Assembly: GCA_903918375.1 (NCBI GenBank)
Contig: CAIXED010000012.1
Coordinates: 1 to 64,000 of the forward strand
DNA: 64,000 nt
Direction of reading: 5' to 3'
Source of the DNA: an uncultured Pseudomonadota bacterium
Lineage (GTDB): Bacteria; Pseudomonadota; Gammaproteobacteria; Methylococcales; Methylomonadaceae
The notes under the pieces are model-generated. The model was not told the DNA's origin and did not search any database. It saw only the letters and a program-made list of their open reading frames with translations. This document shows positions 1 through 64,000 of this stretch, piece by piece. The stretch's first letter is position 1. The number at the start of each line of letters is the position of its first letter. Position numbers and translations under genes: made by a program.

Positions 1-139
1 CGTTGATGAATATTAGTAAGAAATGGACTATGCCATTGCGTGACTGGAAAGCCGCTCTAAATCGGTTTACTATTCAATTTGAGGATCGGATGGTGAGCCG
101 ATAATTTAAATCCCGTTTACACAAAATCTAGGACACCCT
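1..139 (+). mobile_element. Right end of an IS256-family insertion sequence (cut by window edge)
   Basis: The window opens inside a mobile element. After the transposase stop codon comes a short AT-rich tail ending in GGACACCCTC at about 130-139. This resembles the terminal inverted repeat of Transposase_mut (IS256-group) elements. Immediately beyond it the sequence becomes the reverse strand of a TonB-receptor reading frame, so the junction lies near 139-140. The exact end and any target duplication cannot be fixed without the left end. Confidence 0.75.
3..104 (+). CDS. IS256-family transposase, C-terminal fragment (partial)
   Basis: Only the last 33 codons are present; the gene runs in from the left edge and stops at 102-104. 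The tail reads NISKKWTMPLRDWKAALNRF followed by a short acidic/basic end. This is the conserved C-terminus of Transposase_mut (IS256 family, DDE-type) proteins. Full-length family members are about 400 residues, so most of the gene lies outside the window. Whether the element is still active cannot be judged from this piece. Confidence 0.85.
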   Translation: MMNISKKWTMPLRDWKAALNRFTIQFEDRMVSR

Positions 140-1561
140 CACATTGATATCAAATTTAGTTTCATCGCTGTCGTTATTGGCATCAAAATGCAATTGACGA
201 TAAGACGTAATGGAAGTCAAAGTACCCGGACCAATATCCCAGTCCAACTTACCTGAAACCCCACCATTTTTAGTGAGCAACGGTTTAACTTGTCCCAAAT
301 CGTCTTGATTCCAAGATTGCGCACCAACAATCGGTTTATAGCCACCAAAATAGCCACGATTTAAACGTGAGGTAAAGGTTAAGCCTGTACCTGCAGTTCT
401 TGATGAACCATCGGCAAATGTGGTTGGATCCAACATAGCTGGCTTGACGTTACTAAACTCTTTACCTTCGGCATAATCGGTATTCAAGCGGAAGCGGACT
501 TTATCGGTTGGGGTTAGCAAAAATTGCAAACGTCCGCCGTAGCGATTACGTTCGTTAATCGTCGCACCGTTAGATTGAGCATTGATGTTATGAATATCGC
601 CATCTTGATTATCGATATACATAGAACCGCGGAACGCTAACAAGTCATCAATAATGCCGTTGGTATAAGACGATCTGACTTTAAACGCACCCGGTAAAAT
701 ACCGGTTTGCTGATTGCCGCCAACCTCACCTTCGACAGTCGCTTGCTGGCTGAAACTCGGTGCTTTACTGACATAGTTAAGTGCCCCCATAGTGGTGTTC
801 TTGCCCATCAAAGTACCTTGTGGACCACGCAGCACCTCAATCCGATCCAAATCGGTAAAATCTTGGTAGGACATACCAACGTGACTTAAATAGACATCGT
901 CAACCACCACGCCAACTGCCGGCTCCATACTATCGTTACCACTGGCTTTACCAATACCGCGAATCGAAATACCGGTTCTACGCGCGTTAGGGGTAGTCGC
1001 GGTCAAACCTGGTGCTCTTTTGGTTAAATCCTGAACATCATAAGTTCTATCACGCTCAATATTTTTGCCACCAATCACACTGACTGGAATCGGCACCTCT
1101 TGCAGTTTTTCCTCACGCCGACGTGAAGTAACCACCACTTCCGATAAATTTTTCGACTCAGACACCGGCGCTTTTTCTTCTTTAGACTCGGCTGCCGCTA
1201 CTTCTGGTTTAGCCACATCACCTGAATCCGCTTTAGTAGCAGAAGTGGTCGCAGTTGGACTAGGGGCTGCAACCAAGGCATTTTTCAGCAACTCGTTTTC
1301 TTTTTCGATTTCCAATAGCTTTTCTTTAAGACGAGCTATTTCAGTCGCCGAATCAGGATTAGCCTGTTGAGCAAAGCCATAATCTGGCGTTAATAAACAC
1401 GCACCCGCCACTAAAAGCGCAGCGCTATTTAAAACCGCTTTTCCCTTTCTTCTAGCTACCGCAGAATCGCTAATTAACTGCTCGGAAACTGCTCTAGTGA
1501 GTTTATTTAAACTAAACAGATCATCATCCAACACATTACTTCGATTGTTTTTTATTGCCAT
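128..1561 (-). pseudogene. TonB-dependent receptor, truncated at its C-terminus by an insertion sequence
   Basis: Outer-membrane TonB-dependent receptor. It has an extended N-terminus with a hydrophobic export segment, then a charged coiled-coil stretch (heptad-like ARLKEKLLEIEKENELLKNA), a TonB-box-like region (LSEVVVTSRRREE), and a complete plug domain with the usual VDDVYLS and DRIEVLRGPQGTLMGKN motifs. Only the first barrel strands follow. The frame runs into the IS end and stops at 128-130, giving about 477 residues where receptors of this type normally have 700-850. The barrel is therefore missing and the product is very unlikely to work. The start is taken as the ATG at 1561, which has a TGAGG ribosome site; the ATG 12 nt upstream lacks one. 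The unit has its own sigma-54-type promoter at 1667-1682. If the 3' half survives, it should lie to the left of the IS. Confidence 0.85.
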
Positions 1562-1666
1562 TTCTAACCTCATTGAAGTGAACTTATATAAATTGGGTTT
1601 AAATGACTACCATCCATTACTAACATCCGAGTTAATAATGACTAATAGTGCTAACAATCATAAGAA

Positions 1667-1682
1667 AGCAAACTCCATGCCA
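1667..1682 (-). promoter_or_regulatory. Sigma-54 promoter of the truncated TonB receptor
   Basis: On the minus strand the sequence reads TGGCATGGAGTTTGCT, close to the sigma-54 consensus TGGCACG-N4-TTGCT. The invariant GG (1680-1681) and GC (1668-1669) are exactly 10 nt apart. It lies about 105 bp upstream of the start at 1561. The rest of the 454-bp gap (1562-2015) holds the shared palindrome at 1859-1883 and otherwise only AT-rich sequence. Confidence 0.75.
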
Positions 1683-1858
1683 AAAATAAAAAATCGCATT
1701 AAAAAGACAACAATAAATTTTAATTCTTTTTATTTCAATAACATAAAAACATGATTGCACTTAAAAAAACCTGCAACAAGACAGAGTCAATTAAATAAAT
1801 GGAATTTAGACTTTAGAATATGTTGGTAAAACATCATTAACAACATAGAAGTGATTGA

Positions 1859-1883
1859 CCAGTGTTTAAATATCAACACTTGG
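1859..1883. promoter_or_regulatory. Upstream palindrome UAS1 (candidate enhancer-binding-protein site)
   Basis: An imperfect inverted repeat with core TGTTTAAATATCAACA, about 190 bp upstream of the sigma-54 promoter at 1667-1682. The same 16-nt core, with few changes, recurs at 6265-6286 and 8566-8586, each upstream of another sigma-54 promoter. It is best read as the binding site of an NtrC-family activator. The activator gene is not in this window. Confidence 0.6.
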
Positions 1884-2015
1884 CATGATTTTAAATTCAG
1901 TATATGAATAAATAGATGGCTAGTTTGTAGCTGTTTGAACAGCCTGACGTCCTTAATAATAAAAATGGACACCAGACTTTTGTGGAATGAGATACTAATG
2001 AATGAACAAAAATAC

Positions 2016-2567
2016 TTATTTAGGTCTTTTATCGTTTGGATACCAATATTGTGAATGGCATTGTTCACAAGCCTGCTCAACAAGACCACCGGTTCTAATT
2101 AGCTCTTCAGGATCTTTTTTATCAATAGCAGCAATCACTAATTGCATTGCATCATGTAATACCAAGGCTCTTTTATTAAATTCAGGCCTTGTACTATTAA
2201 TCAAATTTTGAATATCAGCCGCCGATAACTCAGCGCCACCGGTTGAGGTATTAACCCCTTCAATAGCTACATTACGGCCTTTAATTAACAATAAATTGCT
2301 AGCTTCTAACACGACTAATGCGTGCTTTTTAACTTCCCGCCAATCTTCATCTGTTTCAGGCACTTTCTCCTCTACCCCTTCTTTGGTAGAAATAGTTGTG
2401 ACCGCATTCCAAACAAAATCGATATTAGGATCAATAATAGACAGCATAATATCCTGAATACTGGCTACAGGTCTGAACTGAGGATTATTAGATTCATCAT
2501 AAAACTGGGCGCAAGAGGTCAAAAAGACACTACTAAAAACAACTAAAATAAATGGTAATTTTTTCAA
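2016..2567 (-). CDS. Lipoprotein with a single c-type haem motif (cytochrome c'/c556-like helical protein)
   Basis: Predicted exported lipoprotein of 183 residues, last gene of the DUF6152 operon. The signal peptide ends in a lipobox (VFLTSC). The body is mostly helical, and near the C-terminus there is a CEQCH haem-attachment motif followed by QYWYPN. The position of CxxCH close to the end of a helical protein fits the cytochrome c'/c556 type, but the family assignment is inferred. The start is a TTG at 2567 with a strong GGAGG ribosome site 6 nt upstream; the ATG 36 nt further upstream has no such site. It is 22 nt behind the preceding membrane-protein gene. It probably carries electrons or haem for the neighbouring membrane proteins; its substrate is unknown. 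Confidence 0.7.
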   Translation of the reverse strand: MKKLPFILVVFSSVFLTSCAQFYDESNNPQFRPVASIQDIMLSIIDPNIDFVWNAVTTISTKEGVEEKVPETDEDWREVKKHALVVLEASNLLLIKGRNVAIEGVNTSTGGAELSAADIQNLINSTRPEFNKRALVLHDAMQLVIAAIDKKDPEELIRTGGLVEQACEQCHSQYWYPNDKRPK

Positions 2568-2589
2568 TGTATATCCTCCAAAAATAGCG

Positions 2590-3066
2590 CTAGACAAAAC
2601 CAATAAATCGCGCAGAAAAAGCCACCGCTAACCATAACGAAATCACTAATACTGCGGTAAACCTTGCCAAGGTTTTATTAGGATTATCAACACTGGTTAT
2701 TTTATTATACAAAGTGACATGAACTAATAAAGCCAAAACCAGAAAGATAAACTTAGCCCAAAAAGCTGAATTAGGGTAATAGTTGGTCGCAGCGGGAATA
2801 AAAATAAAAACCCCTGAAAAAGCCAATAACCCCAAACCAATCCAAATTAAATGCGCGGTTGCATCCGACAGTCGAATCAAAGATTGATTAGCAAATTCAC
2901 CCACCGTAATCAATCTTAAACTGACTAGGATTACTGAAGATAAAACTAAAATTAAACCAACGATGTGAATTAATTGAAAAACAGCACCAAACAAATGATC
3001 TTGCCCACCGACAAATCGACTGAATTCACTGGCTTGAATCGCTTTAAACACTTCAAGTGTTGACAT
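2590..3066 (-). CDS. Four-helix membrane protein, DUF6644-like
   Basis: Integral membrane protein of 158 residues with four hydrophobic helices (roughly 25-50, 62-82, 90-115 and 130-150). The start is set at the ATG at 3066, behind AAGGAG. The longer frame back to 3153 would run over the previous gene's end and lacks a ribosome site. The short N-terminus with a conserved HIVGLILVLSSVILVSLRL stretch resembles the next gene upstream, so the two are probably paralogues acting as a pair in the inner membrane. No catalytic residues are recognisable. It lies in one operon with a haem lipoprotein downstream and secreted proteins upstream. A role as a cytochrome-b-like or quinone-linked anchor is possible but unproven. 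Confidence 0.65.
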   Translation of the reverse strand: MSTLEVFKAIQASEFSRFVGGQDHLFGAVFQLIHIVGLILVLSSVILVSLRLITVGEFANQSLIRLSDATAHLIWIGLGLLAFSGVFIFIPAATNYYPNSAFWAKFIFLVLALLVHVTLYNKITSVDNPNKTLARFTAVLVISLWLAVAFSARFIGFV

Positions 3067-3098
3067 AAAATTCTCCTTAAATTGATAACTGATAGTTT

Positions 3099-3596
3099 TT
3101 ATTCGTAACTTAGATAAGGAATCAAGCGACCAGTAATCACCACCAAACTCCATAAAGCTAAAGAAACACCACCAGCAATTCTGGCGCCTTTTGGGTATTG
3201 TTCATCATTGGCCCAATTTTTAATTTGCTGGCCCCATTTCACTTCAAACCAAAAAGCATTAATACCGGCTAAAACAATAAAGATAAGTTTGTAGAAAAAC
3301 ACATCTAACAAGACGATTTTAGATGCTGCAGCGACAAACAAAAGAATCCCAGTCACAATCGTCACCAGAAAACCAACCAATATCCAAGGTCTTAGCGGAT
3401 GCAATAATTTATCAATCGGAATAAATCTTAAAAATAACCCTAACAAACGAAGATCGACAAATACTAATAATCCGACAGAAAATGCCAGACCAATCAAATG
3501 TAGTCCTTCTATAATTGGAAACATATAAATTGATTCTCTTAGCGCAGTGCCTAATTCAGAATCATAAAGTTGTTGTGATAATTCTATCAGTGACAT
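3099..3596 (-). CDS. DUF6644-family membrane protein
   Basis: Inner-membrane protein of 165 residues with four predicted helices. The motif EGLHLIGLAFSVGLLVFVDL with an embedded His is characteristic of the uncharacterised DUF6644 family. The start at 3596 (MSLIELSQQLYDSELG) is preceded by AAGGAAAAATGT, a usable ribosome site. It is followed after 32 nt by a related membrane protein. The 96-nt gap upstream holds a perfect hairpin (3640-3664). Proteins of this family commonly lie near DUF6152 genes and secreted GxPDxSGxW proteins, as here. The function is unknown; the conserved His in helix 1 could bind a metal or haem. Confidence 0.7.
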   Translation of the reverse strand: MSLIELSQQLYDSELGTALRESIYMFPIIEGLHLIGLAFSVGLLVFVDLRLLGLFLRFIPIDKLLHPLRPWILVGFLVTIVTGILLFVAAASKIVLLDVFFYKLIFIVLAGINAFWFEVKWGQQIKNWANDEQYPKGARIAGGVSLALWSLVVITGRLIPYLSYE

Positions 3597-3639
3597 ACAT
3601 TTTTCCTTTCGATTAACCTGTTCCGAAAAACTTTAGCTA

Positions 3640-3664
3640 CACCATAAACCGATTGTTTATGGTG
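3640..3664 (-). other. Perfect hairpin inside the DUF6152 operon
   Basis: Ten-base-pair inverted repeat (CACCATAAAC / GTTTATGGTG) with a 5-nt loop, in the gap between the 342-residue secreted protein gene and the DUF6644 gene. There is no U-run behind it, so it is more likely an mRNA stability or processing hairpin, separating secreted-protein from membrane-protein expression, than a terminator. Confidence 0.5.
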
Positions 3665-3692
3665 CAAACCATGACTAAAGTATTAAATAAAA

Positions 3693-4703
3693 TCAATTGC
3701 TAGGTGTTGCAGCACCCATCCCAAAGCCACCATTATTTTCGGTACATATTCTTTCTTCGCGATCAAGCAGTGGTTCTTTTCCGGCATGTTTAGCTAATGT
3801 GGTTTCAAAATGCCAGCCATTAGGTTTATCAGCGGCAGTCCAGCGTTTTGCAGGAATAGTTACGGTAAACGGTCTGGTATAAACTTCAGGATCAGTAAAT
3901 ACTGCTTCATAGTTATAACGAGTATTATCATTAGAAAAAATATAACGTTCTTCAATATGGGCATTTTCACTAATAAACTCGCCAGATCGACCAAACAGCG
4001 CTTTACCATTTTGATTAGTCACATCAACAACTAAGGTATTACCTTCCCAATGACCACGAGAATCACCGTTCCACAATTTTATGGCGTTAGGCAAATGCGG
4101 TTTGTCATCTAAATGAATAATCCTTGTACCCGAATCAAACAAGAACACCACATAATTAGGATATTGTCTGATTTCATAGCCATGCCAATACAATGACTTA
4201 GGAACCCCACCTGGCGCGCAACGCGCTAATGGCTCAATAAATTGCGGCTCGGTTGGGTCATGGAACTTCACTTGAAACTCTTTCACTTTCTCAAGCGCCC
4301 ATGGTTGGAAAGGTAGCTGTCCATCGACTGGATCGCTAACCCGACTTGGTGCACGTTCTTCTCGAGGGCCTTTTGCCAGTCGATTAGGATTAGGGTCGTT
4401 TGGAATCCCGCCTTGTGGATCGGTGAAATTGCTGTGATTAGCAATCGTATTTGACCAATGGCCTGATACATCAGGTTGTCCATCGGCTAATTTGGCGCCA
4501 GTCCATTTTCCCGATAATAATTTAGGGAAACTTTTTTCACGAGAAATACCAGAACCACCGTTATTTGCCGCTGGTTTTTCTTGGGCTGGAGCTTTTTTCT
4601 CGGTATTCGCTTGAGCAGCATCCGCCGCCTGTGCAATTTGTGGTGCCAATGCGATACTGGTAATCAGCAATCCCAAATAATATTGAATGACTTTGTTTTT
4701 CAT
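3693..4703 (-). CDS. Secreted protein of the GxPDxSGxW family (uncharacterised)
   Basis: Exported protein of about 336 residues. The start at 4703 has GAGGATGTT upstream; the frame's first codon, six residues earlier, lacks a ribosome site. The signal peptide ends near AQAADA. A low-complexity Ala/Pro/Lys stretch follows, then the motif DGQPDVSGHW, and in the C-terminal half HLPNAIKLWNGDSRGHWEGN and LVVDVTN. These features are shared with the next gene, so the two are diverged paralogues. The fold and reaction are not known to me. The paired Trp/Asp/His-rich motifs suggest a beta-rich extracytoplasmic domain that could bind a ligand or metal. It shares the operon with a DUF6152 protein and DUF6644 membrane proteins and is probably co-expressed from the sigma-54 promoter at 6145-6160. 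Confidence 0.7.
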   Translation of the reverse strand: MKNKVIQYYLGLLITSIALAPQIAQAADAAQANTEKKAPAQEKPAANNGGSGISREKSFPKLLSGKWTGAKLADGQPDVSGHWSNTIANHSNFTDPQGGIPNDPNPNRLAKGPREERAPSRVSDPVDGQLPFQPWALEKVKEFQVKFHDPTEPQFIEPLARCAPGGVPKSLYWHGYEIRQYPNYVVFLFDSGTRIIHLDDKPHLPNAIKLWNGDSRGHWEGNTLVVDVTNQNGKALFGRSGEFISENAHIEERYIFSNDNTRYNYEAVFTDPEVYTRPFTVTIPAKRWTAADKPNGWHFETTLAKHAGKEPLLDREERICTENNGGFGMGAATPSN

Positions 4704-4751
4704 AACATCCTCTATAAACAATGTTGGTAGCTACCAACTTTCCTATTCGCC

Positions 4752-5561
4752 TTATTTCGTAGTTTGTTTAGGCGGGTAATATTGGTCGTAATCTAAAGTG
4801 AATCGATAATCTTCAATTAATTGAAAATTTTTCTCTCTATGTCTATGAAGAACGACGCTAATATCCCAAGGTTTGCTAAATACATTTGGGTCTTCAATAG
4901 TGGCTTTATATTCAATAGTATTGGCATCGAGATATGTCCATTTTTCAATAACGTGTAAGGCATCACTATGAAAATTCCCGGCTCTGTCTAACCAAGTTTT
5001 GTCATTAAAATGCTTAACATCGACAACCAAGGTGTCGCCTTCCCAATGCGCTCTTGAATCACCCAACCACCAATCATTTGGATCATCTGGATGCTCAGTG
5101 CCATTGGTGTAAATAGTTCTAACTGAATGCCCAAATTGATGAACTAGCGTTAAATCCTGATTACGCTGAAAAATTTGAAATGGCTCAGGATAATAAATGC
5201 CACGAGGCACACCGAGGGTATAACCTTTTAAAGCTGGATCAGCTGTTAATCGAGCATCAAAGTTTTTCTTTTTCTGCTCCAAGGCTTTCGGTAAATACGG
5301 TAATAATCCACCATCAACAATACCTAGACCCGGTGGCGCATCTTTACGATTTGAATGCGGCTCAAGATCATAATCAGCCGCACTTGTGGTTTGCCAAATA
5401 CCGGAAAAATCGGGTTTTCCATTACTTAATTTCGGGATTTTTTTATCTGCAGCAAATGCTGAACCTGCCATTGCCGATACTAAAAAAATACTCAGTGCTA
5501 ATTTAGCCGCATAACTAAAACCGACCGTGGTTTTAGAGGATTTTATGATTAATGTATTCAA
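4752..5561 (-). CDS. Secreted protein of the GxPDxSGxW family, shorter paralogue
   Basis: Exported protein of 269 residues with a clear signal peptide (cleavage near GSAFAADKK). It has the family motif NGKPDFSGIW at about residues 47-56 and a C-terminal block DSRAHWEGDTLVVDVKHF, matching the neighbouring larger protein. Start ATG at 5561, behind AAGGAGAATATT. It lies 39 nt after the DUF6152 gene and 48 nt before its paralogue. No enzyme motif is recognisable. Similar proteins often travel with TonB receptors and DUF6152 proteins, which suggests a periplasmic role in uptake or modification of a small hydrophobic or aromatic compound; that is inference from context only. Confidence 0.7.
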   Translation of the reverse strand: MNTLIIKSSKTTVGFSYAAKLALSIFLVSAMAGSAFAADKKIPKLSNGKPDFSGIWQTTSAADYDLEPHSNRKDAPPGLGIVDGGLLPYLPKALEQKKKNFDARLTADPALKGYTLGVPRGIYYPEPFQIFQRNQDLTLVHQFGHSVRTIYTNGTEHPDDPNDWWLGDSRAHWEGDTLVVDVKHFNDKTWLDRAGNFHSDALHVIEKWTYLDANTIEYKATIEDPNVFSKPWDISVVLHRHREKNFQLIEDYRFTLDYDQYYPPKQTTK

Positions 5562-5600
5562 GAAATATTCTCCTTATTTCAGTGAATGGTAATTCCAGAT

Positions 5601-6029
5601 TTACAGTGGTGCAGGTGTTGGCTGTGTAGCCGGTGCATCTTGCGCACCACCGGTTTGAACGCTGCTTCCATCAGGTAATTTAGTGGTGACGGCATAACCA
5701 AAGTTCTTACCGCTTTTGGCTCTAAATCCTTGGATCGTAATTTCTGTCGAAGGGGTTAAAGTTTTTTTAGTAATACCTTTTTCTTTTAGATTAAATGGTG
5801 CACCAAATTCAAAACCCCAGTTAGCCACCGTACCATCCGGCTGTTTAACATCTAAATAAAGCCAGCTGTGTGGATTAACCAATTCAAATTTAGTGACCAC
5901 GCCTTTCACCTCAACCGGCTGCTCTGCATCAAACTCAGCAGAAAAAGCATGATGAGCATTAGCGGGTATTGCGATTGACATACCCGCGCTTATTAACAAA
6001 GTGGTTATTAATTTAGTTTTCATAGGCAT
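5601..6029 (-). CDS. DUF6152-family secreted protein
   Basis: Small exported protein of about 142 residues and first gene of a six-gene operon. The signal peptide ends at PANAHHAF. The body carries the DUF6152 pattern VEVKGVVTKFELVNPHSWLY, then NWGFEFGAP and a GF(R/K)A(K)SG motif. The C-terminus is Pro/Ala/Gln-rich. Three in-frame starts are possible (6041 GTG, 6029 ATG, 6023 ATG); 6029 is preferred because a GAGA element lies about 8 nt upstream, but this is uncertain. A sigma-54-type promoter (6145-6160) and the palindrome at 6265-6286 lie upstream. The function of the family is unknown; the conserved HH after the signal peptide may bind a metal. Confidence 0.75.
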   Translation of the reverse strand: MPMKTKLITTLLISAGMSIAIPANAHHAFSAEFDAEQPVEVKGVVTKFELVNPHSWLYLDVKQPDGTVANWGFEFGAPFNLKEKGITKKTLTPSTEITIQGFRAKSGKNFGYAVTTKLPDGSSVQTGGAQDAPATQPTPAPL

Positions 6030-6144
6030 CAAAAATCTCACAATTAAAAAATCAATACAGAGGTCAACAGCAAATTGATTGATGTCGCTGTTTAAACCTT
6101 AATCTCAAATAGACTCGCTAAAACATCACAAGTATTTTCATTAA

Positions 6145-6160
6145 TGCAAATAGCGTGCCT
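6145..6160 (-). promoter_or_regulatory. Sigma-54 promoter of the DUF6152 operon
   Basis: The minus strand reads AGGCACGCTATTTGCA, an almost perfect -24/-12 element. GG (6158-6159) and GC (6146-6147) are separated by exactly 10 nt and the TTGCA half is intact. It sits about 115 bp upstream of the DUF6152 start and about 120 bp downstream of the palindrome at 6265-6286, a normal distance for a bacterial enhancer. Confidence 0.8.
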
Positions 6161-6264
6161 GATTTTTTAAAACAATGAATTTAATTACTAACAAGCTGTT
6201 TTACTTAGCTTTTAATTAGAAGCAACTATTTATAAGTTGTCAGAAGATTTGATAAAAACCAGTT

Positions 6265-6286
6265 AACTGTTGAAATATCAACAGTT
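6265..6286. promoter_or_regulatory. Upstream palindrome UAS2
   Basis: Perfect 9-bp inverted repeat (AACTGTTGA / TCAACAGTT) around AATA, with core TGTTGAAATATCAACA. It is the best copy of the motif shared by all three sigma-54 units in this region. It also lies 46 bp behind the stop of the second TonB receptor, so a terminator role was considered, but there is no U-run. Confidence 0.65.
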
Positions 6287-6331
6287 GGGAAACATTTGAT
6301 GCTGAAGCAAGTACAAACAATTTAGTGCCAG

Positions 6332-8452
6332 TTAAAAATTAACCGTCACCGTCCCCCTAACCATTCTCGGCTCAACTGGGTGACGCATTAAGCCAAATGT
6401 CCCAGTTCCGCCATCAGGGCAATTAGTGTTATTCGCTTCACCTTTCATCTGCGAGCAATAGGCATAAGCCAAGTCGCTATTGTTGGAACCTAATAAATTG
6501 AACAGATCAATCTCGAATTTATAATTTTTCTGTTTATAGCCCGTGCCAAAATTGACAATATTGGTATCGCCAGCCCAGAAACTAGCTTGTTGATCAAGCG
6601 GCACATGGCCGAAATGCCGCAAACGCAAAGAAGCAAACCAGCCTTGTGGATGTTCGATGGTCGCACCGCTAGTAATGACCCGACCAACCGAATTCGGTAT
6701 CCAGTTATTACCGACGGCTTCATTAGCGTAATGCGCCGAGGTTAAAGCTAAATCAGCATCTAAGGTCAGCCAATGGGTCGGTTTGTAATAGTTGGTAAAC
6801 TCAAGACCATGCCGACGCGATTTACCATTTACCTCGGTAGTACCGGCATCACCGACAAATACCAACTCCTGACTACTTTCCAAATACCAAAATGCCAGCG
6901 TTGACTTTAAGCCGACAATCGCATCACTGCGTATCCCAACCTCTGCACCGCGCGACCAAGCGGTTGGCTTAATCGGTGAAATGCTGGACGCATCGGCCGG
7001 ATTAAATTGCAAAGTAGTGCCGCGTGCGTCATTAGAATGATGACCATAACCGAGATTTAAAAAATACTCAGTGTCTAGCCACGGCCCAGCGATAAAGCTC
7101 AGCTTAGGACTCATCACCGCTTTACTTTTATTGCCAGAATTGGCTGCGCTCAAATTGGCATCATGCAAAGCGTTGTCGAACATCTGGACATCGTTATTGA
7201 GAAAGTCGGTTCTAAATCCGGCCACAGTGCGGAATTTTTCTAACCAATGGCTTTGGTTTTGCAGATACAGCCCAAGATTGCTTTCGCCAACGTTATAGCG
7301 ACTAACCCAATCCAAAGCCTGTCGGGCTTGGCTATGTTGCAAGCCTAAATCCATGATTTGGTCATGCCTAAATTGAATGCCGACCGTGTTATCCATTTTC
7401 AAACCCCAAAGCGTGGTTTGGCGTTTATGGTCAAAATTACCGCCCGTTTGTACCCTGCGCTCACCTTGATGAATCTGGTCACCGTGAATAGGATCATTCA
7501 AATAACCGGTAAAGTTTGAATACAAATCAACGTCATAATAAAGCGCATAAAGATTGGCATCGTTGCGCCAATTGTCACCCGCTTGCCAAAAATTACTGGC
7601 TAAACTGTAGCGGTTGGATTTACCGCCATCGCTAGGATCAATACTGCCGTAGAGATTGACCGAACCATCATCAATCGCCCGCTGCGGAATCGGGTTAGTG
7701 GCATTCCAACTGGCGCTATAGGCTTTACCATTAACCGAGAATCCCCAATCATCACGATCCAAGCTATAACGCAAAGTGCCGTTAAACTTGCCTAAATCTT
7801 CGGGTTGTTGCCAAACGCCGTTATAAACATTGACCTCACCGGCATACAGCAAATTGCCCTCACCCAACTTATTCGAATTCGCCAACAATCCGCGGTAGTA
7901 ACCAAATTCACCGCCAGTAAATTTGATAATGCCTTGATCGAGCGTTTGCTTACTGGTCATTTTTGAATAACCCGCCGCAGAGAAATCACCAGTTTCGGCA
8001 TAGTAAGGCCCTTTACCGTATTCAACTTTGTGTACCAACTCAGGAATGATGCTGTTTAAATCCAGATAACCTTGGCCGTGGGCATGGGTTGCCATATTCA
8101 TTGGAATCCCATCCACTACTACCGAAAAATCAGTACCGTGATCGAGATTAAATCCCCGCAAAAAATACTGATTAGCCTTGCCGCTACCACTATGCTGAGT
8201 CGCTAACGCCCCAGGTATCACCTCAACTAACTCACCCGCTCGTGACATGGGGCGATATTCAAACTGTGGCTGACCGACTTCACCTTGAGAAGCCGAGCCA
8301 GAAACACCCAGTAAACTACGCCCACGGCCGCCGTGTACTTCAACAGTTGCCAACTCGGTCATCTCATCTAGGCTTTCAACCTCCGCCAATACCAAGGCCG
8401 GCACACCTATCAAGCTAATCGCTAGTTTTTGGGCAATAATTCGGAATTTCAT
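6332..8452 (-). CDS. TonB-dependent outer-membrane receptor (intact)
   Basis: Complete TonB-dependent receptor of about 706 residues. The signal peptide ends around PALVLAEVES. A TonB-box-like segment (ELATVEVHGG) follows, then a plug domain with GSGKANQYFLRGFNLDHGTD, VDGIPMNMATHAHGQGYLDL and VHKVEYGKGPYYAETGDFSA. The C-terminal barrel ends in an aromatic-rich strand, RMVRGTVTVNF, with a terminal Phe as outer-membrane insertion requires. Start ATG at 8452, behind AGAGAG; the frame's first codon, 13 residues upstream, is less likely. It is expressed from its own sigma-54-type promoter (8487-8502). The ligand is unknown; the shared regulatory palindrome ties it to the DUF6152 operon, which suggests it imports the compound that system handles. 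Confidence 0.85.
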   Translation of the reverse strand: MKFRIIAQKLAISLIGVPALVLAEVESLDEMTELATVEVHGGRGRSLLGVSGSASQGEVGQPQFEYRPMSRAGELVEVIPGALATQHSGSGKANQYFLRGFNLDHGTDFSVVVDGIPMNMATHAHGQGYLDLNSIIPELVHKVEYGKGPYYAETGDFSAAGYSKMTSKQTLDQGIIKFTGGEFGYYRGLLANSNKLGEGNLLYAGEVNVYNGVWQQPEDLGKFNGTLRYSLDRDDWGFSVNGKAYSASWNATNPIPQRAIDDGSVNLYGSIDPSDGGKSNRYSLASNFWQAGDNWRNDANLYALYYDVDLYSNFTGYLNDPIHGDQIHQGERRVQTGGNFDHKRQTTLWGLKMDNTVGIQFRHDQIMDLGLQHSQARQALDWVSRYNVGESNLGLYLQNQSHWLEKFRTVAGFRTDFLNNDVQMFDNALHDANLSAANSGNKSKAVMSPKLSFIAGPWLDTEYFLNLGYGHHSNDARGTTLQFNPADASSISPIKPTAWSRGAEVGIRSDAIVGLKSTLAFWYLESSQELVFVGDAGTTEVNGKSRRHGLEFTNYYKPTHWLTLDADLALTSAHYANEAVGNNWIPNSVGRVITSGATIEHPQGWFASLRLRHFGHVPLDQQASFWAGDTNIVNFGTGYKQKNYKFEIDLFNLLGSNNSDLAYAYCSQMKGEANNTNCPDGGTGTFGLMRHPVEPRMVRGTVTVNF

Positions 8453-8486
8453 TTGATCTCTCTTCACTTTAGATAAAAAGATAATC

Positions 8487-8502
8487 AGCAAAAATCATAC
8501 CA
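8487..8502 (-). promoter_or_regulatory. Sigma-54 promoter of the intact TonB receptor
   Basis: The minus strand reads TGGTATGATTTTTGCT: GG (8500-8501) and GC (8488-8489) are exactly 10 nt apart and TTGCT is intact, although the -24 half is weaker (TGGTATG for TGGCACG). It lies about 36 bp upstream of the start at 8452. Two palindromes (8566-8586 and 8595-8618) sit 80-110 bp further upstream. Confidence 0.65.
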
Positions 8503-8565
8503 ATCGATAAAAACCCTCATTTTCTGCATAAACACCGCTCACTGAAACAGAGCTGAATTAGAAAA

Positions 8566-8586
8566 TTGCTGATATTCCAACAGCAA
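8566..8586. promoter_or_regulatory. Upstream palindrome UAS3a
   Basis: TTGCTG/CAGCAA inverted repeat. Read on the minus strand its core is TGTTGGAATATCAGCA, matching the cores at 1859-1883 and 6265-6286 at 13 of 16 or more positions. It lies about 82 bp upstream of the sigma-54 promoter at 8487-8502. Confidence 0.55.
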
Positions 8587-8594
8587 TCATGCAG

Positions 8595-8618
8595 CTTGTG
8601 TTCGTTGACCAACACAAG
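8595..8618. promoter_or_regulatory. Second palindrome UAS3b in the TonB receptor / efflux operon gap
   Basis: Perfect inverted repeat CTTGTGTT-N8-AACACAAG. It keeps the TGTT-N8-AACA spacing of the other palindromes but not their AATATC centre. Its centre is about 30 bp (three helical turns) from UAS3a, as tandem enhancer sites often are. The rest of the 314-bp divergent gap (8453-8766) shows no further clear element, and no convincing promoter for the efflux operon was found. Confidence 0.45.
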
Positions 8619-8766
8619 TACCTCGCCACGCCATAACAAAATCAAACACATACCTTCTGGTATAGAAATTGCTAGTTAGCAATACACCCGCCGCATCGAA
8701 GCAGCCCAACCCCTTTGCGTAACGCCTTGGCTTTACCCACCCTGATTTTTTCTTAACCCATTTGTT

Positions 8767-10038
8767 ATGAGCCCATTAAATCGACCGTCAACCGCCACCC
8801 CATTTCGTAAATTCATCTTGCCTATCTCGCTACTGTGTTTGGCGATTGCCACCACTGGCTATTTTTATAACCCGTTTCATACTGATTCTGAGAATCCTAA
8901 AGCTAAAGAGCGCAACAAAGAACGCGGTAACAAACGCGGACGAGATGATGACGCCCCAAGCGCTGTTTCAGTAGAAACCACCAGTCAAGGCGATTTCCCA
9001 ATTTATCTCAATGGTTTGGGCACCGTAACCGCATTACGCACCGTTGTCGTTAAACCTCGGGTAGATGGCGAACTGGTTAAAGTGGCGTTTACTGAAGGAC
9101 AGTTAGTAAAAGAAGGCGATTTATTAGCCGAAATTGATCCGCGTCCGTTTCAAGTGCAATTGCAACAAGCCCAAGGCCAGTTATTACGTGATGAAGCCTT
9201 GTTAAAAAACGCTGAAATTGACCATTCCCGTTATCAAACTTTATTAGAACAAGATTCGATTGCCGCCCAGCAAACCGCGACCCAGCAAACCCAAGTCAAA
9301 CAATACCAAGGCACAGTCGAAATGGGTAAAGCCTTGCTCAACAACGCCAAACTGCAACTCAGTTACGCGCATTTAACCGCGCCGATTTCTGGTCGGATTG
9401 GTTTAAGACAAATCGACCAAGGCAATATTGTTCACGCTAACGATGCCAACGGTTTAGTGGTGATTACACAATTACAACCGATTAACGTGGTTTTCAGCTT
9501 GCCGGAAGACAAGATTCAATCGGTGGTGCAACGCTTTCGCAGTAATCAAACCGTCAATGTGGTTGCTTTCGACCGTGCCGGCAAAACCCAATTAGCCAGC
9601 GGTAAATTGTTGGCACTGGATAATCAAATTGATCCCAGCACCGGCACTTTAAAACTCAAAGCTCAGTTCGATAACAGCGACAACAGCTTGTTTGCCAATC
9701 AATTCGTCAACATTCGGATGCATTTAGACACTTTGCATAATGTCACCTTACTTTCTAGCGCTGCAATTCAACACGACAGCCAAGGGCCGTTTGTTTATGT
9801 GGTTAATCCTGATCAAACCGTTCAGCAACGCCGTGTAACCCTCGGCGGCACCGAAGGCGAAAAAGTGGCGATTTTGAGCAATTTGGCGGCCAATGAAAGC
9901 GTCGTGATTGAAGGTGTTGATCGCTTACGCGATGGCAGCAAAGTCGATGTGGCGCAAAAAGATGGCGTCGCAGTGGCTGCCAACCGTGATGCCCAAGCCA
10001 AACCCGAAGGCCAATTTCGTAAACGCGACAAACGCTAA
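8767..10038 (+). CDS. mdtA: RND efflux periplasmic adaptor (MdtA/MuxA type)
   Basis: Membrane-fusion protein of 423 residues that bridges an inner-membrane RND pump and an outer-membrane channel. It has an N-terminal transmembrane anchor (about 15-35), then a charged linker rich in Lys/Arg/Asp, a biotinyl-lipoyl-like half ([20 protein letters not shown]), a coiled-coil hairpin (about 130-200) and the second lipoyl half ([15 protein letters not shown]), then beta-barrel and membrane-proximal domains. The C-terminus is basic. Start ATG at 8767; no strong ribosome site is visible. It is the first of four genes (adaptor, two pumps, channel) arranged as mdtABC plus an outer-membrane factor, as in Pseudomonas muxABC-opmB. 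Substrates cannot be read from the sequence. Confidence 0.9.
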
Positions 10039-10043
10039 CCGCC

Positions 10044-13000
10044 ATGACCACAGCAAATTCAAAAACGGCATTTAATCCTTCTCGTCTGTTCATTCTGCGG
10101 CCAGTCGCTACCTCGTTGTTGATGGTAGCGATGCTATTGGTTGGGATTTTGGCCTACCGTTTATTGCCGGTATCGGCTTTACCGCAAGTCGATTACCCCA
10201 CCATTCAAGTCGTCACTTTGTACCCCGGTGCCAGTCCAGAAGTGATGACCTCGGTGATCACCGCGCCCTTAGAACGCCAGTTCGGGCAAATGCCGGGCTT
10301 GACGCAAATGTCATCGACCAGCTCCGGCGGGGCTTCGGTAATTACTCTGCAATTTAATCTCAGCCTTGATCTGGATATTGCCGAACAAACCGTCCAAGCC
10401 TCGATTAACGCTGCCAGCAATTTCTTACCAAAAGACTTACCGCAAGCGCCGATTTACAGCAAAGTCAATCCTGCCGACACACCGATTATGACGCTTGCCG
10501 TCAGCGCCAGCGCTTTACCATTATTTAAAGTCGAGGATTTGGTTGATACCCGTTTGGCGCAAAAAATAGCCCAATTGCCCGGGGTAGGCATGGTCAGCAT
10601 CAGCGGCGGCCAGCGGCCAGCAGTGCGGATTCAAGCCAATCACAAAGCCCTCGCCGCTTATGGCATCAGCTTAGAAGATGTTCGCACTGCGATTGCCGCC
10701 GCCAACGTCAACCAACCCAAAGGTATGTTCAACGGCCCCTTGCGTTCTGCCACCATCGACAGCAACGATCAATTGCGTTCGGCTGATGAATATCGCGATT
10801 TAGTAATTGCCTATCGTAATGGCGGCCCAGTGCGTTTATCGGAAGTGGCACAAGTTGTTGATGGAGCGGAAAACGTCCGCTTAGCGGCTTGGGCCAATGA
10901 TAAAGCGGCGGTGATTGTCAACATTCAGCGCCAGCCGGGAGCGAATGTGATTGAAGTGGTGGATAGGATTAAGGAATTATTGCCTAAGCTACAAGCTTCG
11001 TTACCCGCCAATATCGAAGTCGAACCACTTAGCGACCGCACAATCACCATCCGCGCTTCGGTGCATGATGTGCAGTTTGAGCTATTACTGGCCGTGGCAC
11101 TGGTGGTGATGGTGATTTTTCTGTTTTTACGCAATATCCCCGCCACCATTATTCCTGGGGTTGCGGTGCCGTTGTCGTTGATTGGTACTTTCGCGGTGAT
11201 GTATCTGGCCGAATTCAGCATCAATAACCTGACCTTAATGGCCTTAACGATCGCCACCGGTTTTGTGGTCGATGATGCGATTGTGGTGATTGAAAACATT
11301 TCTCGCTACATCGAGCGTGGTGAATCGCCCTTTAAAGCCGCCTTGAAAGGCTCCGAGCAAATCGGTTTCACCATTATTTCACTGACGTTTTCACTGGTTG
11401 CAGTGCTGATTCCCCTGTTATTCATGAGCGATGTGGTTGGACGTTTATTCAGAGAATTTGCCATCACTTTGGCAGTGTCGATTTTAATTTCGGCCATCAT
11501 CTCGCTAACTTTAACCCCGATGATGTGCGCGAAATTATTGCGCCAAGGCGTTGAGCATCCTCAAGACAATGATGGCTGGTTTGAGCGTTTGATTGCTAGT
11601 TATGGCCGCAGTTTGCAATGGGTGATGCGGCATCAATCTTTAACCATGGCCGGTTTCTTCGTCACAGTTGCGCTGACCGTGGCTTTGTATATCTTCATCC
11701 CGAAAGGCTTTTTCCCAACTCAAGACACTGGCTTGATTCAAGGCTATTCGGAAGCACCACAAAACATCTCGTTCAGCGCCATGGCTGATCAACAGCAACA
11801 ATTAGCTAGCTTGATTCTGCAAGATTCGGCAGTGGAAAGTTTGTCTTCGTTTATTGGCGTTGATGGCATTAACACCACCCCCAATAGTGGTCGATTTTTA
11901 ATCAATCTCAAGCCGCAAGCTCAACGCGATGCCAGCGCCAGCCAAGTGATTAGCCGACTAAAAACCCAACTCAGCGAGCATTCGGCGATTAAGCTGTATT
12001 TACAGCCAGTGCAGGATTTGACGATGGAAAACCGTGTCAGCCGCACCCAATATCAATTCACCTTAGAAACTGCCGACATCGAACAACTCAATCACTGGAC
12101 TAAACGCTTGGTCGATGAATTAGCCGAGCAAGCAGCGTTTAGCGATGTGGTTAGCGATGTCCAAGATCAAGGTCGTCAAGTATTCGTCAACATCGACCGC
12201 AGCACCGCCAGTCGTTTAGGGGTCAGTACCGCAGCGGTTGATAACGCTTTATACAGCGCCTACGGCCAGCGTTTGGTTTCGACCATTTTTACCCAAGCCA
12301 ATCAATATCGCGTGGTGTTAGAAGTCGATCCTGAAGCACAAAACAACCCGCAATCGCTGAATGATTTGCGCGTGCCGTCCAGCAACGGTAACCAAGTGCC
12401 GTTGTCAGCTATCGCCAGTATTTCCGAACGGCCAACACCTTTAGCGATTAATCATCTTGATCAATTTCCAGTCGCCACGGTGTCGTTTAATTTAAGTAAA
12501 GGCTTTGCCTTAGGCGATGCGGTGAAAGCGATTGAACAAGCAAAACAAGACATCGATTTACCGTTAAGTATTCGCAGCAGTTATCAAGGGGCGGCGTTGG
12601 CGTTTGAAGCTTCATTAGGCAATACCTTATGGCTAATCTTGGCGGCGATAGTCACGGTTTACATTGTCCTTGGTGTGCTTTATGAAAGTTATATTCATCC
12701 AATCACGATTCTCTCTACCCTACCCTCGGCTGGGGTTGGCGCTTTATTAGCGTTGTTGGTATCCGGCGATGATTTAGGGATTATCGGCATCATTGGCATT
12801 ATTTTGCTGATAGGGATTGTCAAGAAAAACGCCATCATGATGATCGACTTTGCCTTAGAAGCTGAACGTAAACAAGCGATGCCCGCTGCGGAAGCGATTT
12901 TCCAAGCCTGTTTATTACGCTTTCGGCCAATTTTAATGACCACCCTCGCCGCCTTATTAGGCGCTCTGCCGTTAATGCTGGGCAATGGCGTTGGCTCGGA

Positions 13001-13178
13001 ATTGCGCCATCCCTTAGGCATAACCATGGTCGGTGGTTTATTAGTCAGTCAATTACTGACTTTGTACACCACACCGGTGATTTATTTATGGATGGATAAC
13101 GGCGCAAAACGGCTTGCCAAGTGGCTAAAGCTCAATCAGCCAAGCGCATCGGAAGCCGATGACGAGGAGCTCATTTAA
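10044..13178 (+). CDS. mdtB: RND multidrug efflux permease, first subunit (MdtB type)
   Basis: Inner-membrane proton-driven efflux pump of 1044 residues, the usual RND length. It has the N-terminal helix with [19 protein letters not shown], porter domains, the central transmembrane block carrying the proton-relay motif [14 protein letters not shown], and a matching C-terminal block with [14 protein letters not shown]. It starts 5 nt after the adaptor gene and its stop overlaps the next start by one base. MdtB and MdtC type pumps work as a heterotrimer, which explains the two successive RND genes. The high similarity to the next gene reflects an ancient duplication. Confidence 0.9.
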
Positions 13179-16100
13179 TGAATTTCTCAGCGATTTTTAT
13201 CCAGCGTCCAGTTGCCACTAGCTTACTGACTTTAGCGATTGCTTTGGCGGGCGGCTTGGCGTTTTTCAATCTACCCGTATCGTCGTTGCCACAGGTCGAT
13301 TTTCCTACCGTCAATATCCAAGCCCAATTACCTGGCGCCAGTGCCGAAACTATGGCCGCCACCGTTGCTACACCTTTGGAACGGGCTTTAGGCCGGATTG
13401 CTGGCGTCACTGAAATGACCTCCAGCAGTTCGCAAGGCTCGACTCAAATCACCTTGCAATTTGATTTGGAGCGCGACATCAACGGTGCTTGTCGCGATGT
13501 ACAAGCCGCCATCAATGCCGCTGCCAGTATGTTACCGACCGGAATGCCGAATCGCCCAACTTACCGCCGCGATAATCCTGCCGACTCGCCGATTTTAATT
13601 TTGGCGTTAACTTCCGAATCGCAAAGTCGCGGTCAAATGTACGATGTTGCTTCGACGATTTTGGCGCAAAAAATCTCGCAGTTACCGGGCATCGGCCAAG
13701 TTCAAATTGGCGGAGCAGCGTTGCCTGCTGTTCGTGTCGAGTTGAATCCTAACGCTTTAACTAAATACGGCATTGGTCTGGAAGATGTTCGTAACACCAT
13801 CGCTCAAACCAATACCAATCAACCGAAAGGCGTGATGGAAGACGGTGCTCAACGCTGGCAGGTTCAGGCTGATGACCAAGCACGTAAAGCCGAAGATTAT
13901 TTGCCGCTCATCGTTAGCTACCGCAACGGTTCGCCGGTAAGAATTGCTGATTTGGGTAATGTCGAGGACTCGGTGGAAGATTTGCGTAATACCGGTTTGA
14001 AAAACGGCAAGCCTTCAGTGTTGTTAATTTTGAGAAAACAACCGTTGGCGAATGTGATTCAAACCGTTGACCAAGTGCAAGCCATGTTGCCGCAGTTACG
14101 GGCCTTAATTCCTGAGGATATTGAGTTGTCAGTAGTGGTAGACCGATCACTAACGATTCGCGGCTCGATTGCCGAAGTTGAACACAGTTTATTGATTGCG
14201 ATTGGTTTAGTGATTTTAGTGGTGCTGTTATTTTTACGGAATGTCCGTTCGGCATTAGTGCCGATTATTGCGATACCGGTATCGCTGATCGGTGCTTGCG
14301 GGGTGATGTATTTTTTAAATTACAGCTTAAACAATCTGACTTTAATGGCGCTGACCATTGCTACTGGTTTCGTAGTCGATGACGCGATTGTGGTGTTGGA
14401 AAATACCAATCGTTATATTGAACAAGGCATTAAACCGTTTAAAGCCGCCATCTTAGCAACCAAAGAAGTCAGCTTTACCGTGATGGCAATGACGGTGTCA
14501 TTAGTGGCAGTATTTTTGCCAATTTTGTTGATGGGCGGCGTGGTTGGACGCTTATTTAGAGAATTTGCAGTGACGTTATCAGCTTCGGTACTGGTGTCGT
14601 TGCTGATTTCCTTAACCGTCACCCCGATGCTGTGCGCCCGTTGGCTGCAAAAAGAGACGCATCAGCATGGTCGATTTTTTACTTTAATCGGTCATGGCTT
14701 TGACTACTTACAAAATGCTTATCAAAGCTCGTTGCGCTGGGCGTTGAATCATAGCCGAACCATGATGCTGATTTTGTTAGCGACAATCGGTTTGAATGTT
14801 TTTCTATACAGCAAAATTGATAAAGGTTTTTTTCCTAATCAAGACGGTGGGCGATTACAGGGCGAAATACAAACCGATCAAGGCGCTTCGTTTTGGTCAT
14901 TACAAAACAAACTAGCCGAGCTATCAGATGTCTTGCTCAAAGATCCAGCGGTCAGCACCGTCGCTGGCTTTGGTGGTTCTGGTAGCGGTGCTAATAGTGC
15001 CCGCTTATTTGTGGTGTTAAAACCGCATGATCAAAGACCTCCAATTAATGAGGTAATGCACCGTTTACGCCAACAAGTCAGCCGTATTCCTGGCGCTAAT
15101 TTACACATGACACCCTCACAAGAATTGCGAATTGGTGGACGACAATCCGCCGGCAGTTATGACTATAGCCTGCAATCGGATGATTTAGGTTTGTTGCGGG
15201 AATGGCTGCCGAAAGTGGTGGCGGCTTTATCGAAGTTACCGGAACTGAACGATGTCAGCACCAGCCAACAAGACAAAGGCCAACAAATCGGTTTGGTGGT
15301 TGATCGTGATATGGCGTCGCGCTATGGCATCACTCAAGCAATGATTGATAGCAGCCTGAATGATGCATTTGGTCAACGTCAGGTGTCGGTGATTTATAAC
15401 CCTTTAAATCAATATCGAGTAGTAATGGAATTAGCGCCCGAATATTGGCAAAGCGCAGAGGCATTGAAACAGGTTTATATCAACGTGCCAGCCAGCAATT
15501 CGGCAACTGGCGAAGCTATCAGCGCCAAACAAGTACCTTTATCTGCCTTAGCCAGTTTTGCGCCGACTAATGCGCCGTTGTCGGTGAATCATCAAGGTCA
15601 ATTTGCTGCGGCAAGTTTGTCGTTCAATCTACAAACAGGCGTGTCACTTTCGACAGCAACTGCGTTGATTGAAAAAACCATGCAAGAAATTGGCTTACCT
15701 AGTTCGGTACAAGGCAGTTTTCAAGGCTCGGCAAAAGCCTTTCAAGAGTCGTTACGCAATCAACCATTTTTGCTGTTAGCGGCTTTATTGAGCATTTATT
15801 TGGTGCTGGGGATGTTGTACGAAAGTTATATTCACCCATTAACGATTTTATCCACCCTGCCCTCTGCGGGCGTGGGTGCCTTGTTAGCCTTAATGGTTTG
15901 CGATAACGAATTTAGCATCATCGCCTTGATTGGCGTGATTCTGTTGATTGGTATTGTTAAGAAAAACGCCATCATGATGATAGACTTTGCCCTTCAAGCC
16001 GAGCGAGAACAAGGCTTGGATTCGCGAGAAGCGATTTTTCAGGCCTGCCTGTTACGCTTTCGACCGATTATGATGACTACTCTAGCTGCATTGTTCGGCG

Positions 16101-16303
16101 CCTTGCCGTTAGCACTAGGTAGCGGTTATGGCGCAGAACTGCGTCAACCTTTGGGGATTACCATTGTTGGCGGTTTGATTTTTAGTCAAATGCTGACCTT
16201 GTACACCACCCCCGTGGTTTATCTGTACTTGGATCGTTTCCGGTTGTGGTCACATAACCGTTTGTTTAACCGCACCGCTTCTAAAGCGGGCAAACCTGCT
16301 TAA
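13178..16303 (+). CDS. mdtC: RND multidrug efflux permease, second subunit (MdtC type)
   Basis: Second RND pump of 1041 residues, paralogous to the preceding one, with the same [20 protein letters not shown] start, the central [14 protein letters not shown] motif containing the paired Asp residues of proton transfer, and [20 protein letters not shown] near the C-terminus. The ATG shares its A with the stop of mdtB, so translation is coupled and a fixed ratio of the two subunits is expected. A heteromeric pump with mdtB, adaptor mdtA and the downstream outer-membrane factor is predicted. Substrate range is unknown. Confidence 0.9.
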   Translation: MNFSAIFIQRPVATSLLTLAIALAGGLAFFNLPVSSLPQVDFPTVNIQAQLPGASAETMAATVATPLERALGRIAGVTEMTSSSSQGSTQITLQFDLERDINGACRDVQAAINAAASMLPTGMPNRPTYRRDNPADSPILILALTSESQSRGQMYDVASTILAQKISQLPGIGQVQIGGAALPAVRVELNPNALTKYGIGLEDVRNTIAQTNTNQPKGVMEDGAQRWQVQADDQARKAEDYLPLIVSYRNGSPVRIADLGNVEDSVEDLRNTGLKNGKPSVLLILRKQPLANVIQTVDQVQAMLPQLRALIPEDIELSVVVDRSLTIRGSIAEVEHSLLIAIGLVILVVLLFLRNVRSALVPIIAIPVSLIGACGVMYFLNYSLNNLTLMALTIATGFVVDDAIVVLENTNRYIEQGIKPFKAAILATKEVSFTVMAMTVSLVAVFLPILLMGGVVGRLFREFAVTLSASVLVSLLISLTVTPMLCARWLQKETHQHGRFFTLIGHGFDYLQNAYQSSLRWALNHSRTMMLILLATIGLNVFLYSKIDKGFFPNQDGGRLQGEIQTDQGASFWSLQNKLAELSDVLLKDPAVSTVAGFGGSGSGANSARLFVVLKPHDQRPPINEVMHRLRQQVSRIPGANLHMTPSQELRIGGRQSAGSYDYSLQSDDLGLLREWLPKVVAALSKLPELNDVSTSQQDKGQQIGLVVDRDMASRYGITQAMIDSSLNDAFGQRQVSVIYNPLNQYRVVMELAPEYWQSAEALKQVYINVPASNSATGEAISAKQVPLSALASFAPTNAPLSVNHQGQFAAASLSFNLQTGVSLSTATALIEKTMQEIGLPSSVQGSFQGSAKAFQESLRNQPFLLLAALLSIYLVLGMLYESYIHPLTILSTLPSAGVGALLALMVCDNEFSIIALIGVILLIGIVKKNAIMMIDFALQAEREQGLDSREAIFQACLLRFRPIMMTTLAALFGALPLALGSGYGAELRQPLGITIVGGLIFSQMLTLYTTPVVYLYLDRFRLWSHNRLFNRTASKAGKPA

Positions 16304-16319
16304 TTTTGCCGAGATTTGC

Positions 16320-17813
16320 ATGAGCTTTCGCCTTAAACCTTTGATTGTTGCCCTGTTCGCTAGCCAATTAAGCGCCTGCGCCGTCGGGCCCGATTACATT
16401 CGTCCCCAAGCCCCAGTTGCCACCGAGTTCAAAGAAGTCAAAGGCTGGAAAACCGCGCAACCGCGTGATACGGCTTTAAGCGGTCAATGGTGGGAAATTT
16501 TTAATGACCCAAAATTAAACGAACTTGAATCACAGGTCGCCAGCAATCAATCCTTAATCCAAGCCGAAGCGCAATATCGCCAAGCGCAAGGTTTGGTGCA
16601 ATCAGCGCAATCATCGTTGCTGCCCGTTTTTAATCTAAACGGCAACTTCAATAACTTTAAGTCGGCACAAGGCCAAACTCAGGTTATCAGCGGGGTACGC
16701 ACCTTGTTTGGTAATACGGTGGCGATGGCTTGGGAACCGGATTTATGGGGCAAAGTGCGTCGGCAAATCGAAGCGAACACCGGCAATGCTCAAGCCAGCG
16801 CTGCTACCTTGCAAGCCTTACGTTTATCGATTCAAAGCAATTTAGCGGTCGCTTACTTTCAGTTAAAAGTGCTCGATGCACAAAGAACCTTGCTGGATGA
16901 AACCGTAGCCGCTTATCAAAAAACCTTGGACATCACTAAAAACCGCTATGCAGTCGGCGTGGTAGCAAAGACTGACGTGGTACAAGCCGATACCCAATTG
17001 CAATCAGCCAAAGCACAGGCGATTAATTTAGGCGTTCAACGCGCTAAATTGGAACATGCGATTGCGGTATTGATTGGTAAATCGCCCGCTGAATTGTCGT
17101 TGGCGGCCAGCGCTTTAACTACCCAAGCACCAGCAATTCCGGTGTCTTTACCATCGGAATTATTAGAACGACGCCCCGATATTGCCGCTGCTGAACGTAA
17201 AGTCGCGGCGGCGAATGCCCAAATCGGGATTGCCAAAGCCGCTTATTTCCCAACCTTGAATTTGGCGATGAGCAATGGTTTTCAATCCACAGATGTCGGC
17301 GATTTATTCACCGTTGCCCGCCGCTACTGGGCGTTCGGCCCTGCCGCTGCAGCGCTAACTGTGTTTGATGGCGGGGTTAAAAATGCCCAATACAATCAAG
17401 CGATTGCAGGCTTTGATGCCAGTGTCGCCGCTTATCGACAAGCGGTGTTAACCGGTTTTCAAGAAGTAGAAGACAATCTAGCTGCGCTGCGGATTTTGGA
17501 AGAGCAAGCCAAAGTTCAGGATCAAGCTGTCGCCTCAGCCAACCAAGCCTTGGCTCTGACCAATAATCAATACCAAGCCGGCACTGTCAGTTATTTAAAC
17601 GTGATGACCGCGCAAACGGCTGCTTTATCGAACCGTCAAACTGCCGTGCAATTACAAGGTGATCGCTTGAATGCCGCGGTGTTATTGGTTAAAGCGATGG
17701 GCGGTGGCTGGAATGAAACCTTGTTACCCACCGAAGAACAAGCAGCTGGGGACAGAAAATGGACTGATTATTTGATTCTGCCGGTGGATACAATTGGGGA
17801 GTGGGTTGAGTGA
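16320..17813 (+). CDS. Outer-membrane efflux lipoprotein (NodT/OprM family)
   Basis: Outer-membrane channel of 497 residues completing the tripartite pump. The signal peptide ends in a lipobox (ASQLSAC) followed by AVGPDYIRP, the standard start of NodT-type factors. Two repeated coiled-coil/beta units follow (ESQVASNQSLIQAEAQYRQAQ and ERRPDIAAAERKVAAANAQI). The family pattern RxPDI is present as RRPDI. It begins 16 nt after mdtC. A C-terminal tail of about 30 residues after GGGWNETL is slightly longer than usual. No terminator is obvious before ppk1. Confidence 0.9.
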   Translation: MSFRLKPLIVALFASQLSACAVGPDYIRPQAPVATEFKEVKGWKTAQPRDTALSGQWWEIFNDPKLNELESQVASNQSLIQAEAQYRQAQGLVQSAQSSLLPVFNLNGNFNNFKSAQGQTQVISGVRTLFGNTVAMAWEPDLWGKVRRQIEANTGNAQASAATLQALRLSIQSNLAVAYFQLKVLDAQRTLLDETVAAYQKTLDITKNRYAVGVVAKTDVVQADTQLQSAKAQAINLGVQRAKLEHAIAVLIGKSPAELSLAASALTTQAPAIPVSLPSELLERRPDIAAAERKVAAANAQIGIAKAAYFPTLNLAMSNGFQSTDVGDLFTVARRYWAFGPAAAALTVFDGGVKNAQYNQAIAGFDASVAAYRQAVLTGFQEVEDNLAALRILEEQAKVQDQAVASANQALALTNNQYQAGTVSYLNVMTAQTAALSNRQTAVQLQGDRLNAAVLLVKAMGGGWNETLLPTEEQAAGDRKWTDYLILPVDTIGEWVE

Positions 17814-17962
17814 TCTTGTCCCTATTGCTCAAACAGTTCACTAAAGTATCTAGCATTGAGAACAACTGACTTAGAAACTAAGCACCCGACACAAACCTTA
17901 ACAATTCCATCGTCGTATTTCATCTATAATCGGGAAATCACCCTAACCTACAGAATCGCACT

Positions 17963-20038
17963 ATGGAATCCATTGATTTAAGCAATCCCGAGTTTTACAT
18001 CAACCGTGAACTTAGCTTGTTAGAGTTTAATGTTCGGGTACTGGCACAGGCATTGGATGAGTCACTGCCGTTGCTGGAGCGATTGAATTACTTATGTATC
18101 TCCTGCTCCAATCTCGATGAATTTTATGAAGTGCGGGTAGCTAGTTTGTTGCAGATGGCGGAGATGGACGCCAATGTGATTAGTAGTGATGGTTTAACCA
18201 TTAACGAGCAGCTGGAGAAAATTTCTGACAAAGCTCATGCCTTAGTCAGTGAGCAATACCGGATTTTGAATGAAGTATTAATTCCTTGTTTAGAAGCTGA
18301 CAACATTCGTTTTTTACGTCGTGATAACTGGTCTCCGGCGCAGCGTAGTTGGTTGGAAAGATATTTTAACGAAGAACTTTTGCCGATTTTGACGCCCGTT
18401 GGTTTGGACTCGGCTCACCCTTTCCCTCGCATTCTCAATAAAAGTTTAAATTTCATCATTTCTTTGACCGGTAAAGATGCTTTCGGTCGCAACAGTGGTC
18501 GGGCGATTTTGCAAGCACCACGCGCCCTGCCCCGCATTATTCAATTACCAGCTGCCGAGACCGAAAGCGGTCCTTATGACTTTGTGTTTTTGTCATCGAT
18601 TATTCACGCGTTTATCAATGATTTATTCCACGGCATGACGGTCAAAGGTTGTCATCAATTTCGTGTGACTCGAAACAGCGACTTTTTCGTTGATGATGAT
18701 GCGATTGACGATTTGATGATGGCGGTTGAAGGCGAGTTGGCGATGCGTAACTACGGTGACGAAGTACGTTTAGAGATTGATGCCAACTGTCCCGAAGAAA
18801 CGGTCAATTTCTTGATGGCGCGTTTTGACTTAACCGCCTCACGGTTATTTTTAGCAGAAGGGCCGGTTAACTTAAGCCGTGTGCAGACCATTTATAGTTT
18901 AATCGACCGCCCAGAATTAAAATTCCCGACCTTTAAACCCAGCACCCCTAACTGCTTAGGGCGCAATAAAGACTTTTTTGCCAGCATCCGCAAACACGAT
19001 ATTTTGCTTCATCATCCTTACGAATCATTCTCGCCAGTGGTGGATTTTATTCGCCAAGCCGCGGCTGACCCTGATGTTCTGGCGATTAAACAGACTTTGT
19101 ATCGTACGGGGGTTGATTCGCCGGTGGTGGCTGCTTTAATCAAAGCCGCTAAAGCCGGTAAAGAAGTAACCGTGGTGATTGAGCTTCGTGCGCGGTTTGA
19201 TGAAAAAGACAATATTGGCCTAGCGGCTAAGCTGCAAGAAGCGGCAGCGCATGTGGTGTATGGCGTGGTCGGTTATAAAACCCATGCCAAAATGTGTTTG
19301 GTGTTACGCAAAGAAGGCAACCAATTACGCAATTATGTGCATTTAAGCACCGGTAACTATCACCCCAAAACCGCCAAGCTCTATACCGATTACGGTTTGT
19401 TTACCTGTGAAAAAGAATTAGGCGAAGACGTGCGCCGCGTGTTTATGCAGCTGACCAGTTTGGGCAAGGTAACCAAGCTCAACAAATTGCTGCAATCGCC
19501 ATTTACCCTGCATCCAGGCTTAATCAAAATGATTGATAAGGAAGCCGATCATGCCCGTAAAGGCAAACCCGCAAAAATCATTATCAAAGTCAATGCGATA
19601 GTCGAAGAGCAAGCGATTCAAGCTTTGTATCGGGCTTCGCAGGCTGGCGTAAAAATCAAACTGATTGTGCGCGGGATTTGCTGTTTGCGGCCTGGAATTC
19701 CAGGTGTTTCCGATAATATTGAAGTGCGCTCTATCGTTGGCCGCTTTTTAGAACACACGCGGATTTATTCGTTTTATAACAATGGTGACTGGGCGGTTTA
19801 TGCTTCTAGCGCCGATTTAATGACGCGAAATATGTTTAAGCGGGTTGAAGTCTGCTTCCCGATTAGCGATAAAAAATTGGCTGAACGGGTGTTGAACGAC
19901 TTACAGTCTTATAAACAAGACAATTCACAGGCTTGGTTATTACAAAGCGACGGTCAATATCAACATTTACAACCCGGTACAGACCCTATGTTTCAAGTAC
20001 AAACCGAATTACTAAAAAGCTTTGCTAACAGGACTTAA
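17963..20038 (+). CDS. ppk1: Polyphosphate kinase 1
   Basis: Makes long-chain polyphosphate reversibly from ATP. The 691 residues match the normal PPK1 length. The N-terminal domain starts NPEFYINRELSLLEFNVRVL; the head domain follows; the two C-terminal catalytic domains carry HLSTGNYHPKTAKLYTDYGL (autophosphorylated His) and HTRIYSFYNNGDWAVYASSA (second catalytic His). The enzyme acts at the inner face of the membrane. It is separated from the efflux operon by 149 bp without a clear element and is followed after 5 nt by dnaQ, so the two are probably co-transcribed. Confidence 0.95.
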   Translation: MESIDLSNPEFYINRELSLLEFNVRVLAQALDESLPLLERLNYLCISCSNLDEFYEVRVASLLQMAEMDANVISSDGLTINEQLEKISDKAHALVSEQYRILNEVLIPCLEADNIRFLRRDNWSPAQRSWLERYFNEELLPILTPVGLDSAHPFPRILNKSLNFIISLTGKDAFGRNSGRAILQAPRALPRIIQLPAAETESGPYDFVFLSSIIHAFINDLFHGMTVKGCHQFRVTRNSDFFVDDDAIDDLMMAVEGELAMRNYGDEVRLEIDANCPEETVNFLMARFDLTASRLFLAEGPVNLSRVQTIYSLIDRPELKFPTFKPSTPNCLGRNKDFFASIRKHDILLHHPYESFSPVVDFIRQAAADPDVLAIKQTLYRTGVDSPVVAALIKAAKAGKEVTVVIELRARFDEKDNIGLAAKLQEAAAHVVYGVVGYKTHAKMCLVLRKEGNQLRNYVHLSTGNYHPKTAKLYTDYGLFTCEKELGEDVRRVFMQLTSLGKVTKLNKLLQSPFTLHPGLIKMIDKEADHARKGKPAKIIIKVNAIVEEQAIQALYRASQAGVKIKLIVRGICCLRPGIPGVSDNIEVRSIVGRFLEHTRIYSFYNNGDWAVYASSADLMTRNMFKRVEVCFPISDKKLAERVLNDLQSYKQDNSQAWLLQSDGQYQHLQPGTDPMFQVQTELLKSFANRT

Positions 20039-20043
20039 TCGAC

Positions 20044-20760
20044 ATGCCAGCCTCTCGTAAACTACGCCAAGTGGTGCTAGATACTGAAACCACTGGTATC
20101 AATCCCAAAGAAGGCCATCGGATTATTGAAATCGGCTGTGTTGAGTTAATCAATCGCCGCTTAACTCAAAATCGCTTCCACGTTTACATCAATCCTGAGC
20201 GGGAAATTGATGCGGGAGCGATTGAAGTGCATGGGATAACTAACGAGTTTTTACGCGACAAACCCAAATTTGCTGATGTGGTCGATGACTTTTTAGCCTT
20301 TGCTAAGGGTGCTGAATTGATTATTCACAATGCACCGTTTGACGTTGGTTTCTTAAATCATGAATTGGGATTGTTGAAGCATAACGCTGGTAATATCGAA
20401 GCGCAGTGCGGGGTGCTTGATACATTAGCCTATGCCCGTAAAAAACATCCAGGTGCCCGTAATAGCTTGGATGCGTTGTGTAAGCGTTACGGCATCGACA
20501 ACAGCCACCGTGAACTTCACGGCGCGTTATTAGACGCCGAGATTCTGGCTGATGTTTATTTGCTGATGACCGGCGGGCAATTCTCGTTATTGGATGAGCA
20601 TGACGGTGAAGGCGCGGCTCAACAAGTGATCGTGCGTTTAGCGGCAGATAGAGCACCGTTGAAAGTGATTTCTTGTTCGGATGAGGAACTGGAGGCTCAT
20701 GAGCAGCGTTTAGCAAAAATCGCCAAAGCGAGTGGTGGCAATTGTGTTTGGCAGCAGTGA
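20044..20760 (+). CDS. dnaQ: DNA polymerase III epsilon subunit (proofreading exonuclease)
   Basis: Three'-5' exonuclease of the replicative polymerase, 238 residues. Exo I is DTETTGINPKEGHRIIEIG, Exo II is HNAPFDVGFLNHEL, and Exo III is HGALLDAEILADVYLL; together they supply the four acidic metal ligands and the catalytic His of the DEDDh class. The C-terminal segment with LKVISCSDEELEAHEQRLAKI is the polymerase-binding tail. It sits 5 nt behind ppk1 and ends at a strong terminator that it shares face to face with rpoS. Confidence 0.95.
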   Translation: MPASRKLRQVVLDTETTGINPKEGHRIIEIGCVELINRRLTQNRFHVYINPEREIDAGAIEVHGITNEFLRDKPKFADVVDDFLAFAKGAELIIHNAPFDVGFLNHELGLLKHNAGNIEAQCGVLDTLAYARKKHPGARNSLDALCKRYGIDNSHRELHGALLDAEILADVYLLMTGGQFSLLDEHDGEGAAQQVIVRLAADRAPLKVISCSDEELEAHEQRLAKIAKASGGNCVWQQ

Positions 20761-20773
20761 TTGACCATTAATT

Positions 20774-20815
20774 AACAGCGTTTGCAGTCCAAATGATTGC
20801 AAACGCTGTTTTTTT
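20774..20815 (+). terminator. Intrinsic terminator behind dnaQ
   Basis: Thirteen-base-pair stem AACAGCGTTTGCA / TGCAAACGCTGTT with an 11-nt loop and a run of seven T. It lies between the convergent dnaQ and rpoS genes and can serve dnaQ directly; for rpoS the upstream A content is too poor to be sure. Confidence 0.9.
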
Positions 20816-20823
20816 AAAAACGA

Positions 20824-21792
20824 CTACAAAATAGCTTCAGCACTATAACCATCATCTTCAATCATCTGCTTTAGCCTTCTTAATCCCTCTAACTGAATTT
20901 GCCTGACTCGCTCACGAGTAACACCAATCTCAGACGCCACTTGCTCTAAGGTTGCTGTTTCAAAGCCACAAAGTCCATAGCGACGGCAAATCACATCACG
21001 TTGTCTATCGGCTAGGCGCTGAACCCATTTTCCAACATGATGGAGAATAAAATTGTCTTGGATAATCTCGGCATGAGTAGGACTATCGACTTCGGGAATA
21101 GTATCGAGCAGTGATTTATCAGCATCTATCGCTAAAGGGGCGTCAATTGAAGTCACCGATTGATTAAGTTTCTCTAGCTTGATAACGGTTTCAATCGGCT
21201 TATCCAAATATGCAGCAATTTCACTGGCGCTAGGCTCATGATCAAATTGTTGCCTTAAATGACGCTGGGCTTTCAAATAAATATTTAATTCTTTTGCGAC
21301 ATGAATCGGCAGGCGAATTGTTCGGGTTTGGCTCATTAAGGCTGCTTCGATATTCTGCCTAATCCACCAAGTGGCATAAGTTGAAAATCGATAACCTAAA
21401 TCGGGATTAAATTTTTCTGCTGCTCGAATTAAGCCAAGATTACCTTCTTCGATTAAATCTGATAGCGGTAAACCTCGGTTGAGGTAGCGGCGGGAGAGCG
21501 TTACCACGAGTCGTAAATTACTTTCGACCATGACTTGGCGAGCGACAAAGTCACCATTTAAAGCTTGCCGCCCATAAAACTTTTCTTCTTCAATGGTTAA
21601 TAATTTCGATTGTTTTAATTCATTAAAATAAACAGCGGTGGGATCAGAATTACAATAATTTATCGGCTTTCGATCTTGAATTTCAGCCCATTGCAGATCA
21701 TCACACTCTTTAATTTCAATACCCTCAAAGCTAAATAAATCAGGAGACTCCAAATCAATTTCTGTAACAGCATCCGGCATTTGTTCCATCAT
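20824..21792 (-). CDS. rpoS: RNA polymerase sigma factor RpoS
   Basis: Stationary-phase and general-stress sigma factor of 322 residues. Region 1.2 starts at [16 protein letters not shown]. Region 2 contains [17 protein letters not shown] and [14 protein letters not shown]. Region 4 ends with [20 protein letters not shown]. Length and the acidic N-terminus fit RpoS rather than RpoD. Start at 21792 with AAGGAG 6 nt upstream. The gene lies downstream of nlpD in the same orientation, the conserved arrangement in which the main rpoS promoter lies inside nlpD. The gap between the genes is 25 nt. Confidence 0.93.
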
Positions 21793-21817
21793 GTGTCTAC
21801 TCCTTAATTAATTACAT

Positions 21818-22522
21818 TTATTTATCCGTTAAATAATCAATCGGGTTTACTGGAATACCATTTCGCCTGATTTCAAAATGTAAATAAACACGCTCACCAA
21901 CTTGTCCTAGTTCAGCAATCGCTTGTCCCTTATTAACTGTATCACCTGTTTTAACCATTAATTGCTGATTATTAGCATAAGCACTTAAATAGTGTTTATC
22001 GTGTTGAATGATTAATAAGTTGCCATAACCCAATACGCCATCACCACTGTAAACCACTTTACCAGCAGCAGCGGCATGAACGGTTTGCCCAAACTTTGCT
22101 GAAATATCAATACCTTTATTGGTTTCTAAGGAAAAAGGCTTAATTAGCTTGCCTTGAATCGGCCACTGCCAATCAATACCCGACTTTTCACTGCTTTTAT
22201 TTATTTGATTCTCAGTGATTGCTGTATCGCCAGCGGGCGGCAATCTAACATAATTACTCGGTGGCGACAATTGTAAAGATTGCCCTTCTTCTAACCAATA
22301 CGGTGCTTCGATTTGATTCCAGATTGCCAATTGTTGGTAATCAATACCAAAGCGAAAACCAATCGCATACAAACTATCGCCTTTTTGGACAATATAGTTA
22401 TCACTAGCCTTGGGGTTAATCGCTTCAACAACATATTTATTACTTGATGTTGTAGGCTCTCTAGCGCACATAGCCGCTATCGATAATAGAAAAATAACAG
22501 CAATTAATTGTAAAAAAGACAT
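21818..22522 (-). CDS. nlpD: NlpD-type lipoprotein, LysM plus degenerate M23 domain
   Basis: Murein-hydrolase activator of 234 residues. It has an export signal with a lipobox-like LSIAAMCAR, a LysM domain (YIVQKGDSLYAIGFRFGI, about 42-85), and a C-terminal M23/LytM domain. The metal ligands of active M23 enzymes are replaced: the HxGxD motif reads NKGIDIS and the HxH motif reads YLHFE. The protein is therefore expected to activate amidases for cell separation instead of cutting peptidoglycan itself. It is directly upstream of rpoS, as in other gammaproteobacteria, and 3 nt behind the J-domain gene. Confidence 0.9.
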   Translation of the reverse strand: MSFLQLIAVIFLLSIAAMCAREPTTSSNKYVVEAINPKASDNYIVQKGDSLYAIGFRFGIDYQQLAIWNQIEAPYWLEEGQSLQLSPPSNYVRLPPAGDTAITENQINKSSEKSGIDWQWPIQGKLIKPFSLETNKGIDISAKFGQTVHAAAAGKVVYSGDGVLGYGNLLIIQHDKHYLSAYANNQQLMVKTGDTVNKGQAIAELGQVGERVYLHFEIRRNGIPVNPIDYLTDK

Positions 22523-22525
22523 AAT

Positions 22526-23011
22526 CTAATCAGGTAATAAAACGGATTTAGCTAAATTAATTTGTGCCGCTAAATAATCAGAACCACCACGATCTGGGTG
22601 CATTTTAGCCATCAGTTTTTTATGGGCTAGACGTATTTCATCATCGGTTGCGCCGAGTTTTAGACCTAAAATTTGATATGCCTGCTCGCGGCTCATGCTG
22701 CCAGAAGTTTGATGAGGGGATGTTTGAGAATGACTGTTGGACTGCTTGAAAAAGCCCCAAATTTTTTGCAAATACGGCGCATATTTCAACGCCAAAGGCA
22801 CTAACCGCCAAACAAAAGCCAAAGCCACGCCGAATAAGGCAAACACAGCATTTAATTTACCAGTAACCGCCAAAGCCAATAATGCCAAAATCAGCAAAAC
22901 CCATAGCATTTTGTTTTTTAGCCAATCGGCAACCGCCGGCTGTAAACGCGGCCCAAACCAATACAACCAAGCACCAAGCGCCAGCGCGACTAAAACGTAT
23001 ATGCGTACCAC
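22526..23011 (-). CDS. Membrane-anchored J-domain protein
   Basis: DnaJ-type co-chaperone of 161 residues. Two hydrophobic helices at the N-terminus are followed by a short positively charged linker and a C-terminal J domain (EQAYQILGLKLGATDDEIRL to the end) with an intact HPD motif in MHPDRGGSD. The J domain would stimulate Hsp70 ATPase at the inner membrane. The likely start is the GTG at 23011, which has GGAG five bases upstream; the TTG at 23026 lies before that site. It is adjacent to nlpD with a 3-nt gap. The Hsp70 partner and substrate are not shown by the sequence. Confidence 0.8.
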   Translation of the reverse strand: MVRIYVLVALALGAWLYWFGPRLQPAVADWLKNKMLWVLLILALLALAVTGKLNAVFALFGVALAFVWRLVPLALKYAPYLQKIWGFFKQSNSHSQTSPHQTSGSMSREQAYQILGLKLGATDDEIRLAHKKLMAKMHPDRGGSDYLAAQINLAKSVLLPD

Positions 23012-23092
23012 TTTTTCTCCAATCAAGCATCCCTAACAGTTACAAGCCATAATATCTTAAAATTAAGCCTCATCCCCACAGCACTGCGATTA

Positions 23093-23623
23093 ATGATCAC
23101 CAACTCACCGCCTATTTTAGGGTTTGCTGCGTTTAGCGGCACCGGCAAAACCAGTCTACTCACTCAGCTGATTCCGCTTTTAAAACAGCGGGGTTTACGA
23201 TTAGGGGTGATTAAGCATAGCCATCACGATTTTGAAATCGACCAACCGGGCAAAGACAGTTTTAAACTCAGATCAGCAGGCGCGACATCGGTGATGTTGG
23301 TATCACAGTACCGCCGCGCGGTTATTACTGAATTTAATCCGCCGCAAGCCAATCAGCTAAGCGATCAACTAGCGGCTTTTCCCTGCGACAATTTAGACCT
23401 AATCTTGGTGGAAGGCTTTAGAGATGAAGCATTTGCCAAAATCGAATTACACCGCCCTAGCCTCGGCAAACCGTTGTTATATCCTAATGACCCCAATATC
23501 ATCGCTATCGCCAGCGATCAACGATTGACTGACACACCCGCAAACTTGCCTTGTTTAGACTTAAACCAGCCGCAAGCAATTGCCGACTTTATTCTCGATT
23601 ACCTTAATGGAAACCCAGCGTGA
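23093..23623 (+). CDS. mobB: Molybdopterin-guanine dinucleotide biosynthesis adaptor MobB
   Basis: P-loop GTP-binding protein of 176 residues that assists MobA in making the Mo-bis-MGD cofactor. The Walker A motif is GFAAFSGTGKTSLL near the N-terminus. The family signatures LRLGVIKHSHHDFEIDQPGKDS and LILVEGFRDEAFAKIELHR are present. It overlaps moeA by four bases (GTGA), so the two are translationally coupled. Start ATG at 23093. It is divergent from the J-domain gene. No MobA gene is in this window. Confidence 0.9.
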   Translation: MITNSPPILGFAAFSGTGKTSLLTQLIPLLKQRGLRLGVIKHSHHDFEIDQPGKDSFKLRSAGATSVMLVSQYRRAVITEFNPPQANQLSDQLAAFPCDNLDLILVEGFRDEAFAKIELHRPSLGKPLLYPNDPNIIAIASDQRLTDTPANLPCLDLNQPQAIADFILDYLNGNPA

Positions 23624-24864
23624 GCGAAATTTGCTACCCCAAAAATCATCAAATGCTTTCGGTTGCACAAGCGCAAACTGCGATTCTCGATGCCATTGAA
23701 AGCATTAACCAACAAGAATTAATTGCTCTGCCACAGGCTTTAGGACGGGTTTTAGCCGAAAGCCTCTATTCACCAATTGCGGTTCCGCCCCAAAACAATT
23801 CAGCAATGGATGGTTATGGCTTTAACTCATCGGAAATTATCGAAAACCAAGCCTTTACACTGACAGTGATTGGCGCATCGTGGGCGGGCAAACCGTTCAC
23901 CGGCAAACTGGCTAAAGGTCAATGTATTCGCATCTTGACCGGTGCAACGGTTCCCAATGGCGTTGATAGCGTGATTGCTCAGGAACAAGTCAGCATCGAC
24001 AACGACCAAGTGCAGTTCCCCGCAAATACTCAAGCTTATAAAAACATTCGCCCCGCTGGCAGTGATGTGCAAGAAAACCAGCTTTTGCTCAAAGCCGGTA
24101 AAACGCTTTCTGCGATTGATCTTGGTTTACTGGCTTCAGTTGGTCTCAGCCAAATCCCCGTCAAACGCCAATTAAAAATCGCCTTCTTTTCAACTGGCGA
24201 CGAATTAACGCCATTAGGCGAAAGTTTAGGTTTTGGACAAATCTACGACAGCAATCGCTATCAATTGGCGGGATTGTTAAACCACCCTAATTATTTAGTC
24301 ACCGATTTAGGGATTATCAAAGACAACCAAGCGGTATTGGAACAAACCTTAAGTAAGGCTGCTAAACAGTATGATTTATTAATTTCCACCGGTGGCGCAT
24401 CGGTTGGCGATGCCGATTTTGTTAAACAGAGTTTGGATAACTGCGGGGAAGTGAATTTCTGGAAAATAGCAATTAAACCCGGCAAACCTTTGGCTTTCGG
24501 CAAGATTGGTGAATGTTGGTTTTTTGGCTTACCAGGCAATCCGGTGGCAGTTTTGGTGACATTTGAAAAATTCGTCAAACCTGCTTTGCAAAAATTGGCT
24601 GGCACCAATGTTAGCCAAGTCTTGCAACTATCAGCCCGTTGCGAAAATCGTTTACGTAAACAAGCCGGACGGCAAGAATATCAGCGCGGGATTTTAAATC
24701 AGACTGCTGAAGGTGAATTGCTTGTGCAATTAGCCGGTGGCCAAGACTCTCATCAACTCAGCGTTGCAAGTTTAGCCAACTGCTTTATTGTGCTTCCAGC
24801 CGATTGTGATGGTATTGAGTTAGGTGAAACTGTGATTGTTGAGCCGTTTCAAAGCGGGATTTAA
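23620..24864 (+). CDS. moeA: Molybdopterin molybdenumtransferase MoeA
   Basis: Inserts molybdate into adenylylated molybdopterin. The 414 residues have the MoeA layout: an N-terminal segment (MLSVAQAQTAILDAIESINQ), then PPQNNSAMDGYGF with the substrate-binding Asp, ILTGATVPNGVDSVIAQEQV, the MoCF-like central domain with FSTGDEL, YDSNRYQL and ISTGGASVGDADFV, and KPGKPLAFGKIG with FGLPGNPVAV. The GTG start lies inside the mobB stop. It is followed by a terminator-like hairpin shared with lolD. Confidence 0.93.
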   Translation: MSEICYPKNHQMLSVAQAQTAILDAIESINQQELIALPQALGRVLAESLYSPIAVPPQNNSAMDGYGFNSSEIIENQAFTLTVIGASWAGKPFTGKLAKGQCIRILTGATVPNGVDSVIAQEQVSIDNDQVQFPANTQAYKNIRPAGSDVQENQLLLKAGKTLSAIDLGLLASVGLSQIPVKRQLKIAFFSTGDELTPLGESLGFGQIYDSNRYQLAGLLNHPNYLVTDLGIIKDNQAVLEQTLSKAAKQYDLLISTGGASVGDADFVKQSLDNCGEVNFWKIAIKPGKPLAFGKIGECWFFGLPGNPVAVLVTFEKFVKPALQKLAGTNVSQVLQLSARCENRLRKQAGRQEYQRGILNQTAEGELLVQLAGGQDSHQLSVASLANCFIVLPADCDGIELGETVIVEPFQSGI

Positions 24865-24870
24865 TCGCTA

Positions 24871-24901
24871 AAAACCGCAATCAACTCAGCGTGATTGCGG
24901 T
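24871..24901 (-). terminator. Intrinsic terminator between moeA and lolD
   Basis: Ten-base-pair stem ACCGCAATCA / TGATTGCGGT with an 8-nt loop. On the minus strand it is followed by TTTTT, so it ends the fur-lolC/E-lolD direction; on the plus strand there is no T-run. Confidence 0.75.
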
Positions 24902-24909
24902 CACCAGAT

Positions 24910-25593
24910 TTATCGACTAACAATCAAACCATCTTCCATATGTAAAACATGATCCATTCTCCCTGCTAAATCAGGGTCATGAGTCACCACCAAAAAGCTG
25001 ACTTGTAACTCTCGGTTCAGTTCTAACATCAACTGATAAATCTGCTCAGCGGTTTTACTGTCCAAATTCCCAGTAGGCTCATCCGCCAACACGCATTTGG
25101 GTTGATTAATCAAAGCCCGAGCAACAGCGGCACGCTGTCTTTCACCACCTGACAATTCACCTGGCTTATGCAGAATTCGATGCCCTAAGCCAACCCGTTT
25201 TAACAATTCCGTCGCCCGATGTTGAGCTTGTTTAATGCTTTGACCGCCAATCAACAATGGCATCGCGACATTTTCCAACACCGTAAATTCACCTAACAGA
25301 TGATGGAACTGGTAAATAAATCCTAAGGATGAATTACGCACTTGGCTCAATTTTGAGGCACTGATTTTGTTTAAATCATTACCATCTAAAATCACGCTAC
25401 CAGAAGTTGGTTTTTCCAAGCCGCCTAATAAGTGCATCAAGGTACTTTTACCTGAACCCGATGCGCCCATAATCGCGACTCGCTCACCGGCATTAATCGC
25501 TAAATCAACGCCTTTCAACACTTCGACATCTAACTCGCCTTGCACATAACGCTTGGTCAACTGACGGCATTCTAAAATGACACGATTACTCAT
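24910..25593 (-). CDS. lolD: Lipoprotein-releasing ABC transporter ATPase LolD
   Basis: ATPase of the LolCDE complex, which extracts mature lipoproteins from the inner membrane for transfer to LolA. The 227 residues have Walker [18 protein letters not shown], the LolD-type signature [21 protein letters not shown] after the Q-loop, an ABC signature [15 protein letters not shown], and Walker [13 protein letters not shown]. It overlaps the permease gene by eight bases, so the two are coupled. Only one permease gene is present, so LolD may pair with a homodimeric permease. Confidence 0.93.
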
Positions 25594-26833
25594 AACGCAA
25601 CACCTCGGCAGGATTAATCCGCGACGCCTGCCAAGCAGGATAAAGTGTCGCCAACAAAGACAAAATCAAGGCCATCGCCGCAATCCAGAACACATCACCC
25701 CAGATTAATTTCGATGGCACTTCGCTGATGTAATAAACATCAGCGGCTAAAAATTGGGTACCAAAGGCTTTTTCAATCGCTGGCACAATGGTTTCGACGT
25801 TCAAAGCTAAAGCGATGCCACCGATAGTACCAATCACGGTACCGACCAAACCAATAATGCCGCCTAAAATGATGAAAATCCCCATCACCGATTGATTCGA
25901 TAATCCTTGGGTTTTCAAAATCGCAATATCACCGCGTTTATCAGTCACCACCATCACCAACGTAGAAACAATATTAAATGCCGCTACCGCGACAATCAGC
26001 ATCAAAATGATAAACATCACCCGCTTTTCGGTTTGAACTGCACGGAAGAAATTGCTGTGTGCTTTAGTCCAATCGCTGACCCGATAGGCATCGCCCAAAC
26101 CATCCGCCAAACTTTGGGTAATCCGTGGCGCGTTAAACAAGTCGTCTAATTTCAAACGTAAACCAGAAACCGCTGGCTCAATACGGAACAATTTGCCAGC
26201 GTCATCCAAATGAATCAAAGCCATATTGCGGTCATATTCATACATGCCAACCCTGAACATACCACTAACGGTAAAGCGTTTTAAACGCGGCAAAATACCC
26301 GCTGGGGTGGAATTGACTTGTGGGGTAATGATGGTGACTTTATCGCCGATGGTCACGCCTAAATAATTGGCTAATTCATGACCCAAAACGATATTAAATT
26401 CCCCAGATACCAGACTATCTAAAGTGCCAAACTCCATTTTGTTGGCCACTTCCGACACTTTCGGCTCATAGTCAGGCAAAATCCCCTGCACCACCGTACC
26501 GCTAACCTGTCGGTCGGCATTAATCATCACTTGACCATGAATATAAGGCGCAGAACCTTCAACATGCGGCAATTTCGAGGTGCGATCAGCCAAGGTTTGC
26601 CAATCATCAAGCTGACCGTATGGGCCGCTAATTGTGGTATGCGAAGTCATGCCTAAGATACGTTCGCGCAACTCGGCTTCAAAGCCATTCATCACCGATA
26701 ACACGGTAATCAGCGCAGTTACCCCTAAGGCAATACCTAACACCGAGGTCAAGGTAATAAAAGAAATAAACTGTGTGCGTCGTTTGGCGCGCGTATAGCG
26801 CAAGCCGATATAAAGAATCAGTGGTTTGAACAT
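25586..26833 (-). CDS. lolC: Lipoprotein-releasing ABC transporter permease (LolC/LolE)
   Basis: Inner-membrane permease of 415 residues with one N-terminal helix ([20 protein letters not shown]), a large periplasmic MacB-like domain and three C-terminal helices ending in [20 protein letters not shown]. That last motif is typical of LolC and LolE. Enterobacteria have separate lolC and lolE; here there is only a single copy, so the product may act as a homodimer (LolF-like) or its partner may be elsewhere in the genome. It starts 10 nt after fur and overlaps lolD. Confidence 0.88.
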
Positions 26834-26843
26834 ATTTTAGGGA

Positions 26844-27260
26844 TTATGGGCGATTGCACTTAGCGCAATAGCCGTAGAGGTAAAGACTATGATCAGTTAA
26901 GGTGTAGCCCAAGCGCTGGGCAATTTCCAGTTGGCGTTTTTCAATCATTTCATCGGTAAATTCATCGACCTTGCCGCACTTCATGCAAACCACATGGTCG
27001 TGATGACTACCTTTGTTTAATTCAAAAATCGAGTTGCCACCTTCAAAATGATGGCGATTAACTAATCCCGCCGCTTCAAACTGTGTCAACACCCGATAAA
27101 CCGTCGCCAAGCCAATTTCTTCACCTTCTGCGAGCAGAATTTTATACAGCTGTTCAGCCGACAAATGCCGATCATCTTGCTGTTTTTCTAATAGTTCCAA
27201 AATTTTGATTCGAGGGGTTGTCACCTTCAAACCGGCCTTACGCAAATCCTGTGTTTCCAC
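26844..27260 (-). CDS. fur: Ferric uptake regulator Fur
   Basis: Iron-responsive repressor of 138 residues. The winged-helix DNA-binding domain contains LKVTTPRIKILELLEKQ and GLATVYRVLTQFEAAGLV. The metal-binding C-terminal half has NKGSHHDHVVCMKCGKVDEF, with the His cluster and CxxC, and a final CAKC pair for structural zinc. It is divergent from bamE with a 112-bp gap, a conserved arrangement in gammaproteobacteria, and is followed by lolC/E. Confidence 0.95.
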   Translation of the reverse strand: METQDLRKAGLKVTTPRIKILELLEKQQDDRHLSAEQLYKILLAEGEEIGLATVYRVLTQFEAAGLVNRHHFEGGNSIFELNKGSHHDHVVCMKCGKVDEFTDEMIEKRQLEIAQRLGYTLTDHSLYLYGYCAKCNRP

Positions 27261-27372
27261 AAATGAATCTCCGAGATCATTAACAAAGGTTATTGTAGCG
27301 TTTTTTGCCGCTAGTCGTCGGCGGAATTATGGGATAATGAAAGCTGTTTTTCGTCAGCATCCCTGTTAATTC

Positions 27373-27894
27373 ATGAACAAACCAGCCCTTTTGCTTGCCG
27401 TTTCAACGATTTTAATCACCCCAGCGTGCTCAACCGTCCTTAGCAATTTGCCCGGTGTTTACGCCTTAGAAATTCAGCAAGGCAATATGGTCGATCAAAT
27501 CATGATTGATCAACTCCGCCCCAACATGACCAAACGCCAAGTGCTCTACATCATGGGCTCACCGATGCTGGCCGACATGTTTCACGAACGCCGCTGGGAT
27601 TATCTGTTTTCTGACCAAAAAGATGGCGGAGACCGTGTCCAAAAACGTATTTCATTATTTTTCAACGGCGACAACCTAATGGGCGTACAAGGCGACTTCC
27701 ACCCAAGTGCCGTCCCGGTCGTAAAACCATCCACCGAAGCTAGCGTCGAATTACCAAAACGCGATCTTGATAAATCGATGGGCGAGAAAATCACTGGCTT
27801 ATTCAGCAGCGAACCAGAAACCATGCCGAGTACAAAACCTGCAGGCGAACCTGCACCAGCGGAATCTAATGAGAAAGGTTTTTTTGATTTTTAA
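27373..27894 (+). CDS. bamE: Outer-membrane assembly lipoprotein BamE
   Basis: Small lipoprotein of the BAM complex. The signal peptide ends at ITPAC. The BamE fold contains [43 protein letters not shown] and a final beta strand with [18 protein letters not shown]. At 173 residues it is longer than the usual 110-120 because of a Pro/Ser/Ala-rich C-terminal tail of about 60 residues that looks unstructured. It is divergent from fur. Confidence 0.9.
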
Positions 27895-27943
27895 CAATCA
27901 CTCTTGTTATCAAAAATAAGTTTGCTTGCTTGTAACAAAACTT

Positions 27944-28951
27944 ATGTTGAAATTAATTAAATCATTGTCACTAATACTGACAATTATTGGCTCTAGTTTT
28001 TGGGCTGTATTAGCAATTTACTTTGGTGATTCAAATAGCAATACTACCCAACTATTTATAGCGACCGCATTTGGCATTTTTGGCTTAGTAACACTAATTA
28101 GTTTAAAGTTTGTGCAATCGCGCAAACCCATTCTAGCGAGTTACTTTCTATTATTTACTGCCATATTGATTTGGTGGTTCACAGCAATAACCCCATCTAA
28201 CCAAAGACAATGGCAACCGGATGTAGCCCAACTAGCATTTGCTACTCGCAATGAAAACCTAATCACCATCAATAACATTCGTAACTTTGATTACCATAGC
28301 GAATTCGACTACTCACCTAGTTATTACAGTAAAACTTACGATTTAAATAAGCTTGAAGGCATTAGTTTATTTGCTATTTATTGGATGGGGCCAGCTATTG
28401 CTCATACTATTTTGAGTTTTAATTTTGGTGATAATAACCATCTAGCCATTTCGATAGAAGCCCGTAAAGAACAAGGGGAAGGCTATTCGACAATCAAAGG
28501 CTTTTTCAGACAATACGAACTGATTTATATCGTGGCCGACGAGCGCGATGTGATTCGTTTACGCACTAACTACCGTAAAGACCCCGTCGAAAACGCCTAT
28601 TTATACCCTCTACAGCTTAGCCCAGAGATTGCACGTCAAATATTCTTGGAATACATAAATAAAATCAATGACCTGCATGAAAAACCAAGTTTTTATAATA
28701 CTTTAATCAATAATTGCACCACAGAAGTTTGGTACAACACTCGAATAACAGCTAACCATTTACCATTTTCATGGAAAATTTTAGTCAGCGGTTATGTTCC
28801 AGAATATCTCTATGAATCCAATATTCTCGACACTAAAACGCCTTTTGAATATTTACAACAACAAGTCCATATTAATACTAAGGCGCATGCGGCAGATCAA
28901 GCTACGGATTTTTCCCGACTCATTCGGGTTGGTATTGAGAGCTTTCAATAA
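27944..28951 (+). CDS. DUF4105-family membrane protein
   Basis: Protein of about 335 residues with three or four N-terminal transmembrane helices (to about residue 95), followed by an extracytoplasmic DUF4105 domain (NITTINNIRN-like region, YDLNKLEGISLFAIYWMGP, AHTILSFNFGD, LAISIEARKEQGEGYS and NNCTTEVWY). The His near the start of AHTILSF and the Cys of NNCTTE match an NlpC/P60-like Cys-His arrangement, so a hydrolase or transferase acting at the membrane is plausible but unproven. The start is the ATG at 27944; the upstream TTG is less likely. It lies 49 nt behind bamE in the same direction. Confidence 0.75.
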   Translation: MLKLIKSLSLILTIIGSSFWAVLAIYFGDSNSNTTQLFIATAFGIFGLVTLISLKFVQSRKPILASYFLLFTAILIWWFTAITPSNQRQWQPDVAQLAFATRNENLITINNIRNFDYHSEFDYSPSYYSKTYDLNKLEGISLFAIYWMGPAIAHTILSFNFGDNNHLAISIEARKEQGEGYSTIKGFFRQYELIYIVADERDVIRLRTNYRKDPVENAYLYPLQLSPEIARQIFLEYINKINDLHEKPSFYNTLINNCTTEVWYNTRITANHLPFSWKILVSGYVPEYLYESNILDTKTPFEYLQQQVHINTKAHAADQATDFSRLIRVGIESFQ

Positions 28952-28957
28952 ACTAAA

Positions 28958-29016
28958 TCCAACCTCAGCAGTAATCGCTTTGACCTTGCAGTTAAGAGAA
29001 CGCTGCTGAAGTTGGA
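28958..29016. terminator. Inverted repeat between convergent DUF4105 and OmpA-type genes
   Basis: Fourteen-base arms TCCAACCTCAGCAG and CTGCTGAAGTTGGA with two mismatches and a 31-nt loop. There is no T-run on the plus strand and only a TTTTT before the stem on the minus strand. It probably helps separate the two convergent genes, but a classical intrinsic terminator is not shown. Confidence 0.4.
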
Positions 29017-29031
29017 AAAACTACCGTGTAC

Positions 29032-30093
29032 TTACATTTCTATCCAAATTAACTCAACACGACGGTTTTCTGATTTACCGGCCTCAGTTTTGTTATCCGC
29101 AATCGGCTGTCTTTCGCCATAAGCATGGGCAGTCAATTTATTGGTAACGCCTTTGTTTTTCAAATACTGCACCACAGAATTAGCGCGACGTTGCGATAGC
29201 TTCATATTGTAAGCATCGCTACCTTCGCTACTGGTGTGGCCTTGGACTTCAATTTCATTTTTTTGCGGATAAGCAATCAAATCAGCCGCGACACCATCTA
29301 ACAATTCTTTAGCATTCAAGCCCAATTCAGCTGAATCGTATTTAAAGTGTTCGCCTTTCAGCACTAATTTAACTGCACAACCTTTGCTATTAACTAAGCT
29401 GCCTTTAACCGTTTTCGGGCATTGATCAGCACAATCATTAACGCCATCAGCATCAGAATCGCGACTAGCACAATCATCAACTGGCGCGACAGAAACTGGT
29501 GCCACTCTAGCTCTTGGCTCGGCTTTTACCTCGGCATATTTCGGTTTATCGCCAAACGGAATTACCACCCCAAGATTGACAGTCATATCATGAAACTCAT
29601 CAGTACCTGGCTGAACTTGAGCGCTCAGATTATTGTTGTAACGGTAACGAACATCACTGCGAATCAACAAATTATCATTAAGCTCATAGCTAACACCTAA
29701 ACCCGCCTCACCAATAAAGCCGATACCACAGTTCGCTGAAACACAGGTATTCATACCACCCAAACCCACCACCGCATAAGGTGAAAATTTGTCGCGAAAT
29801 AAGTAATACTGGACATCTGCACTACCACCCAGTAAATCCCAGGAACCATTATTACCGTTAAAACCTTGATAAAAGCCTTTCAATTCGAGATTAAAATGCT
29901 CATCAATCATTTTACCAACACCTAAACCACCGCCCCAGCCATCGCTAGCTTGGCGGTCACCACCGGTATTGAGATAGGAAGCAAAAGGCGCGACGTACCA
30001 ACGGTTATCTTGCAACGACTGATCGGCCTGCGCCAACGGCAGAAAACTTGCACCGATTAATGAGGCAATGATGAGCGGTGTATGTTTTAGCAT
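29032..30093 (-). CDS. OmpA-family outer-membrane protein with calcium-type linker
   Basis: Outer-membrane protein of 353 residues. The signal peptide ends at PLAQADQ. An eight-strand OmpA-like beta-barrel follows (about 25-200), then a thrombospondin type 3-like Asp-rich linker (RDSDADGVNDCADQCPKTV) with paired Cys, then a C-terminal OmpA peptidoglycan-binding domain (IEVQGHTSSEGSDAYNMKLS, QRRANSVVQYLKNKG, ENRRVELIW). The start is set at 30093, where AAGGAATTC lies at proper spacing; the longer frame up to 30189 has no export signal at its start. It links the outer membrane to the cell wall. Confidence 0.88.
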   Translation of the reverse strand: MLKHTPLIIASLIGASFLPLAQADQSLQDNRWYVAPFASYLNTGGDRQASDGWGGGLGVGKMIDEHFNLELKGFYQGFNGNNGSWDLLGGSADVQYYLFRDKFSPYAVVGLGGMNTCVSANCGIGFIGEAGLGVSYELNDNLLIRSDVRYRYNNNLSAQVQPGTDEFHDMTVNLGVVIPFGDKPKYAEVKAEPRARVAPVSVAPVDDCASRDSDADGVNDCADQCPKTVKGSLVNSKGCAVKLVLKGEHFKYDSAELGLNAKELLDGVAADLIAYPQKNEIEVQGHTSSEGSDAYNMKLSQRRANSVVQYLKNKGVTNKLTAHAYGERQPIADNKTEAGKSENRRVELIWIEM

Positions 30094-30242
30094 GGTGAAT
30101 TCCTTTTTAAGTTTAAAAATATTGCAACAAGCGCAAGTTTTAAGTTTAATGACCGGATTAATCACCCGTCTGTTCACTAGCCCACACATACATTTTCAGC
30201 CCCTAATACTAGAAAGCTATCGGACTGTAAAAATTAGAAACC

Positions 30243-30488
30243 ATGTACGAAGACGAGCCCAACAAATACTTTTTAAAGGCAATTCTACTTATCCTAGGAT
30301 TAGCTATGCTGTATTTCTCTTTTGATCAACTAATAAACATCAAAGAATATCAACCCAATTTCAAAGGAAGAGGTGGCTTGATAACTTATATATTGTTCAA
30401 CACTTTTGGCCCTTTCGGAGAACCATTTTTTAATTTATTTGGATCTTTTTTCTTTATTTATATAGCAATCAAAGCACCAACAAAATAG
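30243..30488 (+). CDS. Small membrane protein, hypothetical
   Basis: Frame of 81 residues with two hydrophobic helices (about 10-30 and 60-78) joined by a polar loop (QPNFKGRGG). I do not recognise a family. No strong ribosome site precedes the ATG. Support is limited to its length, its two clean helices, and the fact that the opposite strand has no competing gene here. It lies between the divergently read OmpA-type gene and the kinase gene. Confidence 0.4.
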   Translation: MYEDEPNKYFLKAILLILGLAMLYFSFDQLINIKEYQPNFKGRGGLITYILFNTFGPFGEPFFNLFGSFFFIYIAIKAPTK

Positions 30489-30534
30489 ATAGCAGATCAA
30501 TAAAAATTATCAATACTGATTTACCAAATAACAA

Positions 30535-31476
30535 ATGCACAAATCCAATCAACCCCCAGTCATCCACCTAGACCTACTCTGCATCGGCCACGCCAGTTAC
30601 GACCAAGTATTCAGCATCCCTCATCACCCAGCTAGTGACGAAAAAATGCTGGCAGATAACTTACTAAGTTGCGGTGGGGGGCCAGCAGCGAATGCGGCAG
30701 TAACTGCGGCAAAACTGGGTTTTAAAGCTGGATTCTGCGGTTATTTAGGCAATGATAGCTACGGTGACAGTCATTTATCAGAACTACGGGCTCACGACAT
30801 TAACACCCAGTTAATCAAACGCGGTAACTCCCCTACGCCATTATCAGTAGTATTGGTGAAACCCAACGGCGACCGCGCTTTGATCAATTACAAAGGCAAT
30901 ACCCAAACCTTGGCTGCCGATAGTGTCGATTTTTCCTCAGTCAAAACCAAAACTTTATTGTTCGACGGCCACGAAGCCCCACTATCGCTGAGCGCTCTGC
31001 AACAAGCCCATCTAAAATCCGTACCCAGCGTGTTAGATGCTGGCTCCTTACATGACGGCACTTTGAGCTTGATGAGCCGCGTTGATTATTTAGTCTGTTC
31101 GGAAAAATTCGCTATTCAATACGCAGGCAATCCACAAACCGCATTAAGCCAATTAGCAGCAGTTGCGCCTTGGGTGGTAATTACACTGGGTGAACATGGC
31201 TTGATTTGGCAACATGGCCAAGAGACAGGAAAACTAAATGCGCCTACCATTCAAGCCGTCGATACCACGGGCGCTGGTGATGCCTTTCATGGTGCATTTG
31301 CGGCTGGATTAGCAACCAATATGGATTGGCAGGATTTACTGTATTACGCTAGCGCAGCTGGGGCGTTTTGTTGTACCAAACTCGGTGCTAGAACCAGCTT
31401 AGCGAGTCGTGAACAACATGACCAATTGCTGAATAGTTGGCGAGAAATAATCGAACCCAATAGGCTTAATACCTAA
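30535..31476 (+). CDS. PfkB/ribokinase-family sugar kinase
   Basis: ATP-dependent carbohydrate or nucleoside kinase of 313 residues. The N-terminal PfkB signature appears as LSCGGGPAANAAVTAAKLGF, and the C-terminal signature with the catalytic base is DTTGAGDAFHGAFAAGL. The ATP-site neighbourhood VVITLGEHGLIWQ is also present. The substrate cannot be assigned; ribokinase-like sugars are most likely. It appears to be a single-gene unit, followed by an inverted repeat at 31521-31554 that faces the next gene. Confidence 0.85.
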   Translation: MHKSNQPPVIHLDLLCIGHASYDQVFSIPHHPASDEKMLADNLLSCGGGPAANAAVTAAKLGFKAGFCGYLGNDSYGDSHLSELRAHDINTQLIKRGNSPTPLSVVLVKPNGDRALINYKGNTQTLAADSVDFSSVKTKTLLFDGHEAPLSLSALQQAHLKSVPSVLDAGSLHDGTLSLMSRVDYLVCSEKFAIQYAGNPQTALSQLAAVAPWVVITLGEHGLIWQHGQETGKLNAPTIQAVDTTGAGDAFHGAFAAGLATNMDWQDLLYYASAAGAFCCTKLGARTSLASREQHDQLLNSWREIIEPNRLNT

Positions 31477-31520
31477 AGAAGTTTTTTTATACCCTCATTG
31501 ATGGTCAATTGAAGTAAAAA

Positions 31521-31554
31521 TACCCCGTCATAAAATCGTTTATTTAACGGGGTA
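31521..31554. terminator. Terminator-like hairpin between the PfkB kinase and a small minus-strand gene
   Basis: Stem TACCCCGT / ACGGGGTA of eight base pairs with an 18-nt AT-rich loop, between convergent genes. On the minus strand the stem is followed by TTTTTAC, so it may stop transcription of the 111-residue gene; on the plus strand no U-run follows. Confidence 0.55.
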
Positions 31555-31567
31555 ATAACAAAAGCGA

Positions 31568-31903
31568 TTACTTTTCGTCTAGCGTTTGGTTTTGCTCAGC
31601 ATCAGACGATTCATTATTACTGACATTCTCGGCAATAACTTTCAAGCCAACTTGTGCCGCATTTTCAAAATGATTAATCACATGACCTCGCAACTCATCT
31701 ATTTGCTGTAATGCATACTGAAGCGATGGAAAAACTGCCGGCATCATATGAACCGCGCCATCGGTAGCTAAAAATCCGGTTTGAACAGCGACACCAGCAG
31801 CAACGGTTTCAATCAAAAATATACTTTGCCCCTGAATACTTTGATTTTGTTCATCTGCTACTGAATTTTCTAATTCATCGGTAGTTTTTGTATCTTCACT
31901 CAT
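31568..31903 (-). CDS. Hypothetical protein, 111 residues
   Basis: Small soluble protein with an acidic, low-complexity N-terminus (about 1-25) and C-terminus (about 93-111), and a folded centre containing SIFLIETVAAGVAVQTGFLA and YALQQIDELRGHVINHF, probably a beta strand followed by a long amphipathic helix. AAAGGATC precedes the start at a proper distance, which supports it as a real gene. I do not recognise a family. It stands alone between the kinase and the LysR-type regulator. Confidence 0.6.
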   Translation of the reverse strand: MSEDTKTTDELENSVADEQNQSIQGQSIFLIETVAAGVAVQTGFLATDGAVHMMPAVFPSLQYALQQIDELRGHVINHFENAAQVGLKVIAENVSNNESSDAEQNQTLDEK

Positions 31904-31997
31904 CTAAATGATCCTTTGGTTTTGAACAAAAAATCATTTTAACAGCTCTTGATGACAGACCTAAATCAACTTCTTGATAGTTAGCATAAAACATGCT

Positions 31998-32882
31998 CTA
32001 ACGTTCAAAATACCCCAACATAAAATCAACAAACGCGGTTAATTTGGCGGGGTAATATCGACGCTGTAAGTAAGTAGCGTAAATTGCCAAAGCTGGGCGA
32101 TGATAATCACGCAAAATTTCAACTAACTCACCGCTTTTCAGATACGGCGCAACCGACAATTTCGGCGCACGCACAATCCCCATCCCCATCGCCGCCGCTT
32201 CCGACAAAACTCGCCCATTATTGGATGCCATTTGCCAATCGACCTGAACTTTTTTCACATCGCCACCAACATTAAATAACCAATCATCACCATGCGGAGT
32301 ATCGACATAATGCAAACAACGATGCTTGGCTAATTCATCAATCGTTTCTGGAATACCGGTTTCTTCCAGATAGCGCGGTGAGGCATAGGTACAAAGTTCG
32401 GTTTCTGCCACTTTACGCGCCACCACACCAGGGTCTAGTACATCAGTAACTAACAAGGAAATATCAAAACTACCAATTCGCAAATTGGGCGGTTTGTTAT
32501 CCAAAGTCATCAACACTTTGACTTCGGGATATTGCTGCAAAAATTGCTCAATCACCGGCACCATATACATACCACCAAAATCTATCGGGGCGCTGATATT
32601 GATATGGCCTTTAATGCGTTCTGACATCTGTACGGTTGAAGCCTCCAAATCGGCTAAATCTTCCAGCAATTGCCGACTGCGGTTGTAATAAGCTTCACCA
32701 GCGCTGGTCAGGCTCAAACTACGAGTAGTTCGATTGAGCAACATCACGCCCAGCGAGGCTTCCAACTGCGCCATGTATTTGCTAATCATCATGTTCGAGC
32801 ATTTCAGCTCTTTAGCCACCGCTGAAAAAGTACCCAGCTCGACGATACGGCAAAACACTTGCATGTTGTTAAACTTATCCAT
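31998..32882 (-). CDS. LysR-family transcriptional regulator
   Basis: LysR-type regulator of 294 residues. The N-terminal winged helix reads MQVFCRIVELGTFSAVAKEL followed by MISKYMAQLEASLGVMLLNR. The C-terminal half is a periplasmic-binding-protein-like effector domain. It belongs to the CrgA/AaeR-like subgroup by its TSAGEAYYNRSRQLLEDLAD pattern. It is transcribed away from the carbonic anhydrase gene across a 160-bp gap with two overlapping inverted repeats (32894-32926), so it may regulate itself and that gene. The effector is unknown. Confidence 0.88.
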   Translation of the reverse strand: MDKFNNMQVFCRIVELGTFSAVAKELKCSNMMISKYMAQLEASLGVMLLNRTTRSLSLTSAGEAYYNRSRQLLEDLADLEASTVQMSERIKGHINISAPIDFGGMYMVPVIEQFLQQYPEVKVLMTLDNKPPNLRIGSFDISLLVTDVLDPGVVARKVAETELCTYASPRYLEETGIPETIDELAKHRCLHYVDTPHGDDWLFNVGGDVKKVQVDWQMASNNGRVLSEAAAMGMGIVRAPKLSVAPYLKSGELVEILRDYHRPALAIYATYLQRRYYPAKLTAFVDFMLGYFER

Positions 32883-32893
32883 GGGTCATCATC

Positions 32894-32926
32894 AAATATA
32901 AACTATAGGTTTATATTTTATAAACC
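32894..32926. promoter_or_regulatory. Overlapping inverted repeats in the LysR / carbonic anhydrase gap (candidate operator)
   Basis: A perfect 10-bp inverted repeat AAATATAAAC-TATAG-GTTTATATTT (32894-32918) overlaps a second one, GGTTTATA-TTT-TATAAACC (32908-32926). They lie 12 bp from the LysR start and about 10 bp upstream of a predicted promoter (-35 TTTAAA at 32937-32942, 17-bp spacer, -10 TACAAT at 32960-32965) for the carbonic anhydrase gene. The layout suits a LysR-type activator site. Confidence 0.55.
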
Positions 32927-32989
32927 ATAAACACTCTTTAAACCAGAAAAACATGTCGCTACAATGCGCGACGGAGATAGTCGTAACAC

Positions 32990-33025
32990 CGTCTGCTTTT
33001 ACTGTTTAAAATCAGACGTTTTTTT
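32990..33025 (+). promoter_or_regulatory. Intrinsic terminator in the 5' leader of the carbonic anhydrase gene (attenuator candidate)
   Basis: Stem CGTCTG...CAGACG, extended by TTTTA/TAAAA across one mismatch, followed by seven T. It ends about 17 nt before the carbonic anhydrase start, so it falls inside that gene's own leader, downstream of the predicted promoter. A short upstream CGG (near 32972) could pair with CCG (32989-32991) as a weak competing stem. This suggests attenuation, but no known riboswitch class is recognised. Confidence 0.5.
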
Positions 33026-33042
33026 AACCAACAGAGGTCCTT

Positions 33043-33621
33043 ATGAGCAAAATCCTAAACGAAGTATTACTCGCTAACCGTGGTTACGTTGCCAGCTTCA
33101 CCAAAGGCGACTTGGCTATGCCACCTGCACGCCAATTTGCAATTTTGACTTGTATGGATGCTCGTTTAGATCCAGCTAAATACGCTGGTTTATCAGAAGG
33201 CGATGCTCACGTTATCCGTAACGCTGGCGGCCGTGCTAGCGATGACGCGATTCGTTCATTGGTGATTTCTTACAAATTATTAGGCACTAAAGAATGGTTC
33301 GTGATTCACCACACCGATTGCGGTATGGAAACTTTCACCAACGACATCATGAGCGACTTGTTGGCAAGCAGCTTAAAAACCTCTAGCGTTGACGCGACAG
33401 GCTGGCACGACAACAACGCAGGCCCAGGTTCAACCGATGGCAAATACATCAACTGGTTAACCATTAAAAACCAAGCAGAAAGCGTATTAGAAGACGTCAA
33501 ACGCATTAAAGCTAACTCATTAGTGCCAAGCGATATTCCAGTTTACGGTTATGTTTATGACGTAAAAACTGGCAGCTTGATTGAAGTACCTGAAGCAACT
33601 GAAGCCGGTAAAGCTAGCTAA
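33043..33621 (+). CDS. Beta-class carbonic anhydrase
   Basis: Cytoplasmic zinc enzyme of 192 residues that interconverts CO2 and bicarbonate. Zinc ligands are Cys37 (in TCMDARLDP, with the Asp39-Arg41 dyad), His90 and Cys93 (in HHTDCGM). The [16 protein letters not shown] segment is typical of the small beta class. AGAGGTCC precedes the ATG. The strong codon bias and a dedicated leader with a terminator suggest high, regulated expression. It is divergent from a LysR regulator. Confidence 0.92.
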
Positions 33622-33636
33622 GTTGTTGGCTTGAAG

Positions 33637-33663
33637 ATTGGGTTGGTCACACGCCAACCCAAT
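33637..33663. terminator. Terminator hairpin between carbonic anhydrase and kdsB
   Basis: Perfect 10-bp stem ATTGGGTTGG / CCAACCCAAT with a 7-nt loop between convergent genes. Weak T-content (TATT) follows on the plus strand. Confidence 0.65.
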
Positions 33664-33674
33664 TATTCGGCTAA

Positions 33675-34439
33675 TTAAGACGCCAAACGCCGCGTCACTC
33701 TCAACAAATCTTCCGCAGTATCAACACCCGCCTCCGGTGTTTTCTCAACCACTTTCACCAGCACTTTTTCACCGTGCCATAGTATCCGTAATTGTTCCAA
33801 CGACTCGACGCTTTCCAATGGTGACGGCTGCCAATTGCAGTAATCTTGCAAAAAACTGACTCGGTAAGCGTACATACCAATATGGCGTAAATGCGGCAAG
33901 CTGGCGGTTTGAGGATTGTAATTATGAGGAAAACTAGCTCTATCCCAAGGTATCGCGGCACGGCTGAAATACAAGGCATAGCCGTTTTTATCCAGCACCA
34001 CTTTCACCGCATTGGGATTAAACACTTCCTCGGCATCGTGAATTTTAGCGGCTAAAGTCGCAATCCCCGCTTGCGATTGACTGGCCAAGGCTTCAGCGGC
34101 ATCGCGAATATACGCCGGTGGAATTAACGGCTCATCACCTTGCAAATTCACCACGATAGTCTCAGCCGACCAACCCAAAATCTGCGCCACTTCTGCTAAA
34201 CGCTCGGTGCCGGATTGGTGATTGGGATTGGTCATCACCGCTTGAATACCCAACGCCGTCACGGTATCGAAAATGCGTTGATCATCAGTAGCGACGACCA
34301 CTTGCTCGGCATCGGCTTCTAAAGCCCGTTGACAGACATGGGCAATCATCGGTTTGCCAGCAATGTCTAACAACGGCTTGCCCGGTAAGCGGGTTGAGGC
34401 GTAGCGAGCGGGAATCACGACTTTAAAGGCAGTTTTCAT
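33675..34439 (-). CDS. kdsB: 3-deoxy-manno-octulosonate cytidylyltransferase (CMP-Kdo synthetase)
   Basis: Activates Kdo with CTP for lipopolysaccharide inner-core synthesis. The 254 residues start [20 protein letters not shown], the nucleotide-binding loop, and include [20 protein letters not shown] and the metal-binding Asp of [10 protein letters not shown]. Its start overlaps the ycaR stop by a base. It is the last gene of the exbB-exbD-lpxK-ycaR-kdsB operon, which joins lipid A/Kdo synthesis with membrane energisation. Confidence 0.95.
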
Positions 34440-34627
34440 TAGCGATAAGCTTCGGTTTCTTCAAAACTCAATTGGCGGGCATCATCTTCTAACATCACCG
34501 GAATCGAGTCGCGAATTGGGAAGGCTAGTTTGTCGGCTTTGCAGATCAATTCTTGCTTGGCGCTGTCATAAACCAAAGTGCTTTTGCAAATTGGGCAAGC
34601 CAAAATATCGAGTAATTTTTTATCCAT
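34439..34627 (-). CDS. ycaR: Trm112-family small protein YcaR
   Basis: Small protein of 62 residues in the Trm112/UPF0434 family. It has a CPIC pair near the N-terminus ([13 protein letters not shown]) and the C-terminal [18 protein letters not shown] motif. The distal Cys pair of zinc-binding Trm112 proteins is reduced, with a single Cys in ELICKADK. It lies between lpxK and kdsB, its usual place, overlapping lpxK by eight bases. Its job is not well defined; a link to lipopolysaccharide synthesis is implied by position. Confidence 0.9.
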
Positions 34628-35630
34628 GAGATTTCTGTTTTAGTAGAGTTAATAGTTGTTGGGAAAAGGCTGCCGGCAATTGCGCGGTGACCGGTAAATA
34701 CCAAAAATTGGCTTGAGCAAATTTGACGCATTTCACCGCGTCTTTTTCGGTCATTAACAACGGTTGGTCGTGGTTAAATTGCAAATCGTCGGCAGTAAAA
34801 ACGTAATGATCGGGAAAGGGATGATTTTCAGCTTCAATCCCAGCGGCTTTGATTTGGGCGAAAAATCGCTTGGGGTTGCCTATCGCAGCGAGCGCATGAC
34901 AGGCTGTTCGTTGGAAATAACTGGCTGGTTGTTGTTCACCCGTTAGCAGATTGACCCAAGTTTGACCTTGGCATTGCATGGCGAACTCGCCTTCCTGTAA
35001 CTGTTTGCCACCATTGACGACTACAAAATCAACCTCTTCTATCCGCGTTTGCGGTTCGCGTAATGGCCCAGATGGTAGGCAATAGCCATTGCCAAAACGT
35101 CTGTCACCATCAATCACCACGATTTCAATATCACGACGCAAGGCATAATGCTGTAGGCCGTCGTCAGAAACAATCACATCGCAATAATGATTAGCCAGCA
35201 AGTGCTTGGCAGCTTCGACGCGTTTCACACCGACAGCCACCGGACAAGCGCAGCGTTTGGCTAATAATACCGCTTCATCGCCGACTAAAGCCGTGTCGCT
35301 ATCGGTAGTCACCGTTTGCGGGATTTGATTCGCTTCGCCGCTGTAACCGCGACTAATCACCCCAGGGTTGTAACCGTTGTCTTTCAGCCATTGCACCAAA
35401 TGAATCACCAACGGAGTTTTGCCAGTGCCGCCGACGGTAATATTGCCGACGATAATCACCGGCACCGGTAATTTGGTACGCTTGAAAATGCCGATGTTGT
35501 ATAAAAAACGTCTAAAGCGAATCACATCAACGTAAATCATCGACCAAGGCATCATCCAGCCAGACACATACAAATCCTTGTACCAAAGCACTTGTAACCA
35601 TTCAGCTATTTTTCTTTTCATCGGCGTCAT
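34620..35630 (-). CDS. lpxK: Tetraacyldisaccharide 4'-kinase
   Basis: Inner-membrane kinase that phosphorylates the 4'-position of the lipid A precursor. The 336 residues include an N-terminal membrane-associated helix, the P-loop [18 protein letters not shown], and the family motifs [31 protein letters not shown] and [12 protein letters not shown]. Its start overlaps exbD by four bases, so translation is coupled. It belongs to the conserved exbB-exbD-lpxK-ycaR-kdsB operon. Confidence 0.93.
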
Positions 35631-36061
35631 GGTTGCTCCGGTGGATCAATGGCAAAACTTAAGTGATGAAAACCCAGTTGATTAGCAACATCCAAGGCGC
35701 TGACTACCGCTTGATGCTGGGCTTTACCATCGGCGTTGATAATCAACGGTAATTGGCGAGTAGCAATAGTTTGCTGAGCCAAAGCGGCTTTTAAACCGTC
35801 TAAATTCGGATTAGCCAAAGCCAAGGCTTTGCCATCAGCGCCGGTTAATGAATAAGCACCATTGGCATCAATAAACAGATTAAGCGCTTGATTTTCTTGC
35901 GTGGTTTCGCTACCCGTGGCTTCCGGCAAATTGATTTTTAATTCGCTGTGATGACGAAAAGTAGTGGCAACCATAAAGAAAAACAGCAACACCAACAACA
36001 CATCAATCATCGGAATCAAGCCGATTTCCACCGATGAGCGGCGTTTACGACGAAACTCCAT
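35627..36061 (-). CDS. exbD: ExbD/TolR-family biopolymer transport protein
   Basis: Proton-channel partner of ExbB, 144 residues. A short cytoplasmic N-terminus precedes one transmembrane helix containing the essential Asp (IGLIPMIDVLLVLLFFFMVA), and then a periplasmic domain. It would harness the proton gradient for TonB or Tol. It sits one base from exbB and overlaps lpxK, where a lipid A function is enriched, so this pair may power a system other than classical iron uptake. Confidence 0.9.
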   Translation of the reverse strand: MEFRRKRRSSVEIGLIPMIDVLLVLLFFFMVATTFRHHSELKINLPEATGSETTQENQALNLFIDANGAYSLTGADGKALALANPNLDGLKAALAQQTIATRQLPLIINADGKAQHQAVVSALDVANQLGFHHLSFAIDPPEQP

Positions 36062-36675
36062 TAGATGCTCTCTCTGTCGCCTTGCATGATGTCGATCAGA
36101 CGCAAGGCATTTTCTTCCATATGCACCACATGATCATCGACCAAGCGTTCAAAATAGCGATGAAAAAACAGGCTAGGAATCGCTACCGTTAAGCCAGACG
36201 CGGTACAAATCAAGGCTTCGGAAATGCCATTGCTCAAGACAGCCGGATCGCCCATGCCGCCAATCGCAAGGTCTGAAAACACCCGAATAATGCCATCAAC
36301 GGTGCCTAATAAACCTAATAAGGGCGTGATGGAAGCGATGCTGCCTAAAGCATTTAGATAGCGTTCCAGTTCGTGAGCGACTTGTCTACCGACTTCTTCG
36401 ATGCTGACTTTCATCATTTCGCGGCCATATTTGCGGTTCAGCAACCCAGCAGCCAAAATCCGACCGAGTGGCGAACTGACTTTAATCCGTCTAATCGCGG
36501 CGTCGTCGAGTTTATTATCACGGTGCAATTGCCAAATATGCGCCATTAAATCGGCAGGGATGATTTTTTTACGCTGTAACGACCAAAGCCGCTCGCCGAT
36601 AATCGCCATCGCAACAATCGATGACAAAATGATGGGAAACATCATCCAACCGCCGTTTTTTATAACCTCAAACAC
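36061..36675 (-). CDS. exbB: MotA/TolQ/ExbB-family proton channel protein
   Basis: Inner-membrane protein of 204 residues with three transmembrane helices. The first is near the N-terminus; the MotA/TolQ signature LGSIASITPLLGLLGTVDGII marks the second and GISEALICTASGLTVAIPSL the third. It forms the ring around the ExbD dimer. The start is a GTG at 36675 with AAGGA upstream; no better ATG is available. First gene of the operon. Confidence 0.9.
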   Translation of the reverse strand: MFEVIKNGGWMMFPIILSSIVAMAIIGERLWSLQRKKIIPADLMAHIWQLHRDNKLDDAAIRRIKVSSPLGRILAAGLLNRKYGREMMKVSIEEVGRQVAHELERYLNALGSIASITPLLGLLGTVDGIIRVFSDLAIGGMGDPAVLSNGISEALICTASGLTVAIPSLFFHRYFERLVDDHVVHMEENALRLIDIMQGDRESI

Positions 36676-36852
36676 CTATCAGTTCCTTAATTTTGGGGAC
36701 AGGTCGGGATTTTACCGCAATGTGGTGGGATTTTGCCGATTCGTGGCGGTTTGGAGAAGGTGGCATCGGATGAGGCCACCCTGTAAAGCAAAAAACTAAC
36801 TGATGTAACGCAATAACAGTTGTTCAATACAATCATCATTTCTGATTAGCTT

Positions 36853-36925
36853 CGTCATTACCGCAAAGGCGGGAATCTAGGTGATAAGCCTCGAGGTCTG
36901 GATTCCCGCCTTCGCGGGAATGACG
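36853..36925. repeat. REP-like intergenic inverted repeat
   Basis: Arms of about 25 nt (CGTCATTACCGCAAAGGCGG continuing GAATC at 36853-36877, and its near complement at 36901-36925, ending CGGGAATGACG) around a 23-nt centre. The sequence GATTCCCGCCTTCGCGGG is a widely dispersed extragenic palindrome in many proteobacterial genomes. It lies between exbB and galU. The remaining 297 bp of the gap hold a small GGTGGC/GCCACC hairpin and nothing else recognisable. Confidence 0.7.
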
Positions 36926-36972
36926 GCAACATCCGAGAATGACTGCAATTTATGCGTAATATCAGAAACTAA

Positions 36973-37854
36973 TTAAATTTTAGCAACACGTTGTTTTAAA
37001 TAGTCAGCAAATTCTTGGTTAATTTCTTTATGCAACAAGCCGTATTCAACGTTGGCTAACAAGAAACCAAATTTAGAACCGCAATCGTAACGGTTGCCTT
37101 CAAACTCATAAGACAACACTTGCTCATCTTTCATTAACGCCGCAATCGCATCGGTTAATTGAATTTCGCCGCCAGCACCGCGACCGGTGTTTTCGATTTT
37201 TTCAAAAATCGCTGGGGTTAAGATGTAACGACCGACCACCGCAATATTAGAAGGCGCGACTTCTGGTTTTGGTTTTTCGACGATGGATGACAAGCGCCCT
37301 ACTTTTGGCGCAGTTTCTGTATGTTCGACAATACCGTATTTATGGGTTTCTTTCGGATCAACCCGCTCAACCCCCAAAATACTGCTTTGTTCTTGATTAA
37401 ACAATTCCACCATTTGTTTGATGCAACCGCGTGAGCCATCTTCGATTAAATCGTCTGGCAAAATCACCGCAAACGGCTCATCACCAACTACCGCTTTCGC
37501 ACAATGCACCGCATGACCTAAACCTAATGCTTCGGCTTGACGAACAAACACACAAGTCACATGCGGCGGCAACAATTCGCGCAGCATTTTTAATAATTCG
37601 GTTTTACCGCTTTTTTCCAACTCTTTTTCTAATTCGTAAGATTTATCGAAGTGATCAGGAATAGAGTTTTTGTTACGACCAGTCACAAAAATCATCGTAT
37701 CAATACCGGCAGCAATCGCTTCTTCAACCGCATACTGGATTAATGGCTTATCAACAATCGGCAACATTTCTTTAGCAACCGCCTTAGTCGCAGGCAAAGA
37801 ACGAGTGCCAAGACCGGCGACTGGAAAAACGGCTTTTGTGATTTTTTTGCTCAT
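36973..37854 (-). CDS. galU: UTP-glucose-1-phosphate uridylyltransferase
   Basis: Makes UDP-glucose for polysaccharides and membrane-derived sugars. The 293 residues begin TKAVFPVAGLGTRSLPATKA, the nucleotide-binding loop, and include KEMLPIVDKPLIQYAVEEA, GLGHAVHCAK and ILPDDLI, with the closing RYDCGSKFGFL. This is the GalU/HasC bacterial class, unlike eukaryotic enzymes. It is a single-gene unit, divergent from the TolC-type gene. Confidence 0.95.
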   Translation of the reverse strand: MSKKITKAVFPVAGLGTRSLPATKAVAKEMLPIVDKPLIQYAVEEAIAAGIDTMIFVTGRNKNSIPDHFDKSYELEKELEKSGKTELLKMLRELLPPHVTCVFVRQAEALGLGHAVHCAKAVVGDEPFAVILPDDLIEDGSRGCIKQMVELFNQEQSSILGVERVDPKETHKYGIVEHTETAPKVGRLSSIVEKPKPEVAPSNIAVVGRYILTPAIFEKIENTGRGAGGEIQLTDAIAALMKDEQVLSYEFEGNRYDCGSKFGFLLANVEYGLLHKEINQEFADYLKQRVAKI

Positions 37855-38002
37855 AATGACTGTATCTCGTATTAGTTATAAAGGTTGTTGGGCACAATAA
37901 TCGCTGTCATAGCTTATCTGTGGCTTAAATTAGCTACGGAAACGCGGCCTATTTTAGTAGATAATGGGATTTTATTTTCAACCCTTACCCAAAAACATAG
38001 CA

Positions 38003-39316
38003 ATGAAAAAATGGTCATACGCGTTTTTAGTGATGTTGATGCCTTTAAATTCAGGTTTTGCACAGGACTTGCTAGAAACCTATCAACTAGCCCTGCAAAA
38101 TGACCCTGACTATAAAGCTTCAGATATCAACAAACTATCAGTTGCGGAAATAAAGTCACAAAGTATTGCTCAGATGTTGCCGAATATCGGTTTTAGCGCA
38201 AGTAGCAGTCGTAACCGATTACAAAGCGAAAAAATCAGCTTTATGGGCAATGGATTACAAAATTACTGGGATCAAAACTTAGGCGTTAATTTAAAACAAC
38301 CGGTATTCCACTGGGATCATTGGATACAACTTGACCAAGCCGACAACAAAATAGCCCAAGCCGAAGCACAATTCCAAGCCAAACAACAAAGCTTAATCAG
38401 ACGCACTGCAGAAGCCTATTTCAATATTCTGGCCGCACAAGACAATCTGGAATTTACCAGCGCCGAAAAAAAATCTATTGCCAAACAGCTTGAACAAGCC
38501 AAACAACGCTTTGAAGTCGGCATTATCGCTATAACCGATGTTTACGAAGCACAAGCCGGCTATGACCGCGCTTTAGCCAGTGAAATTGAAGCGCAAAACC
38601 AACTCGACAACAGCAAAGAAGCCTTACGGGAAATCCTCGGTGACAACAGCGCCAACTTAAACAGCTTACAAGCACAAATCCCCTTAAGCCCCCCTGCCCC
38701 CGAAGACTTGAATGCGTGGTCTGATGCCGCTGAAAACAATAATTTCTCGATTGTCGCCCAATTCAACCAAACCGAATACATCCGCAAAACTATCGATTTA
38801 CAGCAATCCAAACATTTGCCAACCTTAGACATCATCGCCCAATACAAGCAACAAGATAACGGCAACTCATTTGGTTTTCGCGGTGATAACGAAGCCGTTG
38901 GCTTACAAATGAACTTACCTTTATTTGAAGGCGGCGGCACCGCTTCTCGCGCTCGCCAAGCCCAATACGACTACGAAGCCGCCAAGCAAGACCTGTTAAA
39001 AGTCAAGCGTAGCGCAACCCGTAGCGTCAAAGATGCCTTCCGTGGCGTGGTTTCCAGCATTAGCCGCGTCAAAGCTTTAGACGCAACCGTGCAATCGGCT
39101 GAAAAAGCTGTCGAAGCGGCTGAAGCGGGTTTTGAAGTCGGCACTCGGACCATGGTTGATGTATTAACCGAAGAGCGCAATTTATATAAAGCCAAAAGCG
39201 ACTATGCACGAAGCCGTTACGATTATTTGATTAATGGCATCAAACTAAAAGAAGCAGCCGGCAGTTTAAGTGAACTGGATTTACAGCAGATTAATCAGTA
39301 TTTGCAAAGGTTGTAA
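38003..39316 (+). CDS. tolC: TolC-family outer-membrane efflux protein
   Basis: Outer-membrane channel-tunnel of 437 residues. The signal peptide ends at NSGFAQDLLETYQLALQNDP, the usual TolC start. Two homologous halves follow with coiled-coil helices (KQQSLIRRTAEAYFNILAAQ, LEFTSAEKKSIAKQLEQAK and, in the second half, AVEAAEAGFEVGTRTMVDVL). The start is set at 38003 because the export signal begins there; 13 extra codons upstream are possible. It serves type I secretion or tripartite efflux. A perfect 17-bp inverted repeat follows the stop. Confidence 0.9.
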   Translation: MKKWSYAFLVMLMPLNSGFAQDLLETYQLALQNDPDYKASDINKLSVAEIKSQSIAQMLPNIGFSASSSRNRLQSEKISFMGNGLQNYWDQNLGVNLKQPVFHWDHWIQLDQADNKIAQAEAQFQAKQQSLIRRTAEAYFNILAAQDNLEFTSAEKKSIAKQLEQAKQRFEVGIIAITDVYEAQAGYDRALASEIEAQNQLDNSKEALREILGDNSANLNSLQAQIPLSPPAPEDLNAWSDAAENNNFSIVAQFNQTEYIRKTIDLQQSKHLPTLDIIAQYKQQDNGNSFGFRGDNEAVGLQMNLPLFEGGGTASRARQAQYDYEAAKQDLLKVKRSATRSVKDAFRGVVSSISRVKALDATVQSAEKAVEAAEAGFEVGTRTMVDVLTEERNLYKAKSDYARSRYDYLINGIKLKEAAGSLSELDLQQINQYLQRL

Positions 39317-39328
39317 TTCTCAAAACGA

Positions 39329-39373
39329 GGTTTTCCGTTTGTTTTACGCAAAAATAAAAACAAACGGAAAACC
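39329..39373 (+). terminator. Long perfect hairpin behind tolC
   Basis: A 17-bp inverted repeat (GGTTTTCCGTTTGTTTT and its exact complement) with an 11-nt loop, 12 nt after the tolC stop. The right arm is A-rich and is not followed by a T-run, so a stability or 3'-end-processing hairpin is as likely as a terminator. Confidence 0.55.
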
Positions 39374-39483
39374 AAAATATCGTACTAGCAGTAAGCTAGA
39401 AAAATGCTTTAGGCCGAGCAATCTCCCTCCGCACAGCCTTCCATTATCCGTTGTAAATGTGATGCATCCAATTCGATCTCAAA

Positions 39484-39600
39484 TTGCATAATCCACCGTC
39501 GCCTATATAATAATCGCGTGAATCGGTCAGACTGCGTCTTGCACGCTACTGCACAGTATCCGATCCGCAAAACGCGACCCCTCAAAAGGCCGCGTTTTTT
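39484..39600 (+). ncRNA. Candidate small RNA between tolC and the CRISPR array
   Basis: A well-formed promoter (-35 TTGCAT at 39484-39489, 16-bp spacer, -10 TATAAT at 39506-39511) is followed, without an open reading frame of note, by an intrinsic terminator (AAAACGCG...CGCGTTTTTT, 39569-39600). The implied transcript is about 83 nt, starting near 39518. It does not resemble tRNA, 6S or another family I can name. The rest of the 348-bp gap (39317-39664) contains only the hairpin behind tolC. Support is promoter plus terminator only. Confidence 0.4.
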
Positions 39601-39664
39601 ATTTCTTAAACATCATTTGTCCGTCGCGCTGCCCATCAAAATAATTTTCGCGTGACTTCTCAAA

Positions 39665-42600
39665 CGGTTCAGCCCCACGGCTGTGGGGAACGCCCTAAAA
39701 CGTCAATCTTTGTGACCAAACCATTCGGTTCAGCCCCACGGCTGTGGGGAACGCCCTGTAATGCAAGTAGTGACTGGGCTACGAGACGGTTCAGCCCCAC
39801 GGCTGTGGGGAACGCTCAGCACTAGCTTTCTAAGTGGATTTCCTGTTCGGTTCAGCCCCACGGCTGTGGGGAACGCAAGCGATGCTCGATTTTGGCAAAG
39901 TGACTCAGCGGTTCAGCCCCACGGCTGTGGGGAACGCGGCTCACTGGTACGCGGCTATGCGTTCAACGCCGGTTCAGCCCCACGGCTGTGGGGAACGCGG
40001 ACAGTTAATGCATCACGATAATCCAGTTAGCGGTTCAGCCCCACGGCTGTGGGGAACGCTTTCTTTTTTTTAGCAACAACGTCCATATCGTCGGTTCAGC
40101 CCCACGGCTGTGGGGAACGCCGCCGCACCAAACGCCGCGCGAGTTTGCGGGTCGGTTCAGCCCCACGGCTGTGGGGAACGCTTACAAGTTTTGCTTTATC
40201 TATACAAGCAAATCGGTTCAGCCCCACGGCTGTGGGGAACGCATGCTTGCATCAAGCGTTATGATCGACCGCATACGGTTCAGCCCCACGGCTGTGGGGA
40301 ACGCATATATTGAACAAACTCAATACCATATTATGACGGTTCAGCCCCACGGCTGTGGGGAACGCATTCCAAGAATTACGGTTGACAAGCTTTTCTTCGG
40401 TTCAGCCCCACGGCTGTGGGGAACGCTTTAAGATTCGCTTCCCAAGCAAAAGCCATTGCGGTTCAGCCCCACGGCTGTGGGGAACGCCAGCATGGTTTTT
40501 CCAAAAGACGAAACCACGCCGGTTCAGCCCCACGGCTGTGGGGAACGCACGCCGCCAAAATCAAGTGTAACTCGTTCGTTCGGTTCAGCCCCACGGCTGT
40601 GGGGAACGCTATTTACAGCACGACAATTGAATTTAAGGTTACGGTTCAGCCCCACGGCTGTGGGGAACGCTTCTTTGCTCCACTTGGCAATATTGCAACC
40701 AGCGGTTCAGCCCCACGGCTGTGGGGAACGCTAACCATCGTATAGCGCGATCAATAAATCCGCCGGTTCAGCCCCACGGCTGTGGGGAACGCATCCACCT
40801 TGTCTTTAATTGCTTGTGAAGTGGCGGTTCAGCCCCACGGCTGTGGGGAACGCCAGCATGGTTTTTCCAAAAGACGAAACCACGCCGGTTCAGCCCCACG
40901 GCTGTGGGGAACGCGATTCAACGGTATCGAATGACAATTCCGGCTGCGGTTCAGCCCCACGGCTGTGGGGAACGCGAATAGCGTGCTGATTTGCACCGTT
41001 TAGCGATACGGTTCAGCCCCACGGCTGTGGGGAACGCGATTGTTTCAATGGGTTGGCGCAGGTGACGTTCGGTTCAGCCCCACGGCTGTGGGGAACGCTA
41101 ACCACCGCCCAAACCCGCTCATCCAACAACCGGTTCAGCCCCACGGCTGTGGGGAACGCAACGGTTTGATAACCCACCCATTCAGAAATGTCGGTTCAGC
41201 CCCACGGCTGTGGGGAACGCGGTTGCCGCCAGTGCCAACGACTCCCGGGATTACGGTTCAGCCCCACGGCTGTGGGGAACGCGTTAACCGGAGTAACTGC
41301 ATAGCGCCATCAGGCGGTTCAGCCCCACGGCTGTGGGGAACGCCTCTGATTAAAGTCAGAAAGGAGGTGTTTTCGCGGTTCAGCCCCACGGCTGTGGGGA
41401 ACGCCTGATAAAACTTTTTCAATTACAGCAGGAACTCCGGTTCAGCCCCACGGCTGTGGGGAACGCAAGATTAAAAACAATGTCAAACTTTTTTTTGTCG
41501 GTTCAGCCCCACGGCTGTGGGGAACGCTTATCCTTCATCATTTGGAGTAAATGCTAATACGGTTCAGCCCCACGGCTGTGGGGAACGCTGGAGAAATTAA
41601 CATGAGTTATACAAAAGGGCCGGTTCAGCCCCACGGCTGTGGGGAACGCTGTTGGTTGCTTTTCTTTAGTCGGCTATATGGCGGTTCAGCCCCACGGCTG
41701 TGGGGAACGCCACCGCTGCTACAGGTACAACGGGTTCTTGTGCGGTTCAGCCCCACGGCTGTGGGGAACGCAATTATTTCGGTAACTGCAAATACAACAT
41801 ATACGGTTCAGCCCCACGGCTGTGGGGAACGCTTCAGAGAACGCAACTTCCATTGTGCGCTGACCGGTTCAGCCCCACGGCTGTGGGGAACGCCGCCGCC
41901 GGACTGATCGAGCTTGACTAACAGTCGGTTCAGCCCCACGGCTGTGGGGAACGCAAATCATCATTGCTGTTGACCGCTCTAAACCCCGGTTCAGCCCCAC
42001 GGCTGTGGGGAACGCAATAACATTTACACAAAACCCAACCGCAACGCCGGTTCAGCCCCACGGCTGTGGGGAACGCACCGAAACCGAGCCAGCCACGTAT
42101 TCATAGGGCGGTTCAGCCCCACGGCTGTGGGGAACGCTTATCCTTCATCATTTGGAGTAAATGCTAGTTCGGTTCAGCCCCACGGCTGTGGGGAACGCTA
42201 ATGAGCTAACAGCAATCACAGTACATATAGCGGTTCAGCCCCACGGCTGTGGGGAACGCAACATCAGCAAAACAAGATACAGGTAATACATCGGTTCAGC
42301 CCCACGGCTGTGGGGAACGCCTATGCCAAGAAATTACGACACGACAAATAACCGGTTCAGCCCCACGGCTGTGGGGAACGCATTAAGTACTAACTGGGCG
42401 ACATTTTTCACAGCGGTTCAGCCCCACGGCTGTGGGGAACGCTTAATTTGCGAATCTGTAGCCATTGCGCGACCCGGTTCAGCCCCACGGCTGTGGGGAA
42501 CGCGGAACACAAACAGCCACTTTAAATACGTGCGCCGGTTCAGCCCCACGGCTGTGGGGAACGCTTTAAATAAGGCATTTCATCAATTTGATGTTGCGGT

Positions 42601-42930
42601 TCAGCCCCACGGCTGTGGGGAACGCCTGAAATTAAATTAACTTGCCCAGTTGTCGAACGGTTCAGCCCCACGGCTGTGGGGAACGCTGATGCCATATGGA
42701 GCGGAACAGGAAATGGAACGGTTCAGCCCCACGGCTGTGGGGAACGCGAGATAAAGCGTGTTAATCATGTCAGTAATGTCGGTTCAGCCCCACGGCTGTG
42801 GGGAACGCCCATCAATTACAAGGCTTTGCGGTTGATAATGCGGTTCAGCCCCACGGCTGTGGGGAACGCGGTTGTTACTCGGTTTGTGCTGGTCATTTTG
42901 GCGGTTCAGCCCCACGGCTGTGGGGAACGC
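39665..42930 (-). CRISPR. Type I-E CRISPR array, 54 repeats and 53 spacers
   Basis: The repeat on the plus strand is a 29-mer beginning CGGTTCAGCCCC and ending GGGGAACGC. On the minus strand it begins GCGTTCCCCACAG and ends CTGAACCG, the orientation of type I-E repeats, with a 6-bp CCCCAC/GTGGGG stem and 4-nt loop. Repeat starts run from 39665 to 42902; I read all 54 copies as identical, including the one furthest from the leader. Forty-nine spacers are 32 nt and four are 33 nt (those beginning at 40243, 40976, 41221 and 41405). One spacer occurs twice (40488-40519 and 40854-40885), and another pair (41528-41559 and 42138-42169) differs at two positions only. The array is transcribed on the minus strand from the leader at 42931-43008. 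Reading frames across it are repeat artefacts. Confidence 0.98.
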
Positions 42931-43008
42931 ACTAATCGTAAGCGATTGTTTAATAAAGGTAAACTAAACACCCAAAAATCTACCAATATTTTTTACTTTT
43001 TCTAGTTG
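42931..43008 (-). promoter_or_regulatory. CRISPR leader
   Basis: The 78 bp between the cas2 stop and the first repeat are AT-rich and lie at the cas-proximal end of the array, where type I-E leaders lie. New spacers would be added here at 42902-42930. An obvious IHF site could not be picked out with confidence. Confidence 0.7.
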
Positions 43009-44203
<1,195 letters not shown>

Positions 44204-44212
44204 GATGATTAT

Positions 44213-45097
44213 TTAATTTACTTTTTTAACCATTACCAATCCACAGCCGAACGCTTTTGCGCGACCTAAGCCGTTGAAGAGGGTGTGTTGGAATTTATCA
44301 ATATCAGTGATTTGCAGCTCACCCGTTAAATCAACGGTGCTAAAACCTGATTTGTCGCCTTTTTTTTTCACTTTCTGTGGTAATGCGTGCCAATAGTAAC
44401 CGCTGTTTTGCAGCTTGCTTGAACCATTTTGATCATGGACCAAATCAAAGCCACAGCGTTCGCCTTGGCGACACCACCAATTTTCCAAGGCTTTATCAAT
44501 TTGAACTTTCGTAGCCCACTCTAATTTATCGGCTAGGTTAGCGATTTGGCTAAGACGCTCGGCATAGCTTGGATCGTTCGCCAATACTTGAGTTAAGTAT
44601 TGATTCAGCGGCTCACCACCGTTACTTAACAGTAGTTTTTTGTATTCTCCCTTATTTGGTTTGCTTGATAACAAAGCTTGCAAATGTAGCGTTTCTACTA
44701 AATCGCTTAAAAAGCGCCATTGTGCGTCCATAACTACATCGTGCTTTTTACCTTGCCGATCAACCACAGGATTAACACGACATTCAAAAATCAAACGCTG
44801 TCCAACTTCTAACTGTGGCTGATAGGGTTTGGTTTCCACTTTAAATAGCGAATCATCGTTTTCTACTGGCTTAAACTGAGAAACCACGTAATAAATGGGC
44901 TCCCCTCTTACAGTTGCTGATACAGCGAGTTGCTCGCGAGCAATTTCTTCACGATACAAAAAAGTACGTTCGTCTTGCTCTGGAAATAAGCGCCACAATA
45001 TGCGATGAACAGCGTATTGGTCTTGCCTGAACATGTCGGCCAATATCGACAACTCATTGATACCCTGTTTTATTCGGACTCTGGAAAAGTACATCAT
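44213..45097 (-). CDS. cas6e: CRISPR RNA endoribonuclease Cas6e (long form)
   Basis: Cuts the repeat at the base of its hairpin to give crRNAs with an 8-nt handle, and stays in Cascade. It has an N-terminal ferredoxin-like fold (YFSRVRIKQG), the early His region YAVHRILWRLFP corresponding to the catalytic His of Cas6e, and the Gly-rich C-terminal loop FNGLGRAKAFGCGLVMVKKV. At 294 residues it is clearly longer than the roughly 200-230 typical of the family; the extra length is in the middle (about residues 120-210, including an Asn/Leu/Lys-rich helical stretch). It overlaps cas5 by four bases. Confidence 0.9.
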   Translation of the reverse strand: MMYFSRVRIKQGINELSILADMFRQDQYAVHRILWRLFPEQDERTFLYREEIAREQLAVSATVRGEPIYYVVSQFKPVENDDSLFKVETKPYQPQLEVGQRLIFECRVNPVVDRQGKKHDVVMDAQWRFLSDLVETLHLQALLSSKPNKGEYKKLLLSNGGEPLNQYLTQVLANDPSYAERLSQIANLADKLEWATKVQIDKALENWWCRQGERCGFDLVHDQNGSSKLQNSGYYWHALPQKVKKKGDKSGFSTVDLTGELQITDIDKFQHTLFNGLGRAKAFGCGLVMVKKVN

Positions 45098-45870
45098 TCA
45101 CCTCCCTGATAATAATAATGCTCTTGGCGTGGCGCAAATTGCCAGCGTTTGCGTGACAGCGGCTGGTCGTGGCGAACCCGTGTTTGTATCCTGCTTACCG
45201 GCACAGTATCGTCAAAATCTTGCATTGAACCTTCCCAATAATAATGGCGCTGATTGTTTAGCTTTAACCAACTGCTATCGCGTTCAAATACACCATCACT
45301 TACAGCTTGGTGGGTGGGTAACAAAGGTTTGTGTTGATAGGCTTTAAATGCCGCCAAGTAATGGCTTTGATTCACCAACAACTGCGGACTCAGCGGCGCG
45401 GCCAATGGACAGGATTTGCGGCCCAAATACAGGTGAAAAACCGGCTTTATCAGTTTTTCTTGTATTTGCTGCAAGCTAAACGGCGCTGACGCTAAAGCAT
45501 GAACCGCTACCACGGCCAAGGCATCGCTACGGTATTCTCGGCTGGATAAAATCGTGCCCAAACGCTCTTTACCCAACACTAATTCATCCCGGCGAGTGCG
45601 GTAGGTAAATTTACCAACCGAATCGGGTACTTGAGTGGTGTGATAGTCGCGCAACAACTGACCACCGCTAAACACTTCCACCGCGATCTGATAACCGCCT
45701 TGCAAAGACAGTTGCCCCGCTTCATCGTCACGCGGTATGCCCAATGCCGCAGCTAACAAGCCTAAGATGGCCGACTTGCTAGGGTAATTGGCGCTGTGCC
45801 GACTTTCGCCGACGGCAATTTCGCCCCAGCTCGCCAAGTTGCCGTATAAACGGAACAGTAATAAGTCCAT
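45094..45870 (-). CDS. cas5e: Cascade subunit Cas5e
   Basis: RAMP-fold subunit of 258 residues that holds the 5' handle of the crRNA. The N-terminus DLLLFRLYGNLASWGEIAVG and the following SRHSANYPSKSAILGLLAAA are characteristic of type I-E Cas5. It lies 12 nt behind cas7 and overlaps cas6e, so expression of the Cascade backbone is coupled. Confidence 0.93.
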   Translation of the reverse strand: MDLLLFRLYGNLASWGEIAVGESRHSANYPSKSAILGLLAAALGIPRDDEAGQLSLQGGYQIAVEVFSGGQLLRDYHTTQVPDSVGKFTYRTRRDELVLGKERLGTILSSREYRSDALAVVAVHALASAPFSLQQIQEKLIKPVFHLYLGRKSCPLAAPLSPQLLVNQSHYLAAFKAYQHKPLLPTHQAVSDGVFERDSSWLKLNNQRHYYWEGSMQDFDDTVPVSRIQTRVRHDQPLSRKRWQFAPRQEHYYYQGGE

Positions 45871-45882
45871 AACGGCTCCGAG

Positions 45883-46950
45883 TTAAGCGCTGACAAATTC
45901 CAGCAGTTCAGACAATTTGCCTTGGTGTTGGCTGGGCAGTGCGTTTAATTCGTAGCGGGTATCAGCACAATCGCCATAAACTTCGTCAAAACTGGTACGT
46001 TGGGCGGTTAAAGCGGTAATGGCTTGTGCGGCGTAGTCATCGTGCTGTTTATCAACGGGTTTTAGAAATGCCACCGATAACGAGCGCGGTTGTTGATCGC
46101 CTTTTTCGGCCAGCACATAAGAGGCATAGGCTCTGGAAGCGAAGCTGTTTTGTTTGCCTTCCGGCGCGACTTTAACGGCGGCTTCGGTTAGGGCGCGAAT
46201 CGCTTGATTAGCCAGTGCTTCGTTACCGTCGAGGTTTTTAATCAACAATTCTTTGTTGATGCAGATGTAGGCATAAAACAAACCAGCTGCAAAGCGGGTT
46301 TCGCCGATGTGGGCAGCGCCCGTATCTTCTAAGCCATTATTGAGGTCATCCACAGCAGTGAAATAGTCGTCTTCAATCACCACAGGATGTACCGTGATGG
46401 CGTGGGCAACTTGGCAGGCTGCTTCGATATTAAACGCGGGGCTGGAAGCTAGCATACGACCAAATAAGGCAATATCAACCGCTTGCTGATTGGCGCGCAG
46501 TAAATTAAGGTCATCTTTTTCGGGAGCGCGTTGCTCGACAATCAATTGCTCGGTTAATGCTTGAATCGCTGATCGTTCAGCAGGGCCAACATGCACTAAC
46601 TGCTCAATTTCCAATTCAGCCAGTGGATTGTTGTCTTCTGCTTTTTTAAATTTACCGAATACACCCGCAATCAATTTAGTCCATTCTTTAGCATCTTTAT
46701 CTTTGACGCCGCCAGCCACCAGTTGGTTATAAACTTCTCTTCCCAACAATTTTGTCCGCTTGCCGAGATGATTTGCCATCGCATTCTCAAATAAATCGGA
46801 GGTGCGCCAAGTACGCTTTAAACATTGAGAAGAAACCCGTAACCGGTCGTAACCACCCATTTTGGCGGTCTTAGGGCTACCTTGGTCATCACGGTTTAAA
46901 TTGGCTGGTGGATAAGCGGTTAATAAATGCAATTGGATAAAACGGCTCAT
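45883..46950 (-). CDS. cas7e: Cascade backbone subunit Cas7e
   Basis: Six copies of this 355-residue subunit form the Cascade backbone along the crRNA. The N-terminus FIQLHLLTAYPPANLNRDDQ followed by GYDRLRVSSQCLKRTWR is the Cas7e (Cse4/CasC) signature. It lies 11 nt behind cse2. Confidence 0.95.
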   Translation of the reverse strand: MSRFIQLHLLTAYPPANLNRDDQGSPKTAKMGGYDRLRVSSQCLKRTWRTSDLFENAMANHLGKRTKLLGREVYNQLVAGGVKDKDAKEWTKLIAGVFGKFKKAEDNNPLAELEIEQLVHVGPAERSAIQALTEQLIVEQRAPEKDDLNLLRANQQAVDIALFGRMLASSPAFNIEAACQVAHAITVHPVVIEDDYFTAVDDLNNGLEDTGAAHIGETRFAAGLFYAYICINKELLIKNLDGNEALANQAIRALTEAAVKVAPEGKQNSFASRAYASYVLAEKGDQQPRSLSVAFLKPVDKQHDDYAAQAITALTAQRTSFDEVYGDCADTRYELNALPSQHQGKLSELLEFVSA

Positions 46951-46961
46951 GTGATCTCTCC

Positions 46962-47546
46962 TTAGTCAGTGTTTTTGGGTAATGCGGTGAAATAATCGGT
47001 TGCCCAACGTACAGCTAGGCGATCTTTGGGGTTGCGGTAATCAGCAATTTGGTTGAACTCTCGATGCCAGTGAGCAATGTCGTAGGCCAACGAAACCACA
47101 TTAACGTTGCAGTCTAGCAAGTGAATCGCCCGAAGAACGCGGCGATAAAAGTCCTCGGGAGAGGTGCTTTTTTGCAATTGTTGAAAGCGCAATTCACTCA
47201 TGGGGGCTTTGCTTTTACCGTCAACAGGCGTTGCCAGTTGTTCGGCAAAGCTGGCATATCTAACCGCAACCTCAGCCGATTTCTTGCTGAGGTTAATGCG
47301 GCTTGCCGTTTGTTTATTGGCTTTAACATGGGCAACCGCACCTGCAATGCTGGCTTTGGTCAATAGAGGGGTTTTTTCCGACCATTCGGTTAACGGTTTC
47401 ATCCATTCCAAGAAATGAAAAAACGCATCGGTAAGAAGAACATCTTCTGGGCTATCGGCTCGCCGTAACCGTGCGCGATCACCTCGGTTATCGTCTAACC
47501 ACGTATGCCATTGCTGTAATAGTTGACCAAAGGTTATTTCGCTCAT
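46962..47546 (-). CDS. cse2: Cascade small subunit Cse2
   Basis: Helical small subunit of 194 residues, present twice in Cascade, that stabilises the displaced strand. It is assigned by position between cse1 and cas7, by length, and by the all-helical pattern with LRRADSPEDVLLTDAFFHFL and the C-terminal DIAHWHREFN. It overlaps cse1 by four bases. Sequence conservation in this family is low, so position weighs strongly. Confidence 0.9.
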   Translation of the reverse strand: MSEITFGQLLQQWHTWLDDNRGDRARLRRADSPEDVLLTDAFFHFLEWMKPLTEWSEKTPLLTKASIAGAVAHVKANKQTASRINLSKKSAEVAVRYASFAEQLATPVDGKSKAPMSELRFQQLQKSTSPEDFYRRVLRAIHLLDCNVNVVSLAYDIAHWHREFNQIADYRNPKDRLAVRWATDYFTALPKNTD

Positions 47547-49120
47547 GATGCCTCCTGCTCTGGCTTAGCTCTTGCTTTAAGGTTTTTGATGGTTTTATTA
47601 CTGTGAAACTTTTTGCCTAAATTGTTTTTGGCAAGGATGATGCGTTTTAAGTCCAAATCTTCGGGTGTGGCCGCCAAGGTAGCGTTTTCAAAAACCGCGA
47701 ATAGCTGTTTTTTCAGCGTTTCAAACCAGTGGGAATAAATCCCACTGGGTGCTTGCCCTGTATCAGCGGGTAACGCTGCGAGCTGTTCCAAAATCAAGTA
47801 AAAATCGGCTTCTGTGGCTTGCCAAAATTGCGCGTCGATTTGGCTCATGTCACCTTTGGCATCTTCGGGGCGTCGAAACCAAGCCGCTTTGACTTCACTG
47901 CGTAACAGTTTGACGGCTTCTTTGGCGGCATCGATTAACTCTTTTCCCCAACGAGTGAGATTAGTTCGCTGAACATCACTCAGGTAATACACGGGAAACC
48001 GCGATTCATACCAGCAACGGGCTTTCATGTTGTCCATGTCATATCCAAAGCACCACAACCCAGCTTTTCCACGATCCGATAACTGTCGGCCGCGTTCTTG
48101 GTTATAAAACTGCACCACGCTAGCGGCTTTGTCACCGGTATCTTCATCCTGCATTGCTAAGCCTAGCCAATGCCGATAGCCTAAACCGCCCTGTTGACCT
48201 TTCAGCGACAACGGAAAATTGACTTTTTTCGGGTCGAAACGATACGGCGTTAAAGGATGCACCCAAGCACCGTCATAGTTAGTACCGTAGTTTTTGGTTT
48301 TAAAACCTTGATAAAGCTCGGCAGCGGGTTTACCGCAGACATCGCAGTCGGCATCTTGAGTTTTATCGGTCAATCGAATACGGCGTGGCATCCCCCAATA
48401 GGCGTGTAACGGATGGACATCGACCGGTGTGGTGATCTGGCCTTTATCCGATAACCGAGTTTTTCCGAGCCACGGTAAAACATGTGCGTCTAGCGTCTTT
48501 GCTGTTTCAATTTCTTCCTGATTCTGCACGTTGAGCCAGAGTTTTTGCCACAAGGTGCTGGTGGCAGCTTTGGGAATAATCAGTGTAGTTAATGGGCCGC
48601 CGCCGCGTAAGCCAACCCGATGACCGACACCACCTGATGGTGCGTTGGTTTGCAAGGTAAACAATGCGGCTGCTGTGCAGCTAGGGCATAGTTGGTTAAT
48701 GGTGTCGCGTTTGATGAAATGGTCGAGGTTGTCTTTAATGGTTTTACCGCCCGGTGCTTCGATAAATAACGCGGCAATGGTTTTGTTTTCGCCATCGATT
48801 AAATCAAAGTCTTGCAAAAAAGCCGCGCCTTGAGGATTTTCCAGCTCAAAGGCAAAAGCCAGTTGTTGTAACTGGGCTTCTAGTTCAGTAGCTGCGGGCG
48901 GTTCTTGCCAGTATTCGTCCCATTGATCTTCGTCTTCCGGCGCAAATGCGGTTTGCAATAAACCAATGAGTAACTGATACAAAGCACCCTGAAAGTCTGG
49001 GCGCGGTGCAGCAATCTCAACCACAGGGTTATCGATTTCGGCAATTTGCCACGGTGCAATGACATCGAGTTGATGGTTTTGACGGATGACCGGTATCCAG
49101 TGGTCGTTTATTAGGTTCAC
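47543..49120 (-). CDS. cse1: Cascade large subunit Cse1 (Cas8e)
   Basis: Large subunit of 525 residues that recognises the PAM and recruits Cas3. The family start NLINDHWIPVIRQN is reached from the GTG at 49120, which has AAGGAG five bases upstream; the longer frame to 49282 is not supported. A zinc-type Cys pair pattern (CPSCTAAALF and CDVCGKPAAELY) lies in the middle. It is preceded by a 40-residue membrane-peptide frame (49149-49271) and a promoter (49301-49329), and it overlaps cse2 by four bases. Confidence 0.93.
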   Translation of the reverse strand: MNLINDHWIPVIRQNHQLDVIAPWQIAEIDNPVVEIAAPRPDFQGALYQLLIGLLQTAFAPEDEDQWDEYWQEPPAATELEAQLQQLAFAFELENPQGAAFLQDFDLIDGENKTIAALFIEAPGGKTIKDNLDHFIKRDTINQLCPSCTAAALFTLQTNAPSGGVGHRVGLRGGGPLTTLIIPKAATSTLWQKLWLNVQNQEEIETAKTLDAHVLPWLGKTRLSDKGQITTPVDVHPLHAYWGMPRRIRLTDKTQDADCDVCGKPAAELYQGFKTKNYGTNYDGAWVHPLTPYRFDPKKVNFPLSLKGQQGGLGYRHWLGLAMQDEDTGDKAASVVQFYNQERGRQLSDRGKAGLWCFGYDMDNMKARCWYESRFPVYYLSDVQRTNLTRWGKELIDAAKEAVKLLRSEVKAAWFRRPEDAKGDMSQIDAQFWQATEADFYLILEQLAALPADTGQAPSGIYSHWFETLKKQLFAVFENATLAATPEDLDLKRIILAKNNLGKKFHSNKTIKNLKARAKPEQEAS

Positions 49121-49148
49121 AGCGTCTCCTTGACCGTGTGGTCGTGAA

Positions 49149-49271
49149 TTAAATCTTAATTGCGATAATGATAGCCAGCACAAGTACGAGCAAAAGCGCC
49201 ATTGAGATAACGGCAAGAGGCGCAGGCGAAAAGGAATTAAGCGCTTCAATAATGCCTTTAATGTGCTCCAT
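49149..49271 (-). CDS. 40-residue single-pass membrane peptide, first frame of the cas operon (novel)
   Basis: Not previously annotated and short. The frame begins ATG at 49271 and ends TAA at 49149-49151, 28 nt before the cse1 start. The peptide begins MEHIKGIIEALNSFSPAP and ends in a long hydrophobic helix (AVISMALLLVLVLAIIIAIK). It has a charged N-terminal helix, one membrane span and a terminal Lys-Ile, the profile of type I toxin peptides or small regulatory membrane peptides. It lies about 23 nt behind the predicted start of the cse1 operon transcript, so it would be the first gene expressed. The ribosome site (GGGGC) is weak. I recognise no family. It could also be a chance frame, but random sequence rarely gives so clean a segment. 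Confidence 0.5.
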   Translation of the reverse strand: MEHIKGIIEALNSFSPAPLAVISMALLLVLVLAIIIAIKI

Positions 49272-49300
49272 GACTGCCCCATATCGCAAAAGATGCGGCA

Positions 49301-49329
49301 ATAATAGTGCGCTAAATTTATTTTGTAAA
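49301..49329 (-). promoter_or_regulatory. Predicted promoter of the cse1 operon (Pcas)
   Basis: On the minus strand: -35 TTTACA (49329-49324), 17-bp spacer, -10 TATTAT (49306-49301), each one mismatch from the sigma-70 consensus. Transcription would start near 49294, about 23 nt before the 40-residue frame. The -35 box overlaps the AAG at 49328-49330, the putative PAM of the mini-crRNA target. Confidence 0.65.
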
Positions 49330-49348
49330 GCTTCTTTGTCTTTTATAA
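49328..49348 (+). promoter_or_regulatory. Putative Cascade target: AAG PAM plus 18-nt match to the cas-embedded spacer
   Basis: AAG at 49328-49330 is followed by CTTCTTTGTCTTTTATAA (49331-49348), identical to the first 18 nt of the spacer at 49419-49451. From position 19 the two diverge (three chance matches at most). AAG is the canonical type I-E PAM. A seed-only match would permit binding without efficient Cas3 cleavage, as in CreR/CreA regulation. Confidence 0.75.
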
Positions 49349-49389
49349 ATTTTTGTTTAGGTATGCCTGCTTCTCGATTAAACTAATCA

Positions 49390-49480
49390 ACGTTCCCCAA
49401 ATGATTGGCGATGAACCGCTTCTTTGTCTTTTATAAGAGAAGCATGTCAATACGTTCCCCGTACCCACGGGGCCTTAACC
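49390..49480 (+). ncRNA. Cas-embedded mini-CRISPR, candidate creR/creA-like regulatory crRNA
   Basis: Two degenerate type I-E repeats, 62 nt apart, on the plus strand. The first (49390-49418) keeps the CGTTCCCC start and the TGAACCG 3' handle, the part that enters Cascade; it matches the array repeat at 21 of 29 positions. The second (49452-49480) keeps the hairpin, as CCCCGT/ACGGGG with a 4-nt loop, through paired changes; it matches at 18 of 29 positions before gaps. Between them lies a 33-nt spacer-like segment (49419-49451). The orientation is opposite to the main array. The last six bases overlap the cas3 stop region. A promoter reading into it was not clear (weak candidates at 49353-49384). 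Confidence 0.75.
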
Positions 49481-52213
49481 TATAAACCCTTGCTGGCTAG
49501 AATAAATCTGTTGCTCATTTTCTAATGGCAACACCTCTAGCCAGCGCAATGCGGGCTGCTCCTGTTTGAGCGCATCAATCGCTATTTGCCATTGAGCAGG
49601 TATTTGTTGCTTGACTTTGCGCCAATCTGCTTCAGGCAACTTAATCGTGCTTAATGCCCAAGCAAAGTGCTCACCGACGGCATAGGGTTTTAGTCGCCCA
49701 CCATCCATCGTTGCCAGCGCGACTGAAATGGTTTCTTGTTCAGTCAGTCGAGTGGGGATTCTTGTTTCTTCGTCCCAGTCACCGCTATTGCGTGTATAAC
49801 CTTTATCCAGTTTTAGCGCGTTTAAGTCAGCCATGCTTTCGCGACTTTTATTGGCGCCTTCGGCATCAAATGATTGCCGTTCTAATGCCTCCGGGTAAAT
49901 TGCCCATTCCGAATAAACACTCTCAATCAGGTATCTGGCATCTTCCGGCATAGTCCACTGGCCTTTATCCAGCAAGGTTTTAGCGGTAAGCCACAGTTGA
50001 CCGATGTGCGGATATACCCCCTGCGTACCTGCATGATCGGGCTTTAACCATTTTTCATCTGCATCATCTCTTGGCTCTGGTGTGTATAAGTACAAGATCG
50101 GTGCACCGCGTTGGTCTTGGGCATTTTCTGTGGTGATGGGATTACCTTGTTGGTCTCGAATATGACGACGCAAACGACCTGCACGTTGAATGATTAAATC
50201 AATGGGCGCTAGGTCGCTGACCATTACATCGAGGTCTAAATCTAAAGACTGTTCAACTACTTGGGTGGCAATCAGAATCTGGCCTTGACGCTGTTGTGTG
50301 GTCGAGTGCTTACCAAATTTTGCCAACACATCGGATTCAATAGCCTGCCGGTCAATCATGGCAAAGCGGCTGTGAAATAAGGTGATTTGTTCAGCGGGCA
50401 CCCCTGCTTCCCGCAAGGCCCGATAGGCTTGTCGAGCAGATTTAACGGTATTGCGTATCCAGCAAACACAGTGTTTGGCGCTTATGCTGGCCTGTATGAT
50501 ATCCATAACAGCCTGTTCGCTCTCCAGACGATGGATTTGTACGGTGCGCTTAACTTCTTCACGGGTATCGATGATTTGTTCGATTTTATCCATCGCGCTA
50601 GCAGGCGTATGAGTCACCAAGGGATAATCGGATTCACTATTCAGTATTGGGCTTGCTTGATTCAAGCCACGATGAAACGCATCCACCAAATTTTTCCGCA
50701 TAGTTTGCGGCAAGGTGGCCGATAGCAAAATGACACTACCACCTTGGCGGGCATGAACCTCCAACAAAGCATCTAGCAGCTTTTGCATGTAGCTATCGTA
50801 AGCGTGTACTTCATCGACCAGCAATACTTTTCGCCCAAGACCCAGTAAGCGTAAGGATTGGTGCCTAGCAGGCAAAACCGCTAGCAGTGCTTGATCCAAA
50901 GTGCCGACCCCAACATCAGCTAATAAAGCTTTTTTGCGACTATCGGCTAGCCAAGCATTGCAGTAAGCAGTGGCACTGAGTTCTTGATCAGACTCATGTT
51001 GGCTGGTTTGATAATCGGCATCAGCTTGATTGTGCATACTAATAGCAACCGATTGCTGAAAGGCTTCAGACAGTTGTCTGGCACCATGGGCCAGCACCAA
51101 CGAAGGCTGGCTATCGGCTTGATAAAACTGCCGATACATTTTGCTAAGACGTTGATACATGGCGTTAGTGGTTGCCATAGTCGGTAATGCGATATAAAGC
51201 CCATCAGCCAAACCTTGTGACATTAACCGCTGAGCCAGAACCAACGCTGCCTCGGTTTTGCCCGCTCCCGTCACATCTTCCAAAATGAACAGTTGAGGTT
51301 GATTGGGTAGTGTTTCGTTAGCAGCGTAATACTGCAGCGGAGCTGGGGTCTTGATGAAGTTAAATAAGCAATCAATACCTTGAAAGGCTTGAACTTTGAC
51401 AGATTGCGGTAAAGCCTGAATGGCTTTTTTCGCACTGGGTAAAGCGTCAGTTTCCCAATAATCATCTAGGTTTTTCACTTGACTGCAATAAGCAAAATGC
51501 TCTTGATTAGAACCTAACCAATCGGCTAACACCGCAACCCCTGCCATTTGCCAAGAAATTGGTTTAAGTTGTTTGACAAGCGATTTGTCTTGTAATGGCT
51601 GAAAATCAAAATCATCCAACAGTAAATCGGCAACGTCCTGAATAAACGTCAGTGTCGCGACTTTATCTTCGGATTGAAAAAAGTTGTTGATCGACAAAGA
51701 TTTTTTAGGCGGCATACCGTGATGACCGGTGACGATTTCCAGCCAAGGCTGCCAGTGTTTGCAGCTAATTGATTGACTGGTTTTTTGGCTTAAACCTTCT
51801 GAAATTTGGTCTTGTAGTTCATCCCAAATGCAAAACCCCAAACTGTCGTGACGCTCTTCGTAGCACATACGAGGATTGGCCTTAACCAAATTGTCTGATA
51901 AATCGGTTTTCAAGCCCTGAAACGCTCGAGCAAATTTACCCAAGTCATGTATTGCCAAGCAAAATACTAACCAAGTTTTTAGCCATTTTGGTTCAACACC
52001 TAATTGAGCCGATAAATTATCGATAAAAGTTTTTTTGGTTTCAAAAAGAAAATAGCCTACCGCAGCCACATCCAAACAGTGGTAAGGCAATAAATGATAA
52101 CTAGCTTTGCTGTCATCATTTGACTTCGCCTTTCCCCAATATCTGTAATACATAGCGATAACAGACTCCAAGGTTGGGCCTTCCTTAGAGTCAAAGCGAA
52201 CTTGATTATTCAT
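49475..52213 (-). CDS. cas3: CRISPR-associated helicase-nuclease Cas3, type I-E
   Basis: Degrades DNA marked by Cascade. The protein has about 912 residues. The N-terminal HD nuclease has YHCLDVAAVGYFL and LAIHDLGKFARAFQ. The helicase has Walker A DVTGAGKTEAALVLAQRLM, the DEVH box (KVLLVDEVHAYDSYM), LSATLPQTM, and motif VI (IIQRAGRLRRH). The start is placed at the ATG at 52213, with AAAAGGTGG upstream; the TTG at 52234 is less likely. It reads in the same direction as the other cas genes but is separated from cse1 by the 354-bp regulatory gap. The 289-bp gap upstream (52214-52502) is AT-rich and no promoter stands out. Confidence 0.95.
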   Translation of the reverse strand: MNNQVRFDSKEGPTLESVIAMYYRYWGKAKSNDDSKASYHLLPYHCLDVAAVGYFLFETKKTFIDNLSAQLGVEPKWLKTWLVFCLAIHDLGKFARAFQGLKTDLSDNLVKANPRMCYEERHDSLGFCIWDELQDQISEGLSQKTSQSISCKHWQPWLEIVTGHHGMPPKKSLSINNFFQSEDKVATLTFIQDVADLLLDDFDFQPLQDKSLVKQLKPISWQMAGVAVLADWLGSNQEHFAYCSQVKNLDDYWETDALPSAKKAIQALPQSVKVQAFQGIDCLFNFIKTPAPLQYYAANETLPNQPQLFILEDVTGAGKTEAALVLAQRLMSQGLADGLYIALPTMATTNAMYQRLSKMYRQFYQADSQPSLVLAHGARQLSEAFQQSVAISMHNQADADYQTSQHESDQELSATAYCNAWLADSRKKALLADVGVGTLDQALLAVLPARHQSLRLLGLGRKVLLVDEVHAYDSYMQKLLDALLEVHARQGGSVILLSATLPQTMRKNLVDAFHRGLNQASPILNSESDYPLVTHTPASAMDKIEQIIDTREEVKRTVQIHRLESEQAVMDIIQASISAKHCVCWIRNTVKSARQAYRALREAGVPAEQITLFHSRFAMIDRQAIESDVLAKFGKHSTTQQRQGQILIATQVVEQSLDLDLDVMVSDLAPIDLIIQRAGRLRRHIRDQQGNPITTENAQDQRGAPILYLYTPEPRDDADEKWLKPDHAGTQGVYPHIGQLWLTAKTLLDKGQWTMPEDARYLIESVYSEWAIYPEALERQSFDAEGANKSRESMADLNALKLDKGYTRNSGDWDEETRIPTRLTEQETISVALATMDGGRLKPYAVGEHFAWALSTIKLPEADWRKVKQQIPAQWQIAIDALKQEQPALRWLEVLPLENEQQIYSSQQGFIG

Positions 52214-52464
52214 ATCCACCTTTTCAAAATTCAACCTAATCTAAAATAGTAATTCTGGATTGTAACTAATTATTTAAAATCAAAAGGTTAAATGATGTTA
52301 AATGCTTTTTATTCAACACCTTATATCTAAAAACCTGAAACGCTTAACACTCTCCTCAATCGCATTAAACTATCCCCATTGCAGGTTAAGGTGCCAATAA
52401 TGCATCAATTTCCATCCTAATAGGGGTTGTGTACTGTCACCTCGATCTACGGCAAAATTATGCT

Positions 52465-52483
52465 AATGTAATAGCTATACATT
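52465..52483. promoter_or_regulatory. Inverted repeat upstream of the antitoxin gene (candidate autoregulatory operator)
   Basis: AATGTA-N7-TACATT, 20 bp upstream of the ribbon-helix-helix antitoxin start and next to a good ribosome site (AAGGAG at 52489-52494). Antitoxins of this type usually repress their own promoter through such repeats. Confidence 0.5.
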
Positions 52484-52502
52484 AAATTAAGGAGTTTGTG
52501 CC

Positions 52503-52799
52503 ATGCCACAATCGCAGATTGCCGCCAAATCCATATCTGTAAAACTTGACTCGGAGTTCCACGCCCGCGTTGAAAATATCGCAGAAGCTCGTCATCGCTC
52601 TACTCACTGGGTAATGCGCGAAGCAATTACTCAATACGTTGAACGTGAAGAAAAGCGCGAAGCATTCCGACAGGATACACTCAGGGCTTGGGAGGAATAT
52701 CAGGAAACAGGCTTACACGCTACTGCAACAGAGGTCGATAAATGGCTTGCTAGTTGGGGTACTGACAATGAACTGTCTACCCCTGTATGCCACAAGTAA
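52503..52799 (+). CDS. Ribbon-helix-helix antitoxin (CopG/ParD type)
   Basis: Antitoxin of 98 residues. The N-terminal ribbon-helix-helix reads KSISVKLDSEFHARVENIAE then RHRSTHWVMREAITQYVERE, the DNA-binding part. The C-terminal half (about 55-98) should wrap the toxin. It overlaps the toxin gene by 13 bases, as in typical toxin-antitoxin operons. The pair sits directly behind the cas3 start, divergent from it, where it may stabilise the CRISPR locus. Confidence 0.85.
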   Translation: MPQSQIAAKSISVKLDSEFHARVENIAEARHRSTHWVMREAITQYVEREEKREAFRQDTLRAWEEYQETGLHATATEVDKWLASWGTDNELSTPVCHK

Positions 52800-53077
52800 G
52801 CTATTCGCCAGCGGCAATCCGTGACTTAGAAAGATTGCGGGAGTTCTTGCTTCCGAAGAATCAGGTTGCGGCGCAACGTGCCGGCAATACGATCATAAAA
52901 TCATTACAAGTGCTTGGACAACAGCCCCAAATTGGACGCAAAATTGAGGATATGCCAGACCAATACCGAGAATGGTTAATCGATTTTGGCGATAGCGGCT
53001 ATGTGGCACGTTATTACTTCGATGATAAGCAAATCACTATTTTGGCAGTGCGCCATCAAAAAGAGATGGGCTACTAA
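52787..53077 (+). CDS. RelE/ParE-family toxin
   Basis: Toxin of 96 residues. It matches the RelE/ParE fold: SPAAIRDLERLREFLLPKN, AGNTIIKSLQVLGQQPQIGR, then the beta-strand-rich GYVARYYFDDKQITILAVRH. Whether it cuts ribosome-bound mRNA or inhibits gyrase cannot be told; the ERLREFL and RKIEDMP patterns resemble ParE-like plasmid-stabilisation proteins. It is translated with its antitoxin. Confidence 0.85.
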   Translation: MPQVSYSPAAIRDLERLREFLLPKNQVAAQRAGNTIIKSLQVLGQQPQIGRKIEDMPDQYREWLIDFGDSGYVARYYFDDKQITILAVRHQKEMGY

Positions 53078-53084
53078 TAGCTCT

Positions 53085-53558
53085 CTACATCAACAACCCT
53101 TCCCCAATCGCCACAAAACTATCAGCGGCTTTAATCAATGCGGGGGCGGTTAAGCCTCGAACACCATAAACTTCGGTCATCACCCCATAACGGCTACTGA
53201 CTTTTTCTAACAGCAGATCAAAGTCACCATCACCGGACAGTAAAATCACCCGATCCACTTGCGAGGCGTATTCGATGACATCGAGGGTAATGCCGACATC
53301 CCAATCGCCTTTGCGACTGCCGTCACTGCGTTGGATATAGGGTTTTAGTTTGACGGTAAAGCCGATGTTTTTGAGGATTTGTTGGAAGCCTTGTTGTTTG
53401 CTGTCACCACGGTCGGTGGCGTAAGCAAAGGCGGTGACCAGTTGTTTGCCTTGGGTGGCTTGTTGCCAAAAGGCGTTGTAGTTGAAGTGTTTTTGGTAGC
53501 GATCTCGTGTGGTGTAGTAGATATTCTGTACATCCACAAAAATCGCTACCTTTTCCAT
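53085..53558 (-). CDS. NYN-domain (LabA/DUF88) protein, putative nuclease
   Basis: PIN-like NYN-domain protein of 157 residues. The acidic metal-binding set is visible: KVAIFVDVQNIYYTTRDRY at the N-terminus, GDWDVGITLDVIEYA in the middle and LLSGDGDFDLLLEKV. Such proteins are RNases or act in RNA turnover; the activity of this one is inferred. It is convergent with the toxin gene, 7 nt from its stop. It may be a housekeeping gene, since relatives occur widely. Confidence 0.8.
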   Translation of the reverse strand: MEKVAIFVDVQNIYYTTRDRYQKHFNYNAFWQQATQGKQLVTAFAYATDRGDSKQQGFQQILKNIGFTVKLKPYIQRSDGSRKGDWDVGITLDVIEYASQVDRVILLSGDGDFDLLLEKVSSRYGVMTEVYGVRGLTAPALIKAADSFVAIGEGLLM

Positions 53559-53563
53559 AATGC

Positions 53564-53878
53564 TTAGCTCAGGAATGAACAGCAGTAATCACTTGGGGTT
53601 GTGACTTTCATGGTGAAGCTGGCGTTGCCGTCCACATTGAAAGATTCACCGCCTTTGATGGTTTGCCATTCGCTGCTGCCTGGTAATAACACTTCTAATT
53701 CACCGGCTAGGATTTCCATGATTTCTGGTGCGCCAGTGTTGAAGGTGTATTCGCCAATTTGCATAAAGCCTAGGGTTTTGCTGCTGCCATCTGCGAAACG
53801 GATGGTGCGGCTGGTGACTTTGCCGTCGAAGTAAACATTGGCTTGTTTGACGATGGTGACGTTATTAAATTCTGACAT
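53564..53878 (-). CDS. ppnP: Pyrimidine/purine nucleoside phosphorylase PpnP
   Basis: Small cupin-fold enzyme of about 104 residues (formerly DUF1255). The matching segments are NVTIVKQANVYFDGKVTSRT, GFMQIGEYTFNTGAPEIMEI and GESFNVDGNASFTMKV. It phosphorolyses several nucleosides in other bacteria. The start is set at 53878, where the family N-terminus begins; the longer frame to 53944 has no ribosome site. It lies 5 nt upstream of the NYN-domain gene and probably shares its transcript. Confidence 0.9.
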   Translation of the reverse strand: MSEFNNVTIVKQANVYFDGKVTSRTIRFADGSSKTLGFMQIGEYTFNTGAPEIMEILAGELEVLLPGSSEWQTIKGGESFNVDGNASFTMKVTTPSDYCCSFLS

Positions 53879-53986
53879 GGTGCAATTCTTGTATGTAAAA
53901 AAAGAGCGCGCATCATAGCAGATAGCCCCGTTTGCGAATAACAAAAAGCCTAGGCGCGAGTTATTTGGTAATAATCGCCAAGACTT

Positions 53987-54337
53987 CTATTTAGCTTGTA
54001 ACGCCTGACCTTGGAACACAATCCCCGCCCAGCCATCACGGATAAAGTTTCTGATGTTTTGATGGTCGTTGCCTTGTGGATTTTCCAATACGTCTTTGCG
54101 GTAAAAATCACCGAACAGGCTTAATGTTTGGTCTGCTGATAAATCGTGTAATTGGGCAAAGGCGAAGATTTTGCAGGAACCTTCGTTGCGTCCAGCTTCG
54201 TTAAGCACAGGCTCGGTTAGGCCGTTGCTAAAGGTGGTGGCTTGGTAGTCGTAGTGTTGGGTAATAACGTCGATGGTTTCTTTAAAATCGACGGTTTGGT
54301 TGTTTTTAACGCGGGTTAAGAAATCGTTTAGGCTCAT
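53987..54337 (-). CDS. HopJ-family protein
   Basis: Protein of 116 residues of the HopJ type III effector family (PF08888), which is found in many bacteria without type III secretion. The conserved stretch includes FKETIDVITQHYDYQATTF, GLTEPVLNEAGRNEGSCKIF and FAQLHDLSADQTLSLFGDFY. No secretion genes are nearby, so the effector name should not be taken as function. The true role is unknown. Confidence 0.8.
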   Translation of the reverse strand: MSLNDFLTRVKNNQTVDFKETIDVITQHYDYQATTFSNGLTEPVLNEAGRNEGSCKIFAFAQLHDLSADQTLSLFGDFYRKDVLENPQGNDHQNIRNFIRDGWAGIVFQGQALQAK

Positions 54338-54517
54338 TAGTTAGTTCCAAAGGTTTTTTAAATGGTTAGCATCATTGCCAAGCTTTGCTCCAACGCTATT
54401 AAGTTAAGCTAGACTAGGCAAGGTGGATTTTATGCACCGATTATCGCAAGACTTTAGGTGCATGGAATGCACCCTACAAATCACTGCCAAGCTTAATCTG
54501 GGAACGATAAATAAATT

Positions 54518-56710
54518 TTACAACTGCTGCAAAGAGCTCAAAAACTTAGCTGGCTCTTGATAACCAATTACCCGATTAGCGGTTTTTTCTTGGCCGTCAG
54601 CGCTGTAAAACATAATCCCTGGAGGACCAAATAAGTTAAAGCGTTGCAGTAAGGCTTTATCATCGTCATTATTTTCGGTGACATCAGCTTGGAGTAACAA
54701 ATATCCAGATAATTGTTGCTGAACTTTGGCGTCGGTAAAGGTGTAGGCTTCTAGCTCTTTACAGGAAATACACCAATCAGCATAAAAATCCAACATCACT
54801 GGCTGTTGTTTAGCAGCAGCTTGTTGCAATAAGCGATCTAATTCAGCAACGGTTTTCACTCGTTGAAACACTAAATGGTTTTTGGTGTCTGCTTTGGCGC
54901 TAGCTAAACCTTGCAGAGGCTGTAAGACGTTACTGTTACCTGCACTAACGCCTATTAATTGCAAAACGCCTAAGATCAATAATATTAAACCAAGACCTTT
55001 CCATAATTTTTTCCAACCAGAAGCAGGATTCGGTAACGGCTCAATTGCCCCCAGATAAATGGCTGGGATAATCAATAACATCGCTGATAGCAACATGCTG
55101 ACACTGGCTGGCAAAATTCGCGCTAACATCCAAACCGCCACAGCCAACATAATCACGCCAAACACCGCTTTGGTGGTATTTAACCAAGCGCCAGCTTTTG
55201 GTAATAATTTCCCTGCCGAGGCACCTATTAACAATAACGGTGTCCCCATACCCAAGCCCATCACAAATAAGGCTGAACCGCCTAATACCACATCACCGGT
55301 TTGACCAATATAAATTAAGGCCGCCGCTAATGGTGCAGCAACACAAGGACCAACAATTAAAGAGGATAAAGCCCCCATAATCGCCGCGCCCAAATAAGAG
55401 CCATCTCGGTGGGCATCACTGGAATGGTGAACACGATTTTGTAACGATTTTGGGAGTTCTAAATTGTAAAAGCCAAACATCGATAGCGATAACAGTACAA
55501 ATAAAGCACTGAAAGTTGCTATCACCCAAGGCTCTTGAAAAACAGCTTGTAAATTACTACCAAACAGCGCGGCTAAAACACCAAACACGGTGTACATCAA
55601 AGCCGATGCGAGAACGTAACTGAGTGATAGCAAAAACGATTTTCGGCTACAGATATTTTCACCTTGTCCAACGATAATCCCTGACAAAATAGGAATCATC
55701 GGAAAGATGCACGGGGTTAAAGATAACAAGACCCCGAAGCCAAAGAAGCTTAATAATGTCAATGCTAAGCTGTCTTGTTTTAAGGAATTAACAATTTGGT
55801 CTTGTTCCGACATCGCTTGCGGTGCAATGATCTTTTTGGTTTGTGCCGTCGCTATCGGCAATTCTAGGCTGACGCTAGTGTTCATTGGCGGATAGCAAAC
55901 ACCACGATCCGCGCAACCTTGGAACTTGGAAGTAATAGTGACCGTTTCAGCTTCGAGATTAGTGCGTTGCAATGGCACATCGACACCCATTTCTTGGCGA
56001 TAAACTTCAACTTCGCCAAATTCAGGATCATTATGCGACTCGCCTTTGGGCAAATTATAAGCTGCTAATTGGGTTTGGGTTTTTGATTCCAGCGTTAGAT
56101 TAAGCTTGTTTTTGTATAGATAATAACCTTCAGCGGCAATCCAGCTAACATGGATGGTATTGGCATCTTTAACGCTAGCAAAAAACTGGAAAGCTTGTTC
56201 AGGCTTTAATAATTCCCCACCTTTTAAACCGGCACACAAGATTTTAATCAATTTATTACAATCTTTATCGGTTTGAGCTGCTGGTAAATTGACCTCAAAC
56301 ACGGCTTTTTGCACTGGATAACAAACCGCTTCATCAGCACAGCCTTGATATTTAACTAATAACTTGACTGAGTTTTGAGCCGTTTTATTAATCAACGACA
56401 CAGGCACTTTTAGGATTCCACCACGATAAACTTCTAAATCACCAAACACTTGATCGTGATCAATCACACCTGCCGGCAGTTGGACTTGACCTAATTCAAC
56501 ACCCTGAGTCTGCGATTGAAACTGGAATTTATCGCGATACAGATGATAGCCTTGAGCAATATCGAAACTTAAATCAACCCTATCAGCAGCACCGGCTGCG
56601 GCACTGACTTTAAACGCTTGTTCAGGCGGTAAAAAAGTACGCTGCTCAGCTAGCAAACTTTGTACAAATAGACTGAGCAAGCCTAAAAAGATTAATCGGT
56701 ACGCAAACAT
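54518..56710 (-). CDS. dsbD: Thiol:disulfide interchange protein DsbD with duplicated N-terminal domain
   Basis: Carries electrons from cytoplasmic thioredoxin to periplasmic thiol proteins. Instead of one periplasmic nDsbD domain it has two in a row, each with its own redox Cys pair: Cys124/Cys130 in QGCADEAVCYP and Cys266/Cys272 in QGCADRGVCYP. The polytopic core follows with SLTPCIFPMIPILSG and SLIVGPCVAAPLAAAL (the membrane Cys pair), then a C-terminal thioredoxin domain with DFYADWCISCKELEAYTF. At 730 residues it is longer than the usual 560-620, explained by the duplication. It overlaps cutA by 19 bases, a known gene order. Confidence 0.92.
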   Translation of the reverse strand: MFAYRLIFLGLLSLFVQSLLAEQRTFLPPEQAFKVSAAAGAADRVDLSFDIAQGYHLYRDKFQFQSQTQGVELGQVQLPAGVIDHDQVFGDLEVYRGGILKVPVSLINKTAQNSVKLLVKYQGCADEAVCYPVQKAVFEVNLPAAQTDKDCNKLIKILCAGLKGGELLKPEQAFQFFASVKDANTIHVSWIAAEGYYLYKNKLNLTLESKTQTQLAAYNLPKGESHNDPEFGEVEVYRQEMGVDVPLQRTNLEAETVTITSKFQGCADRGVCYPPMNTSVSLELPIATAQTKKIIAPQAMSEQDQIVNSLKQDSLALTLLSFFGFGVLLSLTPCIFPMIPILSGIIVGQGENICSRKSFLLSLSYVLASALMYTVFGVLAALFGSNLQAVFQEPWVIATFSALFVLLSLSMFGFYNLELPKSLQNRVHHSSDAHRDGSYLGAAIMGALSSLIVGPCVAAPLAAALIYIGQTGDVVLGGSALFVMGLGMGTPLLLIGASAGKLLPKAGAWLNTTKAVFGVIMLAVAVWMLARILPASVSMLLSAMLLIIPAIYLGAIEPLPNPASGWKKLWKGLGLILLILGVLQLIGVSAGNSNVLQPLQGLASAKADTKNHLVFQRVKTVAELDRLLQQAAAKQQPVMLDFYADWCISCKELEAYTFTDAKVQQQLSGYLLLQADVTENNDDDKALLQRFNLFGPPGIMFYSADGQEKTANRVIGYQEPAKFLSSLQQL

Positions 56711-57009
56711 GAATCTATCCAGTTAAGGTATTCGGGGCTGCCCTGTTCAATGGCGACAGCAATAATTTCGGGAAGTTGGTATGGGTGTATCGCCTTAATC
56801 GCATTTTCAATAGCGGCAAACCGCTGTTGTTGACTTTTAATCATAAGCAAATGTTCCTGAGCAGTTTCAATTTTGCCCTGCCATTGGTACACCGAGGTCA
56901 GACCTGGCATGATGTTGACACACGCGACTAACTGCTTACAAATCAATTCGTTGGCAATCATTTCAGCGCAATACTGATCGGGACAAGTGCAAAGAATTAA
57001 CTGATACAT
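56692..57009 (-). CDS. cutA: Divalent-cation tolerance protein CutA
   Basis: Trimeric signalling-type protein of 105 residues with the CutA1 fold: YQLILCTCPDQYCAEMIANE, LVACVNIMPGLTSVYQWQGK, LLMIKSQQQRFAAIENAIK and HPYQLPEIIAVAIEQGSPEY. It is linked to copper tolerance genetically in E. coli, but its biochemical role is unclear. The start is set at 57009 (MYQLIL); the longer frame overlaps the divergent fxsA gene. It is directly upstream of and overlapping dsbD. Confidence 0.9.
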   Translation of the reverse strand: MYQLILCTCPDQYCAEMIANELICKQLVACVNIMPGLTSVYQWQGKIETAQEHLLMIKSQQQRFAAIENAIKAIHPYQLPEIIAVAIEQGSPEYLNWIDSCLRTD

Positions 57010-57081
57010 GACGATATTATCCTGTAAATTCGCTAAAGATGCTTTAGTATTCCTATCCCTATTATTCTGCCGAACTAAATC

Positions 57082-57525
57082 ATGAAAGCAATCCAAATCT
57101 TATTTGCATTTTTTCTAATCGTACCGTTTATCGAAATTACTGTGCTAATGCAGGTAGGTAGCATCATCGGTGTATTCCCAACCATTTTTATGGTGGTATT
57201 TACTGCGGTATTGGGGGCGTGGATGTTGCGTCGTCAAGGTTTCGCGACTTGGCAGCGTTTTCAAAGCAATCTGCAACAAGGCCAGATTCCGGCTTATGAA
57301 ATGATCGAAGGGCCGATTTTATTGGTGGGCGGTGCCTTGTTATTAACACCGGGCTTTTTTACCGATATTTTAGGCTTTGCCTGTCTGATTCCGTCATTAC
57401 GCCGAAAAATTGCTCAATATGTGATTGAACATCATTTGTTAGCAGCGCAAAGCGGTGAGATTTTTAAGCAGCGCTCATCATTTAGTAATGGCGCAATTGA
57501 AGGCGAGTTTAAGAAAGAAGATTAA
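57082..57525 (+). CDS. fxsA: FxsA-family membrane protein
   Basis: Inner-membrane protein of 147 residues with hydrophobic segments at about 5-25, 28-45 and 70-105. The family pattern is visible as PFIEITVLMQVGSIIGVFPT, WMLRRQGFATWQRFQ and LLVGGALLLTPGFFTDILGF. In E. coli FxsA modulates phage T7 exclusion. Its normal cell role is unknown. It is divergent from cutA-dsbD and followed by a strong hairpin. Confidence 0.9.
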   Translation: MKAIQILFAFFLIVPFIEITVLMQVGSIIGVFPTIFMVVFTAVLGAWMLRRQGFATWQRFQSNLQQGQIPAYEMIEGPILLVGGALLLTPGFFTDILGFACLIPSLRRKIAQYVIEHHLLAAQSGEIFKQRSSFSNGAIEGEFKKED

Positions 57526-57531
57526 TTTAAG

Positions 57532-57563
57532 AACCGTTCGTCCAAGGCTTTGGACGAACGGTT
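57532..57563. terminator. Long hairpin between fxsA and the DUF2892 gene
   Basis: Perfect 14-bp stem (AACCGTTCGTCCAA / TTGGACGAACGGTT) with a 4-nt loop between convergent genes. No strong T-run follows on either strand, so termination efficiency is uncertain. Confidence 0.6.
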
Positions 57564-57580
57564 AAAACTTGAGTCAGTGT

Positions 57581-57844
57581 TTATTGACCGTCGGCATCAG
57601 CGGCAACATCAGCCACTTCTGCGGTGTGATCTTGATCCAAGCTGTTTTTATCTAAACTTGAATAAGCTGGGCACCAGCCAGAATAAGCGGTTCCCACTAA
57701 AACCAAGCCAACCAACAACATCAATACGCTAGCAGTAAACAATGACACCGATAACAATACAATGCCTGAATATAAGCGCACTTTTTTATCTTTTGCGCCA
57801 AGATTGTGCTCAAATTTAACCAAACGTTTATAATCAAAACTCAT
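57581..57844 (-). CDS. DUF2892 (YgaP-type) membrane protein
   Basis: Small inner-membrane protein of 87 residues. A cytoplasmic start is followed by two transmembrane helices (about 24-45 and 45-62) and the DUF2892 closing motif GWCPAYSSLDKNS, with a Cys also seen in YgaP-like proteins. The C-terminus is acidic and low-complexity. Some family members carry a rhodanese domain; this one does not. Function unknown. Confidence 0.8.
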   Translation of the reverse strand: MSFDYKRLVKFEHNLGAKDKKVRLYSGIVLLSVSLFTASVLMLLVGLVLVGTAYSGWCPAYSSLDKNSLDQDHTAEVADVAADADGQ

Positions 57845-57945
57845 ATCCCATTCCTCTCTTAGTTGTGTTTTTTATACTTAGGTCGCAAAGCTTCACCCTA
57901 AAGGCCAGCAAATATACACAGCTGATTAAATTCTGCCAATAAAAA

Positions 57946-60114
57946 ATGGATGTTTCTTCTATTATTAGTCCGCTAAACGATGCCCAACGTTTAGCTGTTT
58001 CCGCGCCAATGCAAGCCATGCTGGTGTTAGCCGGTGCCGGTAGCGGCAAAACGCGGGTTTTAGTTCACCGCATTGCTTGGCATTTGAAAATTAATCATAT
58101 TGCCCCGCACAATATCTTGGCGGTGACCTTTACCAACAAAGCCGCCAGTGAAATGCGGCATCGTGTCGAAGAGTTATTAAATATCTCCGCGCGTTCGATG
58201 TGGATCGGTACTTTTCATGGTTTAGCCCATCGTTTATTAAGACAACACGCCAAACAAGCCAAGCTGCCAGAAACCTTTCAAGTCATGGACAGCGATGATC
58301 AATTGCGAATCATCAAACGGCTACTAAAAAGTCTCAACATTGATGACACAAAATGGCCACCGAAACAGGTACAAGGTTTTATCAACGGTCAAAAAGAAGA
58401 AGGCATTCGCGCTCGGCACATGAGCGATAACGGTGATTTTTACTATCGACAAATGTGGCAGGTTTATAAAGCTTATGAAGAACTGTGCGACCGTTCGGGC
58501 TTGGTTGATTTTGCCGAACTACTACTCCGTGCTCACGAATTACTGCGCGATAACGAAGATTTGCTGAGCTTTTATCGCGACCGTTTCCAGCAAGTCCATG
58601 TCGATGAATTTCAAGACACCAACACCATTCAATACGCTTGGCTGCGTTTGCTCACCGAAGGTAATAATAATTTGTTTGTGGTCGGTGATGATGATCAGTC
58701 GATTTACGGCTGGCGTGGCGCGAAAATCGAAAACATTTTCAACTTCCAAAAGCATTATCCCGATCATCAAGTGGTGCGTTTAGAACAAAACTATCGCTCC
58801 AGCGGCCATATTCTAAAAGCCGCCAATCATCTAATTGCTCACAATGACAGTCGGATGGGTAAAGAATTGTGGACCGATGCTGGCGATGGCTTGCCTTTGT
58901 CGCTTTATGCCGCATTTAACGAACAAGACGAAGCTTATTTTGTAGTCGAAAAAATTCGTCAATGGGTGAAAGACGGCGGTTTGCGCAGTGATATAGCGAT
59001 TTTGTATCGCTCCAATGCCCAATCACGGCAATTTGAAGAACGCTTGATGACGACCGCCACCCCTTATCGGGTTTATGGCGGTCTGCGATTTTTCGAGCGG
59101 ATGGAGATTAAAAACGCCCTCGCCTATTTACGTTTATCGGCGAATCCGCACGATGACGCTTCGTTTGAACGCATCGTCAACACCCCGACTCGCGGCATAG
59201 GTGCTAAAACTTTAGACGATATGCGCATTCTGGCCCGCGACAATGCGGTTTCACTCTGGCAAGCATCGCTAACCCTATTGCAAGAAAATCGCCTGCCTCC
59301 GCGAGCCTCCAGCGCTTTGCAGGCGTTTTTAAACTTAATCAACAAACTCAGCCAAGAAACCGCTAATCACGAAGCGCTGTTTGAAAGCGTCAAATACGTG
59401 ATTGAAGCCAGTGGTTTGATTGAGCTGTACAAAAAAGAAAAACAGGACAAAGGCGAAACGCGGGTTGAGAACTTGGAAGAATTAGTCAACGCCGCCAAGC
59501 TGTTTGATTACGACAGCAACAACCCCGAAAACCTCAGCGAGCTGGATTTATTCCTGACTCACGCTGCCTTGGAAGCCGGCGAAATGCAAGGCGATGCTGA
59601 CGAAGATTGTGTGCAGTTAATGACTTTGCATTCAGCTAAAGGCTTGGAATTTAAAGTAGTGTTTATGGTCGGCGTTGAAGAAGGTTTATTCCCTTCGCAA
59701 CAATCCTTCGAAGACCCAGGCCGCTTACAAGAAGAACGCCGTTTATGCTACGTCGGCATCACTCGCGCTATGCAACAGTTGACTATCAGTTATGCCGAAT
59801 CGCGGCGCTTATACGGCAAAGACAGCTACCCACGCCCGTCACGGTTTATCAAAGAAATTCCCGCCGAGGCCATTCAAGAAATCCGCATCCGCGCCAACGT
59901 CACCCGCCCAGTTGCCAGCACACCAAGCTATAACAGCGGCCCAGCTTCCAAAAGCCGTTATAAATTAGGCCAAGCAGTACGCCATGAAAAATTTGGTGAT
60001 GGCGTGGTGTTACAAACCGAAGGTGATGGCGAACAAGAACGGGTGCAAATTAATTTCCGTAATGCGGGGATTAAATGGTTGATGTTGGCGTATGCCAAAT
60101 TGGATTTGATTTAA
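57946..60114 (+). CDS. uvrD: DNA helicase II, UvrD/Rep family
   Basis: Superfamily 1A 3'-5' helicase of 722 residues used in mismatch and excision repair. It has the Q motif (LNDAQRLAVS), Walker A GAGSGKTRVLVHRIAWH, motif Ia TFTNKAASEMRHR, Walker B VDEFQDTN, motif III GDDDQSIYGWRGA, motif IV RLEQNYRSS, and motif VI near VGITRAMQQL. The C-terminal segment with FGDGVVLQTEGDGEQERVQ, a Tudor-like fold, supports UvrD over Rep or PcrA. The ATG at 57946 fits the family start. Confidence 0.93.
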   Translation: MDVSSIISPLNDAQRLAVSAPMQAMLVLAGAGSGKTRVLVHRIAWHLKINHIAPHNILAVTFTNKAASEMRHRVEELLNISARSMWIGTFHGLAHRLLRQHAKQAKLPETFQVMDSDDQLRIIKRLLKSLNIDDTKWPPKQVQGFINGQKEEGIRARHMSDNGDFYYRQMWQVYKAYEELCDRSGLVDFAELLLRAHELLRDNEDLLSFYRDRFQQVHVDEFQDTNTIQYAWLRLLTEGNNNLFVVGDDDQSIYGWRGAKIENIFNFQKHYPDHQVVRLEQNYRSSGHILKAANHLIAHNDSRMGKELWTDAGDGLPLSLYAAFNEQDEAYFVVEKIRQWVKDGGLRSDIAILYRSNAQSRQFEERLMTTATPYRVYGGLRFFERMEIKNALAYLRLSANPHDDASFERIVNTPTRGIGAKTLDDMRILARDNAVSLWQASLTLLQENRLPPRASSALQAFLNLINKLSQETANHEALFESVKYVIEASGLIELYKKEKQDKGETRVENLEELVNAAKLFDYDSNNPENLSELDLFLTHAALEAGEMQGDADEDCVQLMTLHSAKGLEFKVVFMVGVEEGLFPSQQSFEDPGRLQEERRLCYVGITRAMQQLTISYAESRRLYGKDSYPRPSRFIKEIPAEAIQEIRIRANVTRPVASTPSYNSGPASKSRYKLGQAVRHEKFGDGVVLQTEGDGEQERVQINFRNAGIKWLMLAYAKLDLI

Positions 60115-60127
60115 GCAGGAGAATTTT

Positions 60128-60340
60128 ATGTCTACAGCTTGGGCCGGCGGCACCGACGCCATTGTCGAACGCATGGATGAGATGACAGCCTTGTTTGTCG
60201 AACAAACTCGCAAAAAACTCTATAGCGGTGAATCAGCTACGCATTGTGAAGAATGTGGAGAAACAATTCCTGAGGCCAGACGCCAAGCGATTGCTTGTCA
60301 ATATTGTCTAACTTGCCAAACTAAGCTTGAACAGCGATAA
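60128..60340 (+). CDS. DksA/TraR-type zinc-finger protein
   Basis: Short protein of 70 residues with a C4 zinc finger (CEECGETIPEARRQAIACQYCLTC) at its C-terminal end, as in TraR and YbiI. It lacks the coiled-coil N-terminal half of full DksA. It may bind the RNA polymerase secondary channel, but that is inferred. AGGAG precedes the ATG, and it lies 13 nt behind the helicase gene, so the two are co-transcribed. Confidence 0.85.
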   Translation: MSTAWAGGTDAIVERMDEMTALFVEQTRKKLYSGESATHCEECGETIPEARRQAIACQYCLTCQTKLEQR

Positions 60341-60364
60341 ACGACAATTGATATATTAGGAAGG

Positions 60365-60451
60365 TGGTGCCGAGAAGAGGACTTGAACCTCCACAGGATT
60401 ACTCCTACTAGCACCTGAAGCTAGCGCGTCTACCAATTTCACCACCTCGGC
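60365..60451 (-). tRNA. tRNA-Leu (anticodon CAG)
   Basis: An 87-nt tRNA on the minus strand with encoded CCA. The acceptor stem is GCCGAGG paired with TCTCGGC (ending in G-U). A long variable arm (class II) is present. The anticodon loop TTCAGGT gives CAG, so it reads CUG leucine codons. The T-arm GGTTCAAGTCC is standard. Confidence 0.95.
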
Positions 60452-60550
60452 AAAGGGTGCTTGTATCAAGCGATGTGAGCCGACCATTCTATGAATCGAG
60501 CCCTTTTTTGTCAATCAATAATCCCGAATCACGAAAGTTTCAAGTTATGC

Positions 60551-60579
60551 CTTGAAAACCGCCACAAACACCCCCAACT
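60551..60579 (+). promoter_or_regulatory. Heat-shock (sigma-32) promoter candidate of htpG
   Basis: CTTGAAA at 60551-60557 and CCCCAACT at 60572-60579 are separated by 14 nt. This matches the sigma-32 -35 box exactly and the CCCCATNT -10 box nearly. It lies about 53 bp upstream of the htpG start. Confidence 0.65.
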
Positions 60580-60631
60580 AAAGCTAGCCTCATTTTTAAA
60601 CTTAGTAATCACTTAATACAAGAGCATAAAT

Positions 60632-62560
60632 ATGACTGTTGAAGCACAAAAAGAAACCTTAGGTTTCCAAACTGAAGTAAAGCATTTATTGCATTTGATG
60701 ATTCACTCTTTGTACAGCAACAAAGAAATTTTCCTACGCGAATTGGTGTCAAACGCCTCTGACGCGGCTGACAAACTGCGTTTTGAAGCCTTATCCAATG
60801 ACGGGTTATACGAAGGTGATAGCGAGTTAAAAATCCGCATCGATTTCGACGAAGCGAAAAAAACCATCACCATCACTGATAACGGCATCGGCATGACCCG
60901 CGCCGAAGTCCAAGACCACATCGGCACCATCGCCAAATCAGGCACCAAACAATTCTTCGAGCGCTTAACCGGCGATCAAGCCAAAGACAGCGAATTAATC
61001 GGCCAATTTGGTGTTGGTTTTTACTCGGCTTTCATCGTTGCCGATAAAGTCACCTTAACCACACGCAAAGCTGGCGTTGCCGAAGCAGTGCGTTGGGAAT
61101 CGGCTGGCGAAGGCGATTACACTTTAGAAACCGTCGAAAAAGCCAGCCGTGGTACTGAAATTGTCTTGCACCTAAAAGACGGCGAAGAAGAATTCTTAAA
61201 CGCTTGGAAAATCCGTTCCATCATCAAAAAATTCTCAGACCATATTTCATTACCGATCATCATGAGCCGCGAAGTTGATGCGGAAACCGATGATGAAGGC
61301 AACGAAACCGCACCAGCTCACCTAGAAGATGAAACCGTCAACACCGCGTCAGCTTTGTGGACCAAATCTAAAGACGAAATCAGCGAAGAAGACTACAACG
61401 AATTCTACAAACACGTTGGCCACGACTTCCAAGACCCACTAACCCACGTTCACAGCAAAGTCGAAGGCACTAACGAATACACTTTATTGCTTTACACCCC
61501 AAGCCGCGCACCGTTTGATATGTGGGATCGCGACAGCAAACACGGTGTAAAACTCTACATCCGCAAAGTCTTCATTACCGACGATGCTGAGCAATTAATG
61601 CCACGTTACCTGCGTTTTATTCGCGGTGTTATTGATGCCGACAGTTTGCCACTTAACGTCTCTCGCGAAATCTTGCAACAAAGCAAACAAATCAGCGCCA
61701 TCAAAACTGGTGCGGTGAAAAAAGTGTTGAGCATGTTGGAAGATTTGGCTGAAAACGATGCCGACAAATACCAATCCTTCTGGGAACAATTCGGTAACGT
61801 CATCAAAGAAGGCCCGATTGAAGACGCGAAAAACAAAGATCGCGTTGCTAAATTGATGCGTTTTTCTTCGACTCACACCAACGACAAAACCCAAAACGTC
61901 TCATTGGCCGATTACGTCAGCCGCATGAAAGAAGGCCAAGACAAAATTTATTTTGTCACCGCCGACAGCTTCGCCGCGGCTAAAAACAGCCCACATTTGG
62001 AAATCTTCCGCAAAAAAGGCATTGAAGTCTTATTGTTGACGGATCGAATTGACGAATGGTTGGTTTCTAGCTTGACCGATTTCGACGATAAACATCTGCA
62101 ATCTATCGCCAAAGGTGAGCTGGATTTAGAGAAATTTGATACTGAAGAAGACAAACAACAGCAAGAAGAATTGAATAAAGACTTTGAAACTGTGTTGTCG
62201 CAAATGAAAGAAGTATTAAAAGACAAAGTCAGCGATGTTCGCATCAGCCACCGTCTAACCGACTCCCCTGCTTGTTTAGTAACCGGTGTTTATGACATGA
62301 GCTTGAACATGGAGCGTATTATGAAAGAAGCTGGCCAAGCCATGAATATGATGGGCATGGGCGGTAGTAAACCAAGTTTTGAAATCAATCCAGAACACAG
62401 TTTGGTTAAAGCCTTGAAAAACGAGCAAGATGACAGCCGTTTTGCCGACATTAGCCATATTTTGTTTGACCAAGCGGTATTGAGCGAAGGCGGCCAATTA
62501 GATGATCCATCAGCGTTTGTGCATAAGCTGAATGGTTTATTGCAAGGTTTGTTGGCGTAA
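60632..62560 (+). CDS. htpG: Molecular chaperone HtpG (Hsp90)
   Basis: Bacterial Hsp90 of 642 residues. The N-terminal GHKL ATPase domain has [20 protein letters not shown] and [11 protein letters not shown] followed by [14 protein letters not shown]. The middle domain contains the catalytic Arg region [14 protein letters not shown]. The C-terminal dimerisation domain ends GLLQGLLA. The upstream sigma-32-type promoter fits heat-shock control, and an intrinsic terminator follows. There is a slightly acidic insertion ([20 protein letters not shown]) in the first half. Confidence 0.96.
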
Positions 62561-62566
62561 TTAAAA

Positions 62567-62586
62567 AACCCCGCAAAAGCGGGGTT
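62567..62586 (-). terminator. Intrinsic terminator of the di-haem peroxidase gene
   Basis: Eight-base-pair GC-rich stem AACCCCGC / GCGGGGTT with AAAA loop. On the minus strand it is followed by TTTTTT, so it ends the peroxidase unit. Confidence 0.8.
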
Positions 62587-62597
62587 AGTAACGATTT

Positions 62598-62625
62598 GAA
62601 GGGGGCTTTTAGCCCCCTTCTTTTT
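62598..62625 (+). terminator. Intrinsic terminator of htpG
   Basis: Ten-base-pair stem GAAGGGGGCT / AGCCCCCTTC with a 3-nt loop and a five-T tail on the plus strand. It lies just downstream of htpG. Confidence 0.85.
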
Positions 62626-62636
62626 AACCAATCAAA

Positions 62637-63641
62637 TTAGTTGAAAGTTTTACCTGGAGTACCTGGCAAAACTGGCATGGTTTGATGAGGGAATTCACCC
62701 GTCAAAGCATTCAAGAATGCCACGATGTCATTCACATCCGCATCAGACAAATCTTTGTCTAACTGCAATTTACCCATGATTCGAACCGCTTGATCCAAAG
62801 TTTTGACTGAACCGTTATGGAAATAAGGCGCAGTCAAAGCAATATTGCGTAAAGTCGGCACTTTCCACATGTGTTTATCAGAATCTTTACCCGTTACTTC
62901 GGCTAAACCACCGTCTTTGCTGAAATGGTGTTGCGCTTCGAAGTAGCCGTTAGAGATAACAGGGAATTTTTGAAATGCGCCAGGACCGTTAAACGCTGGA
63001 CCGCTATGGCAGCTAGTACAACCTAATTGGTTAGCTTTTTCCAAACCACGCACTTGTTGCTCAGTCAAAGCCGCTTTGTTACCAGACACATATTTGTCAT
63101 ACGCGCTGTTTGGGGTAATCAAAGTTCTTTCGTAAGCCGCAATCGCTTTAGTCGCGTTGTCTTTAGTGATTGAGTTTTTATCGCCAAAGGCTTTTTCAAA
63201 AGCCACTTGATAACCATCGATAGTTTTCAAACGAGCAACCACGTCATCCCAGCTTTTCATACCCATTTCAATCGGGTTAGTCACAGGGCCAGCCGCTTGC
63301 GCTTCTAAACTCGCCGCACGACCATCCCAGAATTGCACTTTGTTGAACGCCGAGTTCCAAACTGTTGGCGCACTACGACCGCCGGTTTGACCATTAACAC
63401 CCATAGAATTAGGGCGATTATCTTCACCACCCAACATGGTGTTATGGCAAGACGCACAAGCCACAGTGCCAGTCGATGACAAACGTGGGTCGTGGTACAA
63501 AATTTTACCCAATTCAACTTTTTCAGCAGTTGTAGGGTTATCAGCAGGGGCTGGTGCAGTAGTTGGCAAAGCTTCAGCCGCTGCAACAGCCATAGAGCCA
63601 GTCAATGCAATCGCAGACACTAGCAAACGAAATTTAAACAT
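62637..63641 (-). CDS. Di-haem cytochrome c peroxidase
   Basis: Periplasmic enzyme of 334 residues that reduces H2O2 with electrons from small cytochromes. The signal peptide ends near VAAAEALP. Two c-type haem motifs are visible: CASCH (Cys62, Cys65, His66) and CTSCH (Cys208, Cys211, His212). The bacterial-CcP motifs GVNGQTGGRSAPTVWN and KVPTLRNIALTAPYFHNGSV are present. AGGAGGA precedes the ATG at 63641 at correct spacing. Related MauG enzymes modify proteins instead, but the length and motifs fit CcP. Confidence 0.92.
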   Translation of the reverse strand: MFKFRLLVSAIALTGSMAVAAAEALPTTAPAPADNPTTAEKVELGKILYHDPRLSSTGTVACASCHNTMLGGEDNRPNSMGVNGQTGGRSAPTVWNSAFNKVQFWDGRAASLEAQAAGPVTNPIEMGMKSWDDVVARLKTIDGYQVAFEKAFGDKNSITKDNATKAIAAYERTLITPNSAYDKYVSGNKAALTEQQVRGLEKANQLGCTSCHSGPAFNGPGAFQKFPVISNGYFEAQHHFSKDGGLAEVTGKDSDKHMWKVPTLRNIALTAPYFHNGSVKTLDQAVRIMGKLQLDKDLSDADVNDIVAFLNALTGEFPHQTMPVLPGTPGKTFN

Positions 63642-63817
63642 ACATCCTCCTAATTTTTATTGTGATAACAATGAACTGGCGAATTGTAAGGTATAGAGCC
63701 GAAATAGCGGTAAATTTAATTGCCTGATAAGCGCATTTTTCGCACCACTTTCGCTCAAGGGATAGCTTGTATTAGAATCCGCGCCTCAACTTCATACTTT
63801 TAATTAGGTGGGACTCA

Positions 63818-64000
63818 ATGAAAAACGCAAGCTTATTAACGATTTTTGCTATCAGCCTTTTATCGATCAGCCCTTTGGCCAGTGCCGACAATTACCCAGC
63901 CGCTTCTTTCGAACCAAAAGTAATCTATAGCGCTGAAGGTATCAAAGAAGAAAAAGCGCCTGCACAGCCACAAAAAGCCGCCGAAAAAAGTGATTTTGAC
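63818..64000 (+). CDS. Secreted protein, N-terminal part (cut by window edge)
   Basis: Start at 63818 behind GGTGGG. The first 61 residues show a signal peptide (hydrophobic core LLTIFAISLLSISPLASA, cleavage near ASADN) and then a mature part beginning NYPAASFEPKVIYSAEGI and continuing with a Lys/Glu/Ala-rich linker. The gene runs off the right edge. I do not recognise the family from this part. It is divergent from the peroxidase gene across a 176-bp gap without a clear shared operator. Confidence 0.75.
   Translation, partial: MKNASLLTIFAISLLSISPLASADNYPAASFEPKVIYSAEGIKEEKAPAQPQKAAEKSDFD

What the first reader, a model, noticed from the sequence alone, without database searches (positions are those of the whole stretch)
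49328..49480. Cas-embedded mini-crRNA with a seed-only target at the cas promoter (CreR/CreA-like autoregulation)
Seen: two degenerate type I-E repeats (49390-49418 and 49452-49480) flank one 33-nt spacer on the strand opposite to the main array. The first 18 spacer nt (CTTCTTTGTCTTTTATAA) recur exactly at 49331-49348, immediately after AAG (the canonical I-E PAM). Identity stops at position 19. The two repeats keep different functional parts: the first keeps the TGAACCG 5' handle, the second keeps the hairpin through paired substitutions. Known: CreR and CreA RNAs are cas-embedded crRNA-like guides whose partial spacer matches let Cascade repress a promoter without Cas3 cutting. Inference: this locus encodes such a guide that represses its own cas operon.
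Basis: partly seen in the sequence, partly recalled or inferred. Interest (0 to 1): 0.97.

Follow-up and report, generated by a model that had tools for sequence, protein, structure and literature searches.

The report
CRISPR guide that represses CRISPR genes
A tiny built-in CRISPR guide next to this bacterium's CRISPR genes very probably steers the CRISPR complex to shut down the promoter of those same genes and of a small membrane peptide that may be a poison released if CRISPR fails; guides of this type are known, while this peptide family and the self-folding guide look new.

Summary
The 18-mer occurs only twice in the 2.79-Mb genome (Methylomonas, by inference), both here. Of 154 regions upstream of cas8e, 44 (32 distinct spacers) have the same layout. 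Seeds differ between lineages, yet each matches its own AAG-flanked site. Pairing fades after nt 15, and positions 6 and 12, which do not pair in type I guides, match at chance level. This indicates a working, co-evolving Cascade guide. The PAM overlaps the -35 of a TTTACA-17-TATTAT promoter. Relatives of the peptide are under purifying selection. In 237 family genomes all 18 strong matches lie just upstream of cas8e; the 17 testable ones all have the guide. Citrobacter rodentium has a proven translated, Cascade-repressed toxin in the same gap. Best reading: Cascade plus mini-crRNA represses its own operon (CreR-like), probably with a CreT-like peptide built in. Each spacer's distal half also tends to pair with its own seed. 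The guide is a new member of a known kind; peptide and self-folding spacer make it a variant. Expression and toxicity are untested.

The parts
49390..49418 (+). R1, first degenerate type I-E repeat; supplies the crRNA 5' handle ATGAACCG
   Evidence: 21/29 to the main repeat, handle 7/8; the array of relative L010 ends in the same GATGAACCG (sequence)
49419..49451 (+). 33-nt spacer of the mini-crRNA; nt 1-18 identical to the target, nt 18-24 pair with nt 1-7 (one G-U) in the predicted self-hairpin
49452..49480 (+). R2, second degenerate repeat; keeps the Cas6e-type hairpin, handle decayed; overlaps the cas3 stop codon (antisense)
   Evidence: 18/29, stem with two paired substitutions; cas3 ORF ends at 49475
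49328..49330 (+). AAG PAM; its complement CTT supplies the first TT of the -35 box
49331..49348 (+). 18-nt seed target upstream of the promoter of the small ORF-cas8e operon
49301..49329 (-). sigma70-like promoter TTTACA-17-TATTAT (10/12)
   Evidence: (2 promoter-like sites in 501 bases, 0.9 expected in shuffles)
49149..49271 (-). small ORF, 40 aa, one long hydrophobic helix, candidate CreT-like peptide; first gene of the operon
   Evidence: aligns with the family (itself a seed of both models); pN/pS 0-0.32 among relatives, window ORF not in that test; hydropathy; single-sequence AlphaFold helix 2-12 and 16-39, pLDDT 90
47543..49120 (-). cas8e (cse1), start GTG 49120; second gene of the repressed operon
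   Evidence: TIGR02547 E 3e-113, start
46962..47546 (-). cse2 (cas11)
   Evidence: TIGR02548
45883..46950 (-). cas7e
   Evidence: TIGR01869
45094..45870 (-). cas5e
   Evidence: TIGR01868
44213..45097 (-). cas6e, expected processor of the mini-crRNA
   Evidence: TIGR01907
43292..44203 (-). cas1e
   Evidence: TIGR03638
43009..43347 (-). cas2e
   Evidence: TIGR01873
49475..52234 (-). cas3, upstream of the mini-array
   Evidence: NF007248 5.7e-158 (527.5 bits, below that model's cut-off of 569), cas3_core 2.6e-70, cas3_HD 2.7e-22
39665..42930 (-). main CRISPR array, 54 identical repeats

Best explanation
The + strand mini-array (49390-49480) is transcribed and cut by Cas6e at both degenerate repeats into a crRNA-like RNA that loads Cascade. 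It pairs through at most 18 nt with the AAG-flanked site at 49331-49348, so Cascade sits over the upstream edge and the -35 of the promoter at 49329-49301 without licensing Cas3. This represses the operon small ORF - cas8e - cse2 - cas7 - cas5 - cas6e - cas1 - cas2, giving negative feedback on Cascade itself. When Cascade is scarce, saturated by array crRNAs or blocked by an anti-CRISPR, the operon is released together with the membrane peptide, which is probably a CreT-like toxin or alarm. The seed-distal hairpin probably weakens the guide so that it yields to array crRNAs. Shown by comparison: a co-evolving, Cascade-type guide-target pair at this promoter, and a coding, guide-linked peptide family. 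Inferred: transcription, processing, repression, co-transcription, toxicity and the role of the hairpin.
For: Exact match and PAM. 44 of 154 regions have such a pair, 32 distinct spacers. Of 70 repeat-spacer-repeat units, 38 have an AAG site at >=12/15; all other 63 trinucleotides together give 9; shuffled spacers give 0.06 AAG and 7.0 sites in all per pass. Profile over 26 distinct pairs selected only on 1-5 and 7-11: pos 6 7/26, 12 7/26, 13 26/26, 14 25/26, 15 22/26, 16 12/26, then near chance. Own pairs average 13.7/15, cross pairs 4.9, with 1% of cross pairs at 12 or more. The -35 begins 1-2 nt from the PAM's CTT in 17 of 27 distinct antisense targets. Cas genes present. In E. coli as few as 5 bp suffice for Cascade association and >18 bp are needed for interference and priming (PMC5904413 abstract); the window has 18.
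Against: No RNA or expression data. In E. coli, off-target Cascade binding did not affect local expression (section heading of PMC5904413), so binding alone need not repress. No + strand promoter able to transcribe R1 passed the consensus scan (its only + site is at 49475). 110 of 154 regions, among them the close relative L003 (88% Cas8e), have no such pair, so it is dispensable. Two loci with repeat-like units show no recognisable target (L042, L044). cas3 read-through could also transcribe cas8e.
Confidence: 0.8

Rival explanations
1. CreTA-like addiction as the main function: the mini-crRNA is an antitoxin (CreA), the 40-aa membrane peptide is a translated toxin (CreT), and cas autoregulation is a by-product of the shared promoter.
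For: Same gap and same antisense guide upstream of a small translated toxin ORF proven in Citrobacter rodentium type I-E (PMC12055562 section 13). Peptide and guide in 70 family loci: both 18, peptide only 0, guide only 2, neither 50 (nominal Fisher 8e-15). In 237 family genomes all 18 peptide matches at E<1e-8 lie beside cas8e. 10 of 10 peptide-bearing long loci examined have near full-length Cascade genes (L003, L005, L006 and L008 without peptide do too, so this is weak). L144 has a ParE-family toxin (PF05016, 6e-12) in the peptide's place with no antitoxin gene in the stretch read. HicBA lies there in L007, L011, L013, L014 (Pfam run on the L011 pair).
Against: Toxicity not tested; no toxin family matched. 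The peptide would be made whenever the cas operon is. In L052, L112, L113 and L120 the target precedes cas8e with no small ORF of 28 aa or more listed between them. Homology to the C. rodentium ORF was not tested. The peptide model was seeded from guide-bearing loci; of five hits that were neither seeds nor duplicates (L025, L027, L084, L139, L140) four have a pair. 18/0 rests on a scan widened after looking (14/4 with the first). Loci are related.
Confidence: 0.45
2. Pure CreR autoregulation: the peptide is a non-toxic leader or a membrane accessory of Cascade.
For: Pairs without any listed small ORF exist in front of cas8e (L052, L112, L113, L120). E. coli K-12 has a similar pair by a looser scan. 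Reviews report CreR autorepression in types I-B, I-E and V-A (PMC13131331) and I and V-A (PMC12737573) (passages).
Against: Guide-peptide association in the family, and a published toxin at the equivalent place.
Confidence: 0.4
3. A decayed CRISPR or an accidental self-targeting spacer without function.
For: Repeats are degenerate, the spacer only partly matches, and L042 and L044 have repeat-like units without a recognised target.
Against: Seeds and targets stay matched while both change, with free drift mainly at positions 6 and 12; the precursor folds better than all 200 shuffles (z -3.18).
Confidence: 0.03
4. The repeated CTTCTTTG...AAGAAGC sequences are operators for a DNA-binding protein, not guide and target.
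For: Inverted repeats within spacers and AAGCTT at the target.
Against: The sequences differ between lineages; AAG and the free sixth and twelfth bases are Cascade features; one copy follows a repeat handle.
Confidence: 0.03

Closest known systems
Citrobacter rodentium type I-E CreTA (PMC12055562, section 13 read whole)
   Same: Gap between cas3 and casA/cas8e; opposite-strand crRNA-like guide upstream; partial target at the promoter of a small translated ORF; active when Cascade is compromised
   Different: PAM ATG there, AAG here; 96-bp ORF reported without homology to annotated sequences, here a recognisable 35-44-aa membrane-peptide family (homology between the two not tested); toxicity proven there, not here
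CreR, cas-regulating RNAs (Liu et al. 2023 recalled, not held; statements seen in PMC13131331 and PMC12737573)
   Same: crRNA-like RNA with limited complementarity to the cas promoter, predicted autorepression
   Different: PMC12737573 calls CreR generally not coupled to a toxin gene; here a conserved small gene precedes cas8e; no seed-distal hairpin was mentioned in the passages I saw
Cas-embedded mini-arrays with partial matches to cas8 or cargo promoters (Shmakov et al. 2023, recalled, not held)
   Same: As I recall the abstract: two repeat-like sequences, spacer partly matching cas8 or cargo (toxin-antitoxin) promoters, common in type I
   Different: I could not check whether this lineage, the peptide or the hairpin is in it
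Haloarchaeal CreTA (PMC8501985: section 14 and passages; PMC9458426: abstract)
   Same: Two diverged repeats giving 5' handle and 3' handle; pairing at 1-5 and 7-11 with 6 and 12 not needed
   Different: Studied in haloarchaea with RNA toxins; pairing here extends to 15-18

Membership tests
CreR | crRNA-like RNA encoded by a mini-CRISPR with two repeats in the cas locus | tested here: met
   R1-spacer-R2 with handle and hairpin; sequence level only
CreR | Partial spacer match with a correct PAM at the cognate cas promoter | tested here: met
   AAG + 18 nt abutting TTTACA-17-TATTAT upstream of small ORF-cas8e
CreR | Cascade-dependent repression of cas genes | not testable with these tools
   needs expression data
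CreR | Generally no coupled toxin gene (PMC12737573) | tested here: inconclusive
   a conserved small membrane-peptide gene is coupled; its toxicity is unknown
CreTA | Two diverged repeats that keep 5' handle and 3' hairpin | tested here: met
CreTA | First repeat more diverged than the second (PMC9458426 abstract) | tested here: inconclusive
   counted from the match strings: first 21 nt R1 14/21, R2 15/21; last 8 nt R1 7/8, R2 3/8
CreTA | Seed-limited target at the promoter of a toxin gene | tested here: inconclusive
   target at the promoter of the small ORF is met; that the ORF is a toxin is not shown
CreTA | Toxin released and growth impaired on Cascade loss | not testable with these tools
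   needs mutants
Type I-E CRISPR-Cas | Full Cascade gene set able to use the guide | tested here: met
   cas3, cas8e, cse2, cas7, cas5, cas6e, cas1, cas2

The most novel reading that the evidence does not exclude
A conserved, CRISPR-bound family of 35-44-aa membrane peptides is a fail-safe toxin written into the cas8e operon itself. Cascade, guided by a self-folding mini-crRNA whose distal half hides its own seed, keeps operon and toxin low. The hairpin makes the guide the weakest competitor for Cascade, so anti-CRISPRs or loss of Cascade release Cas proteins and toxin together.
Probability: 0.35. Interest if true: 0.82.

Novelty: new variant of a known kind. Interest (0 to 1): 0.64.

Why it matters
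It shows, at family scale, Cascade guides evolving under selection in place: pairing kept at 1-5, 7-11 and 13-15, free at 6 and 12, and not exceeding, in the window, the 18 bp above which E. coli interference begins. It links such a guide to a peptide family that matched no model above its cut-off in the three libraries searched. If the peptide is a toxin, CRISPR immunity in these methanotrophs polices its own loss, and the self-hairpin gives a testable knob for how a cell senses free Cascade.

Tried and rejected
Chance identity was rejected. Protein operator and decayed CRISPR are disfavoured (see rivals). Known family for the peptide: Pfam gave OppC_N at 0.0089 (window) and 0.083 (a relative), both under the curated cut-off and read as a generic transmembrane match; NCBIfam gave a sorting-signal match at 0.13, under its cut-off; PHROGs nothing better than 0.086. 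PADLOC was not searched. Copies of the peptide outside CRISPR: none convincing. In the class sample (369 genomes) the only hit below 5e-4 was the window's own; the other 11 (E 5e-4 to 0.008) cover only part of the model or lie in long or stop-broken frames. A first scan timed out and was rewritten. The folding test of the hairpin is modest: 7 of 27 spacers reach p 0.05 singly and the window's own is p 0.10; the own-versus-cross permutation is stronger. L089: its hit in scan 1 was read as chance and left out of the profile. L025 has a peptide (2e-8) but no pair was found.

Full report
WHAT IS THERE. The window carries a type I-E locus on the - strand: cas3, gap, cas8e, cse2, cas7, cas5, cas6e, cas1, cas2 and an array of 54 identical repeats at 39665-42930. 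The genome is 2.79 Mb, 99.8% complete. It shares a genus label with genomes whose contig lengths equal those of Methylomonas koyamae R-45383 (31,000) and Methylomonas sp. LW13 (5,233,523), so I place it in Methylomonas by inference. In the cas3-cas8e gap, on the + strand, lie R1 (49390-49418), a 33-nt spacer (49419-49451) and R2 (49452-49480). The first 18 spacer nt recur after AAG at 49331-49348; that 18-mer is found only at these two places in the genome. R2 overlaps the cas3 stop codon. R2's identity alone (18/29) is matched or beaten by three other sites in the window; its place and stem make the case.

Downstream of the target is the better of two promoter-like sites in 49100-49600, TTTACA-17-TATTAT at 49329-49301 on the - strand; the PAM's complement CTT supplies the first TT of the -35. 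Its first gene is not cas8e but a 40-aa ORF, 49271-49149, MEHIKGIIEALNSFSPAPLAVISMALLLVLVLAIIIAIKI. cas8e starts 28 nt after it, at 49120. The one terminator-like site in that stretch lies inside the ORF, with 0.6 expected by chance. The longer cas8e frame (start 49282) is an upstream extension of the reading frame.

COMPARISON. I took 53 of the 57 loci (L031, L053, L054 and L057 left out), the window, and 100 stretches fetched upstream of Cse1 matches: 154 regions, some short. Several fetched stretches are the same contigs as loci; duplicates are collapsed where I say distinct. Scan 1 asked for a handle-like 7-mer, a seed equal at positions 1-5 and 7-11, and one of four PAMs. It rang in 38 of 154 regions against 7 of 1,540 shuffled regions, and all sites listed had AAG. 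Scan 2 asked for R1, R2, a handle with at most 2 mismatches and at least 12/15 paired positions: 70 units in 54 regions; 38 AAG sites, 9 for all other 63 trinucleotides together; shuffled spacers gave 0.06 AAG sites and 7.0 in all per pass. Scan 2 was widened after I saw by eye that three peptide-bearing loci had been missed. The union is 44 regions and 32 distinct spacers. Of the 16 regions with a unit but no pair, most units do not look like repeats (by eye); four do: L089 (15/15 site, but after AAA), L117 (11/15 after AAG), and L042 and L044, where I recognise no target. The last two are against me.

THE CASCADE FINGERPRINT. In the 26 distinct pairs of scan 1 (L089 dropped), positions not used for selection read: 6, 7/26; 12, 7/26; 13, 26/26; 14, 25/26; 15, 22/26; 16, 12/26; 17, 9/26; 18, 10/26; 19 to 32 between 1 and 10. 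Positions 6 and 12 are those reported not to pair in type I guides (PMC8501985 passages). Own pairs score 13.7/15 on average, cross pairs 4.9; the 1% of cross pairs at 12 or more are mostly near relatives. The guides therefore co-evolve with their targets under the pairing rules of Cascade. The window matches at 6, 12 and 18 too, which suggests a young or renewed pair (inference). E. coli Cascade needs as few as 5 bp to associate and more than 18 bp for interference or priming (PMC5904413 abstract).

GEOMETRY. In 27 distinct loci with an antisense-strand target, the best-scoring promoter's -35 begins 1-2 nt from the CTT in 17, 10-13 nt in 8 and 23 nt in 2, as if phased by helical turns; mean promoter score 9.4 against 7.7 shuffled. 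The CTT itself favours offset 1, so this is suggestive only. In five distinct loci (L011 with its copy L013, L014, L037, L052, L113) the target lies on the sense strand.

THE SMALL PEPTIDE. A 14-seed HMM, seeded from guide-bearing loci, finds the family with E<1e-12 in 24 regions, all 24 with a pair; these are the seeds and their duplicates or near copies, so this is partly by construction. Other hits are L025, L027, L139, L140 and (0.61) L084; the last four have pairs by scan 2, L025 has none. Relatives of the gene are coding: pN/pS 0.06-0.32 in nine overlapping pairs and no nonsynonymous change in a tenth; the window ORF differs in length and was not in this test. Each has a hydrophobic 17-residue stretch with mean hydropathy 2.15-3.32 (14 of 14 seeds); the window peptide is modelled as helices 2-12 and 16-39. 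In 237 genomes of the family, 18 matches at E<1e-8 all lie within about 550 nt upstream of a cas8e match and none elsewhere; five further matches are weak (E 0.001-0.009). Seventeen of the 18 were in hand and have the guide. The 18th, in G255, lies 160 nt from a contig end, so its guide cannot be judged; the ORF looks interrupted near its start by an inverted-repeat insertion, and its cas8e contains a run of N. In 369 class genomes no other convincing copy was seen. I had 73 of the 94 family match rows (21 not fetched); 70 were long enough (three under 1,200 nt dropped): peptide+guide 18, peptide only 0, guide only 2, neither 50 (nominal Fisher 8e-15). Counting L089 as guide-bearing would make it 18/0/3/49. 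One search printed 17/1/2/50 because L071, found by scan 1, had been left off the list; L088 was labelled peptide-bearing by eye. With scan 1 alone the 18 peptide loci split 14 and 4 (L084, L088, L139, L140 missed). The two guide-only loci have a ParE-family toxin (L144, PF05016 6e-12) and a DUF3800 protein (L146) behind the target. HicB and HicA genes lie between peptide and cas8e in L007, L011, L013 and L014 (Pfam on L011). Shared descent makes the p-value nominal.

THE SELF-FOLDING SPACER. The window precursor folds with three hairpins, z -3.18, none of 200 shuffles as stable; the spacer hairpin pairs nt 1-7 with 18-24. Across 27 distinct spacers, 21 have at least 4 seed-distal pairs against 803 of 2,700 shuffles; combined p is 2e-7, 7 of 27 reach 0.05 singly, the window's own is 0.10. 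Of 53 spacers in the window's main array, 17% have p of 0.1 or less. Across 32, a guide's seed pairs with its own distal part better than with that of other loci (4.58 against 3.47; 0 of 5,000 permutations); 16 Methylomonadaceae loci 5.31 against 3.9 (0 of 5,000); 15 others, L014 left out as a near copy, 3.77 against 3.25 (p 0.024). The region just past the target match thus appears selected to cover the seed. I infer a weakened, easily displaced guide; this is untested.

KNOWN SYSTEMS. CreR autorepression by partial promoter match is reported for types I-B, I-E and V-A (passages in PMC13131331 and PMC12737573). I recall but could not open Liu et al. 2023 and Shmakov et al. 2023 (by DOI; literature searches). 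The nearest tested system that I read is the CreTA of Citrobacter rodentium in the same cas3/casA gap: opposite-strand guide, target at the promoter of a 96-bp ORF that must be translated to be toxic and acts when Cascade is compromised (PMC12055562, section 13 read whole). E. coli K-12 has a similar unit, found with looser limits: spacer from 2884510, AAG target at 2884356, first 16 nt with mismatches at 6 and 9.

VERDICT. Guide and target: real, functional by evolutionary evidence, a new member of the CreR/CreA kind. What makes it a variant is the conserved membrane peptide, found in this sample only beside cas8e, sharing the repressed operon, and the self-complementary spacer. Whether it acts as CreR, CreTA or both needs experiments.

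Noticed in passing
window 52503-53077 (+): A CopG/ParD-like antitoxin (RHH_1 5.6e-10) and ParE-family toxin (PF05016 3.5e-15) pair just beyond the cas3 start.
   Followed up: partly
window 40458-40548 and 40824-40914; 41526-41544 and 42136-42154: Duplicated spacer sequence inside the main array: one whole repeat-spacer-repeat unit identical, and a 19-nt stretch repeated.
   Followed up: no
window 49368-49375 (+): TGCTTCTC, complementary to the spacer's distal arm GAGAAGCA, lies between target and R1; no AAG precedes it.
   Followed up: no
L177 about 1857-2072 (E. coli K-12 NC_000913.3 about 2884356-2884571): A degenerate repeat-spacer-repeat unit in the cas3-casA gap with a partial AAG-flanked target upstream of casA; by eye the CTT overlaps TTGCAG-17-TATTGT.
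   Followed up: partly
L144 (re-oriented copy, 1466-1966): Guide with matched target in front of a ParE-family toxin gene, no antitoxin gene in the stretch read, directly before cas8e: a possible Cascade-repressed protein toxin.
   Followed up: partly
L039, L043, L051: Brenneria and Pectobacterium loci have guide-target pairs with spacers of 20-21 nt, other small ORFs before cas8e, and a self-complementary arm that by eye runs into R2.
   Followed up: no
L178 (G255 contig C117, 1-460): A peptide gene copy that looks interrupted near its start by an inverted-repeat insertion, close to a contig end.
   Followed up: partly
L053, L054, L057: Three copies of a truncated Cascade segment (cas8e, cas7, cas6e partial) in different contigs of Methylovulum psychrotolerans.
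   Followed up: no
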